Source of the DNA: Prevotella melaninogenica
GTDB lineage: Bacteria > Bacteroidota > Bacteroidia > Bacteroidales > Bacteroidaceae
Reading direction: 5' to 3'
DNA length: 64,000 nucleotides
Assembly: GCF_018127925.1 (NCBI RefSeq)
Contig: NZ_CP072348.1
Coordinates: 1,222,001-1,286,000 of the forward strand
The notes below the pieces were generated by a model. It did not search any database and was not told the DNA's origin. It saw only the letters and a program-made list of their open reading frames with translations. The position numbers and the translations under genes were made by a program. The stretch's first letter is position 1. Each line of letters begins with the position of its first letter. Shown here in pieces: positions 1 to 64,000 of the stretch.

Positions 1-1
1 G

Positions 2-784
2 ATATATGCAGCGAACGGAGACATTCATCATTACCAGAATTACAGTCAACTACAGGCTGATCTCCAGCAAACGATGCCAATACAAGCATTAATGCGTATT
101 ATCTTTTCAGCAGGTATCCTCTTCTGCAAGCTATTGATGATTATAGAGATTGTAACACAACAGATTAAGTATAAGCATCAAATTATCGATGAAAATGGAG
201 ATCTTAGAGGTATAGCACGACGCAACAAACTCTATTTAGGGACGGGAATACTCCTCATAATGATAACGATAGGACAGCTTGTTCCGTCTACAATTTACCA
301 TGCCTTATTAAAGATTTGTATCATATTTACTGTCATAGCAATCACACGTTTTTACGTGAATCTACATAAACACATTATGATTTTGGAGTCAAACAACTAT
401 AACAAAGGCAACTCTATTAAAGAGAAAATAGACAAGTGGCTTCATCAGGACCCATTCCCATTGGCTGATACAGAGCTTACAATGGAGAAGACGGCAGCAT
501 CTATAGGAATACAGACCGTAGCCCTCTCCTACTATATCTATGAGTTTGCGGGTAAGACATTCCTATCTTGGCAAAGCGAATGTCGTATGATTCATTGCCG
601 CGAGTTACTCAAAAACGATGACAAAAACATCTCAGAAATCGCATACGAATGTGGTTATAGCGACCTTGCGGCTATGAGTAAAGCCTTCAAAAAGAGGTTC
701 GGAGTAGCTCCAACCATTTATAGGAAGAGGCTTAGCGACACTAAAAGACCTCAAAACACAGAATCGCTTGAAGATGAAGTTTAA
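2..784 (+). CDS. AraC-family regulator, membrane-anchored (5' truncated by window)
   Basis: The reading frame is open from the first bases of the window, so the start lies upstream; the first in-window ATG at 74 is internal. The visible N-terminal part has about three hydrophobic segments (one near SAGILFCKLLMIIEIV, then two around LYLGTGILLIMITIGQL and ALLKICIIFTVIAITRFYV). The last ~100 residues form an AraC-type double helix-turn-helix: the second recognition region reads ISEIAYECGYSDLAAMSKAFKK, followed by the family's F-G-V-A-P-x-x-Y-R-K ending. I infer a membrane-tethered transcription regulator of the type common in Bacteroidetes, with the sensor part mostly off the window. Target genes cannot be read from the sequence. 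The family call is firm; the role is unknown. Confidence 0.85.
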   Translation: MYAANGDIHHYQNYSQLQADLQQTMPIQALMRIIFSAGILFCKLLMIIEIVTQQIKYKHQIIDENGDLRGIARRNKLYLGTGILLIMITIGQLVPSTIYHALLKICIIFTVIAITRFYVNLHKHIMILESNNYNKGNSIKEKIDKWLHQDPFPLADTELTMEKTAASIGIQTVALSYYIYEFAGKTFLSWQSECRMIHCRELLKNDDKNISEIAYECGYSDLAAMSKAFKKRFGVAPTIYRKRLSDTKRPQNTESLEDEV

Positions 785-903
785 TCGATGAAATGGGCGA
801 AAAATGACGTTTTAAAAGGGTATAAAAGGTAGTTATAATAAAAAATAAGTCTTATAACAAATATAATTTATTTGCACAGACATCTTTTTTCCCACAAAAT
901 AAC

Positions 904-911
904 TATCTTTG
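904..911 (+). promoter_or_regulatory. -7 promoter box for candidate small RNA
   Basis: TATCTTTG matches the Bacteroidetes -7 consensus TAnnTTTG. No clean TTTG sits 19-21 bases upstream (that stretch is T-rich), so this is a half match. Transcription would begin near 916-918. Confidence 0.5.
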
Positions 912-916
912 TAATA

Positions 917-1109
917 TCAATTAAAGATATTTCTTGAGTAGCAATCAAATTACGTTTAAATAGTTATTAGTAAGTTAATAGTCAAATTAAACTAATTAGG
1001 ATGGTCCTCGTGAGAAGATTGCCTAATGATTTTTTGAGTCAAATAATTTTTTGAGTTATTTAGTTAAGTGGCTGAGTGTATGTCTGCGTGAGCAGATATA
1101 CACTTTTTT
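917..1109 (+). ncRNA. candidate ~190-nt small RNA
   Basis: A non-coding stretch lies between a -7 box (904-911) and a strong intrinsic terminator (1076-1109), giving a transcript of about 190 nt with no meaningful ORF. Visible structure: TTAGG at about 996-1000 can pair with CCTAA at 1022-1026 around a loop containing GGTCCTCGTGAGAAGA. This sits inside a possible outer stem AACTAA (about 990)/TTAGTT (about 1060). The motif TTTTTTGAGT occurs twice (about 1030 and 1048). Length and self-standing promoter/terminator would suit a 6S-like or other abundant Bacteroidales small RNA, but I could not draw the long closed 6S rod, so no family is assigned. Neighbours are the AraC gene upstream and glnN downstream, both on the same strand. 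Confidence 0.5.
1076..1109 (+). terminator. intrinsic terminator of the candidate small RNA
   Basis: GTGTATGTCTGC and GCAGATATACAC form a 12-bp stem (one G-U pair) around GTGA, followed by six T. This is one of the strongest hairpins in the window. Confidence 0.85.
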
Positions 1110-1260
1110 CTTTTCTATAGTTTGAGCCGATAAATCGCGTGGTTTCATAAGAACTTCACACATAAACAATTCTTTAGAAGCCTACCTTATAATTCACAAT
1201 GAGGCAAACACACCTCTTCCCAACCATCTTTATCCATTGTATTATAGCTTGTTCCATGTC

Positions 1261-1348
1261 GTGTTCTTGGTAAACACCAACTGTGCGGAGCATGAGCACC
1301 AACCGTGCGAAGCACTAACACCATACGTGCGGAGGGTTAAATACCTTA
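1261..1348 (+). repeat. 22-bp GTGC array, four units
   Basis: Four units start at 1261, 1283, 1305 and 1327, exactly 22 bp apart. Cores are GTGTTCTTGGTAAACAC, GTGCGGAGCATGAGCAC, GTGCGAAGCACTAACAC and a degenerate last unit GTGCGGAGGGTTAAATAC. Each full unit is an inverted repeat (GTGC...GCAC), and neighbouring units form a second inverted repeat (GCAC-N5-GTGC) whose centre is 11 bp away. Related arrays lie at 13656, 23228 and 46689. The rest of this spacer (about 1110-1260 and 1349-1540) shows nothing I can name. Confidence 0.85.
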
Positions 1349-1544
1349 TAATATACGACTAAGATGAAAGCCGTTTGCTGTTATCAAAGAGTTGTATAGC
1401 CCAAAATGAAATGACATTATTGGATTAAGAGGCTTCCTTTATCAAAGACAATAGGAATGAAAAGAGCATAACTATCAGCTTTAAAGTACAATTTCGATTA
1501 AAAATTATTAGGCTGTAATAATAGAGAATAATATCCTTAAATAC

Positions 1545-1576
1545 TTTGCCAGATAATCTGAAAATAACTAATTTTG
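1545..1576 (+). promoter_or_regulatory. promoter of glnN
   Basis: TTTG at 1545-1548 and TAATTTTG at 1569-1576 are 20 bases apart, matching the Bacteroidetes -33/-7 pair. The glnN ATG follows 31 bases after the -7 box. Confidence 0.75.
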
Positions 1577-1607
1577 CAGATAGAACTTTCATTATAAGAC
1601 AAAAGAT

Positions 1608-3797
1608 ATGGCAAATTTAAGATTTGGAGCTGTTGAAGAAGCATTCAAAAAACGCCCCTTAGAAGTCAAGACACCTACAGAACGTCCAGAACAGTTCTAT
1701 GGTAAGTACGTCTTTAATCGTGCAAGAATGTACAAGTATCTCCCTGTTGATGTGTACCAAAAGCTGATAGACGTCATTGACAATGGTTCACGATTAGACC
1801 GTTCCATCGCAGATGCAGTAGCGCAAGGCATGAAGAAATGGGCAGAGGAACATGGAGCAACTCACTACACCCACTGGTTCCAACCGCTAACAGAAGGTAC
1901 AGCAGAGAAACACGATGCCTTTGTCGAGCATGATGGCAAAGGAGGAATGATTGAAGAATTCTCAGGAAAACTACTCGTTCAACAGGAACCTGACGCCAGT
2001 TCTTTCCCTAATGGAGGAATCCGCAATACCTTTGAAGCACGTGGCTATTCAGCCTGGGACCCAACCAGTCCTGTATTCATCATCGAAGACACACTTTGTA
2101 TTCCTACAATATTTATATCTTATACAGGAGAAGCACTCGACTACAAAGCACCATTATTAAAATCACTCCATGCTGTTAATGTTGCAGCAACTAAGGTTTG
2201 CCAATACTTTTATCAAGACGTAAAGCAGGTTCACACTAACCTTGGATGGGAACAAGAATACTTCCTTGTAGATGAAGACTTGTACTTTGCTCGCCCTGAC
2301 CTTATGCTTACAGGACGTACGCTGATGGGGCATGACTCTGCAAAGAACCAGCAAATGGACGACCATTACTTCGGTACAATCCCTGAGCGTGTACAAGCTT
2401 TCATGAAGGATCTTGAGATACAAGCACTCGAATTAGGTATTCCTTGTAAGACACGTCACAATGAGGTTGCCCCCGGTCAGTTTGAGTTGGCTCCTATCTT
2501 TGAGGAATGTAACCTTGCTGTAGACCATAATATGCTACTGATGTCACTCATGAAGAAGGTTGCACACAAGCATAGTTTCCGCGTTCTTCTACATGAGAAG
2601 CCTTTCGATGGAGTCAATGGTTCTGGTAAGCATAACAACTGGAGCTTAAACACTGACACTGGTATTCTCCTCCATGCAGCAGGTAAGACACTTAACGATA
2701 ACCTTCGTTTCGTAGTCTTCATCGTAGAAACCTTGATGGCTGTCTATAAGCACAATGGTCTTCTGAAAGCATCAGTAATGAGTGCAACCAACGATCATCG
2801 TCTTGGAGCTAACGAAGCACCACCTGCTATTATTTCCTCATTCCTCGGAAAACAGATTAGTGATCTCCTTGAGCATATAGAAAAGGCTGACAAGGAGAAC
2901 ATCTTTAGCCTTACTGGAAAGACTGGTTTACAGATGGACATTCCAGAGATTCCAGAGTTACTTATCGATAACACCGACCGTAACCGTACATCTCCTTTTG
3001 CCTTTACAGGTAACCGCTTTGAGTTCCGTGCAGTAGGTTCTGAGGCTAACTGTGCATCTGCAATGATTGTACTGAACACTGCTGTAGCAGAAGCTTTAGA
3101 GCGTTTCAGCGAGCGTGTTGACACCTTGGTTGCGAAAGGAGAAGACCTAACATCAGCAATCATCGATATCATTCGTGAAGATATCAAGACCTGTAAGCCT
3201 ATCCACTTCGATGGAAACGGATATTCTGATAGCTGGAAAGAAGAAGCCAAGAAGCGTGGACTTGATTGCGAATCAAGTTGTCCTAAGTGCTTCGACCGCT
3301 ACCTTGACGAAGATTCTATCAAGATGTTCGAGTCGATGAACGTGATGAAACGTAACGAGTTGGAGGCACGTAACGAGGTAAAATGGGAGACATACACCAA
3401 AAAGATACAAATCGAAGCACGTGTAATGGGCGATTTGGCGATGAATCATATCATCCCTGTGGCAACACATTACCAGAGTCAGTTAGCGAAGAATGTGCAG
3501 AATATGGTCAATATCTTCGGAGATGTAGAGGGTAAACAGCTCAGCGAGCGTAACATAAAGATTATACGTGAGATTGCTGAACGCACTAATATCATCGAGA
3601 CTGGTGTTGAAGAACTTGTCAATGCACGTAAACAAGCCAACAAAATAGAAAGTCAACGCGAAAAAGCTATCGCTTATCATGATACTATCGCACCAAAGAT
3701 GGAAGCCATCCGATATCAGATTGATAAATTAGAGTTAGTGGTCAGCGATGAGCTTTGGACACTTCCGAAGTATCGCGAACTGCTCTTTATCAGATAA
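1608..3797 (+). CDS. glnN: glutamine synthetase, type III (GlnN)
   Basis: This enzyme makes glutamine from glutamate, ammonia and ATP in the cytoplasm and is the main ammonia-assimilating enzyme in many Bacteroidales. At 729 aa it matches the GSIII size, far longer than GSI (about 470 aa). Visible GSIII features are RHNEVAPGQFELAP near residues 283-296 (metal-binding glutamates), the signature KPFDGVNGSGKHNNWSL near 331-347, and NRTSPFAFTGNRFEFRAVGS near 460-480. The N-terminal EQFYGKYVFNRARMYKYLP and the long helical C-terminal tail are also typical of GSIII. The gene stands alone, with a good promoter 31 bases upstream and a bidirectional terminator after it. No riboswitch or NtrC-type site was seen in the leader. 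Confidence 0.97.
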   Translation: MANLRFGAVEEAFKKRPLEVKTPTERPEQFYGKYVFNRARMYKYLPVDVYQKLIDVIDNGSRLDRSIADAVAQGMKKWAEEHGATHYTHWFQPLTEGTAEKHDAFVEHDGKGGMIEEFSGKLLVQQEPDASSFPNGGIRNTFEARGYSAWDPTSPVFIIEDTLCIPTIFISYTGEALDYKAPLLKSLHAVNVAATKVCQYFYQDVKQVHTNLGWEQEYFLVDEDLYFARPDLMLTGRTLMGHDSAKNQQMDDHYFGTIPERVQAFMKDLEIQALELGIPCKTRHNEVAPGQFELAPIFEECNLAVDHNMLLMSLMKKVAHKHSFRVLLHEKPFDGVNGSGKHNNWSLNTDTGILLHAAGKTLNDNLRFVVFIVETLMAVYKHNGLLKASVMSATNDHRLGANEAPPAIISSFLGKQISDLLEHIEKADKENIFSLTGKTGLQMDIPEIPELLIDNTDRNRTSPFAFTGNRFEFRAVGSEANCASAMIVLNTAVAEALERFSERVDTLVAKGEDLTSAIIDIIREDIKTCKPIHFDGNGYSDSWKEEAKKRGLDCESSCPKCFDRYLDEDSIKMFESMNVMKRNELEARNEVKWETYTKKIQIEARVMGDLAMNHIIPVATHYQSQLAKNVQNMVNIFGDVEGKQLSERNIKIIREIAERTNIIETGVEELVNARKQANKIESQREKAIAYHDTIAPKMEAIRYQIDKLELVVSDELWTLPKYRELLFIR

Positions 3798-3872
3798 AAG
3801 ATTGCGATTTCATCGACAATTAACACTTTCTTCGTATCTTTACTTAACACTGTAAGGGGCGAAGAAAGTACC

Positions 3873-3922
3873 AAAAGAAAGGCAGGTAATCCAAACATCA
3901 ACGGATTACCTGCCTTTCTTTT
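3873..3922. terminator. bidirectional terminator between glnN and the acyltransferase operon
   Basis: AAAAGAAAGGCAGGTAATCC pairs with GGATTACCTGCCTTTCTTTT across a 10-base loop. The A and T ends make it work for both of the convergent genes. Confidence 0.9.
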
Positions 3923-3940
3923 ATCGTTCTAAGAAACGTA

Positions 3941-4939
3941 TTAGTGCTCTTCTTTCTCCTTATAGATAACATTATTAGCACCACTTGTGAACTTCAGTGC
4001 CTCTGGATGCTCATCTACAAAGCTCTCAATATGACGAACACGCTTCTCTTCGAAGATCTCATCAACTGCTATAAGGATGCCAGTTTCCTCTACATCACCA
4101 AACCCATAGTTAATAGCTGTACCGAAGAGTTTCATCGTTGGAGAAAGATTCATATAAGCATTCACTAAAGGAGGGATGTTATATCCCAACTCACGTATCT
4201 CTCTATTTAAAATTCTATAGTCCTCCTTAAAACCATTTCCTTGGAAAAGAGCATCCAATTCAGTGGTTGGAGTGTCAATTTTTAACGGTTTAATCGGTAT
4301 AATAAGGTCATCCTTATCATCAAAATACTTCTTCAAAAAGTAAAGAATCATATCCCTACCACGACGGATATAAGAAGGATACATGGTCATCTTTCCGAAG
4401 AAATACTTACATTCAGGGTACAACACCGTCAACGCTCCAAGTCCATCCCAAAGGTTATCTAACGCAAAGATGCTCTTAGAATTCTTACGAACGTTCTGGT
4501 AATCCAATGAAACAAAAGAACGTCCAAGCTCAACTGTATAAGGAGCATACTCCTTCATGAACTTATCAGAGAAATGGAACATATGACTTGTTGCGACCTT
4601 TGGCTGTCCGTTTTTATCTATTTCCCACTCGCTACCAAAGATATAACGATATCCACCGATAATCTCTTCCGCTTCAGGGTTCCAAACAATCAACTGTCTA
4701 CAACAATTCTCCATCGTGTCGAACTCATCGACATCCATCGATTTGCCCGTACCACCCCCAGCCGAACGAAAAGCTATTTCGCGCAGACGTCCAATCTCCT
4801 TCATCACGTTTGGCGCAATCTTAGCCGTCACAACATAAATTTCATTGTGACTTTTGTTCGTCGAACGAAGCATCCGTTCAGGAGTCAACTCGCTCTTGAG
4901 TAGTTCCTTGCTAATGGGTTGGATGATTTCTTCTTCCAT
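3941..4939 (-). CDS. GNAT-type N-acyltransferase (GlsB-like, glycine-lipid/ornithine-lipid synthesis)
   Basis: The 332-aa protein has the layout of the hemolysin/OlsB-like acetyltransferase group: REIAFRSAGGGTGKSMDVDEFD near residues 53-74, then IIGGYRYIFGSEW, then the block ELGRSFVSLDYQ. Enzymes of this group transfer a 3-hydroxy fatty acyl chain from acyl-ACP to the amino group of an amino acid. In Bacteroides thetaiotaomicron the matching gene (glsB) is paired with an O-acyltransferase (glsA) and makes glycine lipids. Here it lies 80 bases after a PlsC-type gene on the same strand, the same pairing. The glycine-lipid role is inferred from family and gene pair, not seen directly. A terminator follows. 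Confidence 0.8.
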   Translation of the reverse strand: MEEEIIQPISKELLKSELTPERMLRSTNKSHNEIYVVTAKIAPNVMKEIGRLREIAFRSAGGGTGKSMDVDEFDTMENCCRQLIVWNPEAEEIIGGYRYIFGSEWEIDKNGQPKVATSHMFHFSDKFMKEYAPYTVELGRSFVSLDYQNVRKNSKSIFALDNLWDGLGALTVLYPECKYFFGKMTMYPSYIRRGRDMILYFLKKYFDDKDDLIIPIKPLKIDTPTTELDALFQGNGFKEDYRILNREIRELGYNIPPLVNAYMNLSPTMKLFGTAINYGFGDVEETGILIAVDEIFEEKRVRHIESFVDEHPEALKFTSGANNVIYKEKEEH

Positions 4940-5019
4940 ATATTCTATCTATCTTTTTCTTTCTCTAAATCTAATCGCTTGATTGAACTCTTTATTCTAT
5001 CATTTAATAAGGCTAAACT

Positions 5020-5847
5020 TTAGAGTTCATAAACCATGTCTTCAACATATTTCGCCCATTCCATCGGTGTGCGACTCTTATCAAACGTCTGCCAAGGGAT
5101 TGGCTTTCCTATCGCAACACGGAACGTTTTACCCACATTTTTGTACATCTCATCAACAAGAAACAACATAGCTATGTTCACCTTCTTGACGTATTTATCA
5201 CTGAAATGTGCAATACGATAGAATCGATCAGAATTACGTCCGCCAAAGAAGATGGGAACTACATCACGCTGATACTCCACACTCTTGGTGACAAATGTCT
5301 TCTTCCACTCTAAGTCATGAATCTTCCCATTAATCTTACGACTATTCAGTCCAGCAGGGAACATCAAAATATGATTATCACTTTTAAAGCCAGCCTCAAC
5401 CATGCGAGGGAAATCTCGACTCTGTTTTCCAGTTTTATTGATGCCAATACTTACTGGTTTTAAGCCCGGAAGATTGAGTAATAAGTCATTAACCAGATAG
5501 CGAAATCTGCCATCATAGTGCTTACCGATAATCGATCCCAATGCTACACCATCCTGTCCACCAAGGGGATGATTTGACACAAAGGTATAAAGTTTACCAT
5601 CATCCTTATCTGGAAGATTCTCTAAACCTTCGATTTGCAGCGTCATGTCAAGATATCGAACACACTCCGTGAGCCATTCTGTCCCTGACAAACCACGACT
5701 ATCCCATAGAAACTGATTAACCTCATCTTCATGAAGGATTCTTTTTAGCCAATTGACAGCAAAAGAAGGAACGAATTTAGCCTTCGCCCCCATCTTATCT
5801 CTTAGAATCTTGTCTATGTCTATCGTCTTCTCTATTTCTGCACCCAT
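5020..5847 (-). CDS. PlsC-type O-acyltransferase (GlsA-like)
   Basis: This 275-aa protein has the acyltransferase core TFVSNHPLGGQDGVALG at residues 88-104. The usual H-x4-D motif appears as H93 and D99 (H-x5-D), the spacing seen in the HPLGG-x-DG subgroup. A second block, MFPAGLNSRK near residue 160, fits the F-P-x-G substrate loop. It is the first gene of a two-gene operon with the GNAT enzyme; the pair matches the two steps of glycine (or ornithine) lipid synthesis, with this enzyme adding the second, ester-linked chain. It is probably a cytoplasmic enzyme bound to the inner membrane. Its annotation could also read 1-acylglycerol-3-phosphate acyltransferase, but the pairing favours the aminolipid role. 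Confidence 0.8.
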   Translation of the reverse strand: MGAEIEKTIDIDKILRDKMGAKAKFVPSFAVNWLKRILHEDEVNQFLWDSRGLSGTEWLTECVRYLDMTLQIEGLENLPDKDDGKLYTFVSNHPLGGQDGVALGSIIGKHYDGRFRYLVNDLLLNLPGLKPVSIGINKTGKQSRDFPRMVEAGFKSDNHILMFPAGLNSRKINGKIHDLEWKKTFVTKSVEYQRDVVPIFFGGRNSDRFYRIAHFSDKYVKKVNIAMLFLVDEMYKNVGKTFRVAIGKPIPWQTFDKSRTPMEWAKYVEDMVYEL

Positions 5848-5873
5848 GTACTCAATTCTCTCCTAACAAAATG

Positions 5874-5881
5874 CAAAAATA
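5874..5881 (-). promoter_or_regulatory. -7 box of the acyltransferase operon
   Basis: On the minus strand this reads TATTTTTG (TAnnTTTG), 27 bases before the ATG at 5847. No matching -33 TTTG was seen at the usual distance. Confidence 0.45.
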
Positions 5882-6173
5882 ACGAAACCATTTGGAATAG
5901 CTTGCGTTTTTTGCAAAAAATATATGTTTAAACAGAAAAAATCATGTCAACAACAGCGTTGATTACTCTCATTTAAAACCAAATGCTCCATTTTACCCCA
6001 CTATTTTTTGCATCCTCCACTTCACATAATGAGTCCTAAAACCTACTTTGATACGCCAAAAAGACAGAAAGAAAGGCAACTCAAAAAGAAGGAAATAAAA
6101 GCAAAAAAGGGAACAACAAAACTCGTACTTAAAAACGTATTTTGTAATAATATTTCACAACATCAATTTCAAT

Positions 6174-6275
6174 ATATGCTCTTTTAGCATCTTAAAGACG
6201 CCCAATAAGCTTGCAAAAGGTGCCCTTTAGGAGCCTTACTAACGCCCTTTTGAAGTCCAATTAAGCACCTTTTGG
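6174..6275. repeat. 22-bp array, core type (also found inside the MITE pair)
   Basis: Recurring GC-containing points lie at 6179, 6201, 6223 and 6245, each 22 bp apart. The sequence (ATGCTCTTTT...AAAGACGCCC...GCAAAAGGTGCCC...AACGCCCTTTTGAAG) is about 80% identical to 57700-57800 and to the reverse strand of 43091-43190. The inverted pair CAAAAGGTGC/GCACCTTTTG flanks its second half. Here no terminal inverted repeats surround it, so the core can exist outside the larger element. The rest of the 5882-6520 spacer shows nothing further. Confidence 0.8.
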
Positions 6276-6520
6276 AAACCACTTTTACAACCCTTTGATT
6301 CTCTGATATTTACAAAAGCATCCGGAATAGTACTTTTTAGACCTAAATTAGCATTTTAACCCCTCACGATTGTAAATATATTTCAAACCATCACACAACT
6401 CACTCAACACTCTTAACACATAGCAAAAATCAAGTACACCACAAAGCGCAATTGACAAGAGGACAGAAACGTCGGCCAAAGTGTTAATATTCTAAAAATA
6501 GGGGTCGTTAACAAAATATT

Positions 6521-6550
6521 GTGGAGCATAGTGGGGATATGTGGGGAAAA
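6521..6550 (+). promoter_or_regulatory. MraZ operator (three 10-bp direct repeats)
   Basis: GTGGAGCATA, GTGGGGATAT and GTGGGGAAAA follow each other without gaps, so TGG(A/G)G boxes recur every 10 bp. MraZ is known to bind TGGGN repeats separated by 5 bases at its own promoter. Location just upstream of the -7 box and 44-73 bases before mraZ fits autorepression. Confidence 0.85.
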
Positions 6551-6555
6551 ATGTG

Positions 6556-6563
6556 TAACTTTG
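6556..6563 (+). promoter_or_regulatory. -7 box of the dcw cluster promoter
   Basis: TAACTTTG fits TAnnTTTG. The -33 region falls inside the MraZ repeats, so MraZ binding would block RNA polymerase. The start of transcription is expected near 6568, giving a leader of about 25 nt before mraZ. Confidence 0.7.
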
Positions 6564-6593
6564 AAGCCAAATACAGCTTTATAAAAAATAAAC

Positions 6594-7079
6594 ATGAGAT
6601 TCTTAGGCAATATCGAAGCAAAAACAGACGCAAAAGGAAGAGCCTTCCTGCCTGCAGTCTTCCGCAAGGTGCTCAACGCATCAGGCGAGGAATCGTTGGT
6701 ATTGCGCAAAGATATCTTCGAGCCATGCTTAGTTCTCTACCCCGAGTCTGTTTGGAACGAACGAATGGACGCACTCCGCAAGCGTTTGAGTCGCTGGAGC
6801 CGTCGCGACCAGATGATTTATCGCCAGTATGTCACAGATGTTGAGATGATTACATTGGACGGGAACGGTCGTTTCCTCATCCCAAAACGATATCTAAAAA
6901 TGGCGAATATCGACCAGCAGATTAGGTTTACAGGAATGGACGATTGCATTGAAATCTGGGCGAACGGTGAAAATAACGAGCCATTCATGTCGGCTGAAGA
7001 ATTCAGCAAGGCCATGGAAGAAACCATGGGCATGGAAGGAGCCATCTCGCTTGATACCCCTTCACAAAACAACGATTAG
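6594..7079 (+). CDS. mraZ: transcriptional regulator MraZ
   Basis: First gene of the dcw cluster; a DNA-binding regulator that represses its own promoter. The 161-aa protein carries two MraZ/SpoVT-AbrB-like halves: NIEAKTDAKGRAFLPAVFRK near residues 5-24, and VEMITLDGNGRFLIPKRYLKMA near 82-103. Each half holds the family's D-x-x-G-R-x-x-(I/L)-P loop. Length is close to the usual 150-160 aa. The three TGG(A/G)G repeats at 6521-6550 are its expected operator. rsmH begins 23 bases after the stop, as in most bacteria. Confidence 0.97.
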   Translation: MRFLGNIEAKTDAKGRAFLPAVFRKVLNASGEESLVLRKDIFEPCLVLYPESVWNERMDALRKRLSRWSRRDQMIYRQYVTDVEMITLDGNGRFLIPKRYLKMANIDQQIRFTGMDDCIEIWANGENNEPFMSAEEFSKAMEETMGMEGAISLDTPSQNND

Positions 7080-7102
7080 TCAACCACAAAAGAATCAACA
7101 GC

Positions 7103-8047
7103 ATGATTAAGACTGCAGAATGTTATCATATCCCAGTACTCCTCAACGAAAGCATTGAAGGATTGAACCTACATGCCAACGGAGTCTACGTGGATGTAAC
7201 TTTCGGAGGCGGAGGTCATAGCCGAGAGATTCTTTCTCGCTTAACAGAGGACAGTCATCTTTACAGCTTCGACCAAGATGCTGACGCCGAGCAGAATACT
7301 GACAACATGGGCTTAAGTGCGGAACAGGTATACCGCTTCACCTTTGTTCGCTCCAACTTCAGATACCTAAAGAACTGGATGCGGTATTATGGCGTAGAAT
7401 ACATAGATGGACTACTTGCCGACCTTGGTGTTAGCAGCCATCACTTTGATGATGAGACACGTGGGTTCTCATTCCGCTTCGAAGCTCCACTCGACATGAG
7501 AATGAACAAACGAGCAGGAATAACAGCTGCCAATATTCTCAACGACTACGATGAAGAACGATTGGCAGACATACTCTACCTCTACGGAGAACTGAAGCAG
7601 TCGCGCCGCATCGCCTCAGCCATTGTTAAGGCAAGAGAACAGAAAACATATAAAACAACGAACGACTTACTGACAACCATCGAACCTTTCTTTCAGCGGG
7701 CACGCGAAAAGAAAGACATGGCAAAAATGTTTCAAGCCCTTCGCATCGAAGTAAACCACGAGATGGATGCCTTGAAGGAAATGCTTATGGCAGCAACTGA
7801 ACTGCTTCGCCCTGGCGGTAGACTATCGGTTATTACCTACCACTCCTTAGAGGATAGAATGGTAAAGAACATTATGAAGTCAGGAAATATAGAGGGTAAA
7901 GTGAAACAAGACTTCTTCGGACGAATAGAAACGCCATTCCGATTAGTCAATAACAAAGTTATCACTGCAAGTAACGACGAACAAGAACGCAACCCACGAA
8001 GCCGAAGTGCAAAACTAAGAATAGCAGAAAAGAAAGCAAATGAATGA
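7103..8047 (+). CDS. rsmH: 16S rRNA (cytosine(1402)-N4)-methyltransferase RsmH
   Basis: Methylates N4 of C1402 in 16S rRNA using S-adenosylmethionine. The N-terminus YHIPVLLNESIEGL and the SAM loop VDVTFGGGGHSREIL (residues 30-44) are diagnostic. GLLADLGVSSHHFD and FSFRFEAPLDMRMN follow, and the C-terminus has VITYHSLEDRMVKN and the NPRSRSAKLR tail. Length of 314 aa is normal. The last 8 bases overlap the start of ftsL, implying coupled translation inside the dcw operon. Confidence 0.98.
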   Translation: MIKTAECYHIPVLLNESIEGLNLHANGVYVDVTFGGGGHSREILSRLTEDSHLYSFDQDADAEQNTDNMGLSAEQVYRFTFVRSNFRYLKNWMRYYGVEYIDGLLADLGVSSHHFDDETRGFSFRFEAPLDMRMNKRAGITAANILNDYDEERLADILYLYGELKQSRRIASAIVKAREQKTYKTTNDLLTTIEPFFQRAREKKDMAKMFQALRIEVNHEMDALKEMLMAATELLRPGGRLSVITYHSLEDRMVKNIMKSGNIEGKVKQDFFGRIETPFRLVNNKVITASNDEQERNPRSRSAKLRIAEKKANE

Positions 8048-8633
8048 CGAGAACGACAAGAAGAATCCAACGCTGACGGAGCATCCTCTCACAGAAGATC
8101 AGACTGCTTTCACTGAAGAGAGCATAAACGTCACAGAGCCACTCGTTAAGGCAGAGACTATAGAAGATCAACAAGAAGCTACTGCGAATAACGAGGTAGC
8201 AACACCACTAACGGAGGAGGAAGAAAAAAGAATAGAAGAAGAGGTTGAAGTAGAAAAGATTAAAGCAGCCATTGAGGAGCAAGCACGCGAAGATGAGCAA
8301 CCACAATCATCAAACTTCACACTAAGAAAGATTCTTGGAGGTGACATCCTCTCTACGCGACTCCTACGTAATAACATCTGGTTGATTATCACCGCTGTGA
8401 TTTTCACTATCGTCTACATATCAAATCGATACAGTGTACAGAAGTACCTCATTGAGATTGATAAGTTGCAAAAAGAGTTAGAGGACGCTAAGTATCGTGC
8501 GCTTTCAAGTAGTAGTCAACTCACAGAGAAGACACGTGAGAGCCATATACTTGAGATATTGAAAACAAGAAAGGACAGTGTACTGAAAATGTCTGACCGT
8601 CCACCTTATATTATAGATGTACCCGAGAAATAG
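8040..8633 (+). CDS. ftsL: cell division protein FtsL (Bacteroidetes type)
   Basis: FtsL sits between rsmH and ftsI, the conserved place for this bitopic divisome protein that joins FtsQ/FtsB and activates FtsWI. One membrane segment (WLIITAVIFTIVYISNR, residues 114-130) is followed by a periplasmic coiled coil (YLIEIDKLQKELEDAKYRAL) and the usual short C-terminal PPYIIDV ending. The cytoplasmic N-terminus, about 110 residues, is unusually long and acidic, with runs such as EEEEKRIEEEVEVEKI. The ATG overlaps the rsmH stop, and ftsI follows after 3 bases. Sequence identity in this family is low, so the call rests on position and architecture. Confidence 0.85.
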   Translation: MNDENDKKNPTLTEHPLTEDQTAFTEESINVTEPLVKAETIEDQQEATANNEVATPLTEEEEKRIEEEVEVEKIKAAIEEQAREDEQPQSSNFTLRKILGGDILSTRLLRNNIWLIITAVIFTIVYISNRYSVQKYLIEIDKLQKELEDAKYRALSSSSQLTEKTRESHILEILKTRKDSVLKMSDRPPYIIDVPEK

Positions 8634-8636
8634 GAT

Positions 8637-10796
8637 ATGAGTAAGTTTGATAATAGCAAAGTAATGCCCCGCTACAGCGTTATAGCGATCATCATGTCGC
8701 TTGTAGCTGTAGCTGTTATTGGTAAGACAATCTACACCATGACTGCAGGTAGAACCTACTGGCTGGAAGTTGCTGCTTCTCAAAAGAAAGACAGCGTCAC
8801 AGTAAAGCCTACCAGAGGTAATATCCTAAGCTGTAATGGGCAACTTATGGCAAGTTCATTACCTGAATTTAAGGTTTACATGGACTTCAACGCACTCAAA
8901 GCAGCTGGAAACGATACAGCGTTCGTCGATAGCATCAACTATATCAGCAAGGGATTGAATAACATCTTCCCAGAGAAATCAGCAGCCTACTTCAAGAAGT
9001 ACCTCATGGAAGGCTACCACAAGGAGAGTAAGCATTGGGCAATATGGAACGAGCGCATAGACTATAACACGTTTAAAGAGATACAGAGTCTCCCTATTTT
9101 CCACCTTTCTAAATATAAGAGTGGATTCCACTGGGATGAGTTCAATGCACGTCGTCGTCCGTTTGGCTCACTTGCTCAACGAACGATAGGTGATATGTTC
9201 GGTGCAAAAGATACAGCTCGCTGTGGATTAGAGCTTTCATACGACTCTATTCTGCGTGGTACAAATGGTATCATCCACCGTCGTAAGGTTCGTAACAAGT
9301 TCCTTGATATCACAGACACACCACCTATTGATGGTGCCGACATCATAACTACCATTGACGTCAGTATGCAAGACTTAGCAGAGCGTGCCTTATTAGACGA
9401 GCTGAAAGACCCTAACGTAAATGGTAACGTAGGTGTTGCTATTGTAATGGAAGTCGCAACTGGTGACGTGAAGGCTATTGTCAACTTAGATAAATGTAGT
9501 GATGGCGAATATAGAGAGGTTAAAAATCATGCCGTAAGTGACTTGCTTGAGCCTGGCTCTGTCTTTAAGACAGCCTCTATTATGACCATCCTTGACGATG
9601 GGCTCGTTGATACTATGTACACTGTTCAGACTGGACCAGGTGTATGGAATATGTACGGACGAGACATGAAGGACCACAACTGGACACGTGGAGGATATGG
9701 AACACTGACGTTGCCATGGACTTTGAAATACAGTTCAAACATCGGTGTCAGTCGTATCATCGACATGCACTACCACAACAACCCAGAGAAATTCGTTCAA
9801 GGTATCTACGACTTAGGTCTTGCAACCGATTTCCATGTCCCTATTGTAGGCTATTCACCAGCACGAATCCGCATGCCACATAAGAATAGTCGTGGTCAGT
9901 ATGACAACTGGAGTGCCACTGCACTGCCATGGATGAGTATTGGTTACGAGACACAGATACCACCAATATCGACTCTTACCTTCTATAATGCGATTGCCAA
10001 TGGTGGTAAGCTAATGCAGCCACGATTTGTAAAACAGATTGTAAAAAATGGCGAAGTCATCTATAACAATCCGCCAAAGGTATTAAAAGAGCGTATTGCA
10101 AAGGAAAGTACCATCAAGAATATTACACGCATTCTGACGGAAGTTGTCTCTGAAGGCTTGGGTAAGAAGGCTGGCTCTGACAAATTCCTCGTTGCAGGTA
10201 AGACTGGTACTGCCCAGATGTCAAAGGGAGCCTTGGGTTATAAGACTGGTGGAACAAACTATCTCCTCAGCTTTGCAGGCTTCTTCCCTGCCGACAAACC
10301 ACGTTACAGTTGTATTGTCTGCATACAGAAGACAGGCCTTCCAGCATCCGGAGGTGGCATGAGTGGTGTTGTATTCCACCACATTGCGGAAGGCATTATG
10401 GCACAAAGTCTGAAGCTGAATGTTACTGATGCACACGATGCTTCATCTGTAACAATCCCTACAGCAAAGACAGGCAACCTGCTTGCAACAGACTATGTGC
10501 TGAATTCTCTCGGTTTCCAAATAACGAATGGTTGGAACGGTGCTTACCCATTTGGTAATCCTATATGGGGAACAACCACCATAAAAGGAAAGTCATTGAC
10601 CTTCCAAAAGGAGCAAACACCTAAAGCCAACATAGTCCCTGACGTCCATGGCATGGGTGCTCGCGACGCTGTTTACTTGATGGAGAAACATGGTATTAAA
10701 GTAATACTTACTGGTAGAGGTCGTGTTATTAAACAAAGCGTTGCACCAGGCGAGAAGGTTAAGAAGGGCATGAAATGTGAATTAAGAATGGGATAA
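8637..10796 (+). CDS. ftsI: division-specific penicillin-binding protein (FtsI/PBP3)
   Basis: Transpeptidase that cross-links septal peptidoglycan, partner of FtsW. One N-terminal membrane anchor (VIAIIMSLVAVAVIGKTIY) is followed by the dimerization domain, with the typical TRGNILSCNGQLMASS near residue 60. The transpeptidase domain has the three active-site motifs: S308-V-F-K311, S366-S-N368 and K522-T-G524. The C-terminus ends in one PASTA domain (VPDVHGMGARDAVYLMEKHG to the end). The 719-aa length is normal for Bacteroidetes. It starts 3 bases after ftsL, and murE follows 65 bases downstream. Confidence 0.96.
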   Translation: MSKFDNSKVMPRYSVIAIIMSLVAVAVIGKTIYTMTAGRTYWLEVAASQKKDSVTVKPTRGNILSCNGQLMASSLPEFKVYMDFNALKAAGNDTAFVDSINYISKGLNNIFPEKSAAYFKKYLMEGYHKESKHWAIWNERIDYNTFKEIQSLPIFHLSKYKSGFHWDEFNARRRPFGSLAQRTIGDMFGAKDTARCGLELSYDSILRGTNGIIHRRKVRNKFLDITDTPPIDGADIITTIDVSMQDLAERALLDELKDPNVNGNVGVAIVMEVATGDVKAIVNLDKCSDGEYREVKNHAVSDLLEPGSVFKTASIMTILDDGLVDTMYTVQTGPGVWNMYGRDMKDHNWTRGGYGTLTLPWTLKYSSNIGVSRIIDMHYHNNPEKFVQGIYDLGLATDFHVPIVGYSPARIRMPHKNSRGQYDNWSATALPWMSIGYETQIPPISTLTFYNAIANGGKLMQPRFVKQIVKNGEVIYNNPPKVLKERIAKESTIKNITRILTEVVSEGLGKKAGSDKFLVAGKTGTAQMSKGALGYKTGGTNYLLSFAGFFPADKPRYSCIVCIQKTGLPASGGGMSGVVFHHIAEGIMAQSLKLNVTDAHDASSVTIPTAKTGNLLATDYVLNSLGFQITNGWNGAYPFGNPIWGTTTIKGKSLTFQKEQTPKANIVPDVHGMGARDAVYLMEKHGIKVILTGRGRVIKQSVAPGEKVKKGMKCELRMG

Positions 10797-10861
10797 ACAT
10801 TCACTTCACAAAGACAGAACACTTCGATTACAATCATAAAGAATAAGAAAAGAACAAAGAT

Positions 10862-12319
10862 ATGAAGTTAAGCGAATTACTCAAAGACGTTAAGGTTATT
10901 GCTAATCAAGGCAATATTGACGTTGAGATTAAAGGAGTGAACATTGATAGTCGTAAGATAGAGAACGGCCACTTGTTCATCGCAATGAAAGGAACACAGG
11001 TAGACGGACATAAATTCATTAGCAAAGCTATTGAGTTAGGAGCCGTAGCAATCCTACTTGAAGATATGCCTGAGGAACTGAATGAAAAGGTAACATACGT
11101 TCAGGTAGCATCAACTGAAGAAGAAGCAGGAAAGGTTGCCACAATGTTCTATGGAGAACCATCACGCAAACTGAAGTTGGTTGGTGTAACTGGAACGAAC
11201 GGTAAGACAACCATTGCCACCTTATTATATAGAATGTTCCGTGAATTCGGTCATAAGGTAGGCTTACTCTCTACCGTATGTAACTATATTAATGATGAGG
11301 AAGTTCCTGCAAGTCACACTACTCCAGACCCAATAGAACTTAACTGTCTACTTGCGAAGATGGTTGAGGCAGGCTGCGAATATGCGTTCATGGAGTGTTC
11401 CAGCCATGCTATCCATCAGCATCGTATAGGTGGTTTAGAGTTTGTAGGAGGCATCTTCACCAACCTTACACGTGACCACCTCGACTACCATAAGACTTTC
11501 GAGAACTATCGCAATGCCAAGAAGATGTTCTTCGACGGATTACCTAAGACCGCTTTTGCCATTACCAATGCCGATGACAAGAACGGAATGATTATGGTTC
11601 AGAACACAAAGGCAACAGTCAAGACCTATTCTATCAAACGAATGGCAGACTTCCGTGCAAAGATTCTTGAATGCCACTTTGAAGGTATGTACCTTGAAGT
11701 TGACGGCAAAGAGGTTGGCGTACAGTTCATTGGCAAGTTCAATGTGAGCAATCTGCTTGCAGTATATGGTGCTGCCATCATGTTAGGTAAGAAGCCAGAA
11801 GACGTCCTAATAGCAATGAGCACACTCAAGAGTGTTAACGGACGATTAGAGCCAATTCAATCACCAGAAGGCTACACTGCTGTTGTTGACTATGCCCATA
11901 CACCAGACGCATTGGAGAATGTCCTCAGTGCTATTCACGATGTACTTGATGGTAAGGGCGGACATGTCATTACTGTCTGCGGTGCAGGCGGACATCGTGA
12001 CAAGGGAAAGCGTCCATTAATGGCTCAAGAGGCTGTTAAACAAAGTGACACTGTCATCCTTACAAGTGACAATCCACGCGACGAAGAGCCACAGGCTATT
12101 ATCGATGATATGCTTGCAGGACTTGACACTACACAGCGCAAGAAGGTTCTCACGATTACAGATCGTAAGGAAGCAATTCGCACTGCAGCCATGATGGCAC
12201 AGAAAGGTGACGTTATTCTTGTTGCAGGTAAGGGACATGAGAACTACCAAGAGATAAATGGTGTGAAGCATCATTTCGATGACCACGAGGTTATCCGTGA
12301 AATCTTCGGTATCAAGTAA
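10862..12319 (+). CDS. murE: UDP-MurNAc-tripeptide synthetase MurE
   Basis: Adds the third amino acid to UDP-MurNAc-L-Ala-D-Glu. The Mur-ligase ATP loop G108-VTGTNGK-T is present, with HTTPDPIEL and [16 protein letters not shown] in the central domain. D403-N-P-R406 followed by DEEP is the motif that selects meso-diaminopimelate, so the wall is predicted to be of the mDAP kind. 485 aa is the family length. It lies in the dcw cluster between ftsI and mraY. Confidence 0.97.
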
Positions 12320-12374
12320 TTCTAAAATAGAGACCCTATCGTCTATCGTAAGAACAACATAAAAGAGAAATAAA

Positions 12375-13646
12375 ATGTTATACTATATCTTCCGTTGGCT
12401 TGACCAGTTCGGTATCAGTGGTTCTCACCTTTGGGGCTACATCAGTTTCCGTTCTATCTTGGCAATGATATTAGCACTGATTATCTCTGCATGGTTCGGA
12501 GAACGCTTCATTAAATACCTCAAGAAGAAGCAGATTACAGAGGTACAACGAGATGCACAGATTGACCCATTTGGTGTCAAAAAGATTGGTGTACCATCAA
12601 TGGGTGGTATTATCATCATCGTTGCCCTCTTGATTCCTGTCGTCTTGTTAGGTAGATTACGTAATATCTATCTGCTCTTGATGATTGTCACAACCATTTG
12701 GTTGGGTTTCCTCGGTGGTATGGATGACTTCATTAAGATATTCAAGCACGACAAGGAAGGACTGAAGGGTAAATATAAAATTATCGGACAAGTAACCATC
12801 GGACTCATCGTTGGCTTAACACTTTGGGCTTCTCCTGACGTCAAAGCTAACATGAACCTTGAGGTAGCCAATCAAAATGGCAAGGAAATCGTCATCAAAC
12901 ATGAGGCTAAAGCCGAAAAGACACTGAAGACGACCATTCCATTTGTAAAATCACATAATCTTGATTATTCAGAAATTGTAGGTTTCTTAGGTAAGTACAA
13001 AACTGCTGGTGGCTGGATTCTGTTTGTCCTTATGACCATCTTCGTTGTCACGGCTGTATCTAATGGTGCAAACCTTAACGACGGAATGGATGGTATGTGT
13101 GCAGGAAACTCCGCCATCATAGGTGTCGTATTGGGTATATTAGCCTACGTAAGTAGCCATATACAATACGCAGCCTACCTCAACATTATGTACATTCCAG
13201 GCTCGGAAGAGTTAGTAGTGTTCTTCATGGCATTCATTGGAGCATTGATAGGCTTCCTTTGGTACAATGCTTATCCTGCACAAGTGTTCATGGGTGACAC
13301 GGGAAGTCTTACCATCGGAGGTATCATAGCAGTAGGTGCAATCATCATTCACAAGGAGTTGATGCTCCCTATTCTCTGTGGCGTATTCTTTGTTGAGAGC
13401 TTAAGTGTTATCGTACAGGTTTGGTACTACAAGTTAGGAAAGCGTAAAGGTGTTAAACAGCGTATCTTTAAGCGCACACCAATACATGACAACTTCCGTA
13501 CACAAGATAGCCAACTCGATCCAGAGTGTAAGTATCTCTTGAAAAAACCACATAGTGCAGTGCATGAGAGTAAGATTACACTACGCTTCATCATCGTGAC
13601 TATCATCCTCGCTGCAATGACTATCATCACACTGAAGATAAGATAA
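12375..13646 (+). CDS. mraY: phospho-MurNAc-pentapeptide transferase MraY
   Basis: Inner-membrane enzyme that transfers phospho-MurNAc-pentapeptide to undecaprenyl phosphate, forming lipid I. Catalytic signatures are D117-D118 in GGMDDFIK, N235-D-GMDGM in the second loop, and FMGDTGSLTIGG further on. About ten membrane segments are visible. At 423 aa it is longer than the E. coli protein because of a loop around residues 155-195 (NLEVANQNGKEIVIKHEAKA) that is common in Bacteroidetes. An unusually long spacer (178 bp) with a 22-bp repeat array separates it from murD. Confidence 0.97.
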   Translation: MLYYIFRWLDQFGISGSHLWGYISFRSILAMILALIISAWFGERFIKYLKKKQITEVQRDAQIDPFGVKKIGVPSMGGIIIIVALLIPVVLLGRLRNIYLLLMIVTTIWLGFLGGMDDFIKIFKHDKEGLKGKYKIIGQVTIGLIVGLTLWASPDVKANMNLEVANQNGKEIVIKHEAKAEKTLKTTIPFVKSHNLDYSEIVGFLGKYKTAGGWILFVLMTIFVVTAVSNGANLNDGMDGMCAGNSAIIGVVLGILAYVSSHIQYAAYLNIMYIPGSEELVVFFMAFIGALIGFLWYNAYPAQVFMGDTGSLTIGGIIAVGAIIIHKELMLPILCGVFFVESLSVIVQVWYYKLGKRKGVKQRIFKRTPIHDNFRTQDSQLDPECKYLLKKPHSAVHESKITLRFIIVTIILAAMTIITLKIR

Positions 13647-13655
13647 GCACGAGGC

Positions 13656-13721
13656 GTGCGAGGCGTTAGCACGATATGTGCGGAGCATTCGCACAATTGG
13701 TGTTCATACGAAACACCACAC
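13656..13721 (+). repeat. 22-bp GTGC array inside the dcw operon
   Basis: Units begin at 13656, 13678 and 13700, exactly 22 bp apart. Cores are GTGCGAGGCGTTAGCAC, GTGCGGAGCATTCGCAC and GTGTTCATACGAAACAC. It is the same family as 1261-1348. The array starts 10 bases after the mraY stop and would be transcribed within the dcw message. Confidence 0.85.
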
Positions 13722-13824
13722 AGCTGACCACTACCCAAGAGGCGAGTAACCATTTACTCGAAGAGAGGTAAGCAGCCAGCAAACAAAAACATTACATAAG
13801 CAAGAGTAAGGAAAGGAAAGATAT

Positions 13825-15156
13825 ATGAAAAGAATAGTAATACTTGGTGCCGGTGAAAGTGGTGCCGGCGCAGCCGTATTGGCAAAGAAAGAAGGCTTTG
13901 ATGTCTTTGTTTCTGACATGTCAGCCATTAAGGACAAGTATAAGAAGATGCTTGATGACCGTGGTATAGAATGGGAAGAGGGACAACACACAGAAGAGAA
14001 GATTCTCAATGCTGATGAAATCATCAAGAGTCCTGGTATTCCTAAAGAAGCTCCTATTGTTCAGAAACTTATCGCACAGGGTACACATATCATTAGTGAA
14101 ATAGAATTTGCTGGTCGATACACCAACTCTAAGATGATATGTATTACAGGAAGTAATGGAAAGACCACAACAACGAGCCTCATCTATCATATCTTCAAAG
14201 ATGCTGGTTACGACGCTGGTTTGGCTGGTAACATTGGTAACAGTCTTGCACTGCAAGTAGCAGAAGACCCACATGAGTATTATATCATTGAGTTGAGCAG
14301 CTTCCAGTTGGACAATATGTATGACTTCCGTGCCAATATTGCCATCCTTCTCAATATCACCCCTGACCACTTGGACCGCTATGACTACAAGTTTGAGAAC
14401 TACGCAGACGCTAAGATGCGTATCATTCAGAATCAAACCAAGGAGGATAGCTTCATTTACTGGAACGATGACCCTGTCATCAAGAAGGAACTCGAGAAGT
14501 TTGATGTACATGCCGTATGCTATCCATTCTCTGAATTAAAGGAGAAGGGCAGTATCGGTTACATTGAAGAAGGACAGTATACGATTGAACAGCCTGAGCC
14601 ATTCAACATGGAGCAGGAAGACCTTTCGCTCACAGGACGTCACAACATTTACAACTCTTTAGCTGCAGGTATTGCTTCTGATATCAGCGGTATTAAGAAA
14701 GAAAACATCCGCAAGAGTCTGAGCGACTTCCCTGGCGTTGAACATAGATTGGAAAAGGTATGTAAGGTTGCTGGCGTACAATACATCAACGACTCTAAGG
14801 CTACCAATGTTGATGCTTGCTGGTATGCACTCGAAAGTATGCGCACACCAACAATCTTGATTATTGGTGGCAAGGATAAGGGAAATGACTATAACAGTAT
14901 TAAGGACTTAGTTAAGCAGAAGTGTGCTGGCATTGTATACCTTGGCGCTGACAATAAGAAGCTACATGACAACTTCGACGACCTCGGTCTTCCTATCCGC
15001 GACACCCATTCCATGAAGGATTGTGTTGCAGCTTGTGCAGAGTTAGCAAAGCCTGGTGACACAGTTCTCCTAAGCCCATGCTGTGCAAGCTTCGATCTTT
15101 TTAAGAATATGGAAGACCGTGGCGAGCAGTTCAAGAGCTATGTAAGAGCATTGTAG
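13825..15156 (+). CDS. murD: UDP-MurNAc-L-alanine--D-glutamate ligase MurD
   Basis: Adds D-glutamate to UDP-MurNAc-L-Ala. The N-terminal Rossmann-like stretch reads IVILGAGESGAGAAVLAKK. The ATP loop is G109-S-N-G-K113-TTTT, then IELSSFQLDN, ITPDHLDRYD, and in the last domain VEHRLEKV, YINDSKATNVDA and LLSPCCASFDLFKN. All are standard for MurD. 443 aa is normal. The gene continues the dcw cluster, and ftsW follows after a 90-base spacer of short repeats. Confidence 0.97.
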   Translation: MKRIVILGAGESGAGAAVLAKKEGFDVFVSDMSAIKDKYKKMLDDRGIEWEEGQHTEEKILNADEIIKSPGIPKEAPIVQKLIAQGTHIISEIEFAGRYTNSKMICITGSNGKTTTTSLIYHIFKDAGYDAGLAGNIGNSLALQVAEDPHEYYIIELSSFQLDNMYDFRANIAILLNITPDHLDRYDYKFENYADAKMRIIQNQTKEDSFIYWNDDPVIKKELEKFDVHAVCYPFSELKEKGSIGYIEEGQYTIEQPEPFNMEQEDLSLTGRHNIYNSLAAGIASDISGIKKENIRKSLSDFPGVEHRLEKVCKVAGVQYINDSKATNVDACWYALESMRTPTILIIGGKDKGNDYNSIKDLVKQKCAGIVYLGADNKKLHDNFDDLGLPIRDTHSMKDCVAACAELAKPGDTVLLSPCCASFDLFKNMEDRGEQFKSYVRAL

Positions 15157-15172
15157 GAAAAGACTTATCTGG

Positions 15173-15232
15173 CTAATTGGGCTAATAAGACTAAATTGGG
15201 CCTATAAGGCTAATTGGGCTAATAATCCCATA
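15173..15232. repeat. GGCTAATTGGGCTAATAA repeats
   Basis: GGCTAATTGGGCTAATAA occurs twice with a degenerate copy between. The GGCTAAT unit recurs at 9-base steps within each block. A closely similar array lies at 61102-61153 between sufD and sufS. Confidence 0.75.
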
Positions 15233-15246
15233 AGGAACAAAAAATA

Positions 15247-16533
15247 ATGAAGAATAAATCTCTCAGTAACATATTCAAAGGAGACAAGGTTATTTGGATG
15301 GTCTTCTTCTTCCTATGTATCATCAGTATCATTGAGGTATATTCAGCCTCAAGTTCACTGTCGTACACAGGAGGTAACTACTGGAGCCCTATCATCTACC
15401 ATTGCAGCATCCTTGTTGTTGGCATTGCTTTGATGGTGGTTGTATTAAATATTAAATGTCGTTACTTCAAACTTATCACACCGATTGTACTGGGCATGTC
15501 CATACTGATGCTTATATGGGTGCTCGTAGCAGGACAAAGTACGAATGGAGCAAGCCGATGGATTAGTTTTGCAGGTATACAATTCCAACCTTCCGAATTA
15601 GGCAAGGGTGCTTTGGTATTAGCCATTGCACAGATACTTAGTGCAATGCAAACCGAACATGGAGCAGATCGAAAAGCCTTTAAATATATCATGTGGCTAT
15701 CTGGTGGTATTATTCTCCTGATTCTTGGTGAGAATCTTTCCACAGCTATGCTCATTGGTTTGACCGTAGTATTGATGATGTTTGTGGGAAGAGTTCCTTT
15801 TAATCAGTTAGGTCGTTTGATCGGTTTCATCGTCTTACTTGGAGTTTTCGTCCTATCTATGGTGATGCTTGTGGGTGATGACAAGAAAGCTGAGGACGAA
15901 TTATCTGCCAAACAAAACCTTACAGAACAGACGGTAACTGCACAGCAAGAGGAATCACCCGGATTCATTGGTAAAATTCTCCACCGCGCTGACACATGGA
16001 AGGCACGTGTCAAGAAATTCTTTAGTAACGAATATGTTGCACCAAAAGATTACGACTTAGATAAAGATGCGCAGGTGGCACATGCTAACATAGCCATCGC
16101 TTCATCAGATGTCGTTGGTAAAGGACCAGGAAACTCTAATGAAAGAGACTTTCTTTCGCAAGCCTTCTCCGACTTTATCTATGCGATTATCATTGAAGAA
16201 GGAGGTATCGAAGGAGCCATCTTTGTGGCACTCCTATATATTATCCTTCTGTTCAGAACTGGAATTATAGCCAACCGGTGTGAAAATTCTTTCCCTGCTT
16301 TCCTCGCTATGGGTATCGCTTTCCTCTTGGTTACACAGGCGTTATTCAATATGTTAGTAGCAGTAGGATTGGCGCCAGTAACAGGACAACCACTTCCTCT
16401 TATCAGTAAGGGTGGTACTTCAACTATCATTAATTGCGTCTACATAGGCGTAATACTCAGTGTAAGCCGTTCGGCAAAGAAAAAGAAAGAAGAAAAGAAA
16501 CCTTCAGAGAAAGTTTCACATGCAATAGTCTAA
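15247..16533 (+). CDS. ftsW: septal peptidoglycan polymerase FtsW
   Basis: SEDS-family glycosyltransferase that polymerises lipid II at the septum with FtsI. It has about ten membrane segments. Signatures are WISFAGIQFQPSELGKGALV near residues 105-124, GENLSTAMLIG, and the C-terminal VAVGLAPVTGQPLPLISKGGTS. The loop between residues about 215 and 285 is long and charged (DDKKAEDELSAKQNLTEQ...), as often seen in Bacteroidetes FtsW. 428 aa. The position in the dcw cluster supports FtsW rather than RodA. Confidence 0.96.
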   Translation: MKNKSLSNIFKGDKVIWMVFFFLCIISIIEVYSASSSLSYTGGNYWSPIIYHCSILVVGIALMVVVLNIKCRYFKLITPIVLGMSILMLIWVLVAGQSTNGASRWISFAGIQFQPSELGKGALVLAIAQILSAMQTEHGADRKAFKYIMWLSGGIILLILGENLSTAMLIGLTVVLMMFVGRVPFNQLGRLIGFIVLLGVFVLSMVMLVGDDKKAEDELSAKQNLTEQTVTAQQEESPGFIGKILHRADTWKARVKKFFSNEYVAPKDYDLDKDAQVAHANIAIASSDVVGKGPGNSNERDFLSQAFSDFIYAIIIEEGGIEGAIFVALLYIILLFRTGIIANRCENSFPAFLAMGIAFLLVTQALFNMLVAVGLAPVTGQPLPLISKGGTSTIINCVYIGVILSVSRSAKKKKEEKKPSEKVSHAIV

Positions 16534-16564
16534 TCTGTAGAGAAGACTAAAAAGAATGTGAAAG

Positions 16565-16596
16565 TTGAAAGAAGATAAAAAAAATGATTACCTTTG
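16565..16596 (+). promoter_or_regulatory. internal promoter before murG
   Basis: TTG at 16565-16567 and TACCTTTG at 16589-16596 are 21 bases apart, close to the Bacteroidetes consensus. Transcription would begin about 10 bases before the murG ATG. Confidence 0.6.
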
Positions 16597-16611
16597 TAGG
16601 TTATAAAGAAG

Positions 16612-17724
16612 ATGCAAATGGACGAAGAATTAAGAATTATCATCAGCGGTGGCGGCACGGGAGGACATATTTTCCCTGCAGTATCTATTGCTAATGCCAT
16701 TAAGGCAAAACACCCAGAGGCGAAGATTCTCTTTGTGGGTGCTGATGGACGTATGGAGATGCAACGTGTTCCTGCTGCAGGTTATGAGATAAAAGGCCTA
16801 CCTATCAAAGGTTTCGACCGTGCTAATAAGCTAAAGAACATTGAAGTACTTTGCAAACTTTGGAAGAGTCTTCGTATGGCTCGCCAGATAATAAAAGACT
16901 TTAAGCCACAGGTTGCTGTGGGTGTTGGTGGTTATGCCAGTGGTGCAACGCTCTATGAGTGTGCAAAGATGGGCATCCCATGTCTTATCCAAGAGCAGAA
17001 TTCTTATGCTGGTGTTACCAACAAACTATTGTCTAAGCGTGTGAAGAAGATTTGCGTTGCTTACGAAGGTATGGACCGTTTCTTCCCTGCTGATAAGATT
17101 ATCATGACGGGTAACCCTGTTCGTCAGAACGTCCTCTCTACCCCACTCTCTGTTGAAGAATCACGTGAGAGTTTCGGTCTTGACCCTAACAAGAAAACGA
17201 TCCTCCTCGTTGGTGGTAGCCTTGGAGCAAGAACTATCAATCGCTCAGTCATTGAACACCTTGATCTCATCAAGCAATCAGACGTTCAATTCATATGGCA
17301 AACGGGTAAGTTCTATCATCAACAGATATTGGATTCGATGAAGGGTAAGGAACTTCCGAACCTAAAGATAATGGACTTTATCAGTGATATGGGTGCTGCA
17401 TATAAGGCTGCTGACCTTGTTATCAGTCGTGCTGGTGCAAGTTCTATCAGTGAATTCCAGCTTATCGGAAAGCCTGTTATCTTGGTTCCAAGTCCAAACG
17501 TGGCAGAAGATCATCAGACAAAGAATGCAATGGCATTGGTCAATAAAGATGCTGCACTCTGCGTAAAGGACGTTGATGCACCTGACACTTTAATAAAACT
17601 TGCACTCGATACCATTACAAATGATGAGAAGTTGGCAAGTCTTAGTGAGAATGTTAAGAAGATGGGGCTGAAGAACTCCGCAGAGATTATTGCTGACGAG
17701 GTTATCAAACTCATTAAGGGATAA
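16612..17724 (+). CDS. murG: UDP-GlcNAc transferase MurG (lipid II synthase)
   Basis: Transfers GlcNAc onto lipid I at the inner face of the cytoplasmic membrane. The N-terminal glycine loop IIISGGGTGGHIFPA (residues 9-23) and VGVGGYASGATL near 103 are diagnostic. LIQEQNSYAGVTN and the second nucleotide-binding region LLVGGSLGARTIN near 196, then SRAGASSISEF near 269, follow. 370 aa. The ATG at 16612 or at 16618 (giving MDEELRIIIS) is possible; the second is equally good. A promoter-like pair directly upstream suggests part of the operon can be transcribed independently. Confidence 0.97.
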   Translation: MQMDEELRIIISGGGTGGHIFPAVSIANAIKAKHPEAKILFVGADGRMEMQRVPAAGYEIKGLPIKGFDRANKLKNIEVLCKLWKSLRMARQIIKDFKPQVAVGVGGYASGATLYECAKMGIPCLIQEQNSYAGVTNKLLSKRVKKICVAYEGMDRFFPADKIIMTGNPVRQNVLSTPLSVEESRESFGLDPNKKTILLVGGSLGARTINRSVIEHLDLIKQSDVQFIWQTGKFYHQQILDSMKGKELPNLKIMDFISDMGAAYKAADLVISRAGASSISEFQLIGKPVILVPSPNVAEDHQTKNAMALVNKDAALCVKDVDAPDTLIKLALDTITNDEKLASLSENVKKMGLKNSAEIIADEVIKLIKG

Positions 17725-17813
17725 AGCTATCTTCCAATAGATAGGGTTTAAAGAAACTATCGTAGAACGCTGTTCTATTCCCAAACAAAAGAAAGAAAAA
17801 GAATACATAACAC

Positions 17814-19190
17814 ATGGAACTCAAAGATATTAAATCAGTTTACTTCGTAGGTGCAGGTGGCATCGGTATGAGTGCTATTGCTCGTTATTTCCTTCATAAA
17901 GGATTGAAAGTAGCGGGTTACGATAAAACTCCATCTGAACTTACCCACACTTTGGAGAAAGAAGGAATGGACATTCATTATGAGGAGAATGTTCAACTCA
18001 TCCCTGCAGCGTGCAAAGAACCAGCATCAACGTTGGTAATCTACACACCTGCCATCCCTTCTAAGCATGCTGAACTGGTTTACTTCCGTGAGAATGGCTT
18101 TGAGATTCAGAAACGTGCACAGGTTCTCGGCACACTCACCCGAACACATAAGGGTCTTTGCTTTGCTGGAACACATGGAAAAACAACTACTTCCAGTATG
18201 TGTGCACACCTTATGCACCAAAGTCATTTGGACTGTAACGCCTTCCTTGGCGGCATTTCCAAGAACTATGGCACTAATTATATCCTCTCTGACCATAGCG
18301 ACTTTGTTGTGATTGAGGCAGACGAGTTCGACCGTTCGTTCCATTGGTTGCGTCCTTGGATGAGCGTTATCACCTCTACTGACCCTGATCACTTGGACAT
18401 CTACGGCACAAAAGAGGCTTACCTTGAGAGTTTCCGACACTATACAGAACTCATCAAAAAGGGAGGCGCACTCATTATCCACAAAGGATTAGAGATGAAG
18501 CCAAACGTACAAGAAGGTGTTAGAATCTATGAATACAGCCGTGATGAAGGCGACTTCCACGCTGAGAACATACGAATTGCAAACGGAACTATCACTTTCG
18601 ACTTCATTTCTCCTATCGAAAACATTAAGGATGTAGAACTTGGACAACCCATTCCTATCAACATTGAAAATGGTATCTCAGCAATGGCAATGGCTCAACT
18701 CAATGGCTGTACGGCAGAAGAATTACGCAATGGAATGAAGACATATGGTGGTGTCGACCGTCGTTTCGACTTCAAGATAAAGGATAACCGCCACGTCTTC
18801 CTCTCAGACTATGCGCATCATCCAAAGGAGATTCTGCAGAGTGCAAAGAGTCTTAAGGAACTCTATGCTGACAAGAAGGTTACTGCAATCTTCCAACCAC
18901 ACCTCTACACACGAACACGTGACTTCTATAAGGAGTTTGCAGAGGCACTCAGTCATTTCGATGAAGTGGTATTGACAGAGATTTATCCTGCTCGTGAAGA
19001 ACCTATTCCAGGTGTAACAAGCGAGCTCATCTACGACAACCTCGGTCCTAATGTTAAGAAACAGATGATTAAAAAGGACGATGTTCTCGACTTTGTAAAG
19101 TCAAGAGACTTTGACGTTTTGGTTGTTTTGGGTGCCGGTAATCTCGACAATTATGTCCCAGAGATTGCAAAGATACTCAACGAGAAATAA
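17814..19190 (+). CDS. murC: UDP-MurNAc--L-alanine ligase MurC
   Basis: First of the Mur amino-acid ligases, attaching L-alanine to UDP-MurNAc. The N-terminus YFVGAGGIGMSAIARYF binds the UDP-sugar. G119-T-H-G-K123-TTT is the ATP loop in its MurC form (GTHGKT). FVVIEADEFDRSF, TDPDHLDIYG, VDRRFDF, DYAHHP and FQPHLYTRTRDF follow in family order. 458 aa. It lies between murG and ftsQ as in other Bacteroidetes dcw clusters. Confidence 0.98.
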   Translation: MELKDIKSVYFVGAGGIGMSAIARYFLHKGLKVAGYDKTPSELTHTLEKEGMDIHYEENVQLIPAACKEPASTLVIYTPAIPSKHAELVYFRENGFEIQKRAQVLGTLTRTHKGLCFAGTHGKTTTSSMCAHLMHQSHLDCNAFLGGISKNYGTNYILSDHSDFVVIEADEFDRSFHWLRPWMSVITSTDPDHLDIYGTKEAYLESFRHYTELIKKGGALIIHKGLEMKPNVQEGVRIYEYSRDEGDFHAENIRIANGTITFDFISPIENIKDVELGQPIPINIENGISAMAMAQLNGCTAEELRNGMKTYGGVDRRFDFKIKDNRHVFLSDYAHHPKEILQSAKSLKELYADKKVTAIFQPHLYTRTRDFYKEFAEALSHFDEVVLTEIYPAREEPIPGVTSELIYDNLGPNVKKQMIKKDDVLDFVKSRDFDVLVVLGAGNLDNYVPEIAKILNEK

Positions 19191-19231
19191 GAAGAAAGAA
19201 AGCAAAAACTCTTAAACAAAAGAGAGAAGAT

Positions 19232-20170
19232 ATGCACATTAAGTGGAAAAAGATAATTATCACTGCGCTGGATATTGTACTGGCTATTTATCTCATCATG
19301 GCAGTTACCTCATGGAACAAGCCTGATGAGAGCAAACAGCTATGCACCAAAGTGAATATCAACATATCTGACTCTAACAATGCTGGCTTTCTTACCGCTA
19401 CAGAAATCAAACAAATATTAGAGAAAGCCCACCTCTATCCCCTCAATAAGAAGATAACTGACATCAATCCACGCAAGATTGAGGAGGCATTAAAAGTGGG
19501 ACCATTCATCAATACAGCCCAATGCTACAAAACAAAAGATGGACACGTCAACATCTATATTACTCAACGTATGCCGATTATCCGCATTAAAAGTAGCAAT
19601 GGAGCTGATTACTATCTTGATGATAATGGGGGAATACTCCCGAACTCTAAGTATACCAGCGACTTAATCATTGCAACTGGCAATATAGATAATAACTTTG
19701 CACGCCTTTATATTGCTCCTCTTGCCAAGGCTATCAGTGCTGAACCACTATGGCTGAACCAAATAGAGCAGATTAATGTCTTACCAGACAGAGGCATTGA
19801 GTTAGTACCACGTGTCGGTAATCATATCATCTTCATGGGTTACTTGCCTAAAAACAATGGTCCATGGAAGCGTAAGCACGATATAAATATCTTCGTTAAA
19901 AAGAAGTTGTCACGCTTAGAGAAGTTCTATCGATATGGTCTTTCACAGGCTGGTTGGAACAAATACTCTTACATCGACATAGAATTCGACAACCAAATCA
20001 TCTGTAAGAAACGTGATGAGAAAGCCGAGAAAGAAGAAGAGGATACATTGCTTAAGAAGGCTCAGTCTGAACAAGTAGAAGACGTACAACGTACAGAAGA
20101 GGAGGAAAGAGATAAAGCCCGTAAGGAAGTGAAACGGCAAGAAGATGCCTCAGCAGGACTTACGGAATAA
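19232..20170 (+). CDS. ftsQ: cell division protein FtsQ
   Basis: Bitopic divisome protein that forms a complex with FtsL/FtsB. A single N-terminal membrane segment (IIITALDIVLAIYLIMAV, residues 8-25) is followed by a periplasmic part: a POTRA-like region (INISDSNNAGFLTATEIKQI) and the beta domain (VNIYITQRMPIIRI). The last 45 residues are a lysine/glutamate-rich tail (EKAEKEEEDTLLKKAQSEQ...) not found in proteobacterial FtsQ. 312 aa, immediately before ftsA. Low sequence conservation means position carries part of the weight. Confidence 0.9.
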   Translation: MHIKWKKIIITALDIVLAIYLIMAVTSWNKPDESKQLCTKVNINISDSNNAGFLTATEIKQILEKAHLYPLNKKITDINPRKIEEALKVGPFINTAQCYKTKDGHVNIYITQRMPIIRIKSSNGADYYLDDNGGILPNSKYTSDLIIATGNIDNNFARLYIAPLAKAISAEPLWLNQIEQINVLPDRGIELVPRVGNHIIFMGYLPKNNGPWKRKHDINIFVKKKLSRLEKFYRYGLSQAGWNKYSYIDIEFDNQIICKKRDEKAEKEEEDTLLKKAQSEQVEDVQRTEEEERDKARKEVKRQEDASAGLTE

Positions 20171-20220
20171 AAAATATCATTTTAGAGAATATAAAATAAG
20201 GAACATAATACTTAACGAAT

Positions 20221-21681
20221 ATGGCAGAGTTCATAGTAGCCATTGAATTAGGCTCATCAAAGATTACGGGAATCGCTGGCAAAAAGAATCTTGACGGCAG
20301 TATCTCCGTGCTTGCTGTTGTAAAGGAAGACGCTACACAGTGTATTCGCAAGGGTGTCGTTTACAACATCGACAAGACCGGACAGTGCCTCACTGGCATC
20401 ATCAACAAACTAAGAAAACAACTGAAGTATGAGATTTCTCAGGTCTATGTAGGCGTGGGAGGACAGTCTATACGAAGCGTTCGCAACGTTATCGTAAAGG
20501 ATCTGCCTACTGATACCATCATTACCTCAGATATGATTAATGAGTTAATGGATGCCAACCGCAATATGACTTATCCTGACCAGGAGATTCTCGATGCTGC
20601 CACACAGGAGTATAAGGTTGACAACCAGTTTGTTCTCGACCCAGTCGGTATCAAAGCCACTCGTCTTGAGGGTAACTTCCTTAATATCCTTTGGCGCAAG
20701 GCTTTCTATGATAACCTCAACAACTGCTTTGAGAAGTCTGGCATCTCTATTGCCGAGATGTACCTTGCACCTTTGGCCTTGGCTGATGCCGTGTTGAGCG
20801 AGGCTGAGAAACGTGGAGGTTGTGTATTGGTTGACTTCGGTGCTGATACAACAACAGTTTCCGTATATTACAAGAACATTCTCCGTCACTTGGCTGTTAT
20901 TCCATTGGGTGGTAACAATATTACAAAGGACATTGCCAGCCTACAGATGGAAGAAAAGGATGCTGAGGCGATGAAGCTTAAGTATGGTTCTGCTTTCACT
21001 GAAAATAACGATATCGACAATACATTAAAATACTCTATAGACCCAGAACGTACCGTAGAGAGCCGTAAGTTCATTGAAATCGTTGAGGCACGTATTGGTG
21101 AAATCGTTGAGAATGTATGGTGTCAGGTACCATCTGACTATGCCGACAAACTTCTTGGCGGTATCATTCTCACTGGTGGTGGTATGAACTTAAAGAACAT
21201 TGAACGCTGTATTCGTAATACCACACATATCGACAAGATTCGTAAAGCAAACTTCGTTACACATACCATCGCTTCAAGCAATGCAGATATCACAGCTAAG
21301 AATGGTGACATGAACACAATTCTCGGTTTGCTTATCAAGGGTGAGATGAACTGTGCTGGACAAGAATACAACCCTGCACAGAGCAATCTCTTCAACAACG
21401 AAGACATTGCAGTAGCAACTCCTATTGATCAACAGCAGCAACCTTACACACCATCCTCTACAACAAGACAGGGACAAGGTATTGTTCCAACACCTGAAGA
21501 GAAGAAGAAGGCTGAAGCTGAACGTCGTAAGCGTGAAGAGGAAGAACGCAAGTTGCGTGAGGAAGAGGAAGCAAGAGAGCGCGAACTCGAAGAGGAGAAG
21601 CGTCGCAATAGCTTCTGGAACAAATTCTCACGTAAGGTGAAAGATTTCGGAAAAATCATTATGAGTGAGGATGAAGAGTAA
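20221..21681 (+). CDS. ftsA: cell division protein FtsA
   Basis: Actin-like ATPase that ties FtsZ filaments to the membrane. FIVAIELGSSKITGIAGKK (residues 4-22) is the first phosphate loop. The 1C domain follows (KQLKYEISQVYVGVGGQSIR), then GGCVLVDFGADTTTVSVY and LLGGIILTGGGMNLKN for the second nucleotide-binding region. The C-terminus holds a charged segment (residues about 425-465, rich in E, K and R) and ends with an amphipathic stretch, NSFWNKFSRKVKDFGKII, the likely membrane-targeting helix. 486 aa, longer than in E. coli (420) because of the charged insert. ftsZ follows. Confidence 0.97.
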   Translation: MAEFIVAIELGSSKITGIAGKKNLDGSISVLAVVKEDATQCIRKGVVYNIDKTGQCLTGIINKLRKQLKYEISQVYVGVGGQSIRSVRNVIVKDLPTDTIITSDMINELMDANRNMTYPDQEILDAATQEYKVDNQFVLDPVGIKATRLEGNFLNILWRKAFYDNLNNCFEKSGISIAEMYLAPLALADAVLSEAEKRGGCVLVDFGADTTTVSVYYKNILRHLAVIPLGGNNITKDIASLQMEEKDAEAMKLKYGSAFTENNDIDNTLKYSIDPERTVESRKFIEIVEARIGEIVENVWCQVPSDYADKLLGGIILTGGGMNLKNIERCIRNTTHIDKIRKANFVTHTIASSNADITAKNGDMNTILGLLIKGEMNCAGQEYNPAQSNLFNNEDIAVATPIDQQQQPYTPSSTTRQGQGIVPTPEEKKKAEAERRKREEEERKLREEEEARERELEEEKRRNSFWNKFSRKVKDFGKIIMSEDEE

Positions 21682-21736
21682 TCAACAGCCCACGCAAAAA
21701 AGAACAATAGGAAATAAACATAGACAACATACTGTT

Positions 21737-23065
21737 ATGGCAGACAACAATAATAAAATGGATATATTAGACTTCGGTGACGGCGATGTAGCTGATAGCA
21801 TCATCAAGGTCATTGGTGTCGGTGGTGGTGGTGGTAACGCCGTAAACCACATGTACAGAGAAGGTATCCACGATGTGACCTTCGTACTCTGTAACACGGA
21901 TGCGCAGGCACTCAACGACTCTCCTGTTCCTGTTCATCTGCAATTGGGTAAGGAAGGATTAGGTGCTGGAAACCGTCCTGAACGTGCACGTCAGGCTGCA
22001 GAAGAGACCAGCGAGGATATCAAGCGTATGCTCAACGATGGTACGAAGATGGCATTTATCACCGCTGGTATGGGTGGTGGTACGGGTACTGGTGCAGCAC
22101 CTGTCATCGCACGTGTCAGCAAGGAATTGGGTATTCTCACCGTGGGTATCGTTACAATTCCATTCCGTTTCGAGGGAGCTAAGAAGATAGATCAGGCGTT
22201 GGATGGCGTTGAAGAGATGGCAAAGCACGTCGATGCGTTACTCGTTATCAACAATGAACGTCTCCGCGAGATTTACCCTGAACTGAGTTTGCTCAATGGT
22301 TTCCGTAAGGCTGACGACACCCTGAGCGTGGCTGCTAAGAGTATTGCAGAGATTATCACCGTTCATGGTATTATGAACCTCGACTTCAACGATGTTAAGA
22401 CAGTCCTCAAAGATGGTGGTGTAGCTATCATGTCTACTGGTTATGGTGAGGGTGAAGGTCGTGTCAAGCAGGCGATTGAGGATGCACTCAACTCACCACT
22501 GCTCAACGATAACGATGTCTATAAGTCTAAGAAGATTCTGCTCTCAATCAACTTCAACACCGACGACAAGGACAATCCTGGTTTGACAATGGAGGAAATG
22601 GGCGATGTAACAGAGTTCATGAACCACTTCAGCGCAGACTTCGAATTGAAATGGGGACTTGCTATTGACCCTGAACTCGACAAGAAGGTTAAGGTTACTA
22701 TCCTTGCAACGGGCTTCGGTATCGAGGATGTTGACGGTATGGGTAGCCATATCAAGAAGCAGACACAAGAGGATGCAGCACGTCAGGCAGAGGAAGAGGA
22801 GAAGGCTGCAGAGCGTCGTGACCGTCGTGATCGTTTCTATAAGGACAACAACAGCTCACAATATAAGCACCGTCCACACATCTATCGCTTTACTGCGGAT
22901 GAACTCGACAACGAGGATGTTATCCTTGCTGTAGAGAACACACCAACCTATAAGCGTACTAAGCAGATGATTAAGGACATCAAACGCATCAGTAATCCTG
23001 AGCAAGATAATGAAGAAAACGAAAGCAACGAAGGCGCAGTTGAAGGCGTTATTAGCTTCGTATAA
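21737..23065 (+). CDS. ftsZ: cell division protein FtsZ
   Basis: Tubulin-like GTPase that forms the division ring. From the ATG at 21737 (MADNNNKMDILDF) it is 442 aa. An upstream in-frame ATG at 21665 would overlap ftsA and add an unrelated basic leader, so I reject it. IKVIGVGGGGGNAVNHMY near residue 23-40, the tubulin signature GMGGGTGTGAAPV starting at residue 111, and the following NNERLREIYPEL and NLDFNDVKTVL are all standard. The C-terminal linker contains a charged run (EEEEKAAERRDRRDRF), and the protein ends EGAVEGVISFV. It closes the dcw operon and is followed by a terminator. Confidence 0.98.
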   Translation: MADNNNKMDILDFGDGDVADSIIKVIGVGGGGGNAVNHMYREGIHDVTFVLCNTDAQALNDSPVPVHLQLGKEGLGAGNRPERARQAAEETSEDIKRMLNDGTKMAFITAGMGGGTGTGAAPVIARVSKELGILTVGIVTIPFRFEGAKKIDQALDGVEEMAKHVDALLVINNERLREIYPELSLLNGFRKADDTLSVAAKSIAEIITVHGIMNLDFNDVKTVLKDGGVAIMSTGYGEGEGRVKQAIEDALNSPLLNDNDVYKSKKILLSINFNTDDKDNPGLTMEEMGDVTEFMNHFSADFELKWGLAIDPELDKKVKVTILATGFGIEDVDGMGSHIKKQTQEDAARQAEEEEKAAERRDRRDRFYKDNNSSQYKHRPHIYRFTADELDNEDVILAVENTPTYKRTKQMIKDIKRISNPEQDNEENESNEGAVEGVISFV

Positions 23066-23084
23066 TTGTTATATCAAGAATAAG

Positions 23085-23120
23085 AAAAGGCTGGACTCCG
23101 AAAGAAGTTCAGCCTTTTTT
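23085..23120 (+). terminator. terminator of the dcw cluster
   Basis: AAAAGGCTGGACT and AGTTCAGCCTTTTTT form a hairpin with one mismatch, followed by a T run, 20 bases after the ftsZ stop. Confidence 0.85.
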
Positions 23121-23227
23121 GATTCATCAACCTTCTTCATTATAAGAAGAATAACCCCTTCCCTTTGGGGAAAAGGCAGCCTTTCTATTAGTCTCTTTAC
23201 CCTTATATGCATTCTTATTAAGCCTCC

Positions 23228-23275
23228 GCACCACATGTGTTAGGCGTCCGCACATAACGTGCTAAGGCTTCGCAC
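23228..23275 (-). repeat. 22-bp GTGC array
   Basis: GCAC points at 23228, 23250 and 23272 are 22 bp apart. Read on the minus strand the cores are GTGCGAAGCCTTAGCAC and GTGCGGACGCCTAACAC, then a degenerate GTGCGGAGGCTTAAT. Same family as 1261-1348. It lies between the convergent ftsZ and the 23302 gene. Confidence 0.85.
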
Positions 23276-23301
23276 ACTCGTAGAAGAAGGCAAGACTTCT
23301 C

Positions 23302-23793
23302 CTATTTTGTAGTATTTTCTTTCTTACAAAGGCTAATTCCAGAAACATAATAGACCGTTGGAAGTGGCTCTTTTAGATACAGTTCCACATCATATTGCTT
23401 ACAACTATCAGAAAGGGCATAGTCTGAAAGTGAGAAAGAACGCTTAAAAGATCTCCCCTTAAAGCTAAAATAAATATGATCTACTCTAAAAGTTGAAAAG
23501 CCATTTAATGGTACCTTATAAATCTTTTCTGGCAGATAATACGACCTTAATACCAGAGAAAGCCCAACTACTACCCAACAAATACATGCGTTATTGACTA
23601 TAGCATCAAAGCCCTTCGATGCTATCAACTTATCATATAGGATTGCCACAACCGTAACAACAATAAAGAGTCCAATATCATAATATGCCACCACCAGAAA
23701 TCTCTGATAGATAACATAACATCCCATTATCAATAGCAACGAAAGGAAATTACGTAACTTACCCAACTTCGCCTTACTAAATAAAGCCTTCAT
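23302..23793 (-). CDS. small membrane protein of unknown function
   Basis: I do not recognise this 163-aa protein. Three hydrophobic segments are visible at about residues 15-31, 34-54 and 64-82. They are followed by a soluble part with mixed charged and aromatic residues (FSTFRVDHIYFSFKGRSFKR and later DVELYLKEPLPTVYYVSG). The C-terminal part could be an extracytoplasmic or cytoplasmic beta-rich domain. It is transcribed toward ftsZ and stands alone between repeat-rich spacers. Codon use looks like that of its neighbours. It is a plausible real gene on length and membrane pattern, but function is unknown. Confidence 0.65.
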   Translation of the reverse strand: MKALFSKAKLGKLRNFLSLLLIMGCYVIYQRFLVVAYYDIGLFIVVTVVAILYDKLIASKGFDAIVNNACICWVVVGLSLVLRSYYLPEKIYKVPLNGFSTFRVDHIYFSFKGRSFKRSFSLSDYALSDSCKQYDVELYLKEPLPTVYYVSGISLCKKENTTK

Positions 23794-23888
23794 TCTACCT
23801 TATTTACAATGTTATATCCATGGATTGTATCGTAAACTCGCCACAAATACGCTCCTCACATAGTCCTAAATATTAATCAATCCAAAGC

Positions 23889-24110
23889 AAACACCCAAAG
23901 ACAAACATGTTCCCTCAGATGCGCACTTCATCAACACCTAACAATAAACACCCAACACCCAAAGACAAACATGTTCCTTCGAATGCGCACTTTTTCAACA
24001 CCTAACATTCAACACCCAATGCTCAAGCCAACATTTACACATCATCAACACCCAAAATTCAACACCTAACACCCAGCATTTAACACCCAACACCCAACAT
24101 TGGGACAAGA
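23889..24110. repeat. 64-bp tandem duplication and AACACCC repeats
   Basis: ACACCCAAAGACAAACATGT occurs at 23891 and 23955, and ACACCTAAC at 23934 and 23998, both 64 bp apart, so two tandem copies are present. Downstream the sequence breaks into AACACCC/AACACCT units, ending with consecutive 7-base AACACCC units at about 24083-24100. These last units encode the C-terminus of the transporter at 24080-25126. A related patch (GGTGTTGGGTG, reverse sense) is inserted in the MITE at 43336-43375. Confidence 0.75.
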
Positions 24111-25126
24111 TACTTTGCCAGACAATAACCTCCACCTATCAGCCAACACCAAAGAATAGCGGCTAATAAGAAAGGTTTAAAACCAGCTTTTTTGAACTTC
24201 TCTATACTCGTTTCAGCACCAAGTGCAGACATAGCCATTGTAAGCAGGAAGGTATCGAGGGTATTGATAAAGTCGACAAGTTCTTTTGGAAGTAAGTTCA
24301 AAGAGTTAAAACCGATGACCACAAGGAAGAGAATAGCAAACCAAGGAATGTTTATCTTACTACTACCGCCTGCTTCCTCACCTCGCCCAGCAACATTCTT
24401 TGCAACAAAAAAGGCTATAACCAACAACACAGGTACCAACATCATCACACGAATCATCTTAACGATGATCGCTGAATTGCTCACGGCAGCTCCCATCGCA
24501 TTACCTGCGCCAACAACGTGAGCCACCTCATGAATCGTAGAACCTGCAAAGATTCCCATTGCATCGGGTGATAAATCAAAGACACCTGCACGATAAAGAA
24601 TAGGATAAAGGAACATTGAAAGTGTACCGAAGATGACCACCGTCGCTACCGCCACAGCTGTCTTATAAGGCTTCGGACGGATAGCTCCGTCGACACCTAA
24701 CACCGCTGCGGCTCCACAGATACCACTTCCACAAGCTGCCAAAAGAGCTATACTGCGGTCCATCTTCAAAAGTCTACCGACCAAAACACCTAAGAGAATA
24801 GTTCCACATACAATAATTGCATCCACAATGATAGCAGGGAAACCCACAGCCACCACGTCTTGAAAGGTCAAACGGAAACCATAAAGGATAATTCCAAAGC
24901 GCAAAACACGTTTCCCGCAGAAGGCAATACCGGGCACCCAAGTGTCTGGAAGGTTATTGCGAAGACTGTTGGCATAAAGCATACCCAAGATAATACCAAC
25001 GACCATCGGACTCAACGAAAGTGCTTTCACCCATCCCATATCACCGATATAGAACGCTGCACAAGCAAACAAAGTAATCAGCAGTACACCATGAAGCATA
25101 CTACTACGCTGTTCTGTTAACTTCAT
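24080..25126 (-). CDS. YeiH/UPF0324-family transporter (putative sulfate exporter family)
   Basis: The 348-aa protein has about ten membrane segments and the family hallmarks PMVVGIILGMLYAN near residue 40, GIAFCGKRVLRFGIILYGFRL near 66-86, LAACGSGICGAAAVLGVDG near 130, and FAGSTIHEVAHVVGAGNAMG near 192-211. This family is widespread; substrates are mostly unproven, and the sulfate exporter name is a family label. The last residues (MLGVGC) come from the AACACCC repeats downstream, suggesting the natural 3' end was altered by repeat growth. A TCATGA repeat array lies about 90 bases upstream of the start. Confidence 0.9.
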   Translation of the reverse strand: MKLTEQRSSMLHGVLLITLFACAAFYIGDMGWVKALSLSPMVVGIILGMLYANSLRNNLPDTWVPGIAFCGKRVLRFGIILYGFRLTFQDVVAVGFPAIIVDAIIVCGTILLGVLVGRLLKMDRSIALLAACGSGICGAAAVLGVDGAIRPKPYKTAVAVATVVIFGTLSMFLYPILYRAGVFDLSPDAMGIFAGSTIHEVAHVVGAGNAMGAAVSNSAIIVKMIRVMMLVPVLLVIAFFVAKNVAGRGEEAGGSSKINIPWFAILFLVVIGFNSLNLLPKELVDFINTLDTFLLTMAMSALGAETSIEKFKKAGFKPFLLAAILWCWLIGGGYCLAKYLVPMLGVGC

Positions 25127-25216
25127 AGACTTATTTTATATATAGACAAAGTTTGAATTTTCATGCTTCAAGTCCACAAAAGTAATAAAAAAAACAAGCA
25201 ACAAAATACCAATCGT

Positions 25217-25306
25217 GAATTATTATCATGAAAGAAAGAAATTATTTTCATGAAGATAAATATTTCTTTTCATGAAGAAAAATATTTTTTTTCATGAAAA
25301 TAATTC
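25217..25306. repeat. 22-bp TCATGA array, four dyads
   Basis: TCATGA occurs at 25226, 25248, 25270 and 25292, each exactly 22 bp apart. Between the last three, the second dyad AAATATTT (or a close variant) sits halfway, giving alternating palindromes about every 11 bp. The block is bounded by GAATTATTATCATGAAA on the left and its near-inverse TTTCATGAAAATAATTC on the right. A two-unit relative lies at 40541-40600. Confidence 0.9.
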
Positions 25307-25383
25307 GATAAAGACTATCTATAAGTATAATATCCGCTTACTTTAAGGGCAGTATTAACGCCTAATAAACATCATAAAGCCCA

Positions 25384-26109
25384 TTAACTAAACAACTCGC
25401 GCATTACCTGAAAACTTTTTAGCTCAGGCATATCAGGCACATGAATTCGATAGTAATGTAATACGATATCAGAAATACGATTGCGATCGTGACGAGAAAG
25501 ACGGAAAAGATACATATTCTCGTAGTCCATACGAATCAACTGATTAATACCTGCTGCATCTGCAGGGAGTAGATAATCAGAATGAAGAGGTGCACTTGCT
25601 GTAAAGGTTGCATTACGAAGATCAAAACAAGCACCCGCCTGATAGGCATCAAGATTAGGGAAGAAACCGATAAAACGACTCAAACGCATCATAAAGACAA
25701 GATGGAAATTGGCATAATCACGCTCAGCCTCATCCAACCATTCCATACTCGCACATACATAATTGTATAGGTAAGCATTCTGTTGCTCACCACGTGTAAC
25801 ATAATAAAGGAATTCTGAAAGGAAGAGCAGGATAGCCGACTTCACTGGATCAAAGGGGATAGAGCCGTAAGGGCGAAGGATACGCACTTCCTTTATACGC
25901 TGCAAAGAGGTTCGCGGACGATAATCAAATTCAAGGTCAAGTAAGGTCAGTGGTTGAAAATACTGCTTCTTAATCTTCCCTTTCGCCGTCTTTGGAATGC
26001 GCGTTATAAAAGAAATACGCCCCTCTAACTCGGTAAACATATCAATTATTAGCGATGAATCACCGAACTTCAGAGAACGCAAAACAATTGCCTTTGACTT
26101 CAAAATCAT
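25384..26109 (-). CDS. recO: DNA repair protein RecO
   Basis: RecO helps load RecA on SSB-coated DNA in the RecFOR pathway. The N-terminal OB-fold reads MILKSKAIVLRSLKFGDSSL, then ITRIPKTAKGKIKKQYFQPL and LLDLEFDYRPRTSLQRIKEV, typical of Bacteroidetes RecO. I place the start at 26109 (MILKSKAIV), where RecO proteins normally begin; an ATG at 26133 adds eight unrelated residues. Length is 241 aa. The zinc-finger cysteines of some RecO proteins are not visible. It is divergent from the tRNA-Glu/rpsT unit. Confidence 0.93.
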   Translation of the reverse strand: MILKSKAIVLRSLKFGDSSLIIDMFTELEGRISFITRIPKTAKGKIKKQYFQPLTLLDLEFDYRPRTSLQRIKEVRILRPYGSIPFDPVKSAILLFLSEFLYYVTRGEQQNAYLYNYVCASMEWLDEAERDYANFHLVFMMRLSRFIGFFPNLDAYQAGACFDLRNATFTASAPLHSDYLLPADAAGINQLIRMDYENMYLFRLSRHDRNRISDIVLHYYRIHVPDMPELKSFQVMRELFS

Positions 26110-26169
26110 ACGAAAAACAATGCAAAAATACAAAAATACAGCCTCTTACGAAAATTTATTAGCGAAAAG

Positions 26170-26201
26170 TTTGGTTGATTAAAATAAATGGGCTACCTTT
26201 G
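26170..26201 (+). promoter_or_regulatory. promoter of tRNA-Glu and rpsT
   Basis: TTTG (26170-26173) and TACCTTTG (26194-26201) are separated by 20 bases, an exact Bacteroidetes consensus. The tRNA begins 20 bases later. Confidence 0.9.
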
Positions 26202-26220
26202 CACCCGCAAAATCAGCTAT

Positions 26221-26292
26221 GGTCCCTTCGTCTATCGGTTAGGACGAGAGATTTTCATTCTCTAAAGAGCAGTTCGACTCTGCTAGGGACTA
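26221..26292 (+). tRNA. tRNA-Glu (anticodon TTC)
   Basis: Cloverleaf read by hand: acceptor GGTCCCT/AGGGACT (first pair G-U), D arm GTCT/GGAC, anticodon stem AGAGA/TCTCT with loop TTTTCAT (anticodon TTC), and T arm AGCAG-TTCGACT-CTGCT. The discriminator is A, and no CCA is encoded. It shares a promoter with rpsT, which starts 28 bases downstream. Confidence 0.96.
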
Positions 26293-26319
26293 CAAGTAAA
26301 ATAAAAGAAGAAAACAAAG

Positions 26320-26574
26320 ATGGCAAATCACAAATCATCATTGAAGAGAATCCGTCAGGACAAGGTTAAGACTTTGCACAACAGATATTATGCTAAGACT
26401 ATGCGTAACGCTGTACGCAAGTTGCGTAGCATGACGGATAAGGAAGAGGCTGTTAAGCTCTATCCTGTTGTACAGAAGATGTTGGACAAGTTGGCAAAGA
26501 CTAACGTTATCCACCAGAACAAGGCAGCTAATTTGAAGTCTGCTCTCTGCAAGCACGTAGCTGCATTGGGATAA
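26320..26574 (+). CDS. rpsT: 30S ribosomal protein S20
   Basis: The 84-aa basic protein starts [20 protein letters not shown] and has the S20 helical pattern ([29 protein letters not shown]). It is a primary 16S rRNA-binding protein of the small subunit. It lies just after tRNA-Glu with no promoter between, so the two are probably cotranscribed, and a terminator follows. Confidence 0.98.
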
Positions 26575-26608
26575 AAAAATACTTTCAGTCATAGCTGAAA
26601 AGAACAAT

Positions 26609-26642
26609 AAAAGCCGTAATCCTATTGGGATTATGGCTTTTT
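26609..26642 (+). terminator. terminator after rpsT
   Basis: AAAAGCCGTAATCC pairs with GGATTATGGCTTTTT around a short loop (one G-U pair), ending in a T run 35 bases after the rpsT stop. Confidence 0.88.
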
Positions 26643-26695
26643 GCATATTATATACTTGTGTGACTTTGTGTTTTTGCTTAGGCAATTGGGATAAA

Positions 26696-26790
26696 TTCAA
26701 TTTGCTGTCACTGCTGTCATCCATTGTAAGCGATTAACTTATTAGTTTACAGAGGAGTAATTGAAGTGTTAAAAGTGACAGCAAATTGAA
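26696..26790. mobile_element. short MITE-like element with 17-bp inverted ends
   Basis: TTCAATTTGCTGTCACT at 26696-26712 and AGTGACAGCAAATTGAA at 26774-26790 are perfect inverse matches, 95 bp end to end. The reverse strand aligns along its length with 52090-52180 (shared TTTGCTGTCACTTTTAACA, ACTCC, GATGACAG and TGACAG blocks). No clear target duplication is seen. It has no coding capacity. Confidence 0.7.
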
Positions 26791-26821
26791 ACAAGAAATA
26801 TTCGTGTAAGATAGCTTGTAT

Positions 26822-28186
26822 TTACGATACAGACAAACTAATCTTCTCTGCCATATCCACAGCCTGCTTGATTCTATCGCCCATACCGATACCATCTTTC
26901 AAATTACCAATGATATGTAAACCAGGATGAGCAAGTTCTACGGCATCAATAGTACGAAGGCGAGCATCTGTTTCGGGCATATATTGTGGAATAGCATGGC
27001 TGTGTCTGTAAATACGAATGACGTCAGCACACGTGCCTTTAGGATAACCCAACATCGTATGAAGGGACGTATTAACCAATTCTGTCAGTTCTTCATCCGT
27101 CTTATTGATATATTCAGGATGACAAGCACCACCAATAAAGAATGCGTAATTGGCTCCTTCCTTAGGCGAACGCCCCTGAAAACAAGCGGAAGGCATAAGG
27201 ATCCCCAACACTTTCTGCTTTTCTTTTGACGGTACTAATCCACCAAAGGCATTCCAATGTACATCCCCCGTATTCTTCATTCCCACTCCAATCTCAATCA
27301 CTGGAGCATAAGAAAGATTGCTTAAGTCGTCAAGTTGAGCCTTAGGTAAGAAGTTCAATAACTTAGGCAAGGCATAGGCAGGACAAGTTGTAACAACCTG
27401 TTCAGCTATTATAGTATTCTTACCCCAAGACAGTTTCCACTTATCTCCTAACGGTTCTATACTTAGTTCTTTACAATTCGTTCGGATTCTCTTATCACCT
27501 ATAACTCTGCCTAACGCAGAAACAAGACTACGGAAACCTCCACGAGTAGAGAAGACAGCCTTCGTTGCACGCTTTTCCCTGTCCGTCTTTGGTTGTTTTG
27601 CAAGTGCCATAGACCCTTTAATAAAGCTTCCATAACGCTGTTCTAAGTCGTAGAGTTTAGGCAAAGCAAGGCGAGTTGGTATTTGATAAGGATCACCAGC
27701 ATACACACCAGAGAGGAAAGGGTCGACTGCATAATCAACAAATGACCGTCCCAAGCGTCGTTCAGCAAGGCTACCCACACTCTCGTTAGGGTCTATCCCC
27801 TTCTTACGCCATGGTTCACCAAGGATGCGGAACTTATCTTTCAGCGTGAAGAGAGGAGTGGTGATAGCAGACCAGAGTCCAGAAGGTAGAGCATGAAAGC
27901 GTCCATCTTTCCATATCAAACGGCATTTAGCAGAACTCTGTGCTACCTCCAACGTACAATTATCGCCTAACATATCGAAGAGTTCAGCCACTTCTGGGTA
28001 TTTAATAGTACCCGTACTCGGTCCTTGTTCCATCACAAAGCCGTCAACCTCTTCCGTCTGCATAAGTCCACCGATACGATTGGCAGCCTCCAAAACTACT
28101 ACATCTTGACCTTTACGACGTAGATAAGCTGCACAAGTAAGACCAGTAAGACCAGCACCAACGACAACTATCTTTCTTTCTTCCAT
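26822..28186 (-). CDS. hemG: protoporphyrinogen oxidase (HemG/HemY type, FAD)
   Basis: Oxidises protoporphyrinogen IX (or coproporphyrinogen III in related enzymes) in late haem synthesis. The FAD loop KIVVVGAGLTGLTCAAYLRR is at residues 5-24, then VVVLEAANRIGGLMQTEE and MEQGPSTG. Near the C-terminus, HPGLHIIGNLKDGIGMGDRI is the second FAD-binding region. I place the start at 28186 (MEERKIVVVG); the ATG at 28231 would add 15 residues before the nucleotide loop. Length is then 454 aa. It follows hemN by 66 bases on the same strand. Confidence 0.9.
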   Translation of the reverse strand: MEERKIVVVGAGLTGLTCAAYLRRKGQDVVVLEAANRIGGLMQTEEVDGFVMEQGPSTGTIKYPEVAELFDMLGDNCTLEVAQSSAKCRLIWKDGRFHALPSGLWSAITTPLFTLKDKFRILGEPWRKKGIDPNESVGSLAERRLGRSFVDYAVDPFLSGVYAGDPYQIPTRLALPKLYDLEQRYGSFIKGSMALAKQPKTDREKRATKAVFSTRGGFRSLVSALGRVIGDKRIRTNCKELSIEPLGDKWKLSWGKNTIIAEQVVTTCPAYALPKLLNFLPKAQLDDLSNLSYAPVIEIGVGMKNTGDVHWNAFGGLVPSKEKQKVLGILMPSACFQGRSPKEGANYAFFIGGACHPEYINKTDEELTELVNTSLHTMLGYPKGTCADVIRIYRHSHAIPQYMPETDARLRTIDAVELAHPGLHIIGNLKDGIGMGDRIKQAVDMAEKISLSVS

Positions 28187-28252
28187 AATATTTATGCTAT
28201 ATAGATTCGTCTCTCCAGTTTCTCTACCCAACGATAAGGAAGAGTAAAGCTT

Positions 28253-29617
28253 TTATATCGGCTTTGAAAACTTCTTATCCGTAGCCACCATCATCGGATC
28301 AAGCGCTGCAGCCACAGTACGAACAAAGGGATTCCCCTCCCCTGTCATCTCTAAAGTATTCTCTGTTAAACAAAGAATACCATCTCTTTCCATCTCTTGC
28401 AGGCGTTCAACATCATAATTGATAGCCTCCTTCACGTCAGCTACCGACACAGCAAGATCCTCCGCAAGGTGTGTCCAATCAAGATGATAGTTACACATCA
28501 AACGCTCAATTACTTCACGTACTATACGCTCTTTGGGCGTTAATTGGTAGCCTTTCCGAATAGACAATGTACCCGCAGAAACTTCTGATATATATTCATC
28601 TATCGACTTTGTATTCTGTGCATAAGCAGTTTCTAATTGGCTGATACCCGTCACTCCGAAGGCATACACCTGTCCCGTTGTGCGACGAGTACAATAACCT
28701 TGGAAGTTTCGATGTAGTCTATGTGATTGCAAAGCCTCAGATAGTTCATCATTAGGAAGAACAAAATGGTCCAAACCGATACTAAGATAACCCGCCTCAT
28801 GCAACACATCCTTAGCTTTTTGGAACATCAAAGCCTTCTCCTCCGTATCAGGAAGACCAGCCTTTTCAAGTATCATCTGACGCTTAAAGATCCATGGACA
28901 GTGTCCATAACTAAATGTTGTAACACGATCGGGACGCATTGCTACAGCGCGCTCTATCGTCTTCTTAAAGCTATCCGATGTCTGAAGTGGTAAGCCAAAG
29001 AGGAAGTCCATATTAATATTAACGCCCACACTACGAAGAATTGACACTATTTCCTCTGTTGGCAATTCAGAAGGCGTACGATTAACAAGCCTCAACACCT
29101 CTTCATTGAAGTCCTGTACCCCTAAACTAAAACGATTAAATCGTGCATCCAATAGTCCTTGCCAGTCCCCAGCTGTTAGATAACCAGGATGACATTCTAT
29201 GGCTATCTCAGGCTGTTCTATCGTAGAAAAGAGTGACAGCAGATGCTCATTCAGTTCTTTAAGAACGCTTACAGGCATAGCAGTAGGACTACCACCACCA
29301 TAATGAATCTGCGATATACGTCTACTTTTATCCAGATGCTTTGCTACGATGTCTATCTCCTTATGCAGTGCTTGCACATAGGCTTCAACACCCTCCTCTT
29401 TAGCCATTGGATAAGAGTTGCAGCCACAATAATGACAAAGACGCCGACAGAAAGGCATGTGAAAATAAAAAGAAAGATTCTTCTCACGCACCTCATTGCT
29501 ATAATCAATCTCCTTCAGAAACTCTTCCCCTGCAAAAGGTCGGAAGAAGTTAGCTGGTGGATAACTCGTATAACGAGGTACAGATACATTGTATTTATCA
29601 ATCAGTTCTTGCTTCAT
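28253..29617 (-). CDS. hemN: oxygen-independent coproporphyrinogen III oxidase HemN
   Basis: Radical-SAM enzyme that decarboxylates coproporphyrinogen III to protoporphyrinogen IX without oxygen. The N-terminus RYTSYPPANFF is the HemN signature, and FYFHMPFCRRLCHYCGC holds the Fe-S cluster cysteines C57, C61 and C64. HYGGGSPTA and the later GLDHFVLPNDEL block are typical. The -7 box at 29639-29646 overlaps the longer ATG (29641), so translation should begin at 29617, giving 454 aa. It forms an operon with hemG. Confidence 0.95.
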   Translation of the reverse strand: MKQELIDKYNVSVPRYTSYPPANFFRPFAGEEFLKEIDYSNEVREKNLSFYFHMPFCRRLCHYCGCNSYPMAKEEGVEAYVQALHKEIDIVAKHLDKSRRISQIHYGGGSPTAMPVSVLKELNEHLLSLFSTIEQPEIAIECHPGYLTAGDWQGLLDARFNRFSLGVQDFNEEVLRLVNRTPSELPTEEIVSILRSVGVNINMDFLFGLPLQTSDSFKKTIERAVAMRPDRVTTFSYGHCPWIFKRQMILEKAGLPDTEEKALMFQKAKDVLHEAGYLSIGLDHFVLPNDELSEALQSHRLHRNFQGYCTRRTTGQVYAFGVTGISQLETAYAQNTKSIDEYISEVSAGTLSIRKGYQLTPKERIVREVIERLMCNYHLDWTHLAEDLAVSVADVKEAINYDVERLQEMERDGILCLTENTLEMTGEGNPFVRTVAAALDPMMVATDKKFSKPI

Positions 29618-29638
29618 TCGTCGAAATAAATTATATAA

Positions 29639-29669
29639 CAAAGATACGAATAACCCATAACATAGACAA
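29639..29669 (-). promoter_or_regulatory. promoter of hemN-hemG
   Basis: On the minus strand, TTG (29669-29667), 20 bases, then TATCTTTG (29646-29639). The ATG at 29617 follows 21 bases after the -7 box. This decides the hemN start. Confidence 0.8.
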
Positions 29670-29754
29670 TCCTTATTTATAAGGAGAGCAATAACACCTT
29701 GTTATGTATTACCAAAAGAAATCAATTTGTCATGTTCATTTACGTATATACGGG

Positions 29755-30957
29755 TTATTTTTCCTTCCTAAAGGCTGAGAGAACATAAATAAGGCTGATG
29801 ATAGCCACCACTGTTTCAGCTATATAAAGACCACGATAGTCGAAGATATGCGCCACCGTTCCCGCCAATACCGCAATGAGCAGACCGCTTACATGACTAA
29901 TAACAATTTGTATGGTGAAGTCGGTCCCTTCTCTACCGGGACGTACACATTGCATAGCTGTAGTATAAAGAACCACAGTAGCCAATCCGTAACAAGCTTG
30001 GATATAAATGATTCCGATAACAAATGCAGTCTTGTTAAAGTCTGCAAAAGTCATTGCAAGAAAATAGATTGGTGCCAGAATAATAAGTCCTGCAATGATA
30101 ATACGAGCCTTATAAATTCCGATTCGGCGTATAAGCACTCCAGAAAACCACGCCATAACGAAGGAAGCAGCAGTTCCAACGATACCAGTAAGGAATCCTA
30201 TCTCCTTCATATCGTATCCCTTATCAACGAGGTAAGGACGCAACATGGAAAGAATACCGATGATTCCCATATAATACAGCAGTAAGAAACCTATCTGCGG
30301 CCATATCTCCTTACGTCCAAAGAAGATAAAGATGTCTGTCCACTTGGCACGCTCTCTTGGTTTCTCATTCTCTATCTTGATATGAGGATTAAACATTAAA
30401 GGAATAATCATCATACAAACAAACAAGGCTAAGCAGGGTACTACAACGTTCCAACCATAGCTTTTTAGTAAGATGAGCAAGACTCCTCCTCCAATAACTG
30501 CACCTCCAAAGGCTCCCATAGACTGCATACTATTGAGCATGCTATGGTCGTGCTTCTTAAAAGAAAGGATGGCAAGTGCATCTGTAGCAATGTCTTGTGT
30601 AGCCGAGGCAAGCATAGAGATAAACGCAAGAATGACTACAAGCATGATTTCTGAACGTACATTAATAAGCCCTGTGGCTAAGAGTGCTACGGCATATATC
30701 AACTCTGTAGTGATAATCGTACGTTTGTAGTCACGCACTGTTACGCAGTGGCGGTCAACAAAAGGCGACCATAGAAACTTTATCGTCCATGGAACTCGGA
30801 CAAGGTTTAGCAACCCAATGGTTGCAAGACTATATTGTCCTTCCCTCATGATAACCTGTAAGGCTGTCATAAGAAAGGATGACGGTACCATCTGTGCGAT
30901 ATATAGACAGAAGAACGTACCAAAACTTAATTTCTTTGATGAAAGGCTGTTGAACAT
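29755..30957 (-). CDS. MFS permease (AmpG/siderophore-transporter-like)
   Basis: The 400-aa protein has about twelve membrane segments of the major facilitator superfamily. The N-terminus (VPWTIKFLWSPFVDRHCVTV) and the ASATQDIATDALAIL block near residue 118 are typical of the AmpG/PAT-like subgroup, which also includes the RhtX/FptX siderophore permeases. It follows a TonB-dependent receptor by 111 bases on the same strand, so a role moving the receptor's ligand (a siderophore, haem or similar) across the inner membrane is plausible. A muropeptide permease role is the alternative. Substrate is not readable from sequence. Confidence 0.85.
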   Translation of the reverse strand: MFNSLSSKKLSFGTFFCLYIAQMVPSSFLMTALQVIMREGQYSLATIGLLNLVRVPWTIKFLWSPFVDRHCVTVRDYKRTIITTELIYAVALLATGLINVRSEIMLVVILAFISMLASATQDIATDALAILSFKKHDHSMLNSMQSMGAFGGAVIGGGVLLILLKSYGWNVVVPCLALFVCMMIIPLMFNPHIKIENEKPRERAKWTDIFIFFGRKEIWPQIGFLLLYYMGIIGILSMLRPYLVDKGYDMKEIGFLTGIVGTAASFVMAWFSGVLIRRIGIYKARIIIAGLIILAPIYFLAMTFADFNKTAFVIGIIYIQACYGLATVVLYTTAMQCVRPGREGTDFTIQIVISHVSGLLIAVLAGTVAHIFDYRGLYIAETVVAIISLIYVLSAFRKEK

Positions 30958-31068
30958 GTAATGAATTAAATAAGTAGAGCAGCGTATTATGTACCATGGG
31001 AAAGGACTTCGGAAGGAGTAAACAGAAATAGTTGTGGCATCCTTTTTCTCCTACCCTTTATCCTCTCC

Positions 31069-33126
31069 TTAGAATGTCACGCTAAGGGAAGTACCAAAAG
31101 TAAGAGGCTTACCCTTCTGTGCATAGTTACCAGTTGACATCTTGAAACTATACGCTATATAGTCGGTTCCTGTCAGATTCTTACCCCATAAATCCCATGT
31201 GAATATACCTTTTGTGAGGCTAACCTTTGCATTAAGCGTTGCATAGAAGTTCTGGCGAACGATATTATCATCAGCCCAATAGATACGACCGAGCCCTGTT
31301 AAGCCTGCATTAACGACAATCTTATCAAACCAACCTGCCTGTAGAACGGTGTAAGTTCCATCTATTGAGAGCGTGTGATTAGGCACCATGGGAAGTCTAT
31401 TACCCGAGAAATCTTCTGTAGCACTCTTCTTATATTCCAAGTAACGAGCGTGGGTGTAACCATAGTTCATACTCAACTGTAAGCTCTTTATTGGATGATA
31501 AGCAAATGAGAGTTCGAAACCTTTACTATCCGTATGGCCTGCATTAGCAATTAAGTTACCCACAGCAGGAATAGTATAGGTTGTCTGCATGTGTCGCCAA
31601 TCAATGTAGAAGAGATCCGCTTCAGCAGTCAGTCGTCCATTCAAGAACTTTAATCGAGCCCCAATCTCATAATTCCAGCTGTATTCTGGGTCGTATGCAC
31701 GCTCTGCATCGGTCTTAAAGATAGTGTTAAATCCGCCTGGCTTATAACCACGAGTGACACTCGCATAGTAGAGATTATCCCTGTTTGTAAGATATTGAAG
31801 CGTAAACTTAGGAGTGAACTGACGGAAGTTAGCACTACTAATAAAGTCCTTCACATGTGCATTAGCACCTGTTGTTAATGCTACCTTATCTTGATTATAG
31901 CTTATTTTAGCATGCTCATAATCGAAGCGTAAACCAACAGTTGCTGACAAACCTCTCCATATATTATAAGAGCTCTGGTGATAGATTGCATAGCCTGCAG
32001 TAGGGTTCTTATAGGAAGTAGGAGTTGAAAAATCCTTCGTATAATAACTCGTTTCTGCAAATTGGTTTGAATGTAACAACATTCCAAACACACCAATAAT
32101 CCATTGATAATGTCCCTTGTCATTCGACTTCAAGGTTATGTCCTGGGATAACATATTCTGATGATAGCTATTATCAGTAAAGAATACGTCCTTCGGAGTG
32201 AAGTCTTGATCTAATCCTTGGTGTGATTTGATAAATTGATAAGACGTCTGACTATTGAAACTAATACGACTATTCTCATATCGAGCATTTAGACCAGTTG
32301 TTGAAATCAGACGCTTGTAAGTGCTATTGCGGTTATAACTAATAGGTGATAGTGCATCTTTCGTAAGGTCATATGGTGCATATGGATAACCATTCTGCTT
32401 ACTATGAGTAAGCGTACTATTGAGATGAATAAGCCAATTTGTAGTTGGTCGCCAGTAAAGTCCGAGTCGTCCTTCAACCTCATTCACCTTATCAGCCTTA
32501 TCATTCAAGAACTGATTGATGAACATACCATCATTATGATGATAAGAAATAGCACTTGACAGACCAAATTTGTCACTCAATTTAGAATAGTTAGAAGCCT
32601 GTGCTACAAAGTCATTATACCTTCCATGGCCAACTTTTATACGTGTTTTCTGATACTCAAGAGGGTTATGTGTGTAGACATTGATAACACCTGCTATAGT
32701 GTTACGGCCGTATAAGGTTCCTTGCGGACCTCGAAACACATCTACAGCAGCAATATCACTGAGGTCAATATTAAAGGCTGACGACTCAAAGTGAGGCACA
32801 CCATCTACATAGAAACCCACAGCAGAACCCTTCATCTTTGCTCCGATACCACGAATAAAGATAGGTGTGTTAGCATATGAACCATAGTCGGGCATATAAA
32901 AGTTAGGCATAACAGCCGTCAACTCTTTCAAACTCACAATTTGTTGGTTCAATAATTGCTGATGGTTAATAGTTGAGACAGCAACAGAGGTAAGGTTTCT
33001 TTTGTTCTGTTTGAAGTCAGTTACAACTACTTCATTAAGTGATACATCTTTGTTCACTACTGAGTCTGGAGTCACTCCAGCTACCCCACTGATAGCAAGG
33101 GATGCAAATAATAAGGTATTTAACAT
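31069..33126 (-). CDS. TonB-dependent outer-membrane receptor (siderophore type)
   Basis: A 685-aa receptor with a short signal peptide (LLFASLAISGVAG), a TonB box LNEVVVTDF near residue 29, and a plug domain containing IFIRGIGAKMKGSAVGFYVDG and VDVFRGPQGTLYGRNTIAGV. A barrel follows, ending in the aromatic signal TFGTSLSVTF. It lacks the carboxypeptidase-like N-terminal domain of SusC proteins, so it belongs with iron/siderophore/cofactor receptors. A good promoter lies 33 bases upstream, and an MFS permease follows. The neighbouring haem-synthesis genes make an iron or porphyrin ligand attractive, but that is inference. Confidence 0.9.
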   Translation of the reverse strand: MLNTLLFASLAISGVAGVTPDSVVNKDVSLNEVVVTDFKQNKRNLTSVAVSTINHQQLLNQQIVSLKELTAVMPNFYMPDYGSYANTPIFIRGIGAKMKGSAVGFYVDGVPHFESSAFNIDLSDIAAVDVFRGPQGTLYGRNTIAGVINVYTHNPLEYQKTRIKVGHGRYNDFVAQASNYSKLSDKFGLSSAISYHHNDGMFINQFLNDKADKVNEVEGRLGLYWRPTTNWLIHLNSTLTHSKQNGYPYAPYDLTKDALSPISYNRNSTYKRLISTTGLNARYENSRISFNSQTSYQFIKSHQGLDQDFTPKDVFFTDNSYHQNMLSQDITLKSNDKGHYQWIIGVFGMLLHSNQFAETSYYTKDFSTPTSYKNPTAGYAIYHQSSYNIWRGLSATVGLRFDYEHAKISYNQDKVALTTGANAHVKDFISSANFRQFTPKFTLQYLTNRDNLYYASVTRGYKPGGFNTIFKTDAERAYDPEYSWNYEIGARLKFLNGRLTAEADLFYIDWRHMQTTYTIPAVGNLIANAGHTDSKGFELSFAYHPIKSLQLSMNYGYTHARYLEYKKSATEDFSGNRLPMVPNHTLSIDGTYTVLQAGWFDKIVVNAGLTGLGRIYWADDNIVRQNFYATLNAKVSLTKGIFTWDLWGKNLTGTDYIAYSFKMSTGNYAQKGKPLTFGTSLSVTF

Positions 33127-33158
33127 AAAGATGGCTTTTTGTTAATGTTTTTGTGGTG

Positions 33159-33189
33159 CAAAGGTACAGATAATGACTTTTTCGAACAA
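33159..33189 (-). promoter_or_regulatory. promoter of the TonB receptor-permease unit
   Basis: Minus-strand TTG (33189-33187), 20 bases, TACCTTTG (33166-33159). No clear Fur box was seen around it. Confidence 0.75.
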
Positions 33190-33322
33190 TCCTCATTTAT
33201 AAGGAAATTAAATATTACCACTAAAAAGAATAAAAGCTAATTATCAGCACAAAACAGCAATTTGATATGCTTTCTTTTGTGTTTTTTGCAGGTTTTTATT
33301 TTCAAATATAAAGGAAAAAGTG

Positions 33323-33330
33323 TATCTTTG
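33323..33330 (+). promoter_or_regulatory. -7 box of gyrB
   Basis: TATCTTTG lies 26 bases before the gyrB ATG. No TTTG was found at the proper -33 distance. Confidence 0.6.
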
Positions 33331-33356
33331 CATACTATAAGAACAATCGAAAGAAA

Positions 33357-35330
33357 ATGGCAGAAAATCCAGAAAACGAGAATAATTACTCCGCCAGTAA
33401 CATCCAGGTCTTAGAAGGCTTAGAGGCAGTACGCAAGCGTCCTGCTATGTACATTGGTGACATTAGTGAGAAGGGACTCCATCACTTGATTAACGAGACC
33501 GTCGACAACTCTATCGACGAAGCAATGGCTGGCTACTGTCAGAACATTGAGGTTACAATCAACGAGGACAACTCCATTACCGTTGAGGATGATGGTCGTG
33601 GTATCCCTGTTGACATACACGAGAAGCTTCACAAGAGCGCCCTTGAGGTTGTTATGACCGTGCTCCACGCAGGTGGTAAGTTCGACAAGGGTTCGTATAA
33701 AGTCAGCGGTGGTCTGCATGGTGTAGGTGTAAGCTGTGTAAATGCACTCTCTACACACATGAAGTCACAGGTGTTCCGTAATGGTAAAATCTACCAGCAG
33801 GAATATGAGAAGGGTAAGCCTCTCTACCCTGTAAAGGTTGTTGGTGAGACAGATAAAACTGGTACACGTCAGCAATTCTGGCCAGACCCAGAGATCTTTA
33901 CTACAACAGTTTTCCAATGGTCTATCGTAGCACGCCGTATGCGCGAGTTGGCTTATCTGAATGCAGGTATTAAGATTACACTCACTGACCTTCGCCCAGA
34001 CCCTGAGACAGGCAAGACACACACAGAGATCTTCCATGCTAAGGATGGTTTGAAGGAGTTCGTTCGTTACGTTGACCGCCATCGTCAGCACCTCTTCGAT
34101 GATGTTATCTATCTCAAGACAGAGAAGCAAAACATTCCTATCGAGGTGGCTGTGATGTACAACACAGATTATACAGAGAACATCCACTCATACGTTAACA
34201 ATATCAACACTATCGAGGGTGGTACTCACTTGCAAGGATTCCGTGCTGCATTGACTCGTACATTGAAAACATACGCTGACAATGACCCACAGATCTCTAA
34301 GCAGTTGGAGAAAGCTAAGATTGAGATTGCTGGTGAAGACTTCCGCGAAGGCTTGACAGCTGTTATCTCTATCAAGGTTGCTGAGCCACAGTTTGAGGGC
34401 CAGACAAAGACCAAATTAGGTAACAGCGAGGTCGCAGGTGCCGTTCAGCAGGCTGTTGGTGAGGCACTGACCGATTATCTCGAGGAGCATCCTAACGAGG
34501 CAAAGATGATTTGTAACAAGGTTATCCTTGCTGCTACTGCTCGTGTTGCAGCCCGTAAGGCACGCGAAAGCGTACAGCGTAAGAACGTGATGAGCGGTGG
34601 TGGTTTGCCTGGTAAGTTGGCAGACTGTTCTAACAAGGACCCAAAAGACTGCGAAATCTTCCTTGTCGAGGGTGATTCTGCGGGTGGTTCAGCTAAGCAG
34701 GGACGTGACCGTTATACACAGGCTATCCTCCCTCTCCGTGGTAAGATTCTAAACGTAGAGAAGGTTCAGCGTCATCGTGTATTCGAGGCTGAGTCTGTTA
34801 TGAATATTATTCAGTCTATTGGCGTACGCTTTGGCGTTGAGGGAGAAGGCGACTTTGAGGCAAATACCGATAAACTTCGCTATGACAAGATTATCATCAT
34901 GACCGATGCCGACGTCGATGGTTCTCACATCGACACACTGATTATGACACTCTTCTATCGTTATATGCCAAAGGTTATCGAGCAGGGACATCTGTATATC
35001 GCTACACCTCCACTCTACAAGTGTACTTATAAGAAGGTAAGCGAATACTGCTACACCGAGCAACAGCGTCAGGCTTTCATCGATAAATACGCAAATGGTG
35101 ATGAAGAAGATAAAGCTATCCACACACAGCGATACAAAGGTCTTGGTGAGATGAACCCAGAACAGCTTTGGGAGACAACTATGGACCCAAAGACACGACT
35201 CTTGAAGCAGGTTACTATCGAGAATGCTGCTGATGCAGATGAGATTTTCTCTATGCTGATGGGCGACGATGTTGAGCCTCGCCGTGAGTTCATCGAGAAG
35301 AATGCAACCTATGCTAACATTGATGCTTAA
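33357..35330 (+). CDS. gyrB: DNA gyrase subunit B
   Basis: ATP-binding subunit of gyrase, which introduces negative supercoils. The GHKL ATPase region starts at IQVLEGLEAVRKRPAMYIGD, then NETVDNSIDEAMAGYC, VEDDGRGIPVDIHEK and VSGGLHGVGVSCVNALS. The Toprim part has LVEGDSAGGSAKQGRDR (E438 as the acidic residue) and IIMTDADVDGSHIDTLI, and the end has TQRYKGLGEMNPEQLWETTM. 657 aa with the compact C-terminus fits gyrB better than parE. It is divergent from the TonB receptor and followed by a strong terminator. Confidence 0.95.
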   Translation: MAENPENENNYSASNIQVLEGLEAVRKRPAMYIGDISEKGLHHLINETVDNSIDEAMAGYCQNIEVTINEDNSITVEDDGRGIPVDIHEKLHKSALEVVMTVLHAGGKFDKGSYKVSGGLHGVGVSCVNALSTHMKSQVFRNGKIYQQEYEKGKPLYPVKVVGETDKTGTRQQFWPDPEIFTTTVFQWSIVARRMRELAYLNAGIKITLTDLRPDPETGKTHTEIFHAKDGLKEFVRYVDRHRQHLFDDVIYLKTEKQNIPIEVAVMYNTDYTENIHSYVNNINTIEGGTHLQGFRAALTRTLKTYADNDPQISKQLEKAKIEIAGEDFREGLTAVISIKVAEPQFEGQTKTKLGNSEVAGAVQQAVGEALTDYLEEHPNEAKMICNKVILAATARVAARKARESVQRKNVMSGGGLPGKLADCSNKDPKDCEIFLVEGDSAGGSAKQGRDRYTQAILPLRGKILNVEKVQRHRVFEAESVMNIIQSIGVRFGVEGEGDFEANTDKLRYDKIIIMTDADVDGSHIDTLIMTLFYRYMPKVIEQGHLYIATPPLYKCTYKKVSEYCYTEQQRQAFIDKYANGDEEDKAIHTQRYKGLGEMNPEQLWETTMDPKTRLLKQVTIENAADADEIFSMLMGDDVEPRREFIEKNATYANIDA

Positions 35331-35459
35331 AGCATTTCAAATAGCAAAAGATACACAATAAAAAAGTTTATCAAATATCCTGTTTAAAGAAAAGAAATAA
35401 GGGCATGTCCAAATGCAAATTGACAACTATCAAACAATAAGTAGGATTCTACTAAAAGC

Positions 35460-35504
35460 AAAGACCATTTCTTTACTCGAAAATGAGTATTGAAATGGTC
35501 TTTT
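35460..35504 (+). terminator. terminator after gyrB
   Basis: AAGACCATTTC (35461-35471) pairs with GAAATGGTCTT (35492-35502), with an inner TACTC/GAGTA stem, and ends in T. It is about 130 bases past the stop, so the message has a long 3' end. Confidence 0.85.
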
Positions 35505-35682
35505 CATATTGGATTATTTTAACCTGTAAGATTATCAAAAAGGTATTTGCATTTTAATCCACCCTCCCGCAGTAAGGCTACCTCCCCCACCTTTGAAAAA
35601 ACAAGAGTTAATCCCCTCTCCCTATCCTTGGAGAATCTTTTAGGGGTTAATCTCCCCTCCCATAGGGGTATCTCGCATTTCA

Positions 35683-35708
35683 CTCCCCTCTCCTCTTGGA
35701 GAGGGGCT
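35683..35708 (-). terminator. GC-rich hairpin after the HU-like gene
   Basis: CCCCTCTCC (35685-35693) and GGAGAGGGG (35698-35706) form a perfect 9-bp stem around four bases, just after the stop of the minus-strand HU-like gene. The surrounding 35560-35720 stretch is a mosaic of CCCCTCTCC/GGAGAGGGG words. No T run follows, so terminator function is a guess. Confidence 0.5.
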
Positions 35709-35722
35709 GGGGGTGAGGCCTT

Positions 35723-36178
35723 TTATCCCGCCTCTGGTCCTCCACCCTCTTTCTTTTTCTTTTCTTCCTTTCCTTCTTTAGTCTTCCTCCTCGCTGGATT
35801 ATCCACATCCACTTCAATCTTCTTCAACGCTTCCGTGACGGCAGACTTCCAGCGAACAAGGACACGGGGACGCTTCAAGGATTCTGCGGTGACATCTTTC
35901 TCGTTATCTACCATCTTTGACGGTATCGTAGTGCGGAACGAAAACAAGTCGCCAAGGTCTAGCGAACCACCAAGGCTAATCACCTCAATAGCAATATTAC
36001 GCAGGGTGATGATCACGTTTCTCACATCTCCCTCACTCAACGAGGTTTCGCGAACAATACGGTTAACAAGCCAATCGGCTGAAAACTTCATCGGGGCTTT
36101 TGGCACGGCATTAAAGGCTTTCTGACCTTTCTTTGGACCAATCTTGTGTGTGGTCTCAACTACCTTAAATGAAATCAT
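35723..36178 (-). CDS. HU-like DNA-binding protein (Bacteroidetes HU-HIG type)
   Basis: A 151-aa protein of the HU/IHF superfamily in the form common in Bacteroidetes. It starts MISFKVVETTHKIGPKKGQK and has the core FSADWLVNRIVRETSLSEGDV followed by LRNIAIEVISLGGSLDLGDLFSF, which matches the dimer and beta-arm base of HU. It ends in a lysine/glutamate-rich tail with GGGPEAG. It probably binds DNA as a nucleoid protein; many paralogues occur per genome. It is 200 bases downstream of the fimbrillin gene on the same strand, separated by repeats and a hairpin. Confidence 0.85.
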   Translation of the reverse strand: MISFKVVETTHKIGPKKGQKAFNAVPKAPMKFSADWLVNRIVRETSLSEGDVRNVIITLRNIAIEVISLGGSLDLGDLFSFRTTIPSKMVDNEKDVTAESLKRPRVLVRWKSAVTEALKKIEVDVDNPARRKTKEGKEEKKKKEGGGPEAG

Positions 36179-36208
36179 AAAATAATAAATTTAAGTTTTA
36201 ATAAATAT

Positions 36209-36234
36209 GGAGCCTCGCCTTTCAGCAAGGCTCC
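36209..36234 (-). terminator. hairpin between fimbrillin and HU-like genes
   Basis: GGAGCCT (36209-36215) and AGGCTCC (36228-36234) form a perfect 7-bp stem. On the minus strand it is followed by an A/T-rich stretch without a clean T run, so it may be a weak terminator of the fimbrillin transcript or part of the HU-like leader. Confidence 0.5.
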
Positions 36235-36259
36235 GTTAACTATATTTTCTTTCGTTTTC

Positions 36260-36343
36260 TCTTCCTTATATCAAGACCGTCCTCTTCATTATATGAAGAC
36301 CGTCGCCTTGATATAAGGAAGACAACCGCCTTCATATAATGAA
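36260..36343. repeat. 22/23-bp TATA-dyad array
   Basis: Four dyads follow each other: CTTCCTTATATCAAG, CTTCATTATATGAAG, CTTGATATAAGGAAG and CTTCATATAATGAA. TATA centres are at about 36267, 36290, 36312 and 36335 (steps 23, 22, 23). The first and third are inverse copies of each other. The first three are separated by GACCGTC or GACAACC spacers, the former itself a dyad. The array lies 40-120 bases beyond the fimbrillin stop. Confidence 0.85.
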
Positions 36344-36380
36344 TACAAATGCCTTAATATTTAGAACAGATGATACTCAC

Positions 36381-38141
36381 TTAATAATGAATAAATGGTC
36401 TTACACTAGCAGATGAGTTCTTCGGCAATAGACGAAAATCGCAGGTTGATCCAATAAAGCCTATTGTTGCCTGGTTATAATCTGAATGATCTTTACATTC
36501 TGTCGAAGTCCAATAAGGCCCCATAGGGGCTGTTCCACCTACATCAGTAAATGCCTTATTAAATCTTGTCATATCCATTGATGGGAAAGGAACATTAGTT
36601 CCCGTAAAACCTGTTGCTGGAGCATTTGACGGGATAAGATAAGTATAATCTGCAGGATAATGCATACTACCTTCCCCACGAGCAGGAAGTTTTCCTAAAC
36701 TAACCCCCATATACAAGAAATCTCGTACGTTAGGAACATAGACAGAACCAGGTATCCACAATGTCAGCCCTTGTGACGCAAGATAATTACGATAGTTATC
36801 TAATGCCTGCTGGACTGGAGAAGAACTCTCTGGTGCACAAGTACCACTGCTGTAATTTGTAAATAGATCGGTGTAATTCACAGCAGGATTAGAAGACTGT
36901 TGAGCAGTAGACGATGCCCAATTTATATTACCACTCCACCAAGAATTAGGCTTTACATCTTGAAGTGCAACTGCTGTATGATTATACGGATCAACAACTA
37001 CACCTACCGGAGTCTTCCCAGGATTCTTATCACGTGGTCCGGCTGTTCCATCACTATATAGATACATATAGCCCATTATGAGCTTTACGACGATCGTGTA
37101 TCTCTTATTTGCCTCTACTAGCTTATGAGTAGGTACAGTTATCGTCTTTCCTACTATACTCCTTCCATAAATCTCACCAAAAGTAAACGTGAGTTTTAAA
37201 TCTGCACAATCTGTTCCAGGAAGCCAGTAATCTGAATATGGGGTATTACTATATATCGGAACATTTGTTCCTGGGCTTGCATAACCACCTTGACCGCAAG
37301 TAAGCGTATGAGATTTTGAGATCTGTTCCTTTGCTGGATATGTATAAGAATCTGCTGAAAAATCATACACCATCGTCTTTAGGATTTTGTTAGGATCTGT
37401 CTCAACATTACATTGAAGACGTTCTGCAGGATTAGCAGCTTCACCATAAGCGGAGGTAGCCCACCCCTGTTGAACATTATGAGTTATTACACCTTTAAGG
37501 CCACAATTAACGAGATCAAACTTTAAAGACACTAATGCCCCTGCATGCTTCATCTCAAAAGCTACATATTGCTTAGGGTCTTGATTAATGACAACGCTAC
37601 GCTTTATGGTAAAGCGCGCAGTACCTGCATCGGTTCGATTGACAGTGAACTGTGTACCATTTGCCGTTACCTTATCATTGAAACAGACAAAATCGTATGT
37701 GCCATGAGGGAGAGAAATAGATTCTAGCTCTCCTGCATCAGGAGTAAAGGTTGAACCATTGAAAGTTCCCTTAGTCTGTCCTTTCAATACACCGCCTTGG
37801 TAAGCCTGGATAGTGTAATGAGTTGGAGTATAAATAGCACGTGTTTTAGCCTTAGCTTCTTCTTTGTGGGTTGTATCAGGAACTAAACTGACTTCTGCCT
37901 GCCAACCATCACCCAAGTCTTGCAATTCTGTCTGTGGTTGGGTAGCAGCACGTGTGCCAGATACTTCCTCTGCAGGCTCAAAGTCTTTCTCACTGATTTT
38001 GAACGAGACACGCTCCATACCATCCTGTGGTGTCACACCATTTGCTAAGTCCTCGCTATTACTACAACCTGAAAAGGCAAAGCCAGTAACAATGCCAAGC
38101 ACAAGCGTAGAAAGCGATGCTTTAAAAATATTATTCTTCAT
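36381..38141 (-). CDS. fimbrillin-family lipoprotein
   Basis: A 586-aa lipoprotein: signal peptide followed by the lipobox FAFSGC with C26 as the acylated residue. The N-terminal half resembles Mfa-like/fimbrillin domains (ERVSFKISEKDF; GTRAATQPQTELQDL; an immunoglobulin-like stretch around AFEMKHAGALVSLKFDLVN near residue 195). The C-terminal ~170 residues carry the pattern of Fibrobacter-type paralogous domains found in many Bacteroidetes surface proteins, ending YWTSTECKD...ASVRPFIHY. It is probably a surface or fimbrial-tip protein exported as a lipoprotein. A 55-residue ORF, a long leader and a divergent AraC gene lie upstream. Confidence 0.85.
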   Translation of the reverse strand: MKNNIFKASLSTLVLGIVTGFAFSGCSNSEDLANGVTPQDGMERVSFKISEKDFEPAEEVSGTRAATQPQTELQDLGDGWQAEVSLVPDTTHKEEAKAKTRAIYTPTHYTIQAYQGGVLKGQTKGTFNGSTFTPDAGELESISLPHGTYDFVCFNDKVTANGTQFTVNRTDAGTARFTIKRSVVINQDPKQYVAFEMKHAGALVSLKFDLVNCGLKGVITHNVQQGWATSAYGEAANPAERLQCNVETDPNKILKTMVYDFSADSYTYPAKEQISKSHTLTCGQGGYASPGTNVPIYSNTPYSDYWLPGTDCADLKLTFTFGEIYGRSIVGKTITVPTHKLVEANKRYTIVVKLIMGYMYLYSDGTAGPRDKNPGKTPVGVVVDPYNHTAVALQDVKPNSWWSGNINWASSTAQQSSNPAVNYTDLFTNYSSGTCAPESSSPVQQALDNYRNYLASQGLTLWIPGSVYVPNVRDFLYMGVSLGKLPARGEGSMHYPADYTYLIPSNAPATGFTGTNVPFPSMDMTRFNKAFTDVGGTAPMGPYWTSTECKDHSDYNQATIGFIGSTCDFRLLPKNSSASVRPFIHY

Positions 38142-38177
38142 TGTTTTGTCTTTTAATCGTTAATTACTCGTTAATTA

Positions 38178-38345
38178 CTAAAATTCAATTGTTCCACCAT
38201 CAAGTTCTCCACCGTCTTCCCAGTCTGTCTCGGTTGTGTGTGGAGCATCTGGGTATACCGATGTACAAATAAAGTTTTCGAGTTCAAGTTTATGCACTTT
38301 ACACTCGGGACGTTCATAATCCCTTTTCTGTTTCGTTTTTCTCAT
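38178..38345 (-). CDS. small 55-residue protein upstream of fimbrillin
   Basis: A complete ORF with the sequence MRKTKQKRDYERPECKVHKL at the N-terminus, a middle ELENFICTSVYPD, and an acidic tail WEDGGELDGGTIEF. The stop is 36 bases before the fimbrillin ATG on the same strand. Bacteroidetes operons for surface proteins often contain such short peptides with a basic N-terminus and a Y-x-x-P-E-(C/I) motif; their job is unknown. No signal peptide. Length and composition look coding, but it has not been confirmed by comparison. Confidence 0.7.
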   Translation of the reverse strand: MRKTKQKRDYERPECKVHKLELENFICTSVYPDAPHTTETDWEDGGELDGGTIEF

Positions 38346-38410
38346 TGCTTTAATTAATTAAAATAGTTTTTTTTTCTTATTTTGTGTAAATAGAGCTTGC
38401 AAAAGGACAT

Positions 38411-38449
38411 AAAAAAGCGAACAAAGGAAACTCCTTGAAGTCCTTTGTT
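38411..38449 (-). terminator. terminator-like hairpin in the fimbrillin leader (possible attenuator)
   Basis: On the minus strand AACAAAGGA (38449-38441) pairs with TCCTTTGTT (38428-38420) and is followed by CGC and a run of T (38416-38411). It lies between the promoter at 38651-38682 and the 55-residue ORF, so it would end transcription early or release a ~230-nt RNA. Confidence 0.65.
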
Positions 38450-38453
38450 TACA

Positions 38454-38650
38454 GGGGTTACGGCACGCTTCGCGCGCGCGTATGAGAGAAGAAAAAATGT
38501 CTTAGTGACGCTAGGTGCGCATTGTGTGTGTGTGTGTTAGCAAATTATTTGGATTGACCAAAGATAAAGTGCAAAAAGATGCAAAGAACTTGATAATTCT
38601 TTGCAGTACGTCATTGCCTTGATATGTCATTGCTAATTTTTTCACGGCGG
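38454..38650 (-). other. long leader of the fimbrillin operon with simple sequence repeats
   Basis: The roughly 300-base leader between the promoter and the 55-residue ORF contains (CG)5 at 38471-38480, (TG)7 at 38523-38536 and, closer to the ORF, nine T at 38367-38375. A 39-residue ORF at 38511-38630 (minus strand) runs through the TG repeat; I do not claim it as a gene. Confidence 0.6.
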
Positions 38651-38682
38651 CAAAGGTAAGAAGATTAAATTAAAGGAGCAAA
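38651..38682 (-). promoter_or_regulatory. promoter of the fimbrillin operon
   Basis: Minus-strand TTTG (38682-38679), 20 bases, TACCTTTG (38658-38651): an exact consensus. The start of transcription is expected near 38645. Confidence 0.85.
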
Positions 38683-38836
38683 GAAAAACAAGAGAAAATA
38701 ATTCAAGTGATATATTTTCTTCTATATTTCCATCCGCCTTTTCAAAGTAATACAACACAAATGAAGTATAACAGCGAGGCGGTGTAGAAAGATTGTATTT
38801 CTCCCTCCAAAAGAATCTGAATAGGAAATAAATATG

Positions 38837-38844
38837 TATATTTG
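38837..38844 (+). promoter_or_regulatory. -7 box of the AraC regulator gene
   Basis: TATATTTG fits TAnnTTTG. It overlaps the upstream ATG at 38834, so translation must start later, at 38867. Confidence 0.7.
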
Positions 38845-38866
38845 CAACCGCAAACAAAAGAATAAC

Positions 38867-39751
38867 ATGAGAAAGAATATTAGGCTTACTGAAGTAAACG
38901 TAACACACGCCAAGCACGTTTATCCTGACGGCAAATACATAGATAACGACCTTATTCTCTTCGAGGACATCGCGCAAGTACCACTTCCTACCAATCCTTC
39001 TCGTATGAAGTCTCTCTTCCTTGCCCTCTGTACCAGCGGTCATGCACAATATACTGTTGATACAAAGATGCACGAGGTGGGTGCTGGAGACGTCATTATC
39101 ATCAGTGAGGAACAGGTAGTTGCCGACTATATACTCTCACGTGATTGTAAGGGTATCGCCCTCATCATGTCTTATGACTTCTTTCAGAACATTGTAAGTG
39201 GAGTTCACGAACTATCTGCCCTCTTCCTCTTTGCCCGTACACATCCTGTTTTCCACCTTGATAACAATCAGGCGAAGGCATTAGAAAACGATATTCAGCA
39301 TATCAAGGAGAAGATTATTGATACTGGTCACCGCTTCCGTCGTGAGTTAGTTATGACTATGCTAAAGGCACTTATCATCGATATGAGTGATATCATCTAT
39401 CGCTTCCAACAAGTTGGAGAAGCCGGACAGACACGTGCTGAAGCTATCTTCCGCGACTTCATTCAGACTGTGGAAAAGAACTATCGCACGGAACGACGTG
39501 TCAGCTGGTACGCACAACAACTGTGTATCACATCTAAATATCTCTCTGAAACCGTGCGTACTGTCAGCAGACGAACACCAAGTGATTGGATTGACTCCTA
39601 CGTTACACGTGAGTTACGTGTAATGCTTAGAAACAGTACGATGAGTATTAAGCAGATTGCTGATGAGCTAAACTTCGCCAATCAGAGCTTTATGGGTAAA
39701 TACTTTAAGGAACATGTGGGCATGAGTCCTTCGCAGTTTAGAAAAAGTTAA
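38867..39751 (+). CDS. AraC-family transcription regulator
   Basis: From the ATG at 38867 (MRKNIRLTEVNVTHAKHV) the protein is 294 aa. The N-terminal part is a cupin-like sensor domain (LFLALCTSGHAQYTVDTKMH, VGAGDVIIISEEQVV). The C-terminal ~100 residues form the AraC double helix-turn-helix: VSWYAQQLCITSKYLSETVRT, then MSIKQIADELNFANQSFMGK and the ending YFKEHVGMSPSQFRKS. The gene is divergent from the fimbrillin operon with promoters about 160 bases apart, so control of that operon is a natural guess. The longer ATG at 38834 is excluded by the -7 box. Confidence 0.92.
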   Translation: MRKNIRLTEVNVTHAKHVYPDGKYIDNDLILFEDIAQVPLPTNPSRMKSLFLALCTSGHAQYTVDTKMHEVGAGDVIIISEEQVVADYILSRDCKGIALIMSYDFFQNIVSGVHELSALFLFARTHPVFHLDNNQAKALENDIQHIKEKIIDTGHRFRRELVMTMLKALIIDMSDIIYRFQQVGEAGQTRAEAIFRDFIQTVEKNYRTERRVSWYAQQLCITSKYLSETVRTVSRRTPSDWIDSYVTRELRVMLRNSTMSIKQIADELNFANQSFMGKYFKEHVGMSPSQFRKS

Positions 39752-39871
39752 CGAGTTGACAAGTAGACGAGTAAACAAGTTAATACCGATATAGATCAAA
39801 GAGAATTATCCTTTAGACAAGCAACTGGTTAACTCCTCAACTTGTCTACTCGTCAACTTGTTCACTTGTTA
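39751..39871. repeat. inverted 8-bp tandem arrays between convergent genes
   Basis: Left block 39751-39782 is four octamers: ACGAGTTG, ACAAGTAG, ACGAGTAA, ACAAGTTA. Right block 39832-39871 is five: ACTCCTCA, ACTTGTCT, ACTCGTCA, ACTTGTTC, ACTTGTTA, the inverse sense of the left block. Together they can fold into a long hairpin and might end both transcripts. The right block covers the last nine codons of the DUF3109 gene. Confidence 0.8.
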
Positions 39872-40451
39872 ACTGAAGAGCTACCTCACACAATTCATCA
39901 TACCACTCCTTACCAAATCTACGCGTAAGGGGTTCCTTCAAAAACTTATAAAGGGGAAGATTCAGTTCTTCTCCTTTTTTTCTTGCATCGGCACAGATAC
40001 GCCAGTGATGGTAATTGATACCACAGGTACCATTCCCAAAGTCTTTCACTCTAACTGGATACAACGAACAAGAAATAGGTTTTACGAAGCCTGTCTTGCC
40101 ATTACGGTAGGAACGTTCCAAGGCGCAAAGACAACAACCATTCTCATAACAAGTGAAGACACAGTCCTTACCACCAACGATACTCGTCACCAAATCGCCT
40201 TCTTCATCGGTGTAAGCGACACCCTGTTTATCTATGACCGCCTGCCCAGAGGCTGACAAGTCACCCCAAACAGTATCAAGGACATTCTCTATCTCCATTG
40301 TCTCGTCCAAGGTTACAGGTGCACCAGCATCTCCCTCAATGCAACACTGACCATGACATTTATCAAGGTCGCAGCAAAACTTCACATTGATTATATCTGG
40401 TGAGACAAGCACATCACCCACCATAAATATATGATCATACGTATTACCCAT
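39846..40451 (-). CDS. DUF3109-family cysteine-rich protein
   Basis: A 201-aa protein with many cysteines: VKFCCDLDKCHGQCCIEGDAG near residues 24-44, then CVFTCYENGCCLCALE near 97-112, and CSLYPVR further on. This is the DUF3109 pattern, related to YkgJ-type proteins that bind zinc or an Fe-S cluster. The family is widespread in Bacteroidetes with no proven role. Its last residues (QLTSEQVDE) are encoded by the 8-bp repeat array, so the natural C-terminus may vary between strains. A TCATGA array lies about 95 bases upstream of its start. Confidence 0.85.
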   Translation of the reverse strand: MGNTYDHIFMVGDVLVSPDIINVKFCCDLDKCHGQCCIEGDAGAPVTLDETMEIENVLDTVWGDLSASGQAVIDKQGVAYTDEEGDLVTSIVGGKDCVFTCYENGCCLCALERSYRNGKTGFVKPISCSLYPVRVKDFGNGTCGINYHHWRICADARKKGEELNLPLYKFLKEPLTRRFGKEWYDELCEVALQLTSEQVDE

Positions 40452-40540
40452 CTTTCTTAACGCTAAATTATTTCATTTTCAACTATGTTTTGCTGTTCAC
40501 CCAACAGCATCTTCTCACTAAAACGGAACTCCCTTCCAAT

Positions 40541-40600
40541 TTATTTTCATGAAAAGAAATATTTTTCTTCATGAAAATAAATATTTCTTTACGCATAAAT
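40541..40600. repeat. 22-bp TCATGA array, two dyads plus a degenerate third
   Basis: TCATGA occurs at 40547 and 40569, 22 bp apart, with a degenerate third position at 40591 (ACGCAT). AAATATTT-like dyads lie between and after. The right edge ATAAATAATTCC resembles the edge of the 25217-25306 array. Confidence 0.8.
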
Positions 40601-40712
40601 AATTCCCTCCTAACCTTATTTTAAGGCTTTAATTAGGTAAACAAACTATCTTAGTCCTATAAGACTTATAAGGCAAATACGCCCTACACACCTTTAAACA
40701 AGCAATTCGTTT

Positions 40713-40744
40713 ACTTATCAACTTGTCCGCTTATCTACTTATGC
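40713..40744. repeat. 8-bp tandem array at the 3' end of the second glycosylase gene
   Basis: ACTTATCA, ACTTGTCC, GCTTATCT, ACTTATGC: four octamers related to those at 39832-39871. The last overlaps the stop codon of the gene at 40739-41419. Confidence 0.75.
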
Positions 40745-41419
40745 ATCCACTACCGTCCAAACAATAGGCAAAATTTTGTTCTTCTCTAAATACGCATTGC
40801 AGCACCCGAAATGGTCATTTCCATCCCAGCCTCCATAACGTCGAGCTGCCGGATGCACTGCCTTTAGTACCATATGCCTGCCATTATCCGTACGTATAAA
40901 ACGCTCCTTTCGTTGCGCTATGCGTCCCCATAACATAAAGACAATATGCTCACGCTCTTCATTCAATGCACTTACAACAGCATCCGTAAAAAGCCGCCAC
41001 TTGTATTTACGATGACTGTTAGCTTGCTTCTCACGCACAGTCAATACCGTATTCAACAACAACACACCTTGTTCAGCCCAGCGTGTAAGGTCTCCCGAAG
41101 GCTGATTAATCCCATTGAGATTAATCCCAAGTGCCCTATATAGAGTCTTCAATGAAGGCGGAAGCTGTACGCCTTCAGGCACGGAAAAACTCAGTCCCAT
41201 AGCCTGACCAGGATTAAAATAAGGGTCCTGCCCCATAATGACAACCTTTACCTTATCAAAAGGGCAAAGATTTAAGGCATTGAAAATCTTATCTTCTGGC
41301 GGATAGCAAGTCTCATTCTTATACTCCTCTCGCACCTTTTCCACCAATTTCCTGTAGTAGGATTTATCCAGTTTATCCTTCAGCTTTTCACGCCACGATT
41401 CTTCTAAAATCCATTCCAT
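40739..41419 (-). CDS. divergent uracil-DNA glycosylase paralogue (family 1)
   Basis: A 226-aa relative of Ung, aligned without gaps to the neighbouring Ung through residue 90. It keeps G63-QDPY-67 with the catalytic-water aspartate D65, LSFSVPEGVQLPPSL, and the uracil-binding N123 in LLLNTVLTV. The position after the tyrosine is F68 instead of H. The HPSPLS loop that carries the catalytic histidine and the DNA-penetrating leucine is changed to H189-PAARR. The histidine remains but the leucine is lost. It may be a glycosylase with altered DNA handling, an inactive partner, or a repair enzyme for a different lesion. It starts 16 bases after ung, same strand. Confidence 0.9.
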   Translation of the reverse strand: MEWILEESWREKLKDKLDKSYYRKLVEKVREEYKNETCYPPEDKIFNALNLCPFDKVKVVIMGQDPYFNPGQAMGLSFSVPEGVQLPPSLKTLYRALGINLNGINQPSGDLTRWAEQGVLLLNTVLTVREKQANSHRKYKWRLFTDAVVSALNEEREHIVFMLWGRIAQRKERFIRTDNGRHMVLKAVHPAARRYGGWDGNDHFGCCNAYLEKNKILPIVWTVVDA

Positions 41420-41434
41420 AGCTGTTGATTATCA

Positions 41435-42100
41435 CTACCACTCAATAGGTTGCGCCCCACAAGAAATCAGGTAGGCGTTACAACGTGAGAACTGATGCTG
41501 TCCAAACCAGCCTCCACGATTAGCAGAGAGTGGCGAAGGGTGCACACTCTCTATAACACAGTGTCGTTGCTGGTCAATCAGTGCCTTCTTACTACGCGCA
41601 AAACCGCCCCAAAGCATAAAGACTAAGTTCTCTCGTCCATCACTAAGTGCCTTGATAGCCGCATCGGTAAAGGTTCCCCACCCTAATGGCTGATGACTAT
41701 TAGCTACATGTGCGCGGACGGTAAGTGTAGCATTCAGCAAGAGAACTCCCTGCTCTGCCCAACGTGTTAAGTTGCCTGACTGACGGATAGGTGTACCTAA
41801 ATCTGCCGCAATCTCCTTATAGATATTCTGCAATGAAGGTGGAAGCTGTACCCCATCAGGCACGGAGAAGCTTAATCCCATCGCCTGACCAGGCTCGTGA
41901 TAAGGGTCTTGCCCAATAATCACAACCCTCACCTTGTCAAAAGGACAAAGATTAAAGGCATTGAATATCAAGTTTCCTGGAGGATAACAAGGGAACTGTG
42001 CATACTCTTGTTTCACCTGCTCAACTAACTGCTGAAAGTAAGGTTTCTCAAACTCTCCACTCAGTTGCTGTGCCCACGATGGCTCTATCTTTACACCCAT
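41435..42100 (-). CDS. ung: uracil-DNA glycosylase Ung (family 1)
   Basis: Removes uracil from DNA, the first step of base excision repair. From the ATG at 42100 (MGVKIEPSWAQQL) it is 221 aa, the normal length; the ATG at 42157 would add a hydrophobic leader upstream of the domain. All motifs are canonical: G63-QDPYH-68 with D65, LLLNATLTV with N123, and H187-PSPLS with L191. It is first in a two-gene operon with a divergent paralogue. A -7-like TACATTTG (minus strand, 42126-42119) is 18 bases before the start. Confidence 0.97.
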   Translation of the reverse strand: MGVKIEPSWAQQLSGEFEKPYFQQLVEQVKQEYAQFPCYPPGNLIFNAFNLCPFDKVRVVIIGQDPYHEPGQAMGLSFSVPDGVQLPPSLQNIYKEIAADLGTPIRQSGNLTRWAEQGVLLLNATLTVRAHVANSHQPLGWGTFTDAAIKALSDGRENLVFMLWGGFARSKKALIDQQRHCVIESVHPSPLSANRGGWFGQHQFSRCNAYLISCGAQPIEW

Positions 42101-42213
42101 AGCTATGATTGTTATCTGCAAATGTAATAAGACTAAAACAAAGATATAACTTATCACATCTTACTACATGCAGTTTTGTTACTACAAAAGTACGATAAAG
42201 TTCTGATAACAAC

Positions 42214-42242
42214 AAAAAAGTCGTGCCTTTCGACACGACTTT
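42214..42242 (-). terminator. terminator of the Cys-rich protein gene
   Basis: AAAGTCGTG/CACGACTTT, 9 bp around a 7-base loop, followed on the minus strand by a run of six T. Confidence 0.85.
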
Positions 42243-42263
42243 CCTATTTTTAAAGCTAAACTA

Positions 42264-42587
42264 TTACTTCTTCTTTGGCTGAGCCTGCTTCTTGCAGCAG
42301 CTACCAGCCTGTGCCTTCTTGCAGTCCTTCTTTGCCTTGTCGCAAGCCTTAGCAGACTTATCGCAAGCCTTCTCCTGCTTCTTGCAGCAGCTACCAGCCT
42401 TCTTGTCACAAGCCTTCTCAGCCTTCTCATCACAAGCCTTACCTGCCTTATCGCACTGCTTGCCCTTCTCTACCTGCTCATTTGGAGCCTTATCACACTT
42501 CTTTGAACACTGACTCTGTGCCTGTGCACTAAGTGAACATACGCTAAATGCTACTACAAATGATAATGCTATTTTCTTAAAATCCAT
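42264..42587 (-). CDS. secreted Cys/Lys-rich repeat protein
   Basis: The 107-aa protein has a signal peptide (IALSFVVAFSVCSLSAQA) and a mature part of about 83 residues made of Lys, Ala, Asp and 12 Cys. Words such as ACDK and GSCCKK recur, with cysteines mostly 7 residues apart and two Cys-Cys pairs. I do not recognise a family. The composition suggests metal binding or a disulfide-bonded periplasmic or surface protein; low complexity makes homology hard to judge. It has its own promoter and terminator. It shares its signal-peptide ending (SLSAQAQ) with the Lys-rich protein at 43526-44128. Confidence 0.75.
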   Translation of the reverse strand: MDFKKIALSFVVAFSVCSLSAQAQSQCSKKCDKAPNEQVEKGKQCDKAGKACDEKAEKACDKKAGSCCKKQEKACDKSAKACDKAKKDCKKAQAGSCCKKQAQPKKK

Positions 42588-42658
42588 AATCTTTTACTGT
42601 TTAAAAATTACACATTAATATCTATAAAACTCGGAAAGGATATAATTCCTTATGGGCG

Positions 42659-42692
42659 CAAAGGTAATGAAAAAAGAAGTTTCAACTGCAAA
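42659..42692 (-). promoter_or_regulatory. promoter of the Cys-rich protein gene
   Basis: Minus-strand TTTG (42692-42689), 22 bases, TACCTTTG (42666-42659). The leader before the ATG is about 65 bases. Confidence 0.7.
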
Positions 42693-42806
42693 AAAGATTC
42701 ATTCTGTTTATAAATTTTAGATTTATTAAAATCTGATTATTTGTTTAGTGAATTTATGTAAACTACCATTTTAATCGTTCTTTTTCCTTACCAACAAACA
42801 AAAAGA

Positions 42807-43458
42807 GGTTCTTCCATTAAATGCGTAGACGCTTTTTGTATTGCTTTAAAGAAAAAACTGAAGTTACTCATTAAACAAAAACATAGCTAAGATAGTCAGG
42901 TATCTATCCTATTATCATCCTCTAACATTGTAAACCATTTCATTTAAGACTTCGAAATTCTGCAGACAAGTGTTTGAAAAATCATTACACAATTTCTAAC
43001 GAAACATCCATAAATAACGGCAAAATCACATACAAAAAGCAGATTTGTAATTAGCAGGAAATCAATTAGTTATAAAGTAGTAAAGTAAAAGGTGCTTAAT
43101 TGGACTTCAAAAGGGCGTTAGTAAGAGGCTTAAAGGGCATCTTTTGCAAGTCAATTGGGCGTCTTTTAGAAGCTAAAAGAGCATGTATTGGTTTTGAACT
43201 GCATAAAAATAAATTACAAAACTCAATTAATGTGGGAGTAAGTTGTTTGTAGAAAGCAGATAGACATCGCACCTAATTATATTTGTCATGTAGTTTATCT
43301 CCCGTTCTTAAACCATCCAATAGGGGGTAATCATACTGGTGTTGGGTGATGGTTGTTGGGTGTTGAGCCTTTATAAAACTATATTATTGGAGGTAATCAT
43401 ACCCTATATGTGGATTTATCTCATTCTATTAACAATCTACGCTTTTAACGGAAGAACA
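42807..43458 (-). mobile_element. MITE-like element, copy 1 (652 bp, ISL3-like ends)
   Basis: Left end GGTTCTTCCATTAAATGCG, right end (reverse strand) TGTTCTTCCGTTAAAAGCG. The flanks CAAAAAGA (42799-42806) and CAAAAAGG (43459-43466) are an 8-bp target duplication with one mismatch. It is the inverse of 57496-58081 along its length (shared blocks around 42870-42960, 43025, 43091-43190 and 43240-43300). It contains no convincing ORF. It holds a 22-bp core array with points at 43115, 43137, 43159 and 43181. A 66-bp insertion between two GGTAATCATAC copies (43326 and 43392) explains the length difference from copy 2. GG-T-TCTTC ends and 8-bp duplications fit the ISL3 family (inference). Confidence 0.85.
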
Positions 43459-43491
43459 CAAAAAGGGCCGTGAATGAACACGACTCTTTTA
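43459..43491 (-). terminator. terminator of the Lys-rich protein gene
   Basis: On the minus strand AAAAGAGTCGTG pairs with CACGGCCCTTTT (one mismatch, one G-U) around six bases, ending in T. The MITE copy 1 is inserted directly into its T tract. Confidence 0.7.
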
Positions 43492-43525
43492 TCTACAATT
43501 AAATAATTGTTTCTATTTAAGCAAA

Positions 43526-44128
43526 TTATTTCTCCTTCTTAAAGAACGCTTTAACCTTCGCCTTGTCTTTGTTATAAGTGTTCTTGATTTTCTGTCCGTC
43601 CTTAGCAAGACCTTGCTTAACCTTTTTTACGCCAGCCTTAACCTTTGCCTTGTCCTTACGATATGCGTTTCTTACTTTCTGCTTATCCTTAGCAAAACCC
43701 TGCTTTACCTTTGCCTCATCCTTACGATAAGTATTCTTTACTTTCTGCTCATCTTTAGCAAGACCGTTCTCAACCTTCTTTACATCAGCATTGAACTTTG
43801 CCTTATCATCCTGATAAACCTTATTTACCTTCTTCTTGTCGTTAGCAAGGTCTGCCTTAACTCTCTGCTTGTCTGCGTTGAGTTTTGCTTTCTCAGTAGT
43901 TTCAGCCTTCTTAACGGCAGCACCTACCTTATGTGCCTCAGCGTTTAACTTAGCTTTCTCCACACCCTCTGCATGTTTAACATCAGAACCTAACTTCTTT
44001 GCCAACGTGTCAACACGCTGTATGATAGTCTCATGAGGCTTTTCTGTATTGTTGGTCTGTGCTTGTGCGCTGAGAGAAGTGAGTCCTGTAAGGGCTACTA
44101 ATGATAATACTAACTTACGATTCTTCAT
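43526..44128 (-). CDS. secreted Lys-rich helical repeat protein
   Basis: The 200-aa protein has a signal peptide (LVLSLVALTGLTSLSAQAQ) and a mature part of Lys, Ala, Asp, Val and Asn. From residue about 105 it is built of repeats beginning Y-x-(K/D)-D-(K/E)-A-K-(V/F), of 29, 22 and 29 residues, so the units differ by one heptad (7). The pattern predicts long, highly basic helices or a coiled coil. Histone H1-like or LEA-like composition is only a resemblance; no family is assigned. It has its own -7 box and terminator, and the signal peptide closely resembles that of the Cys-rich protein. Confidence 0.75.
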   Translation of the reverse strand: MKNRKLVLSLVALTGLTSLSAQAQTNNTEKPHETIIQRVDTLAKKLGSDVKHAEGVEKAKLNAEAHKVGAAVKKAETTEKAKLNADKQRVKADLANDKKKVNKVYQDDKAKFNADVKKVENGLAKDEQKVKNTYRKDEAKVKQGFAKDKQKVRNAYRKDKAKVKAGVKKVKQGLAKDGQKIKNTYNKDKAKVKAFFKKEK

Positions 44129-44196
44129 TGTCTTTAATCTTAAAAATAAATACTAATACCTAATTATGGGTGAGTCAACAGTAAGACTCACAGTGG

Positions 44197-44204
44197 CAAA
44201 GGTA
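44197..44204 (-). promoter_or_regulatory. -7 box of the Lys-rich protein gene
   Basis: Minus-strand TACCTTTG, 69 bases before the ATG. Its -33 region overlaps the gpmI terminator. Confidence 0.6.
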
Positions 44205-44208
44205 ATAA

Positions 44209-44246
44209 AAAACAAATCCCAAAAGCCATAAAAGACCTTTGGGATT
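44209..44246 (-). terminator. terminator of gpmI
   Basis: AATCCCAAA/TTTGGGATT form a 9-bp stem; on the minus strand TTGTTTTTT follows. Confidence 0.85.
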
Positions 44247-44274
44247 CGCCTAATTTTATATAATAAAACTTTGA

Positions 44275-45792
44275 TTAATCTGTAATAAGATTTTCACCTG
44301 TCATATCTGCTGGCTGTTCTAATCCCATAATATGAAGGATTGAAGGAGCAACGTCAGCCAAACGACCATTCTTTACTGTTGCAGAATTGTTGTTTGTAAC
44401 ATAGATGAATGGTACTGGGTTGAGTGAGTGAGCAGTGTTTGGACTGCCATCCTCATTGATTGCATTGTCTGCGTTACCGTGGTCAGCGATGATGATTGTC
44501 TCATAATCGTTAGCCTTCGCAGCCTCAACAACCTCCTTAACACACTGGTCAACTGCCCATACAGCCTTTGCAATGGCATTATAAACACCTGTATGACCTA
44601 CCATATCACCATTAGCAAAGTTCACTACGATGAAGTCATACTCCTGTGTATTGATAGCACCAACAAGTTTATCCTTCACCTCGAAGGCACTCATCTCAGG
44701 CTGCAAGTCGTATGTTGCCACCTTTGGAGAAGGCACCAAGATACGGTCTTCACCCTCATAAGGCTGCTCACGACCACCATTGAAGAAGAAGGTTACGTGT
44801 GCATACTTCTCTGTCTCGGCTGTATGAAGCTGCTTCTTACCGAGCTTGCTGAGGTATTCACCTAATGTATCCATTACGTTCTCCTTAGGGAAGAGAACAT
44901 TCACGTTCTTAAAGTTTGCATCGTATGGAGTCATACAATAGAACTGCAGATCCTTAATTGTATGCATACCTTCCTCTGGGAGGTCCTGCTGTGTGAGCAC
45001 AGATGTCAACTCCTTAGCACGGTCGTTACGGAAGTTAATGAAGATAACTACGTCACCCTCCTCAATCTTACCATTCACAGAAGAGTTTGTGATAGGCTTG
45101 ATAAACTCGTCTGTCACACCTTCTGCATAGCTTGCCTCAACCGCTTTAACCATGTCAGTAGCCTGTACGCCCTTACCCTCAACGAGCAAATCGTATGCTT
45201 CTTTCACACGGTCCCAACGCTTGTCACGGTCCATTGCATAGAAACGACCAACGACTGAAGCGATATGTGCGTCATTTGCATCGCAAACCTTCTGAATCTC
45301 AGCAACGAAACCAGCACCACTCTTTGGGTCTGTATCACGTCCGTCCATAAAACAATGAACGTAAACGTCCTTAAGGTTGTACTCCTTACCAATCTCGATG
45401 AGCTTAAAGAGGTGATCAAGTGAAGAGTGAACACCACCCGTAGAGGTCAGACCCATCAAGTGGAGTTTCTTACCATTCTTCTGTGCATAGCTATATGCAT
45501 TAATGATATCTTGGTTCTTCAAGATGTCACCGCTCTGGCAAGCCTTGTTAATCTTAACGAGGTCCTGATAAACAATACGACCTGCACCTATATTTAAGTG
45601 ACCTACCTCAGAGTTACCCATCTGGCCGTCTGGCAGACCTACATCTTCTCCTGATGCTTGCAACTCAGAGTGTGCACTAACAGCATTCAAATAATCTAAG
45701 TAGGGTGTTGGGGTGTTATAGATAACATCACCCTTACCATGCTTACCGTTACCCCATCCATCAAGGATCATCAATAAAGCTTTCTTTGCCAT
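44275..45792 (-). CDS. gpmI: 2,3-bisphosphoglycerate-independent phosphoglycerate mutase
   Basis: Interconverts 3- and 2-phosphoglycerate in glycolysis through a phosphoserine, using two manganese ions. The N-terminus [16 protein letters not shown] supplies D11. [18 protein letters not shown] near residues 55-72 holds the catalytic S61. [22 protein letters not shown] and, near the end, [17 protein letters not shown] and [12 protein letters not shown] hold the remaining metal ligands. 505 aa is the family length. Own promoter and terminator. Confidence 0.98.
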
Positions 45793-45852
45793 AATTATTC
45801 CTTTATTTTTGTTATTATCTTCGTTTATTACCTATTATTATTTTTGTTACTG

Positions 45853-45886
45853 CAAAGGTACGATAAAAGAATAAGATGGGTGCAAA
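45853..45886 (-). promoter_or_regulatory. promoter of gpmI
   Basis: Minus-strand TTTG (45886-45883), 22 bases, TACCTTTG (45860-45853). The ATG is 60 bases downstream. Confidence 0.7.
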
Positions 45887-46098
45887 AAGCCATTGGAATT
45901 TTAAGGTAGAGACCGACAGAATCTTAAGTATTGTTTTATCCAAACCTACACTGTATTACTTAAAATCATAATCCCACTTAACAGTAGATTATAAATTATG
46001 CCGATTCTATCGATATTATCTCCTACAACATAGCTTTATCTCCTCACAAAATTATCTATATAAAAAAACAAGATTGCCTATTAAACTATTATTCATTC
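45887..46098. other. spacer, no feature seen
   Basis: With the gpmI leader, this gives a gene-free stretch of about 306 bases (45793-46098). Apart from the gpmI promoter I see no repeat, hairpin or ORF of note. Confidence 0.6.
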
Positions 46099-46548
46099 TT
46101 ATCTCAACTGAAATTCTACAGCCTTTACCATCCACAAACATTTCTTCGTTCGATCCCTCCATTTCCATTTTGGCATTAACTTTAAAACACGTAGAACTTC
46201 CTTGTCAATCAGTGGGTCGACAGAACGCACAATAGAAAAATGATCACACTTTCCTTTGGGGTTAATACAGAACCTTACGACCACCCTTCCCTGTATACAA
46301 TTTTCCTTTAGAGATGGTGGATAATGGAAGTTAGAAAAGATAAACTCATTAAAATCTCCCGGAAAGAATGGGAATTCTTTTAGGACAAAAACGGTGTCAT
46401 GCCGAGCCTTTTTAGAATTTTCTGGTAAGGTAATAGCCTTCATATTAGACATATTCTCCTGTTGGAATTTCATCTGGCTACTATTCGTAGCATGAATACT
46501 ACCTATCGTCATCAAGTTTAAAAAGAATATAATCAGAAACTTCTTCAT
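46099..46548 (-). CDS. stand-alone TonB C-terminal-domain protein, copy A
   Basis: The first in-frame ATG (46563) is followed by M6 at 46548, which begins a normal signal peptide (MKKFLIIFFLNLMTIGSIHA); I take 46548, 149 aa. The second half is a TonB C-terminal fold: YPPSLKENCIQGRVVVRFCI, then HFSIVRSVDPLIDKEVLRVL and LMPKWKW. It lacks the membrane anchor and proline-rich linker of real TonB, so it is an exported domain. Such proteins are common in Bacteroidetes, where they are often labelled energy transducer TonB; role unknown. First of three related genes in a row. Confidence 0.82.
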   Translation of the reverse strand: MKKFLIIFFLNLMTIGSIHATNSSQMKFQQENMSNMKAITLPENSKKARHDTVFVLKEFPFFPGDFNEFIFSNFHYPPSLKENCIQGRVVVRFCINPKGKCDHFSIVRSVDPLIDKEVLRVLKLMPKWKWRDRTKKCLWMVKAVEFQLR

Positions 46549-46688
46549 CCTAATCATATACATTTAAAGATTCATTTTCTTCTATATAAGTAAATAGACA
46601 CCGATGAATACGCTCTATTTTAGTGATTCATTAGTGCCTTTACTATCTTCTATAACAATAATTTTCATGCCTCATTGCTTGTTCTTAA

Positions 46689-46776
46689 CCGATGTATTGA
46701 TGCTCCGCACATGTAGTGCTAAGCGTCAACACAAAATGTGTTAAGGGTCAACACCAAATGTGCTAAGGGTTAATAG
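46689..46776 (-). repeat. 22-bp GTGC/GTGT array, four units
   Basis: Points GCAC at 46707, ACAC at 46729 and ACAC at 46751 are 22 bp apart, with one more unit at the right edge. On the minus strand the cores are CTATTAACCCTTAGCAC, GTGTTGACCCTTAACAC, GTGTTGACGCTTAGCAC and GTGCGGAGCATCAATAC. It lies between two of the TonB-domain genes. Confidence 0.85.
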
Positions 46777-46835
46777 CGATATTGATAACGATAAAACGGC
46801 TTACAAAAGATGATGACAACATGAGCAATTTGGGC

Positions 46836-47318
46836 TTATAATAATCTGAAGGTGACAGGTACAAGTTGCCATACTCCTTGCTTCGGTCGTCTTTCCCACT
46901 TCCATGCAGGCATAAGTTTTAGTACGCGAAGTGCCTCTCGGTCGAGGTATGGATCTACAGAACGCATAACCCTAAACAGACAGCAACGACCAGAGGGAGT
47001 CACAAAAAACTTTATAATGACTCTTCCTGACACTGTGCTTTCTGCCAATTCAGGCGGATATTGAAGATTTGATGCGATGAATTCGAGGAGATTACCTCGG
47101 AACGAAGGCTTCAAACCCTCGGCGGTTTCAAACATCTTTGCCCCTAAGGTGTCCACATTCAATGTATCATAACAAAGAGCAAAGGCTGGTTCAGCACAAT
47201 AAGGCTGCTCAGTTTGCTCCTTTTTCTTCGGTTTCATCGTTCTTTTATGCTTCTGTGCATCGATATTACCAACGACTACAAAACTTAAAAATAGAACTAA
47301 AAACAGTTTCTTTATCAT
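46836..47318 (-). CDS. stand-alone TonB C-terminal-domain protein, copy B
   Basis: Starts at 47318 (MIKKLFLVLFLSFVVVGNID, signal peptide) or two codons earlier; 160 aa. The TonB domain is clear: YPPELAESTVSGRVIIKFFV, LFRVMRSVDPYLDREALRVL and LMPAWKWERRPKQG, with the ending VPVTFRLL. The linker between signal peptide and domain holds a lysine-rich stretch (HKRTMKPKKKEQ). It starts only 12 bases downstream of copy C's stop, so B and C are one transcription unit; copy A is separated by a repeat array. Confidence 0.85.
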   Translation of the reverse strand: MIKKLFLVLFLSFVVVGNIDAQKHKRTMKPKKKEQTEQPYCAEPAFALCYDTLNVDTLGAKMFETAEGLKPSFRGNLLEFIASNLQYPPELAESTVSGRVIIKFFVTPSGRCCLFRVMRSVDPYLDREALRVLKLMPAWKWERRPKQGVWQLVPVTFRLL

Positions 47319-47330
47319 AACCATGAACTT

Positions 47331-47795
47331 TTATTGTTGAACATTTTGTTTCTTAAAAGAAACTGGCAAGACATACCAAGTACCACCCTTAGCCGTTGAA
47401 TCCACATTCCACTTCGGCATTAACTTCAATACCCTTAACGCCTCTGTATCAAAAGCAGGACTCAACGAACGAAGTATCTTGAACTGAGAACAAGTGCCGT
47501 CACGTTCTATATAAAACTTAACAATCACCTTTCCTTCAACCTTTTTGTTCTTACGACCAGCTGGCCATACAAGGTGAGCACGAAGGAATTGTTGGATATT
47601 ACCTGGGAAAGATGGCATTGGAGGAAACCAACAATCAAATATTTTATGCCTTTCGTTTTTTACTTCTAAGGTATCGATTGTATCTTTCCGAACCTCATTT
47701 TCATAAGATTTCATCGACATCTTTTCCTGTTGAGCATTTACAGTTGCTGCCATACAGATACTAAGTGACATTGCTAACAAAATTCGCTTCATCAT
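47331..47795 (-). CDS. stand-alone TonB C-terminal-domain protein, copy C
   Basis: 154 aa (or 153 from the second Met). The signal peptide is MKRILLAMSLSICMAATVNA. The domain has GKVIVKFYIERDGTCSQFKI, LRSLSPAFDTEALRVL, LMPKWNVD and VLPVSFKKQ. It is first in the transcription unit, with a promoter at 47988-48018 and a structured leader. The three copies A, B and C share 30-40% by eye and the same size, so they look like a local duplication. Confidence 0.87.
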   Translation of the reverse strand: MMKRILLAMSLSICMAATVNAQQEKMSMKSYENEVRKDTIDTLEVKNERHKIFDCWFPPMPSFPGNIQQFLRAHLVWPAGRKNKKVEGKVIVKFYIERDGTCSQFKILRSLSPAFDTEALRVLKLMPKWNVDSTAKGGTWYVLPVSFKKQNVQQ

Positions 47796-47903
47796 ATAAA
47801 CCTTTTGATTTATTCCCCTTTACAGCTATTTAACGCTGCCTTTCGAGAGATTATTATAAACAAACTCTTCACTTTGAAGAGTCTTTCGAACATTCTTAAT
47901 TTA

Positions 47904-47947
47904 AAACCTGCGCCAACGCTTAAACGCAATCACGCCGCCGCAGGTTT
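47904..47947 (-). promoter_or_regulatory. structured leader of the TonB-domain genes
   Basis: On the minus strand AAACCTGCG and CGCAGGTTT close a 9-bp stem around a GC-rich loop of about 25 bases (GCGGCG...GCGTTGG). It lies in the 5' leader of copy C. No T run follows, so it is not a simple terminator. Confidence 0.5.
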
Positions 47948-47987
47948 ATGAAATGCAGATGACATATATTGGAACTTATTGTCGATG

Positions 47988-48018
47988 CAAAGGTAAAGAA
48001 GAATATAATGCAATGCAA
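47988..48018 (-). promoter_or_regulatory. promoter of the TonB-domain genes
   Basis: Minus-strand TTG (48018-48016), 20 bases, TACCTTTG (47995-47988). The leader to the ATG is about 185 bases. Confidence 0.75.
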
Positions 48019-48185
48019 TAGCCCCATTAGAGTTGACACATGTAAAACAAGTTAACATTTGACTATCAATAATTTACGACTAACAACTTCACTTCTTTGA
48101 CACAATAAAGCTTATAAAAGTTCCCTCGTTTTCGCACTTTACCAACCTTTAAGATAGCTTTTCGTTCCCTTTCCTCCCACCCTAA

Positions 48186-48217
48186 TTTGGCAATACGCAG
48201 TAGAATGTGTATCTTTG
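48186..48217 (+). promoter_or_regulatory. promoter of the TPR lipoprotein gene
   Basis: TTTG (48186-48189), 20 bases, TATCTTTG (48210-48217), an exact consensus. The ATG at 48223 is only 5 bases past the -7 box, so the message should be leaderless or nearly so. Confidence 0.85.
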
Positions 48218-48222
48218 CAAAT

Positions 48223-49452
48223 ATGAACAAAAAACCGATTTTACTACTGATTACTCTTTTGACTTTGCTTTCATGCAGCCAAAGAAAACTGCCTAACTAT
48301 CCTGCAACAGACGAAGGAATCACTCGGATGAGGCTCGATAGCGCTGCTTTCTTCATGGCTAAACATGACACAAGGAATGCGATGTATCAGCTAAAATCGG
48401 CAGAAAAGCACCTTTTCAACGTAACAGAAGACTCTTTGAAGTTTGCTACATACTATCGTATTGCTCTATTGAATGCCCAAAATGGTGCTTATAAATTGGC
48501 ACTTGACTACTTCGACCATACTGCTCGTTATGCAAATGATAGTAAGAAGAGTCACAGACTGACGGATATTTACCTCGGTAAAGCCTCTGTTTTCAACCAA
48601 ATCGGACAACGCGACTCTGCCCTGTTGTACGTAAAGAAGGCTGAATCCTTCAAGCCTCGTATTCGTAAAGACCAAGAGAAGAGTATTAATCAGCTGCGAA
48701 CACGCATTGAAAAACATCAAATTTTATCGGTTTCACCGGAGAAAGATATTGAGATTATACAGATACAAGACCGTTATGAAGTGGCTATCGCACAACGTAA
48801 AGCCTTGCAACTTCAACTCTATATAGCTTATCTTGTTATCATCTTGATACTCCTTACATCTGGTATCATTGTATGGTTCCGCCGTCGTATGCGCCAACAA
48901 CTACATACCTATCGCAGACAACAAGAGATGACAGAGCAGAATATTCAGCAGTTACTCCGCCGAAAAGATGCAACGATAGATGAGATGAAGGCTGAAGTTG
49001 ACAGTAAAATCAATCAGTTAGAACAGTTGAAACAGAAAACTCCTACACATAATGGAGATACAAAAACTTCCGATTCCATCGAACAAACTAAGTTGGGAAT
49101 AGACGCACTCTATACCATTCTAAAAGGTGGAAATATCTCACAGATGGGTAAACGCGAACAGCAGGCTCTCAACGCTATTATGCCTAACTTTGATTACGAC
49201 CTTGCTTATATCCTCAATAATCCTCGCTATGCGTTCACTCCAAAGGAGACATTCTACTATATAATGGAACACAACGGGATGACCGACGAGCAGAAAGCCG
49301 ATGCCTTCTGTTGTACGTCACAAGCCATCAGATCGATTAAAAGTAGAATGAAAAAGAAGATGGAAAAGTCACAAGAAGAACTTTCTGAAGTAGATATAGA
49401 ACTCGAAGCAGAGGATAAATCAGCCTTATGCTTAACACACCTTGATCATTAA
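48223..49452 (+). CDS. TPR membrane lipoprotein with cytoplasmic HTH-like end
   Basis: From the ATG at 48223 (MNKKPILLLITLLTLLSCSQ) the protein is 409 aa; earlier in-frame ATGs overlap the promoter. C18 fits a lipobox. Residues about 25-160 read as tetratricopeptide-like helices (AMYQLKSAEKHLFN, FATYYRIALLNAQNGAYKLA, GQRDSALLYVKKAES). A membrane segment lies at about 199-219 (LYIAYLVIILILLTSGIIVW). A coiled coil follows, and a C-terminal helical region (PKETFYYIMEHNGMTDEQK, SQAIRSIKSRMKKKM) resembles a helix-turn-helix. This is the layout of Bacteroidetes TPR signalling regulators. Target unknown. Confidence 0.75.
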   Translation: MNKKPILLLITLLTLLSCSQRKLPNYPATDEGITRMRLDSAAFFMAKHDTRNAMYQLKSAEKHLFNVTEDSLKFATYYRIALLNAQNGAYKLALDYFDHTARYANDSKKSHRLTDIYLGKASVFNQIGQRDSALLYVKKAESFKPRIRKDQEKSINQLRTRIEKHQILSVSPEKDIEIIQIQDRYEVAIAQRKALQLQLYIAYLVIILILLTSGIIVWFRRRMRQQLHTYRRQQEMTEQNIQQLLRRKDATIDEMKAEVDSKINQLEQLKQKTPTHNGDTKTSDSIEQTKLGIDALYTILKGGNISQMGKREQQALNAIMPNFDYDLAYILNNPRYAFTPKETFYYIMEHNGMTDEQKADAFCCTSQAIRSIKSRMKKKMEKSQEELSEVDIELEAEDKSALCLTHLDH

Positions 49453-49625
49453 GTTATAACGATCCGATTCCGATACACAGGAGTCTATTTGATGAAGGTA
49501 GGTTTGATGGTCCTATCTGCTTATGAGGGTTCAAGTAGAGTACTCGAACTAACAGCAGAGTAAAGCTCCTTTATTTTCGCCAATATTCCCTTACTTTCTC
49601 CAACACTTATCAGCAAGGGAAGTCA

Positions 49626-50843
49626 CTATCTATAGGAAGGGTTAGGAACAGCTTCCCACATCTTCTTTGCAGCATACTCACCCATCGCCTTATAACCTGC
49701 AGGGTTAGGATGTAACCAGTCACCAATCTGCCATTCTTTACGCAAGCGGTCGGGTGATGACGGATCACGCATGAGTTCATCAAAGTCGATGAAACCGTCG
49801 ATTTCATGGTTTGTTCTTATCCATTCGTTCACCGTCTTACGTGCTGCATCACGTGCCTCTGTAAAGTAACCTTTGCAGCCATTAAAAGGAGTTATCGTAC
49901 CCATATAGACCTTCAAGCCACGTTGGCGAGCCTTCTTAATCATCACTTGGTAAGCTTCAATCAACTGGCGAGCAGTTTCTTCTGGATTAGTTGACGCACC
50001 GATATCATTAATAGCCTCGAAGATGATTACTGCACGAAGTCCTCTTTGTCCCAAGATATCACGATCGAAACGCTCCTTTCCTGGCTGTCCTAAACCCACA
50101 GAGAGGATACGATTATCCCCAATACCAAGATTCAATACACCCGTTTTCGGACTCTTCGACTCATGTTCTCTATTCAGTACGGCAGACATAAAATCAGGCC
50201 AGCGGTCTTGTGCATTTGTAACACAACCCTTTCCATCGGTAATACTATTACCAAGGATAGCCACACTGGAAGCAGATGCATCAAGGACATCAATAGCAGA
50301 AATATTAAACCAATGGTCCTCTTTGAAGGCTGTTGAGAAATCAGTATTAGCATTTGTTACACCACGTAATATATAAGATGTAGTGCGCGAACCCATGTGA
50401 ACAGTAGGTTCTTTTGGTGCTTTAAGATAGTTAATCGTAATTGACAAACGCTCCAATGGTTGTAAATCGAATTTCAACGCATCTGAAAAGGCAGCCTTAC
50501 CAGCAGGTATCGTTACCCGACGTTTATTATTAAAACGGAGATACTTAGCTGAATTCTTCTGTATCTCTGACCCTTCTCCAGCCTTTGCAATATAAACACT
50601 GGTAATCTCAACAGGCTCAGAAGACAGTTCATTACTCAACTGCAAACGAATAACAGGGCCACCGATACTCACCTTCACGACCTGTCGTACGGAGCGATTC
50701 GTCATTTGGTTATTATAAGGCATAAAACCCTTATCAACTGTCTGTGGCGCACAAGCCCATGTACCTACCCAACGTTCTTGCTGTGCATAAGCGTTGAATG
50801 TGATAAAAAACAATAAAACGAATAAAATCTTACGTGTAAACAT
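49626..50843 (-). CDS. SGNH/GDSL-family esterase, secreted
   Basis: Starts at 50843 with the signal peptide MFTRKILFVLLFFITFNAYA; earlier ATGs belong to unrelated upstream sequence that overlaps the WYL gene. 405 aa. The SGNH blocks are visible: VAILGNSITDG with nucleophile S200, FEAIND with N279, and DWLHPNPAGY with D375 and H378. The N-terminal ~190 residues form a beta-rich extra domain as in sugar-ester deacetylases of the GDSL group. It likely removes acetyl groups from a polysaccharide or glycan. It lies near a SusC/SusD pair and a WYL regulator. Confidence 0.9.
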   Translation of the reverse strand: MFTRKILFVLLFFITFNAYAQQERWVGTWACAPQTVDKGFMPYNNQMTNRSVRQVVKVSIGGPVIRLQLSNELSSEPVEITSVYIAKAGEGSEIQKNSAKYLRFNNKRRVTIPAGKAAFSDALKFDLQPLERLSITINYLKAPKEPTVHMGSRTTSYILRGVTNANTDFSTAFKEDHWFNISAIDVLDASASSVAILGNSITDGKGCVTNAQDRWPDFMSAVLNREHESKSPKTGVLNLGIGDNRILSVGLGQPGKERFDRDILGQRGLRAVIIFEAINDIGASTNPEETARQLIEAYQVMIKKARQRGLKVYMGTITPFNGCKGYFTEARDAARKTVNEWIRTNHEIDGFIDFDELMRDPSSPDRLRKEWQIGDWLHPNPAGYKAMGEYAAKKMWEAVPNPSYR

Positions 50844-50973
50844 TTTCCTGAATTTTAAACCTCCCAAGCCTCTCGCACTATCTCTAACTAAAAGAGAACA
50901 TATTTCTATTAATGGAAGGCTGATGATAAATAATGATAGTTTGCTATGAATAATAGAACAAAGAATGAACTTC

Positions 50974-51894
50974 CTACTTCTGCAATAGTTGGTTTGACGA
51001 ATCAATAAGACTTTCTATTTCCGCTCTCAGATATGCCTTAAAACCATCACCCTCTATGATTTCTATATCTTTAAAGAGTCCGAGAACGAAACGACCTAAA
51101 CCACGATAATCGCATACTTCTATATCTAAAAGCCACGAGCCATCCGCATTCGGAGTAATATAATGCGCACCTTGTGGATATTCTTCCTTAAAGAGATTGT
51201 GAGATAACTGCCCTAAACGTAACTTCACACGATATCGTTCCTCACTACTAAACATAAAGATATCCGTAAACACCTGCCTATGCTTGTCTTCATGTAACCA
51301 CGATGTATCCAGTATCTCCACACTCGTCATGCGAGAAATCTTAAATGTCTTATTTTGTTTTGACACCAATTCATGACAGCGTACATCCTCATTATTATGC
51401 AATAAAAGGAAAGGTTCCACAAGACGATCCTTAACAGAGTGACTATGTGGACTTGAATAACCAATTAAACGAACCGTCTTCTTCTCTGCCATCGCCTTAC
51501 GTAACAGTTTCAGGTTACTCTCCATTTGGCGACGAATGGGTGACTCTGCAGACACAGAGAAGTTATAAGAACTTTCCAACTTCTGCCTTAGCTGGTTCAC
51601 CATCTCACTATCATTACCAGCCATTGTCAGTACACTATGTATCGTCTTCACATCCTTATCTGTAAACTGAATCGTCTGTAACAGCTGTGTGAAGAAAGGA
51701 GAGCGACGATCAATATGATAATAGCCCTGATTCTTAAATACGATAAAACCTGCATGCTTGATGAAGTCGAGTAGGTAATAGAAATTCCTACGCGACAAGT
51801 TCATCCGCTCACACAGCTCTTCAACCGTATAATTGCGTCCATCAGACAATAGAATCAAGAGTTCTAACTGCTTCTTTAATTTATCGAATCTCAT
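50974..51894 (-). CDS. WYL-domain transcription regulator
   Basis: A 306-aa protein. The N-terminal DeoR-like helix-turn-helix (MRFDKLKKQLELLILLSDGR; TVEELCERMNLSRRNFYYLL) is followed by a WYL-type sensor region from about residue 135 (KTVRLIGYSSPHSHSVKDRL, then VEPFLLLHNNEDVRCHEL). The C-terminal part (YRVKLRLGQLSHNLFKEEYP; LGLFKDIEIIEGDGFKAYLR) matches the family. WYL proteins sense ligands such as nucleic acids or small molecules. It is 130 bases before the SGNH esterase, so regulating it is possible but not shown. Confidence 0.88.
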   Translation of the reverse strand: MRFDKLKKQLELLILLSDGRNYTVEELCERMNLSRRNFYYLLDFIKHAGFIVFKNQGYYHIDRRSPFFTQLLQTIQFTDKDVKTIHSVLTMAGNDSEMVNQLRQKLESSYNFSVSAESPIRRQMESNLKLLRKAMAEKKTVRLIGYSSPHSHSVKDRLVEPFLLLHNNEDVRCHELVSKQNKTFKISRMTSVEILDTSWLHEDKHRQVFTDIFMFSSEERYRVKLRLGQLSHNLFKEEYPQGAHYITPNADGSWLLDIEVCDYRGLGRFVLGLFKDIEIIEGDGFKAYLRAEIESLIDSSNQLLQK

Positions 51895-52089
51895 TCTTAC
51901 AATGAATAGACATATGATATATAACGCAGAAACAACACTTTTATTAATCTCTACAGCACTTTTTTATGCCGAATCATATCTAACCACTGACACTATCCTC
52001 TATAACAAAAGACTCTTCTCATAGCAAGATATAATGATTCCCTACCAAGAGTGATATATTTATGCAACGTACAAGAATAGTTTTATTTT

Positions 52090-52180
52090 GATTTGCTGTC
52101 ACTTTTAACATTTCACATAACTCCATTGCAAAAAACGAGTTAGACAAGTAATTTAGATGACAGTAATGACAGGAAATTTA
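52090..52180. mobile_element. short MITE-like element, second copy (diverged)
   Basis: Begins GATTTGCTGTCACTTTTAAC and ends GATGACAGTAATGACAGGAA; it aligns to the reverse strand of 26696-26790. The inverted ends have drifted in this copy. The rest of the 51895-52262 spacer shows no gene or further repeat. Confidence 0.6.
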
Positions 52181-52262
52181 GTTTTAGAGAGGCAAACAGT
52201 CTTCTCGGTAATAAAACAAAATATGTTTAGGCGCTAATAAACGATTTGATTTAAAAACAAAG

Positions 52263-52296
52263 AAAGGCAGAAAGAAAACCTGTTCTCTCTGCCTTT
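52263..52296 (-). terminator. terminator of the susC/susD pair
   Basis: AAAGGCAGA (52263-52271) and TCTGCCTTT (52288-52296) form a 9-bp stem; a T-rich stretch (CTTTGTTTTT) follows on the minus strand. Confidence 0.8.
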
Positions 52297-52317
52297 ACAT
52301 TTATAATAACATAAGAC

Positions 52318-53937
52318 CTATTCGTTCCTCACAAGATCATTATAATCAATCTCGTTCTGTGGAATTACCCAAGTCCACTTGTTTCCGTAATCTACAGCAA
52401 TTGTTTTTGCAACAGCAGCGTGTGCATTACCACCTTCAGCAAATGAGTGGCGAACAACAGGAATGTTCCAACGCTTATAATCACTCCATGCAAAGCCTTC
52501 ACCCCAAAGTTCAACCTCACGGTAATCCTTGATTTCATTAAAGAGATCAGTACCAGTCTTTGTACAGGTGTAGCTTGCGTTACGACCTGTAGTAGCATTC
52601 AGTTTAACCAATGCTGCCTGTGCATCAGCAGTGTTACCCAAGAAGTAATTAGCCTCAGCCTCGATAAGAACCATCTCACTTGAACGGATGAAAGGAACAT
52701 AACTAACACCTGGCTGTGCAGTTACCCAGAACTTCATCTGCCCATCCAAATAGATATAACCAGAAGCGTAAGCTGCAGAGAGACCAGATATCTGATGCTT
52801 TTTAACGATAGAGTCGGCCTGTGCCAAAACACCTTCATCACCCAAACCTATGATGCCATAAGTCTGATTTACCTGTGCATCTTTAGTAATATCAATGCTG
52901 CGGAACTTATCTGCAGTAATAAAGAGCTGCTTACGAGCATCGTTATTAGGGATACGAGTAATTAACTCATGACCAATAGTACCAGCTCCAGTACTCTGCG
53001 TACTTGCAGAGTGACCATTACAAGCATCCTGTACACCAAATGCCCAATACCAGTTCTGTTCACTTGCATCACCATAACTACCGAGAATCCACTCATCGTT
53101 TGGCTTATAAAAACCAGCTGCGTATGCATCACCTGTCATCAAAGGACGGTTAATCTGTGCCAACTTAGCCTGTGCCAAAGCAGTAGCATAATCCTGACGA
53201 GTCAATGCTGCACGTGCATAAACAGCGTGGGCAGTATTAATATCAGGAATCCAACACTCGGCTGTTGAACGCATCACACCACTCTCAGTGAAGAGTTTGA
53301 TAGCCTCCTGACAGTCCTTGTAAATCTGTGCGTAAGTCTCAGCAAGTGTTGAAGCCTTCAGTTCACCCGTAGAGGTATCAATACGCAAAGGCAATCCCGT
53401 AGAGGCACCATTGTTACTATCCTGCCAACGATAGCAGTAATAGTGTGCCAACTTCTCAAATGCGTATGCACGGAAGGTCAATGCAGAAGCCTTGATAAAC
53501 TTTCTATCAGCCTCACTACCCGTAGCATTATCAATGTTTGCAAGAAGAGCATTTGCATTGTTAATGATCTGGTAGTAATAAGTCCACGCATAAGAATCAT
53601 AAATACTTGTTGAACGGAAGTGGAATGTCTGATTATGGATAGGAGCCCAACCTGAAGCATAACGGTTGTAGTTATAATTCTGACTTGGAAGGTTCTCATA
53701 GAGACGCATTATCGCATTTTCACCTGCGAACCCTTGACTATAGTAGTACTGCTGTACGGTCATCGACTTAGCAATACCATTCAAGGTATTACGTGCATTG
53801 CTTGTATTAGCATATGCTGCAGAAGGCTCAGCCGACTCTGCTGGTGATACATTGAGATAATCACTGGAGCAAGATGCTGTCATAGCAGCCACAGCAATTA
53901 AAGCCCCTGCGGTGAATTTATTTATTGAATATTTCAT
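52318..53937 (-). CDS. SusD/RagB-family nutrient-binding lipoprotein
   Basis: A 539-aa surface lipoprotein: signal peptide and lipobox AMTASC with C23. The rest shows the SusD helical pattern with TPR-like parts (IINNANALLANIDNATGSEA; FIKASALTFRAYAFEKLAHY; LPLRIDTSTGELKASTLAET) and the family C-terminus (YREVELWGEGFAWSDYKRW; WTWVIPQNEIDYNDL). It caps the SusC barrel and binds the substrate on the cell surface. It is 27 bases after susC in the same operon. Glycan or peptide ligand not readable. Confidence 0.94.
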   Translation of the reverse strand: MKYSINKFTAGALIAVAAMTASCSSDYLNVSPAESAEPSAAYANTSNARNTLNGIAKSMTVQQYYYSQGFAGENAIMRLYENLPSQNYNYNRYASGWAPIHNQTFHFRSTSIYDSYAWTYYYQIINNANALLANIDNATGSEADRKFIKASALTFRAYAFEKLAHYYCYRWQDSNNGASTGLPLRIDTSTGELKASTLAETYAQIYKDCQEAIKLFTESGVMRSTAECWIPDINTAHAVYARAALTRQDYATALAQAKLAQINRPLMTGDAYAAGFYKPNDEWILGSYGDASEQNWYWAFGVQDACNGHSASTQSTGAGTIGHELITRIPNNDARKQLFITADKFRSIDITKDAQVNQTYGIIGLGDEGVLAQADSIVKKHQISGLSAAYASGYIYLDGQMKFWVTAQPGVSYVPFIRSSEMVLIEAEANYFLGNTADAQAALVKLNATTGRNASYTCTKTGTDLFNEIKDYREVELWGEGFAWSDYKRWNIPVVRHSFAEGGNAHAAVAKTIAVDYGNKWTWVIPQNEIDYNDLVRNE

Positions 53938-53964
53938 ATTATTCCTTTTTTAAATTCTACAATA

Positions 53965-56900
53965 TTAGAGATCCACTGTCAAACCGAAGTTGAACACACG
54001 TGCAGATACATAAGTATTATCACTATCACCATTAAAGCTATACTGTGGGTTCATACCCTTACGACCTGTGAGCGTGAAGAGATTCTCAACACCAGCCTTA
54101 ACAGAAACACCTCCGAGACCCCACTTCGTTACCAACACCTTTGGCAAACGATAACTGAGCATGATATTCTTCATAATCAAATAAGAAGAACTTGTCAACC
54201 AACGGTCACTAACAGCATTGTTATCAGTGCTACCATTGAAATCAAGGATAGGTGTACCATTAGGATCGATACGGTTAGGAGAAGTAGCTGTCATACCCTC
54301 AGGAACGCCGTTCCAAGAATTAAGAACATCCTTATGAAGCGCAGCTGCTGAAGAAGCCGAACCCGTAGACATCAAAGAACTATAAGAGCTATCCATTGTC
54401 TTACCACCAAGGCTATAAGTCATCAATACTGACAAACTCAAGTCTTTCCAACGAAGATTAGAGCCGAATGAGCCATAAACAGATGGAAGAGCTGTACCAG
54501 CCCACTTACGTAGTGCCTGAGAAGTTGATGTAGTATATTTTGTTCCATTAATCTCAACGAGGTCACCAGCAGCTTGAGCAGCAGCCTCCTGTTTAGGATC
54601 GAGGTCATAGAGAGACTTACCAGTCATCTGGTCAACACCTACGAAGTGATAAGTAAACCACTCGTATGCAGAGTGTCCCTCAGAATACTTCTGCTGACCA
54701 TGCAGGATGTCTTCTCCCTTAGGCAACTTGAGTACCTTATTCTTCAATGTAGTAGCATCGAATGAGAGGTTCCAGGTCCAATCCTTTGAACGTACAACAT
54801 CACCACTCAACATAATCTCAAATCCACGGTTAGAGATAGTACCTATATTCTGATACTGTGTAAGGTTCTCAATAGCATCGTTTCCAAAGAATGAACCTGC
54901 TGACAATGGGAAACGAACCTCGAAGAGCAAGTCCTTAGAACGCTTATCGAAGTAGCCCAAACTGAAGTTCAAACGGTCAAAGAGCGTACCCTCAACGCCG
55001 AAATCGAAAGTCTGTGTAGTCTCCCACTTCAAGTCGAGAGCTGATAGCTTCTGACGTACCAAGGCTGGGTTACCACCATTCTTAGTAATATAATAAAGTG
55101 CTTGATAGCCATAGAAATTAACAGCAGCATCATTACCTACCTCACCGTATGAAGCGCGAGCACGCAAAGCATCAACCCACTTTACATTCTCCATGAACTT
55201 CTCTTTCTTGATATTCCAGTTTACACCAGCTGAGAAGAAGTTACCCCAACGCTTATCTTTATGGAACTTAGAAGAACCATCGCGGCGGAAAGAGAAGTCT
55301 AAGAAGTACTTCTCATCATAGTTGTAACGCAGACGACCAAGATAAGATTCAGTTCTATAATCCTCAAAATAGCCTTCTGTATCAGAGTTTAGGACGAAGT
55401 TACTCAACGCACGCAAACCTTCGATAGCTGCATTTGTATTCATAACGCGTGAATACTTACGATTCCAGCTATAGTTCTCATGACCGAGAAGAACGTCAAC
55501 ATGGTGAAGATCAAAGTTATGATCCCAGTTCAAAAGTTCCTGTCCTGTATAGGAGATATACTGGTAAGAACGCTCAGTCAGACGACCATTGTTAGAAGCA
55601 CCATCACCAATAACAGGGTTGTTATAGGTCTGACGGTTTTCATTAGCATGGTTCAAGTCTACTTTTCCTGTCAAAGAGAAACCATATGGCAAACTGATTT
55701 TTGTATACAACAAACCATCCAATACGTTTCTACGTGTGCGGTCCATATCCATCGTCATCTCATAAGGGAGGTTACGGTTGTTAAGATACTCAGACGTAGT
55801 ATCATACTGCTTGTTACCATTTGCATCCAAAGCGTATGTGCCATCAGCATTATGCAAATAAACAGGATAAACCGGAGCCATGTAACGAGTTACATAGAAT
55901 GGATTAGCATAGAAATTTTCTTTAGCACTTGAATTATAGCTTCTTACAGAAGAAGTACCAGAGAGGTTCAAACCTAATTCGAGCCACTTGTTGGCTGTAT
56001 ATTGTGTATTAATACGACCAGTAAAACGCTCATAGCCTGAGTTCAAAGTATAACCCTGCTCATTCAGATAACCAGCAGAAGAATAGATATTATACTTATC
56101 ACTTGCTACAGCTGCAGAGAGGTTATACTCCTGACGATGACCAGTACGTTCAACAGCCTTCTGCCAATCAAGATCATCATAACCAGCACGCATAGTAGCA
56201 GTCAACTTGCCATTTGCATCAAAGAGAGCATCATCGGCTCCATCATAGATATTACGCTTTACAAAATCAGATACCAAGTGCTGAGTTGCATAGGTTGCAG
56301 CTGCAGCTTCTGTAGAAACAATACCGCCAGATAGCGCATAATTCTTCATGGCTCTCCAAGAAGCCTCCATCCACTCATTCGGACCTAAACGGTCATACTC
56401 TGCAATACCACGTCTGTAGACACCCTGATCCATCTTCAAAGTAATGTTTGGCTTAGTAGTAAACTTAGCCTTCTTTGTTGTAATCAAGACAACGCCATTA
56501 GCCGCACGGTTACCATAGAGAGCTGCAGAAGAAGCGTCCTTCAAAACAGACATAGACTCGATGTCGCTTGGATTTAACTCGGCAATATTACCTTCAAATG
56601 GAGTACCATCAACGATATAAAGAGGCTGATCAGCATCTTTAACTAACGTTCCCACACCACGAATGTGAATCTTTGGCGTAGTACCAGGCTCGCCATAAGA
56701 GTTATTTACCTGTACACCAGGGGCAGAACCTTCCAATGCACCCGTTACCGTAGTACTAATACGATTGGAGATTTTCTTAGAGTCTACAACAGCTACAGAA
56801 CCCGTAATTGATTGACGCTTAGCAGTACCATAGGCAACAATTACGACCTCATCAAGGTTCTTGTCATCAGGGGTTAAGCTCACTTTCATGTTGTTTGTTG

Positions 56901-57150
56901 CAGTAACAGTCTTTGTTTTCATTCCAACATAAGACACAATCAACTTAACACCTGCAGGTGCTGAGAGACGGAACTTACCATCAACATCTGTTACAGTACC
57001 CGTCTGTGTACCAGACACGAGGATAGACGCACCTACTACAGGCTGTCCATCATCTGTAGAGACTACAGTTCCGCTAATCTCTGTCTGCGCCAGCGCTGTT
57101 CCTAAACTTAGGAATAAGCCGACTAAAAACATCATTAGTCTTTTTTCCAT
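53965..57150 (-). CDS. SusC/RagA-family TonB-dependent transporter
   Basis: A 1061-aa outer-membrane transporter with a signal peptide (MFLVGLFLSLGTALA). It has a carboxypeptidase-like N-terminal domain (EISGTVVSTDDGQPVVGASI), the Bacteroidetes motif DEVVIVAYGTAKRQSITGSV near residue 115, a plug domain (QPLYIVDGTPFEGNIAELNP; VLKDASSAALYGNRAANGVV) and a barrel ending RVFNFGLTVDL. It pairs with the SusD protein to import a large nutrient. No sigma/anti-sigma pair or glycoside hydrolase is adjacent, so this is a minimal locus; an SGNH esterase and WYL regulator downstream may belong to it. Confidence 0.96.
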   Translation of the reverse strand: MEKRLMMFLVGLFLSLGTALAQTEISGTVVSTDDGQPVVGASILVSGTQTGTVTDVDGKFRLSAPAGVKLIVSYVGMKTKTVTATNNMKVSLTPDDKNLDEVVIVAYGTAKRQSITGSVAVVDSKKISNRISTTVTGALEGSAPGVQVNNSYGEPGTTPKIHIRGVGTLVKDADQPLYIVDGTPFEGNIAELNPSDIESMSVLKDASSAALYGNRAANGVVLITTKKAKFTTKPNITLKMDQGVYRRGIAEYDRLGPNEWMEASWRAMKNYALSGGIVSTEAAAATYATQHLVSDFVKRNIYDGADDALFDANGKLTATMRAGYDDLDWQKAVERTGHRQEYNLSAAVASDKYNIYSSAGYLNEQGYTLNSGYERFTGRINTQYTANKWLELGLNLSGTSSVRSYNSSAKENFYANPFYVTRYMAPVYPVYLHNADGTYALDANGNKQYDTTSEYLNNRNLPYEMTMDMDRTRRNVLDGLLYTKISLPYGFSLTGKVDLNHANENRQTYNNPVIGDGASNNGRLTERSYQYISYTGQELLNWDHNFDLHHVDVLLGHENYSWNRKYSRVMNTNAAIEGLRALSNFVLNSDTEGYFEDYRTESYLGRLRYNYDEKYFLDFSFRRDGSSKFHKDKRWGNFFSAGVNWNIKKEKFMENVKWVDALRARASYGEVGNDAAVNFYGYQALYYITKNGGNPALVRQKLSALDLKWETTQTFDFGVEGTLFDRLNFSLGYFDKRSKDLLFEVRFPLSAGSFFGNDAIENLTQYQNIGTISNRGFEIMLSGDVVRSKDWTWNLSFDATTLKNKVLKLPKGEDILHGQQKYSEGHSAYEWFTYHFVGVDQMTGKSLYDLDPKQEAAAQAAGDLVEINGTKYTTSTSQALRKWAGTALPSVYGSFGSNLRWKDLSLSVLMTYSLGGKTMDSSYSSLMSTGSASSAAALHKDVLNSWNGVPEGMTATSPNRIDPNGTPILDFNGSTDNNAVSDRWLTSSSYLIMKNIMLSYRLPKVLVTKWGLGGVSVKAGVENLFTLTGRKGMNPQYSFNGDSDNTYVSARVFNFGLTVDL

Positions 57151-57261
57151 AAATTCTCTCTTTAATTAATATAATAAATAAACTATTTCAGACTCACACT
57201 ATTAATACGTAAGGTATTACAAATTGCATACAATCAGGGTACAGATATTTTTAACACTTCA

Positions 57262-57292
57262 CAAAGATAGTGTACAGCTTTTAAAGTTCCAA
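57262..57292 (-). promoter_or_regulatory. promoter of the susC/susD operon
   Basis: Minus-strand TTG (57292-57290), 20 bases, TATCTTTG (57269-57262). The leader is about 105 bases. Confidence 0.75.
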
Positions 57293-57495
57293 GTGAAAAT
57301 GAAATTTTAATTAATATTTTCACATTTATTAATGTTTTATTTTTACGAAACGACATATTAATGCATGAAAATAAATTAATTATTATTTATAACGGTATAT
57401 AAAACAACATATTGTAAGTACTACACTTCCATTCCTTATTAAAGATTAAAATACAATTAAGTATAGAGAGATAAAGTAACTTTAGAGCCAAATCT

Positions 57496-58081
57496 GGTTC
57501 TTCCGTTAAAAGCGTAGATTGTTAATAGAATGAGATTAATTCACATACATGGTATGATTACCCCCAATTAGGTGGTTTTACAAGGAGAATAAACTACATA
57601 ATAAACGTAATTAGGTGCGATGTCTATTTGTCTTCTACAAACAACTTATTCCCTTATTAGTTGAGATTTGTAAACTATTTTTATGCGGTACAAAACTAAT
57701 ACATGCTCTTTTGACTTCTAAAAGACGCTTAATAAGCTTGCAAAAGGTGCCCTTTAAGACGCTTACTAACGCCCTTTTGAAGTCCAATGAAGCATCTTTT
57801 ATTTTACTACTTTATAACTAATTGACTTCCATGTGGTTATAAACCTACTTCTTGTCTGTGTTTTTGCCGTTATTTATAGATGTCTTATTTGAAAATATGT
57901 AATGATATTTCAAACTCTTGTATGTAGATTTTCGAAGTCTTAAAATGAAAAGGTTTTCTGTGTCAGAGGCTGATGATAGGATAGATCGTTGACTGTCTTA
58001 GCTATGGTTTTGTTTAATGAGTAACTTCGCTTCTTCCGTTAAAGCAATACGAAAAGCGTCCACACATTTAACGGAAGAACC
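57496..58081 (+). mobile_element. MITE-like element, copy 2 (586 bp)
   Basis: Left end GGTTCTTCCGTTAAAAGCG, right end TTTAACGGAAGAACC: a perfect 15-bp inverted repeat that continues with mismatches to about 23 bp. CCAAATCT at 57488-57495 and 58082-58089 is a perfect 8-bp target duplication. It carries the 22-bp core array (points at 57706, 57728, 57750, 57772) and several blocks shared with copy 1 in inverse orientation. A 68-codon ORF inside (57615-57821) is not preserved as a protein and is not called. Confidence 0.92.
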
Positions 58082-58198
58082 CCAAATCTGCCATTAGATC
58101 GTAATAGTGACTATTAATATTAATCTAAACGAGCAATATCACACAATCTTTAGAAAAAGAAAATAACTTAACAAACATGCTTAGTAACAACAAAATAA

Positions 58199-58583
58199 GG
58201 TTCTTCAGGAATTTGGAGTGATAAAGTAAGCTTACTACATATTAAGGTCACACAGAGAGGGGGAGAACACGGAGGTGAAAGCAGACAATCTCACGGAGGT
58301 GCCGAAGGCACAAAGAGCGACAGAGGCGTAGTGTACATATTGCTGATAGCTTTGGTAATAAACGAATAAACGTTTTAAGAAATCTTGCAAAACACTGCTT
58401 TGTAATGAAGTAGACCAAAGTATTAATAAAACTCGTAAATATCCTCTGTCCCTCCACGCACCAACGGTGCCTCTGTGCCTAACGATTGCTACTATATAAA
58501 ACCTCTGTGTTCTCCTTTACTCTGTGTGACCTATCTTCAAACTTCTAATCTCAAAAGGTATCACTCCAAATTGCTGAAGACCC
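58199..58583. mobile_element. second type of inverted-repeat element (385 bp)
   Basis: Left end GGTTCTTCAGGAATTTGGAG continues GTGATA; the right end, read inversely, is GGGTCTTCAGCAATTTGGAG then GTGATA, about 23/26 matching. A second inner inverted pair is AGGTCACACAGAG...GGAGAACACGGAGGT (58247-58279) against ACCTCTGTGTTCTCC...CTGTGTGACCT (58501-58532). No clean 8-bp duplication flanks it. Non-coding. Together with copy 2 of the MITE it fills most of the 57151-58727 spacer. Confidence 0.75.
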
Positions 58584-58727
58584 CATTTTTAAACCGAATT
58601 TAGGCTCTTATTAGTATCTTGTCTGTCTTTGTAACTTGATGTTAGTCCACAATGGTGGTGTTACAATAACAAACAAGATGCTTAACAATACAACAAAATC
58701 AGTTTAGAAACATATACTCAATTAGGC

Positions 58728-59336
58728 TTAAAAGTCAAAAGAGAGCTGCCCATCACCCAAAAGGTTATAACTTTTGCGATGATAAGGTGTGATACCATGT
58801 TCACGAATAGCCTGACGATGCTTCTTCGTTGGATAACCCATATTGGATTGCCAGTCATATTGCGGATATTCCTCAGCCAAAGAGAGCATATAGTCATCAC
58901 GATAAGTCTTGGCAAGGATTGAGGCAGCTGCAATAGAAAGATACTTCCCATCTCCTTTAACTATGGTTGTTGAAGGTAGATCTTGGTAAGGCTTAAAACG
59001 ATTACCATCAACGATAACCGCTTCTGGACGTACCTTCAACTGGTCCAACGCTCGATGCATAGCCAAGAAAGAGGCGTTGAGAATATTTATCTTATCTATC
59101 TCTTCAGGCGTAACGATACCCACTGCCCATGCAATAGCATCACGCTCAATCTCCTCACGAAGTGCATAACGCTTCTTTGCCGTCAGCTTCTTTGAGTCGT
59201 TTAACAACTCATTCTGATAATCAGATGGGAGAATAACAGCAGCAGCATAGACACTTCCAGCAAGGCATCCTCTGCCTGCTTCGTCGCAACCAGCCTCTAT
59301 TAGGCTTTCATAATAATGACTTTTCAGCATGAGCAA
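58728..59336 (-). CDS. rnhB: ribonuclease HII
   Basis: Removes ribonucleotides misincorporated in DNA and RNA in hybrids. [20 protein letters not shown] carries D18 and E19, and [11 protein letters not shown] near residue 108 the third acidic residue. [29 protein letters not shown] and [20 protein letters not shown] complete the RnhB pattern. 202 aa; the ATG at 59330 (MLKSHYY) is an equally good start. Single gene. Confidence 0.96.
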
Positions 59337-59424
59337 TAGGTTTTAAAAGTTAAAGAACCTTTCATTTTAATCTTATATAACAAATATTTTTTGCAGAGTG
59401 AACATTCCTTGCACAATACACAAT

Positions 59425-59432
59425 TACTTTTG
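59425..59432 (+). promoter_or_regulatory. -7 box of the small membrane protein gene
   Basis: TACTTTTG fits TAnnTTTG, 65 bases before the ATG at 59498. No good -33. Confidence 0.5.
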
Positions 59433-59497
59433 CAAACGTAAACCAAGGAATGTTTTACACATCATTTATATATAGCAACAATTAAAGAACAAAGAAT

Positions 59498-59779
59498 ATG
59501 AAAAAAGAATTGATTCTTACAGAGCGTAACGCATCGTACAACGAGCTTAGTCGTTTCTTCACAGACGCAGCTGCATGGTTACAAACTCCATTGGAGTGGC
59601 TACGCAATTATTACAGCTCTGTCCTCGAACGGGAAGTGAGTAGCAAGCAGGCTTCGTATATCACACAAGCTCAGTTGGCTTTGATTCTGACTATATTCCC
59701 GATTGTTTCATCATTACTATTACAAGGAGTATTCCTTACTTGGTTTGCCTTCAGCCTTTATAAGTGTAAGAAGGGATAA
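59498..59779 (+). CDS. small single-span membrane protein, unknown
   Basis: I do not recognise this 93-aa protein. The first 60 residues are soluble and helical (SRFFTDAAAWLQTPLEWLRNY; SSVLEREVSSKQASY), and one membrane segment covers about residues 60-88 (LALILTIFPIVSSLLLQGVF). It ends with the basic YKCKKG. It has a -7 box upstream and shares a bidirectional terminator with sufS. The composition is convincing for a real gene. Confidence 0.7.
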   Translation: MKKELILTERNASYNELSRFFTDAAAWLQTPLEWLRNYYSSVLEREVSSKQASYITQAQLALILTIFPIVSSLLLQGVFLTWFAFSLYKCKKG

Positions 59780-59812
59780 GAACCTCAGTGTACACCTTGT
59801 ATATCTGCAAGA

Positions 59813-59858
59813 AAACAGGCGTTCATAAGCGTAATGAAACGCATATAAACGCCTGTTT
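59813..59858. terminator. bidirectional terminator between the small membrane gene and sufS
   Basis: AAACAGGCGTT (59813-59823) and AACGCCTGTTT (59848-59858) form an 11-bp stem with A and T ends for both strands. Confidence 0.88.
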
Positions 59859-59874
59859 GAATCTACTTATTTCC

Positions 59875-61092
59875 TTAAAACATCATTGCAATACGCTTGA
59901 TGCCTGCTACCAAAGCATCCACTTCCTCACGTGTGTTATATAATCCGAAGGAGGCACGAACAGTACCAAGGATACCAAGGCGATCCATCAAAGGTTGTGC
60001 ACAATGATGACCCGTGCGGACAGCAATACCTAACTGGTCGAGCAATGTACCAAGATCCATGTGGTGAATATCACCGACATTGAAACTGATAACAGCATCA
60101 CCGCTGTCATTGTTATGTCCATAGATGTGCATCCCCTCTATCTCACGGAGCTGCTGAAGCGCATAACGTGTGAGTTCTTGTTCATGGGTGAGGATATTAT
60201 CCATACCCAAAGAAGTAACATAGTCGATAGCAGTTGCAAGTCCGTGCGTTGCAATATAATCAGGAGTTCCTGCCTCAAACTTCAAAGGGGGACGCTCAAA
60301 GGTCGTCTTCTCAAAGCTAACACGCTCTATCATCTCACCACCACCTTGATAGGGAGGTAGTCGGTCGAGCCACTCTTCTTTACCATAAAGAACGCCCACA
60401 CCTGTCGGACCATACACCTTATGACCACTAAAAGCGAGGAAATCGCAATCTAAGTCTTGCACATCAACAGCAAAGTGAGGAACGCTTTGCGCACCATCCA
60501 CTACTACAGGAACACCGTGTTCGTGGGCGATACGAATCATCTCCTTTACAGGATTGACGGTTCCAAGAACATTGCTTACCTGCGTTACACTAACAAGCTT
60601 TGTACGTTCGGTGAAGAGTTTTTCATATTCTTCAAGCTGAAGTTCACCCTCATCGGTCATAGGAATAACCTTTAGCACAATCCCCTTACGCTGTTCTTGT
60701 AGCTGCCAAGGCACAATGTTTGAATGATGTTCCATGGTAGAAACTATCACTTCATCGCCTTCCTTCATGCAGCCTTCAACAAAACTGGAAGCAACGAGAT
60801 TCAAACTCTCTGTCGTACCACGTGTGAAGACAATCTCAGTTGTTGAACGAGCATTGATAAACTTCCGCACTGTCTCACGTGCTGCCTCATGCAAGTCAGT
60901 AGCCTGTTGTGACATCCAGTGTACACCACGGTGCACATTAGCATTTACATTGAGGTACTCTTCCTGCATAGCATCCAACACACAGAGCGGTTTCTGTGTG
61001 GTAGCACCATTGTCAAGATAAATCAGGGGTTTACCATAGACGGTGCGTGAGAGAATTGGGAAGGATTCCCGAACTTTCGTTATATCGTACAT
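59875..61092 (-). CDS. sufS: cysteine desulfurase SufS
   Basis: PLP enzyme that takes sulfur from cysteine for Fe-S cluster assembly. IYLDNGATTQKP at residues 24-35, VVDGAQS near 198, and FSGHKVYGPTGVGVLYG with the PLP lysine K225. VRTGHHCAQPLMDRLG holds the persulfide-forming C364, matching the E. coli SufS number. 405 aa. Last gene of the suf operon. The usual partner sufE is not in the window. Confidence 0.97.
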   Translation of the reverse strand: MYDITKVRESFPILSRTVYGKPLIYLDNGATTQKPLCVLDAMQEEYLNVNANVHRGVHWMSQQATDLHEAARETVRKFINARSTTEIVFTRGTTESLNLVASSFVEGCMKEGDEVIVSTMEHHSNIVPWQLQEQRKGIVLKVIPMTDEGELQLEEYEKLFTERTKLVSVTQVSNVLGTVNPVKEMIRIAHEHGVPVVVDGAQSVPHFAVDVQDLDCDFLAFSGHKVYGPTGVGVLYGKEEWLDRLPPYQGGGEMIERVSFEKTTFERPPLKFEAGTPDYIATHGLATAIDYVTSLGMDNILTHEQELTRYALQQLREIEGMHIYGHNNDSGDAVISFNVGDIHHMDLGTLLDQLGIAVRTGHHCAQPLMDRLGILGTVRASFGLYNTREEVDALVAGIKRIAMMF

Positions 61093-61101
61093 CTTTTATT
61101 G

Positions 61102-61153
61102 GGCTAATTGGGCTAATAAGGCTAATAAGGCTAATAAGCCCAATTAGCCTAAT
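61102..61153. repeat. 9-bp GGCTAAT repeats
   Basis: GGCTAAT begins at 61102, 61111, 61120 and 61129, each 9 bp apart, followed by the inverse AGCCCAATTAGCC. Same word as in 15173-15232. It fills the sufD-sufS gap. Confidence 0.8.
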
Positions 61154-61159
61154 ACCAAA

Positions 61160-62503
61160 TTACTTACACAAATCGCAACCTTCACACTTATCAAGCTCAC
61201 CACGGAAACGCTTCTCTACCAAATGGTGGAGACGGTCGCGCAGTGGTTCAAGCTCCATCTTATCAATTACCTCATTGATAAAGGCAAACTCAAGGAGGAG
61301 CTTTGCTTCTTTCTTATCAATACCACGCTGCTGCATGTAGAAGAGCGCAGCATCATTAAGCTGTCCTACTGTTGAACCATGATTACACTGAACATCATCA
61401 GCATAAATCTCAAGCATTGGCTGGGTGAACATACGAGCTGTCTTGCTGGCACAAAGGTTACGGTTGTTCTCTTGTGAAAGCGTCTTCTGCGCGCCCTTGC
61501 GAACAAGAACACGACCAGCAAAAGCACCAACTGCATTATCATCAAGTACGTACTTGTAAAGTTCGTTACTTGTGCAATGAGGTACTTGATGGTCGATAAG
61601 CGTATTGTTGTCAACGTGCTGACTCTTATCAGCTATCACACAACCATTACAGAAACATTCGCTACCCTCTCCCTTGAAAACAAGGTCGAGCATATTGCGA
61701 GTAACTCCGTTATGCAATGTAATGACATTGTGGCTTGCACGTGAATCACGCTGCTGCTCGATATATACATTCGACACGCGTACATTCTTTGCATGTGTTT
61801 CCTCAAGACAATTCAACTCAAGATTAGCATTCGCACCTACGTAGGCTTCGATTACCTGTGTAGCAAGGAAGTTACGGTCGTCAGCAGCATGGTCACAGAA
61901 GAGGAACTGCGCCTTAGCACCTTCTTCAAGAACAATGAGTACTCGACGGTTGACCATCAAGTCAACATCTGAACGAAGGATATTGATTACTTGTATGGTA
62001 CGCTCAAGCTGTACATTCTTAGGCACATAGATAAAGAGACCATCTTGTGCAAGCATTGTATTCAAAGCTGTTATCGCATCTGCCTCAGTATTGGCAAGAC
62101 GACCATAATACTTCGCAACCAACTCAGGACGCTCAGTTGCTACATGATTCAAGCTGTCAACAATAACACCATCATTAAGTTTTGCCTTTGGAAGTGACTT
62201 ACTGTAGAACTGATCATTCACTACGAAATAAAGAGAAGTGCTGAGATTTGGAACATCGCACTTGAAGGTATCATAAGGATTAACAGGAATCTCAAGACGG
62301 TTGAGATTCAATCCATAATCAGGTTCAAAGAGCTTTTGCATATCCGTGTACTTATAGCGTTCCACCTTCTTGGTAGGAAAGCCCTGTCGACGGAAGTCTT
62401 CAAAAGCCTTATCGCGTACCTCATTGAGCACAGGTGCAGCATGCTCTTTGATGAGTTGCTGCGCCTCTGTATAGAGGTCTATATATTGTTTTTCGCTTTG
62501 CAT
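61160..62503 (-). CDS. sufD: Fe-S assembly scaffold protein SufD
   Basis: Partner of SufB and SufC in the SufBCD scaffold. The N-terminus has GFPTKKVERYKYTDMQKLFE. The beta-helix core includes ALNTMLAQDGLFIYVPKNV, FLATQVIEAYVGANANLELN and HNVITLHNGVTRNMLDLVFK. The C-terminus has QPMLEIYADDVQCNHGSTVG and a terminal C-x-x-C-x-x-C pattern (CEGCDLC). 447 aa. It lies after sufC as expected. Confidence 0.96.
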   Translation of the reverse strand: MQSEKQYIDLYTEAQQLIKEHAAPVLNEVRDKAFEDFRRQGFPTKKVERYKYTDMQKLFEPDYGLNLNRLEIPVNPYDTFKCDVPNLSTSLYFVVNDQFYSKSLPKAKLNDGVIVDSLNHVATERPELVAKYYGRLANTEADAITALNTMLAQDGLFIYVPKNVQLERTIQVINILRSDVDLMVNRRVLIVLEEGAKAQFLFCDHAADDRNFLATQVIEAYVGANANLELNCLEETHAKNVRVSNVYIEQQRDSRASHNVITLHNGVTRNMLDLVFKGEGSECFCNGCVIADKSQHVDNNTLIDHQVPHCTSNELYKYVLDDNAVGAFAGRVLVRKGAQKTLSQENNRNLCASKTARMFTQPMLEIYADDVQCNHGSTVGQLNDAALFYMQQRGIDKKEAKLLLEFAFINEVIDKMELEPLRDRLHHLVEKRFRGELDKCEGCDLCK

Positions 62504-62602
62504 TGTAATTTCTTTTTGGAGGTTTTATCTAAAAGATAGCGGGACTAATACCACTCGTAATACTATTTTTATTAGAACTACAAGATACTCTTAAGCCACC
62601 GA

Positions 62603-63361
62603 TTATTCCTCTGCATCAACCTCTTCCTTAATCCAATCGTAACCGCGCTGCTCAATCTCCTTTGCAAGTTCAGGACCTGCAGTCTTCACGATACGACCCT
62701 TATAAAGCACATGGATAACATCTGGCTTAATCATCTCTAACAGACGCTCATAGTGCGTAATAACAATAGCTGAAGTCGTTTCATTGTGCATCTTGTTTAC
62801 ACCCTCAGCCACGATACGCATAGCATCAACGTCAAGACCAGAGTCTGTCTCATCAAGAATACTAAGCTTTGGCTCTAACATTGCCATCTGGAAAATCTCG
62901 TTGCGCTTCTTCTCACCACCAGAGAAGCCTTCATTTACACTACGGCGAGAGAGATTTGAATCCATCCCAACCAACTGACGTTTCTCACGCATAAGTGCCA
63001 TAAACTCTGCAGCCTTCATTGGCTCTAATCCTTCATAGGCACGCTTTGCATTGATAGCAGCCTTCATGAAGTTAGTCATACTTACGCCAGGTATCTCCAC
63101 TGGATACTGGAAAGACAAGAAGAGTCCTTCATGAGAACGCTCCTCTGGCTTCATCTCCAAGAGATTCTTACCATTAAACAATGCCATACCATCAGTTACC
63201 TCATAGAGAGGATTACCTGTAAGTACTGCACTCAGTGTTGACTTACCAGATCCATTAGGACCCATAATAGCATGAATCTCACCATCTTTAATTGTGAGGT
63301 TGATGCCTCTTAATATTTCTTTGCCTGCGATGGTTGCATGCAGGTTTCTTACTTCTAACAT
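62603..63361 (-). CDS. sufC: Fe-S assembly ATPase SufC
   Basis: ABC-type ATPase of the SufBCD complex. Walker A GPNGSGKST with K40, the SufC-specific VNEGFSGGEKKRNEIFQMAM (signature motif), Walker B LSILDETDSGLDVDA, and the switch histidine in VITHYERLL. 252 aa, the normal length. It is soluble, with no membrane domain. Confidence 0.98.
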   Translation of the reverse strand: MLEVRNLHATIAGKEILRGINLTIKDGEIHAIMGPNGSGKSTLSAVLTGNPLYEVTDGMALFNGKNLLEMKPEERSHEGLFLSFQYPVEIPGVSMTNFMKAAINAKRAYEGLEPMKAAEFMALMREKRQLVGMDSNLSRRSVNEGFSGGEKKRNEIFQMAMLEPKLSILDETDSGLDVDAMRIVAEGVNKMHNETTSAIVITHYERLLEMIKPDVIHVLYKGRIVKTAGPELAKEIEQRGYDWIKEEVDAEE

Positions 63362-63373
63362 ATTATCTTTGCT

Positions 63374-63778
63374 TTAATTTTCTTTCACTAAAAATGAATT
63401 AACAACATCTAACAACGTATCGAATATGAAATCAGAAAAGTGATACTCACCACGAGCCATCTTTTCGATTCTCTCTTGCTCTATTTGCTCTTCAAGGAGC
63501 GAGGACGAATAAGCATCTTTACCAAAGAAAGACTTTGATTTCTTCTTATAAGGTGGTAAGTTACCTATCATCTCCGAGCCCGTAACTGTACGATAGAGAC
63601 GAGTGTCAAAGGGCTTGGGTGTATACGGTAGCCCCATCACAGACTGGCATGTAATCGATGTATCCTGCTTCACTTGCTCATCAATCAAATATTTCTGCCA
63701 CGGCTTTATTTGCCATGACTGGGCTTGAAGCATTGTTGTTAGCAGCAAGCCAGACGTGATAAGAATGACCTTTCGCAT
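63374..63778 (-). CDS. exported protein of unknown function inside the suf operon
   Basis: 134 aa with a signal peptide (ILITSGLLLTTMLQAQ) and a mature part rich in charged and aromatic residues (SWQIKPWQKYLIDEQVKQD, then PPYKKKSKSFFGKDAYSSS and IEQERIEKMARGEYHF). It resembles the short secreted DUF4858-type proteins found in Bacteroidetes; I am not certain of the number. It lies between sufB and sufC, 12 bases upstream of sufC, and so is cotranscribed with them. An exported protein in a cytoplasmic Fe-S operon is odd. Confidence 0.75.
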   Translation of the reverse strand: MRKVILITSGLLLTTMLQAQSWQIKPWQKYLIDEQVKQDTSITCQSVMGLPYTPKPFDTRLYRTVTGSEMIGNLPPYKKKSKSFFGKDAYSSSLLEEQIEQERIEKMARGEYHFSDFIFDTLLDVVNSFLVKEN

Positions 63779-63796
63779 GTTGTATATTCAGTTATA

Positions 63797-64000
63797 TTAT
63801 CCTACCGTTCCTTCAAGTGTTACAGAGAGTAGTTTTTGTGCCTCAACAGCAAATTCCATTGGAAGCTTATTGAGTACGTCCTTAGCATATCCATTGACGA
63901 TCAAACCAACAGCATCTTCAGTAGGAATACCACGCTGATTGCAATAGAAAAGCTGGTCCTCACTAATCTTCGAAGTGGTAGCCTCATGCTCAACAATAGC
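63797..64000 (-). CDS. sufB: Fe-S assembly protein SufB (C-terminal part only)
   Basis: The last 67 residues of SufB before the window edge: [40 protein letters not shown] and [20 protein letters not shown], ending in GTVG and TAA. The start lies beyond 64000. SufB is the main scaffold on which the cluster is built. It is upstream of the exported DUF protein and sufC on the same strand, in the normal sufB-first order. Confidence 0.95.

What the first reader, a model, noticed from the sequence alone, without database searches (positions are those of the whole stretch)
1261..1348. Strict 22-bp array with alternating dyads (GTGC family), four loci
Four arrays (1261-1348, 13656-13721, 23228-23275, 46689-46776) use units whose start points are exactly 22 bp apart. 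Cores have the form GTGCGGAGCNTNAGCAC. Inside a unit GTGC pairs with GCAC; across the join GCAC-N5-GTGC makes a second dyad whose centre is 11 bp away. The sequence drifts but the 22-bp step does not. This suggests selection on spacing, for example a row of dimer-binding sites on one face of DNA, or stacked hairpins in RNA. They are not CRISPR (no spacers) and not single REP units. The fixed step is shared with unrelated arrays in the same window (see the TCATGA, TATA and core findings), which is the most unusual pattern here.
Basis: seen in the sequence. Interest (0 to 1): 0.75.

Follow-up and report, generated by a model that had tools for sequence, protein, structure and literature searches.

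The report
22-bp dyad arrays beside HU-like genes
Hundreds of short, mirror-symmetric DNA sites lie between the genes of this bacterium in rows with a fixed 22-base step, and similar rows lie in front of most genes of its unusually large family of DNA-packaging-like (HU-type) proteins, which suggests that such proteins line up on the rows to organise or control the chromosome.

Summary
In 1.264 Mb of this genome, noncoding DNA holds 166 tandem arrays at lag 22; other lags from 12 to 45 give 0-35, except 44 with 73. GTGC arrays are half-sites GTGYKR alternating in orientation every 11 bp. Half-sites within a unit do not covary, so double-stranded dyads are likelier than RNA hairpins. More than ten unrelated unit sequences share a 22- or 23-bp step. 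The key lead is HU-HIG (PF18291), with 65 matches here: 49 of 65 have such an array upstream, against 61 of 725 other genes. Array types follow protein clades, and the genes typed as 23-bp form one clade. TCATGA arrays precede their HU-HIG gene in five Prevotella genomes and four ruminant-derived MAGs, and are also dispersed. Best reading: rows of dimer sites for HU-HIG proteins, autoregulatory at their own genes and, for some types, dispersed. The protein of the GTGC arrays was not found: none of 65 HU-HIG upstream regions holds a GTGC unit, so that assignment is inference. No binding was tested.

The parts
1252..1348 (.). GTGC-family array (finding), about 3 units, 22-bp step; two extra units at the orthologous place in G148
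13646..13717 (.). GTGC-family array between a glycosyltransferase-4-type gene and a Mur-ligase-type gene, about 3 units
23218..23276 (.). GTGC-family array after ftsZ, in a convergent intergenic region, about 3 units
46692..46795 (.). GTGC-family array, about 4 units; one unit fewer in G148
25218..25303 (.). TCATGA-family (A) array, 4 units at 22 bp; decayed in G162, 1 bp shorter in G148
40539..40602 (.). TCATGA-family (A) array, about 3 units; 44 bp shorter in G162, 22 bp longer in G148
6222..6284 (.). Part of a dispersed B element (GCCCTTTT units at 22 bp)
36259..36360 (.). 23-bp array with ATATCAAGG/CTTGATAT dyads directly upstream of the HU-HIG gene
35723..36178 (-). HU-HIG protein (PF18291; TIGR01201), 151 aa, one of 65 PF18291 matches in the genome
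35341..38816 (.). Stretch present here where G162 and G148 have about 157 bp of other sequence; carries ORF 36381-38141 (-), the 23-bp array and the HU-HIG gene

Best explanation
The arrays are double-stranded DNA sites, not RNA. Each 22-bp unit is one dyad for one protein dimer; dimers sit side by side on the same face, two helical turns apart, and probably bind cooperatively as a short row of 3-6 dimers. The proteins of this kind are HU-HIG members: an HU body, in the TCATGA group followed by a stretch that I read as a winged helix. In this genome most HU-HIG genes carry an array of their own type upstream (autoregulation inferred), and types A and D also occupy dispersed intergenic sites. 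The GTGC arrays of the finding are taken to be the dispersed sites of such an HU-type protein, not yet identified. Shown by sequence: geometry, dispersal, lack of covariation, HU-HIG linkage, clade-specific types. Inferred: binding, cooperativity, autoregulation, chromosome role, and the assignment of GTGC.
For: Genome-wide lag-22 excess. Half-sites alternate every 11 bp; no pairing covariation. Of 55 array pairs compared with G162 and G148, 40 have no gap in the array, 8 a net change of one or two whole units, 7 other gaps. 49 of 65 PF18291 matches have an upstream 22- or 23-bp array (44 of 57; 5 of 8) against 61 of 725 other genes; at score >=18 it is 34 of the 57. 33 of 44 of these arrays have a significant dyad. 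Array types follow protein clades, and the 11 genes typed as 23-bp form one clade, support 0.96. The five A-type genes examined at 90 percent identity or more (G000, G148, G649, G140, G705) all have the A array upstream; in G140 it is the only strong A array. Four MAGs have TCATGA arrays directly upstream of HU-HIG genes. Type D is upstream of its gene in G000, G148, G649 and G016.
Against: None of the 65 own HU-HIG upstream regions holds a GTGC unit, and no B binder was found. G162 has many A arrays (49 first-look candidates) but no A-type gene (best match 29 percent). Many HU-HIG genes elsewhere lack an upstream 22- or 23-bp array: six of seven examined in G420 and the one in G461, two of three in G016 and two of four in G140, two of two in G703; in G649 two have an array only downstream; in G162 none of four has a clear one (one lag 24, one weak lag 23, two none). 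PF18291 also rings on ordinary HU (9 of 14 control genomes); three of the 65 are of that sort. The clade-type match is partly expected because whole cassettes were copied. Array substitution rates equal those of flanks. No structure could be predicted.
Confidence: 0.6

Rival explanations
1. The dispersed arrays (A, B, C) are non-autonomous mobile or BIME-like repeats that spread between genes; the 22-bp step reflects internal structure of the element or slippage, and the HU-HIG link is a separate operator system with a similar step.
For: B is a dispersed repeat with conserved flanks (75 sites in the sample). B and C lie between convergent genes more often than random noncoding positions (17 of 52 and 19 of 54 against 0.21) and further from start codons. 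Length changes come mostly in units. Arrays as a whole are not more conserved than flanks. P. gingivalis has a 23-nt minisatellite inside a MITE (PMC4596501).
Against: Many unrelated sequences share one step; half-sites mix freely; types A and D are both dispersed and upstream of HU-HIG genes. No Y1_Tnp match in this genome.
Confidence: 0.25
2. The GTGC arrays bind another, non-HU transcriptional or nucleoid protein that also assembles at two-turn steps.
For: None of 65 own HU-HIG upstream regions has a GTGC unit. G461, with GTGC-type arrays, has only three PF18291 matches and no array near the HU-HIG gene examined. Two genomes with a single GTGC array (G042, G657) have no HU-HIG gene in the 8-10 kb read around it.
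Against: Same geometry and similar copy number and intergenic placement as the HU-HIG-linked types A and D; no other candidate protein was found.
Confidence: 0.35
3. RNA hairpin arrays acting in transcripts.
For: GTGC and GCAC can pair within a unit; C and B arrays lie between convergent genes more often than random positions.
Against: No covariation of half-site types in unit or junction; several families are near-perfect palindromes without a loop; no Rfam match in the window other than a tRNA.
Confidence: 0.05

Closest known systems
HU-HIG proteins (PF18291; NCBIfam TIGR01201 HU_rel)
   Same: The window's 35723-36178 protein matches both profiles; the TCATGA-array proteins match PF18291 over its cut-off but TIGR01201 only below its cut-off.
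   Different: No paper in the listings of the searches made on this family links it to tandem DNA arrays; most subscription papers are not held, and a family paper that I recall could not be read.
BrickBuilt, 23-nt minisatellite in a MITE of Porphyromonas gingivalis (PMC4596501; abstract and part 1 of 2 of the section on homology to MITEs read)
   Same: Tandem intergenic units of nearly this length in a related genus, dispersed in one genome.
   Different: One unit sequence inside a MITE with terminal inverted repeats; no series of unrelated sequences and no HU-HIG link in what I read.
PINSR, 188-bp repeat of Prevotella intermedia/nigrescens (PMC4755523; passages seen)
   Same: Dispersed intergenic repeat of Prevotella in 177-184 copies; B here is also a dispersed intergenic repeat with conserved flanks.
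   Different: Its consensus is in a figure not held, so identity with B is not testable; reported by PCR only in four species of that group.
REP/BIME elements (PMC2817692, listing and start of abstract only)
   Same: Intergenic, dispersed, regularly spaced palindromes in alternating orientation.
   Different: No Y1_Tnp (RAYT-type) match in this genome; unit geometry constant over unrelated sequences.
Plasmid iterons and dispersed Noc, SlmA and parS sites (recalled only)
   Same: Rows of sites at about two helical turns (iterons); dispersed palindromes bound by chromosome-organising proteins.
   Different: As recalled, iterons sit at an origin and the others are not in such rows; here rows of several types are dispersed.

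Membership tests
HU-HIG-linked arrays (as found here): GTGC family C | 22- or 23-bp tandem dyads | tested here: met
HU-HIG-linked arrays (as found here): GTGC family C | array of the same type upstream of an HU-HIG gene | tested here: not met
   0 of 65 own upstream regions (400-450 bp) hold GTGY-N9-RCAC; none printed for the relatives' genes examined
HU-HIG-linked arrays: TCATGA family A | array of the same type upstream of an HU-HIG gene | tested here: met
   gene missing in G162
HU-HIG-linked arrays: window 23-bp array | array upstream of an HU-HIG gene and shared by its clade | tested here: met
CRISPR | repeats separated by unique spacers | tested here: not met
   units abut at 22 bp
REP/BIME | cognate REP-associated tyrosine transposase (Y1_Tnp) in the genome | tested here: not met
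   no PF01797 match in G000 at E <= 0.001
REP/BIME | hairpin-forming palindromes with compensatory pairing | tested here: not met
   for the YKR positions of family C
BrickBuilt-type MITE minisatellite | terminal inverted repeats of an IS family around the array | not tested
   no search for terminal repeats was made for A and C; B flanks were looked at by eye only
PINSR | 188-bp consensus sequence | not testable with these tools
   consensus is in a figure not held
Structured RNA family | match to an Rfam model | tested here: not met
   one match in the window, a tRNA

The most novel reading that the evidence does not exclude
Bacteroidales carry a chromatin-like code: an expanding family of HU-type proteins, each clade with its own palindrome but the same two-turn step, that assembles on dispersed intergenic rows. 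One type (TCATGA) is concentrated on one chromosome around its skew-inferred origin, so the rows may mark chromosome domains; site sequences turn over between species while the geometry stays.
Probability: 0.3. Interest if true: 0.9.

Novelty: new variant of a known kind. Interest (0 to 1): 0.75.

Why it matters
If right, it links a large, little-studied family of HU-type proteins to concrete DNA targets, and gives ready-made pairs of protein and site for testing how sequence specificity evolves while assembly geometry is kept. It would also give a function to hundreds of intergenic repeats in Prevotella and relatives that would otherwise be filed as minisatellites.

Tried and rejected
CRISPR, REP units and RNA hairpins: see the membership table. 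Iteron control of a replicon: a Rep_3 gene lies at C2:701 kb, but sampled GC skew puts that near the terminus, so the link was dropped. A common gene next to GTGC arrays: G042, G657 and G560, which each show one GTGC place (one strand or both), have no HU-HIG gene in the stretches read; Pfam matches of the neighbours in L267 and L265 gave no DNA-binding protein. The two HU-sized proteins and the 455-aa HU-domain protein of this genome have no array upstream. Purifying selection on whole arrays: not seen; the planned test on the ten most informative columns was not significant (C p 0.15, A p 0.09, B p 0.24), and the contrast of GTG/CAC columns, 2 of 228 against 38 of 566 elsewhere, was chosen after seeing the table. 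Origin bias of family A: p 1e-4 against uniform placement, but 0.055 in the sample against noncoding positions.

Caveats: gene models are longest-ORF calls of my own scripts. The 35 family-A places on C2 were read by me (the listing was cut). In one search a loose motif put three H-type genes under F and one gene of the F clade under M; one weak 23-bp hit (C2:68542, score 13) lies outside the 23-bp clade. In one search two own upstream regions (C2:263872, C2:475652) show one chance-like pair of half-site-like hexamers 22 bp apart, without a GTGC unit. G488 and G705 give identical places and are counted once. In one search the reversed control pattern hit in two of the genomes listed (1/1 and 0/2).

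Full report
1. Observation. The four GTGC arrays exist as described. In the window's 10,954 noncoding bases lag 22 has self-identity 0.322 against a mean of 0.286 over lags 5-60, 4.45 SD. The window's 36 intergenic segments hold 7 lag-22 arrays (score >=12), against a mean of 0.02 and a maximum of 1 in 100 dinucleotide shuffles.

2. Genome scale. The window lies in G000:C2, a 3.36-Mb genome in two contigs. In 400 kb outside the window lag 22 stands 8.6 MAD above the median, lag 44 5.2, lag 66 2.8. In 61 stretches (1.264 Mb, window included) there are 166 noncoding arrays at lag 22 after removal of simple repeats; other lags from 12 to 45 give 0-35, except 44 with 73. They fall into families: B 57, C (GTGC) 57, A (TCATGA) 23, F 5, D 3, E 3, G 3, and 15 others.

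3. Anatomy. In family C, GTGYKR repeats at 22 bp (95 cases; 21: 6; 23: 1), and the inverse half-site follows at 11 bp in both directions (101 and 116 cases). Adjacent units differ at a mean of 7.4 of 16 other positions, so the spacing is kept while the sequence drifts. Half-site types within a unit match no more often than expected (17 of 101 against 19.4; junction 21 of 116 against 26.4), which speaks for double-stranded dyads and against paired hairpins. Family-level dyads exceed all 500 column shuffles for A, C, E, F and G, not for B or D.

4. Evolution. Against G162 and G148 (ftsZ 97 and 96 percent identical), 55 array pairs could be aligned: 40 have no gap in the array, 8 a net change of one or two whole units, and 7 other gaps. 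The first array of the finding has two more units in G148, and the array at 46.7 kb one fewer. The 7 others are all in family A: one place where both relatives carry a B element instead (two pairs), one decayed array in G162, and 1-bp gaps in three arrays (four pairs). Substitution in arrays equals that in flanks. By column, the planned test is not significant in any of three families; GTG and CAC columns show 2 of 228 against 38 of 566 elsewhere, chosen post hoc.

5. Distribution. A GTGC row pattern is found in 13 of 399 Bacteroidaceae genomes searched, this one included, with 143/140 hits here, 157/160 in G162 and 137/146 in G649; the control pattern gives 0 in these three. G420 and G461 mostly carry GTGCA-type arms, G630 GTGCC. 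Another genome of the genus (G016) has 7 lag-22 arrays of other sequence in 100 kb, and 7 at lag 44, against 0-1 at other lags; G140 has 4 against 0-3. Four genomes of other families in the order have 0, 1, 1 and 2. In the sets compared the core TCATGA is constant and the arms differ by genome. Outside those arrays, the same loci show lag 22 only weakly (2.8 MAD, below lags 8 and 21).

6. HU-HIG link. PF18291 gives 65 matches here, against 3-17 in the other eight genomes of the genus searched (one of them P. jejuni by record title), 6 in G703 and 1-3 in four other families; the family also rings in 9 of 14 control genomes, being related to ordinary HU. Of 57 own genes first read, 44 have a best array of lag 22 or 23 within 400 bp upstream (36 and 8; one more at lag 24), 34 of them with score 18 or more; of the remaining 8, five have one, and the three without are two HU-sized proteins and a 455-aa HU-domain protein. 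Among 725 other genes 61 do. 33 of 44 such arrays have a significant dyad. More than ten unit sequences occur, largely one per protein clade; mean identity within a type is 0.81 and between types 0.28, partly because cassettes were copied whole. The 11 genes typed as 23-bp form one clade, support 0.96, with no other gene in it. In the window the HU-HIG gene 35723-36178 has its 23-bp array at 36259-36360.

7. Conservation of pairs. The A-type gene (HU domain plus a C-terminal stretch that I read as a winged helix) has the TCATGA array upstream in G000, G148, G649, G140 and G705, five of five examined at 90 percent identity or more; a second gene of G140 has a TACATGTA array, and distant relatives in Hoylesella marshii and Hallella have other 22-bp arrays, while that of Phocaeicola (L394) has none. 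HU-HIG genes lie directly downstream of TCATGA arrays in L126, L138, L089 and L117, from four ruminant-derived MAGs; 7 of 142 loci scanned held an HU-HIG match, in L119 with the array on the 3' side. Type D precedes its gene in G000, G148, G649 and G016. No upstream 22- or 23-bp array was seen for six of seven genes examined in G420, one of one in G461, two of three in G016, two of four in G140, two of two in G703; in G649 two genes have an array only downstream; in G162 none of four has a clear one, and G162, with many A arrays, lacks the A-type gene.

8. Reading. The simplest account is one dimer per 22-bp unit, side by side, two turns apart, as for a cooperative row. HU-HIG proteins are the best candidates found, because they are tied to arrays of many sequences with one geometry. 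For the GTGC arrays no HU-HIG gene with a matching array was found, so their protein is open. Family A has about 35 places on C2 against four on C1, with a mean position on C2 of 1.525 Mb, where sampled GC skew changes sign as at an origin; against uniform placement p is 1e-4, against sampled noncoding positions 0.055.

9. Known things. Ten searches of the held library listed no report of HU-HIG-linked arrays; most subscription papers are not held. BrickBuilt (23-nt) and PINSR are the nearest printed repeats seen. I recall that G162's contig lengths equal those of Prevotella melaninogenica ATCC 25845; no call names it.

Noticed in passing
window 35341-38816: About 3.5 kb present here where G162 and G148 have about 157 bp; carries an HU-HIG gene, a 23-bp array and a 586-aa ORF without Pfam or NCBIfam match. 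PF18291 matches number 65 here against 6-12 in G162, G148 and G649.
   Followed up: partly
window about 35400-35566: Dispersed repeat of about 180 bp with ends like GAGGGTGTGTCAAAATGCAAA (here diverged); two copies in the same orientation flank the HU-HIG insertion at C2:1335 kb.
   Followed up: no
L397:6410-6740 (G042): Three lag-22 arrays of different sequence in one intergenic region.
   Followed up: no
G000 C2:534000, C2:1189464, C1:15559; L414: Palindromic TTCGCGAA repeat with 22-bp spacing; at C2:534000, C2:1189464 and in L414 it lies just downstream of an HU-HIG gene, perhaps a terminator.
   Followed up: no
window 15171-15225 and 61102-61154: Two separate tandem repeats of GGCTAAT type, period 9 or 18-19.
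   Followed up: no
window 23882-24101: CAACACC-type 7-bp repeats with a 64-bp duplication.
   Followed up: no
G000 C2:701024-701350: Rep_3 gene near the skew-inferred terminus of C2; also found in G148, G162 and G140.
   Followed up: partly
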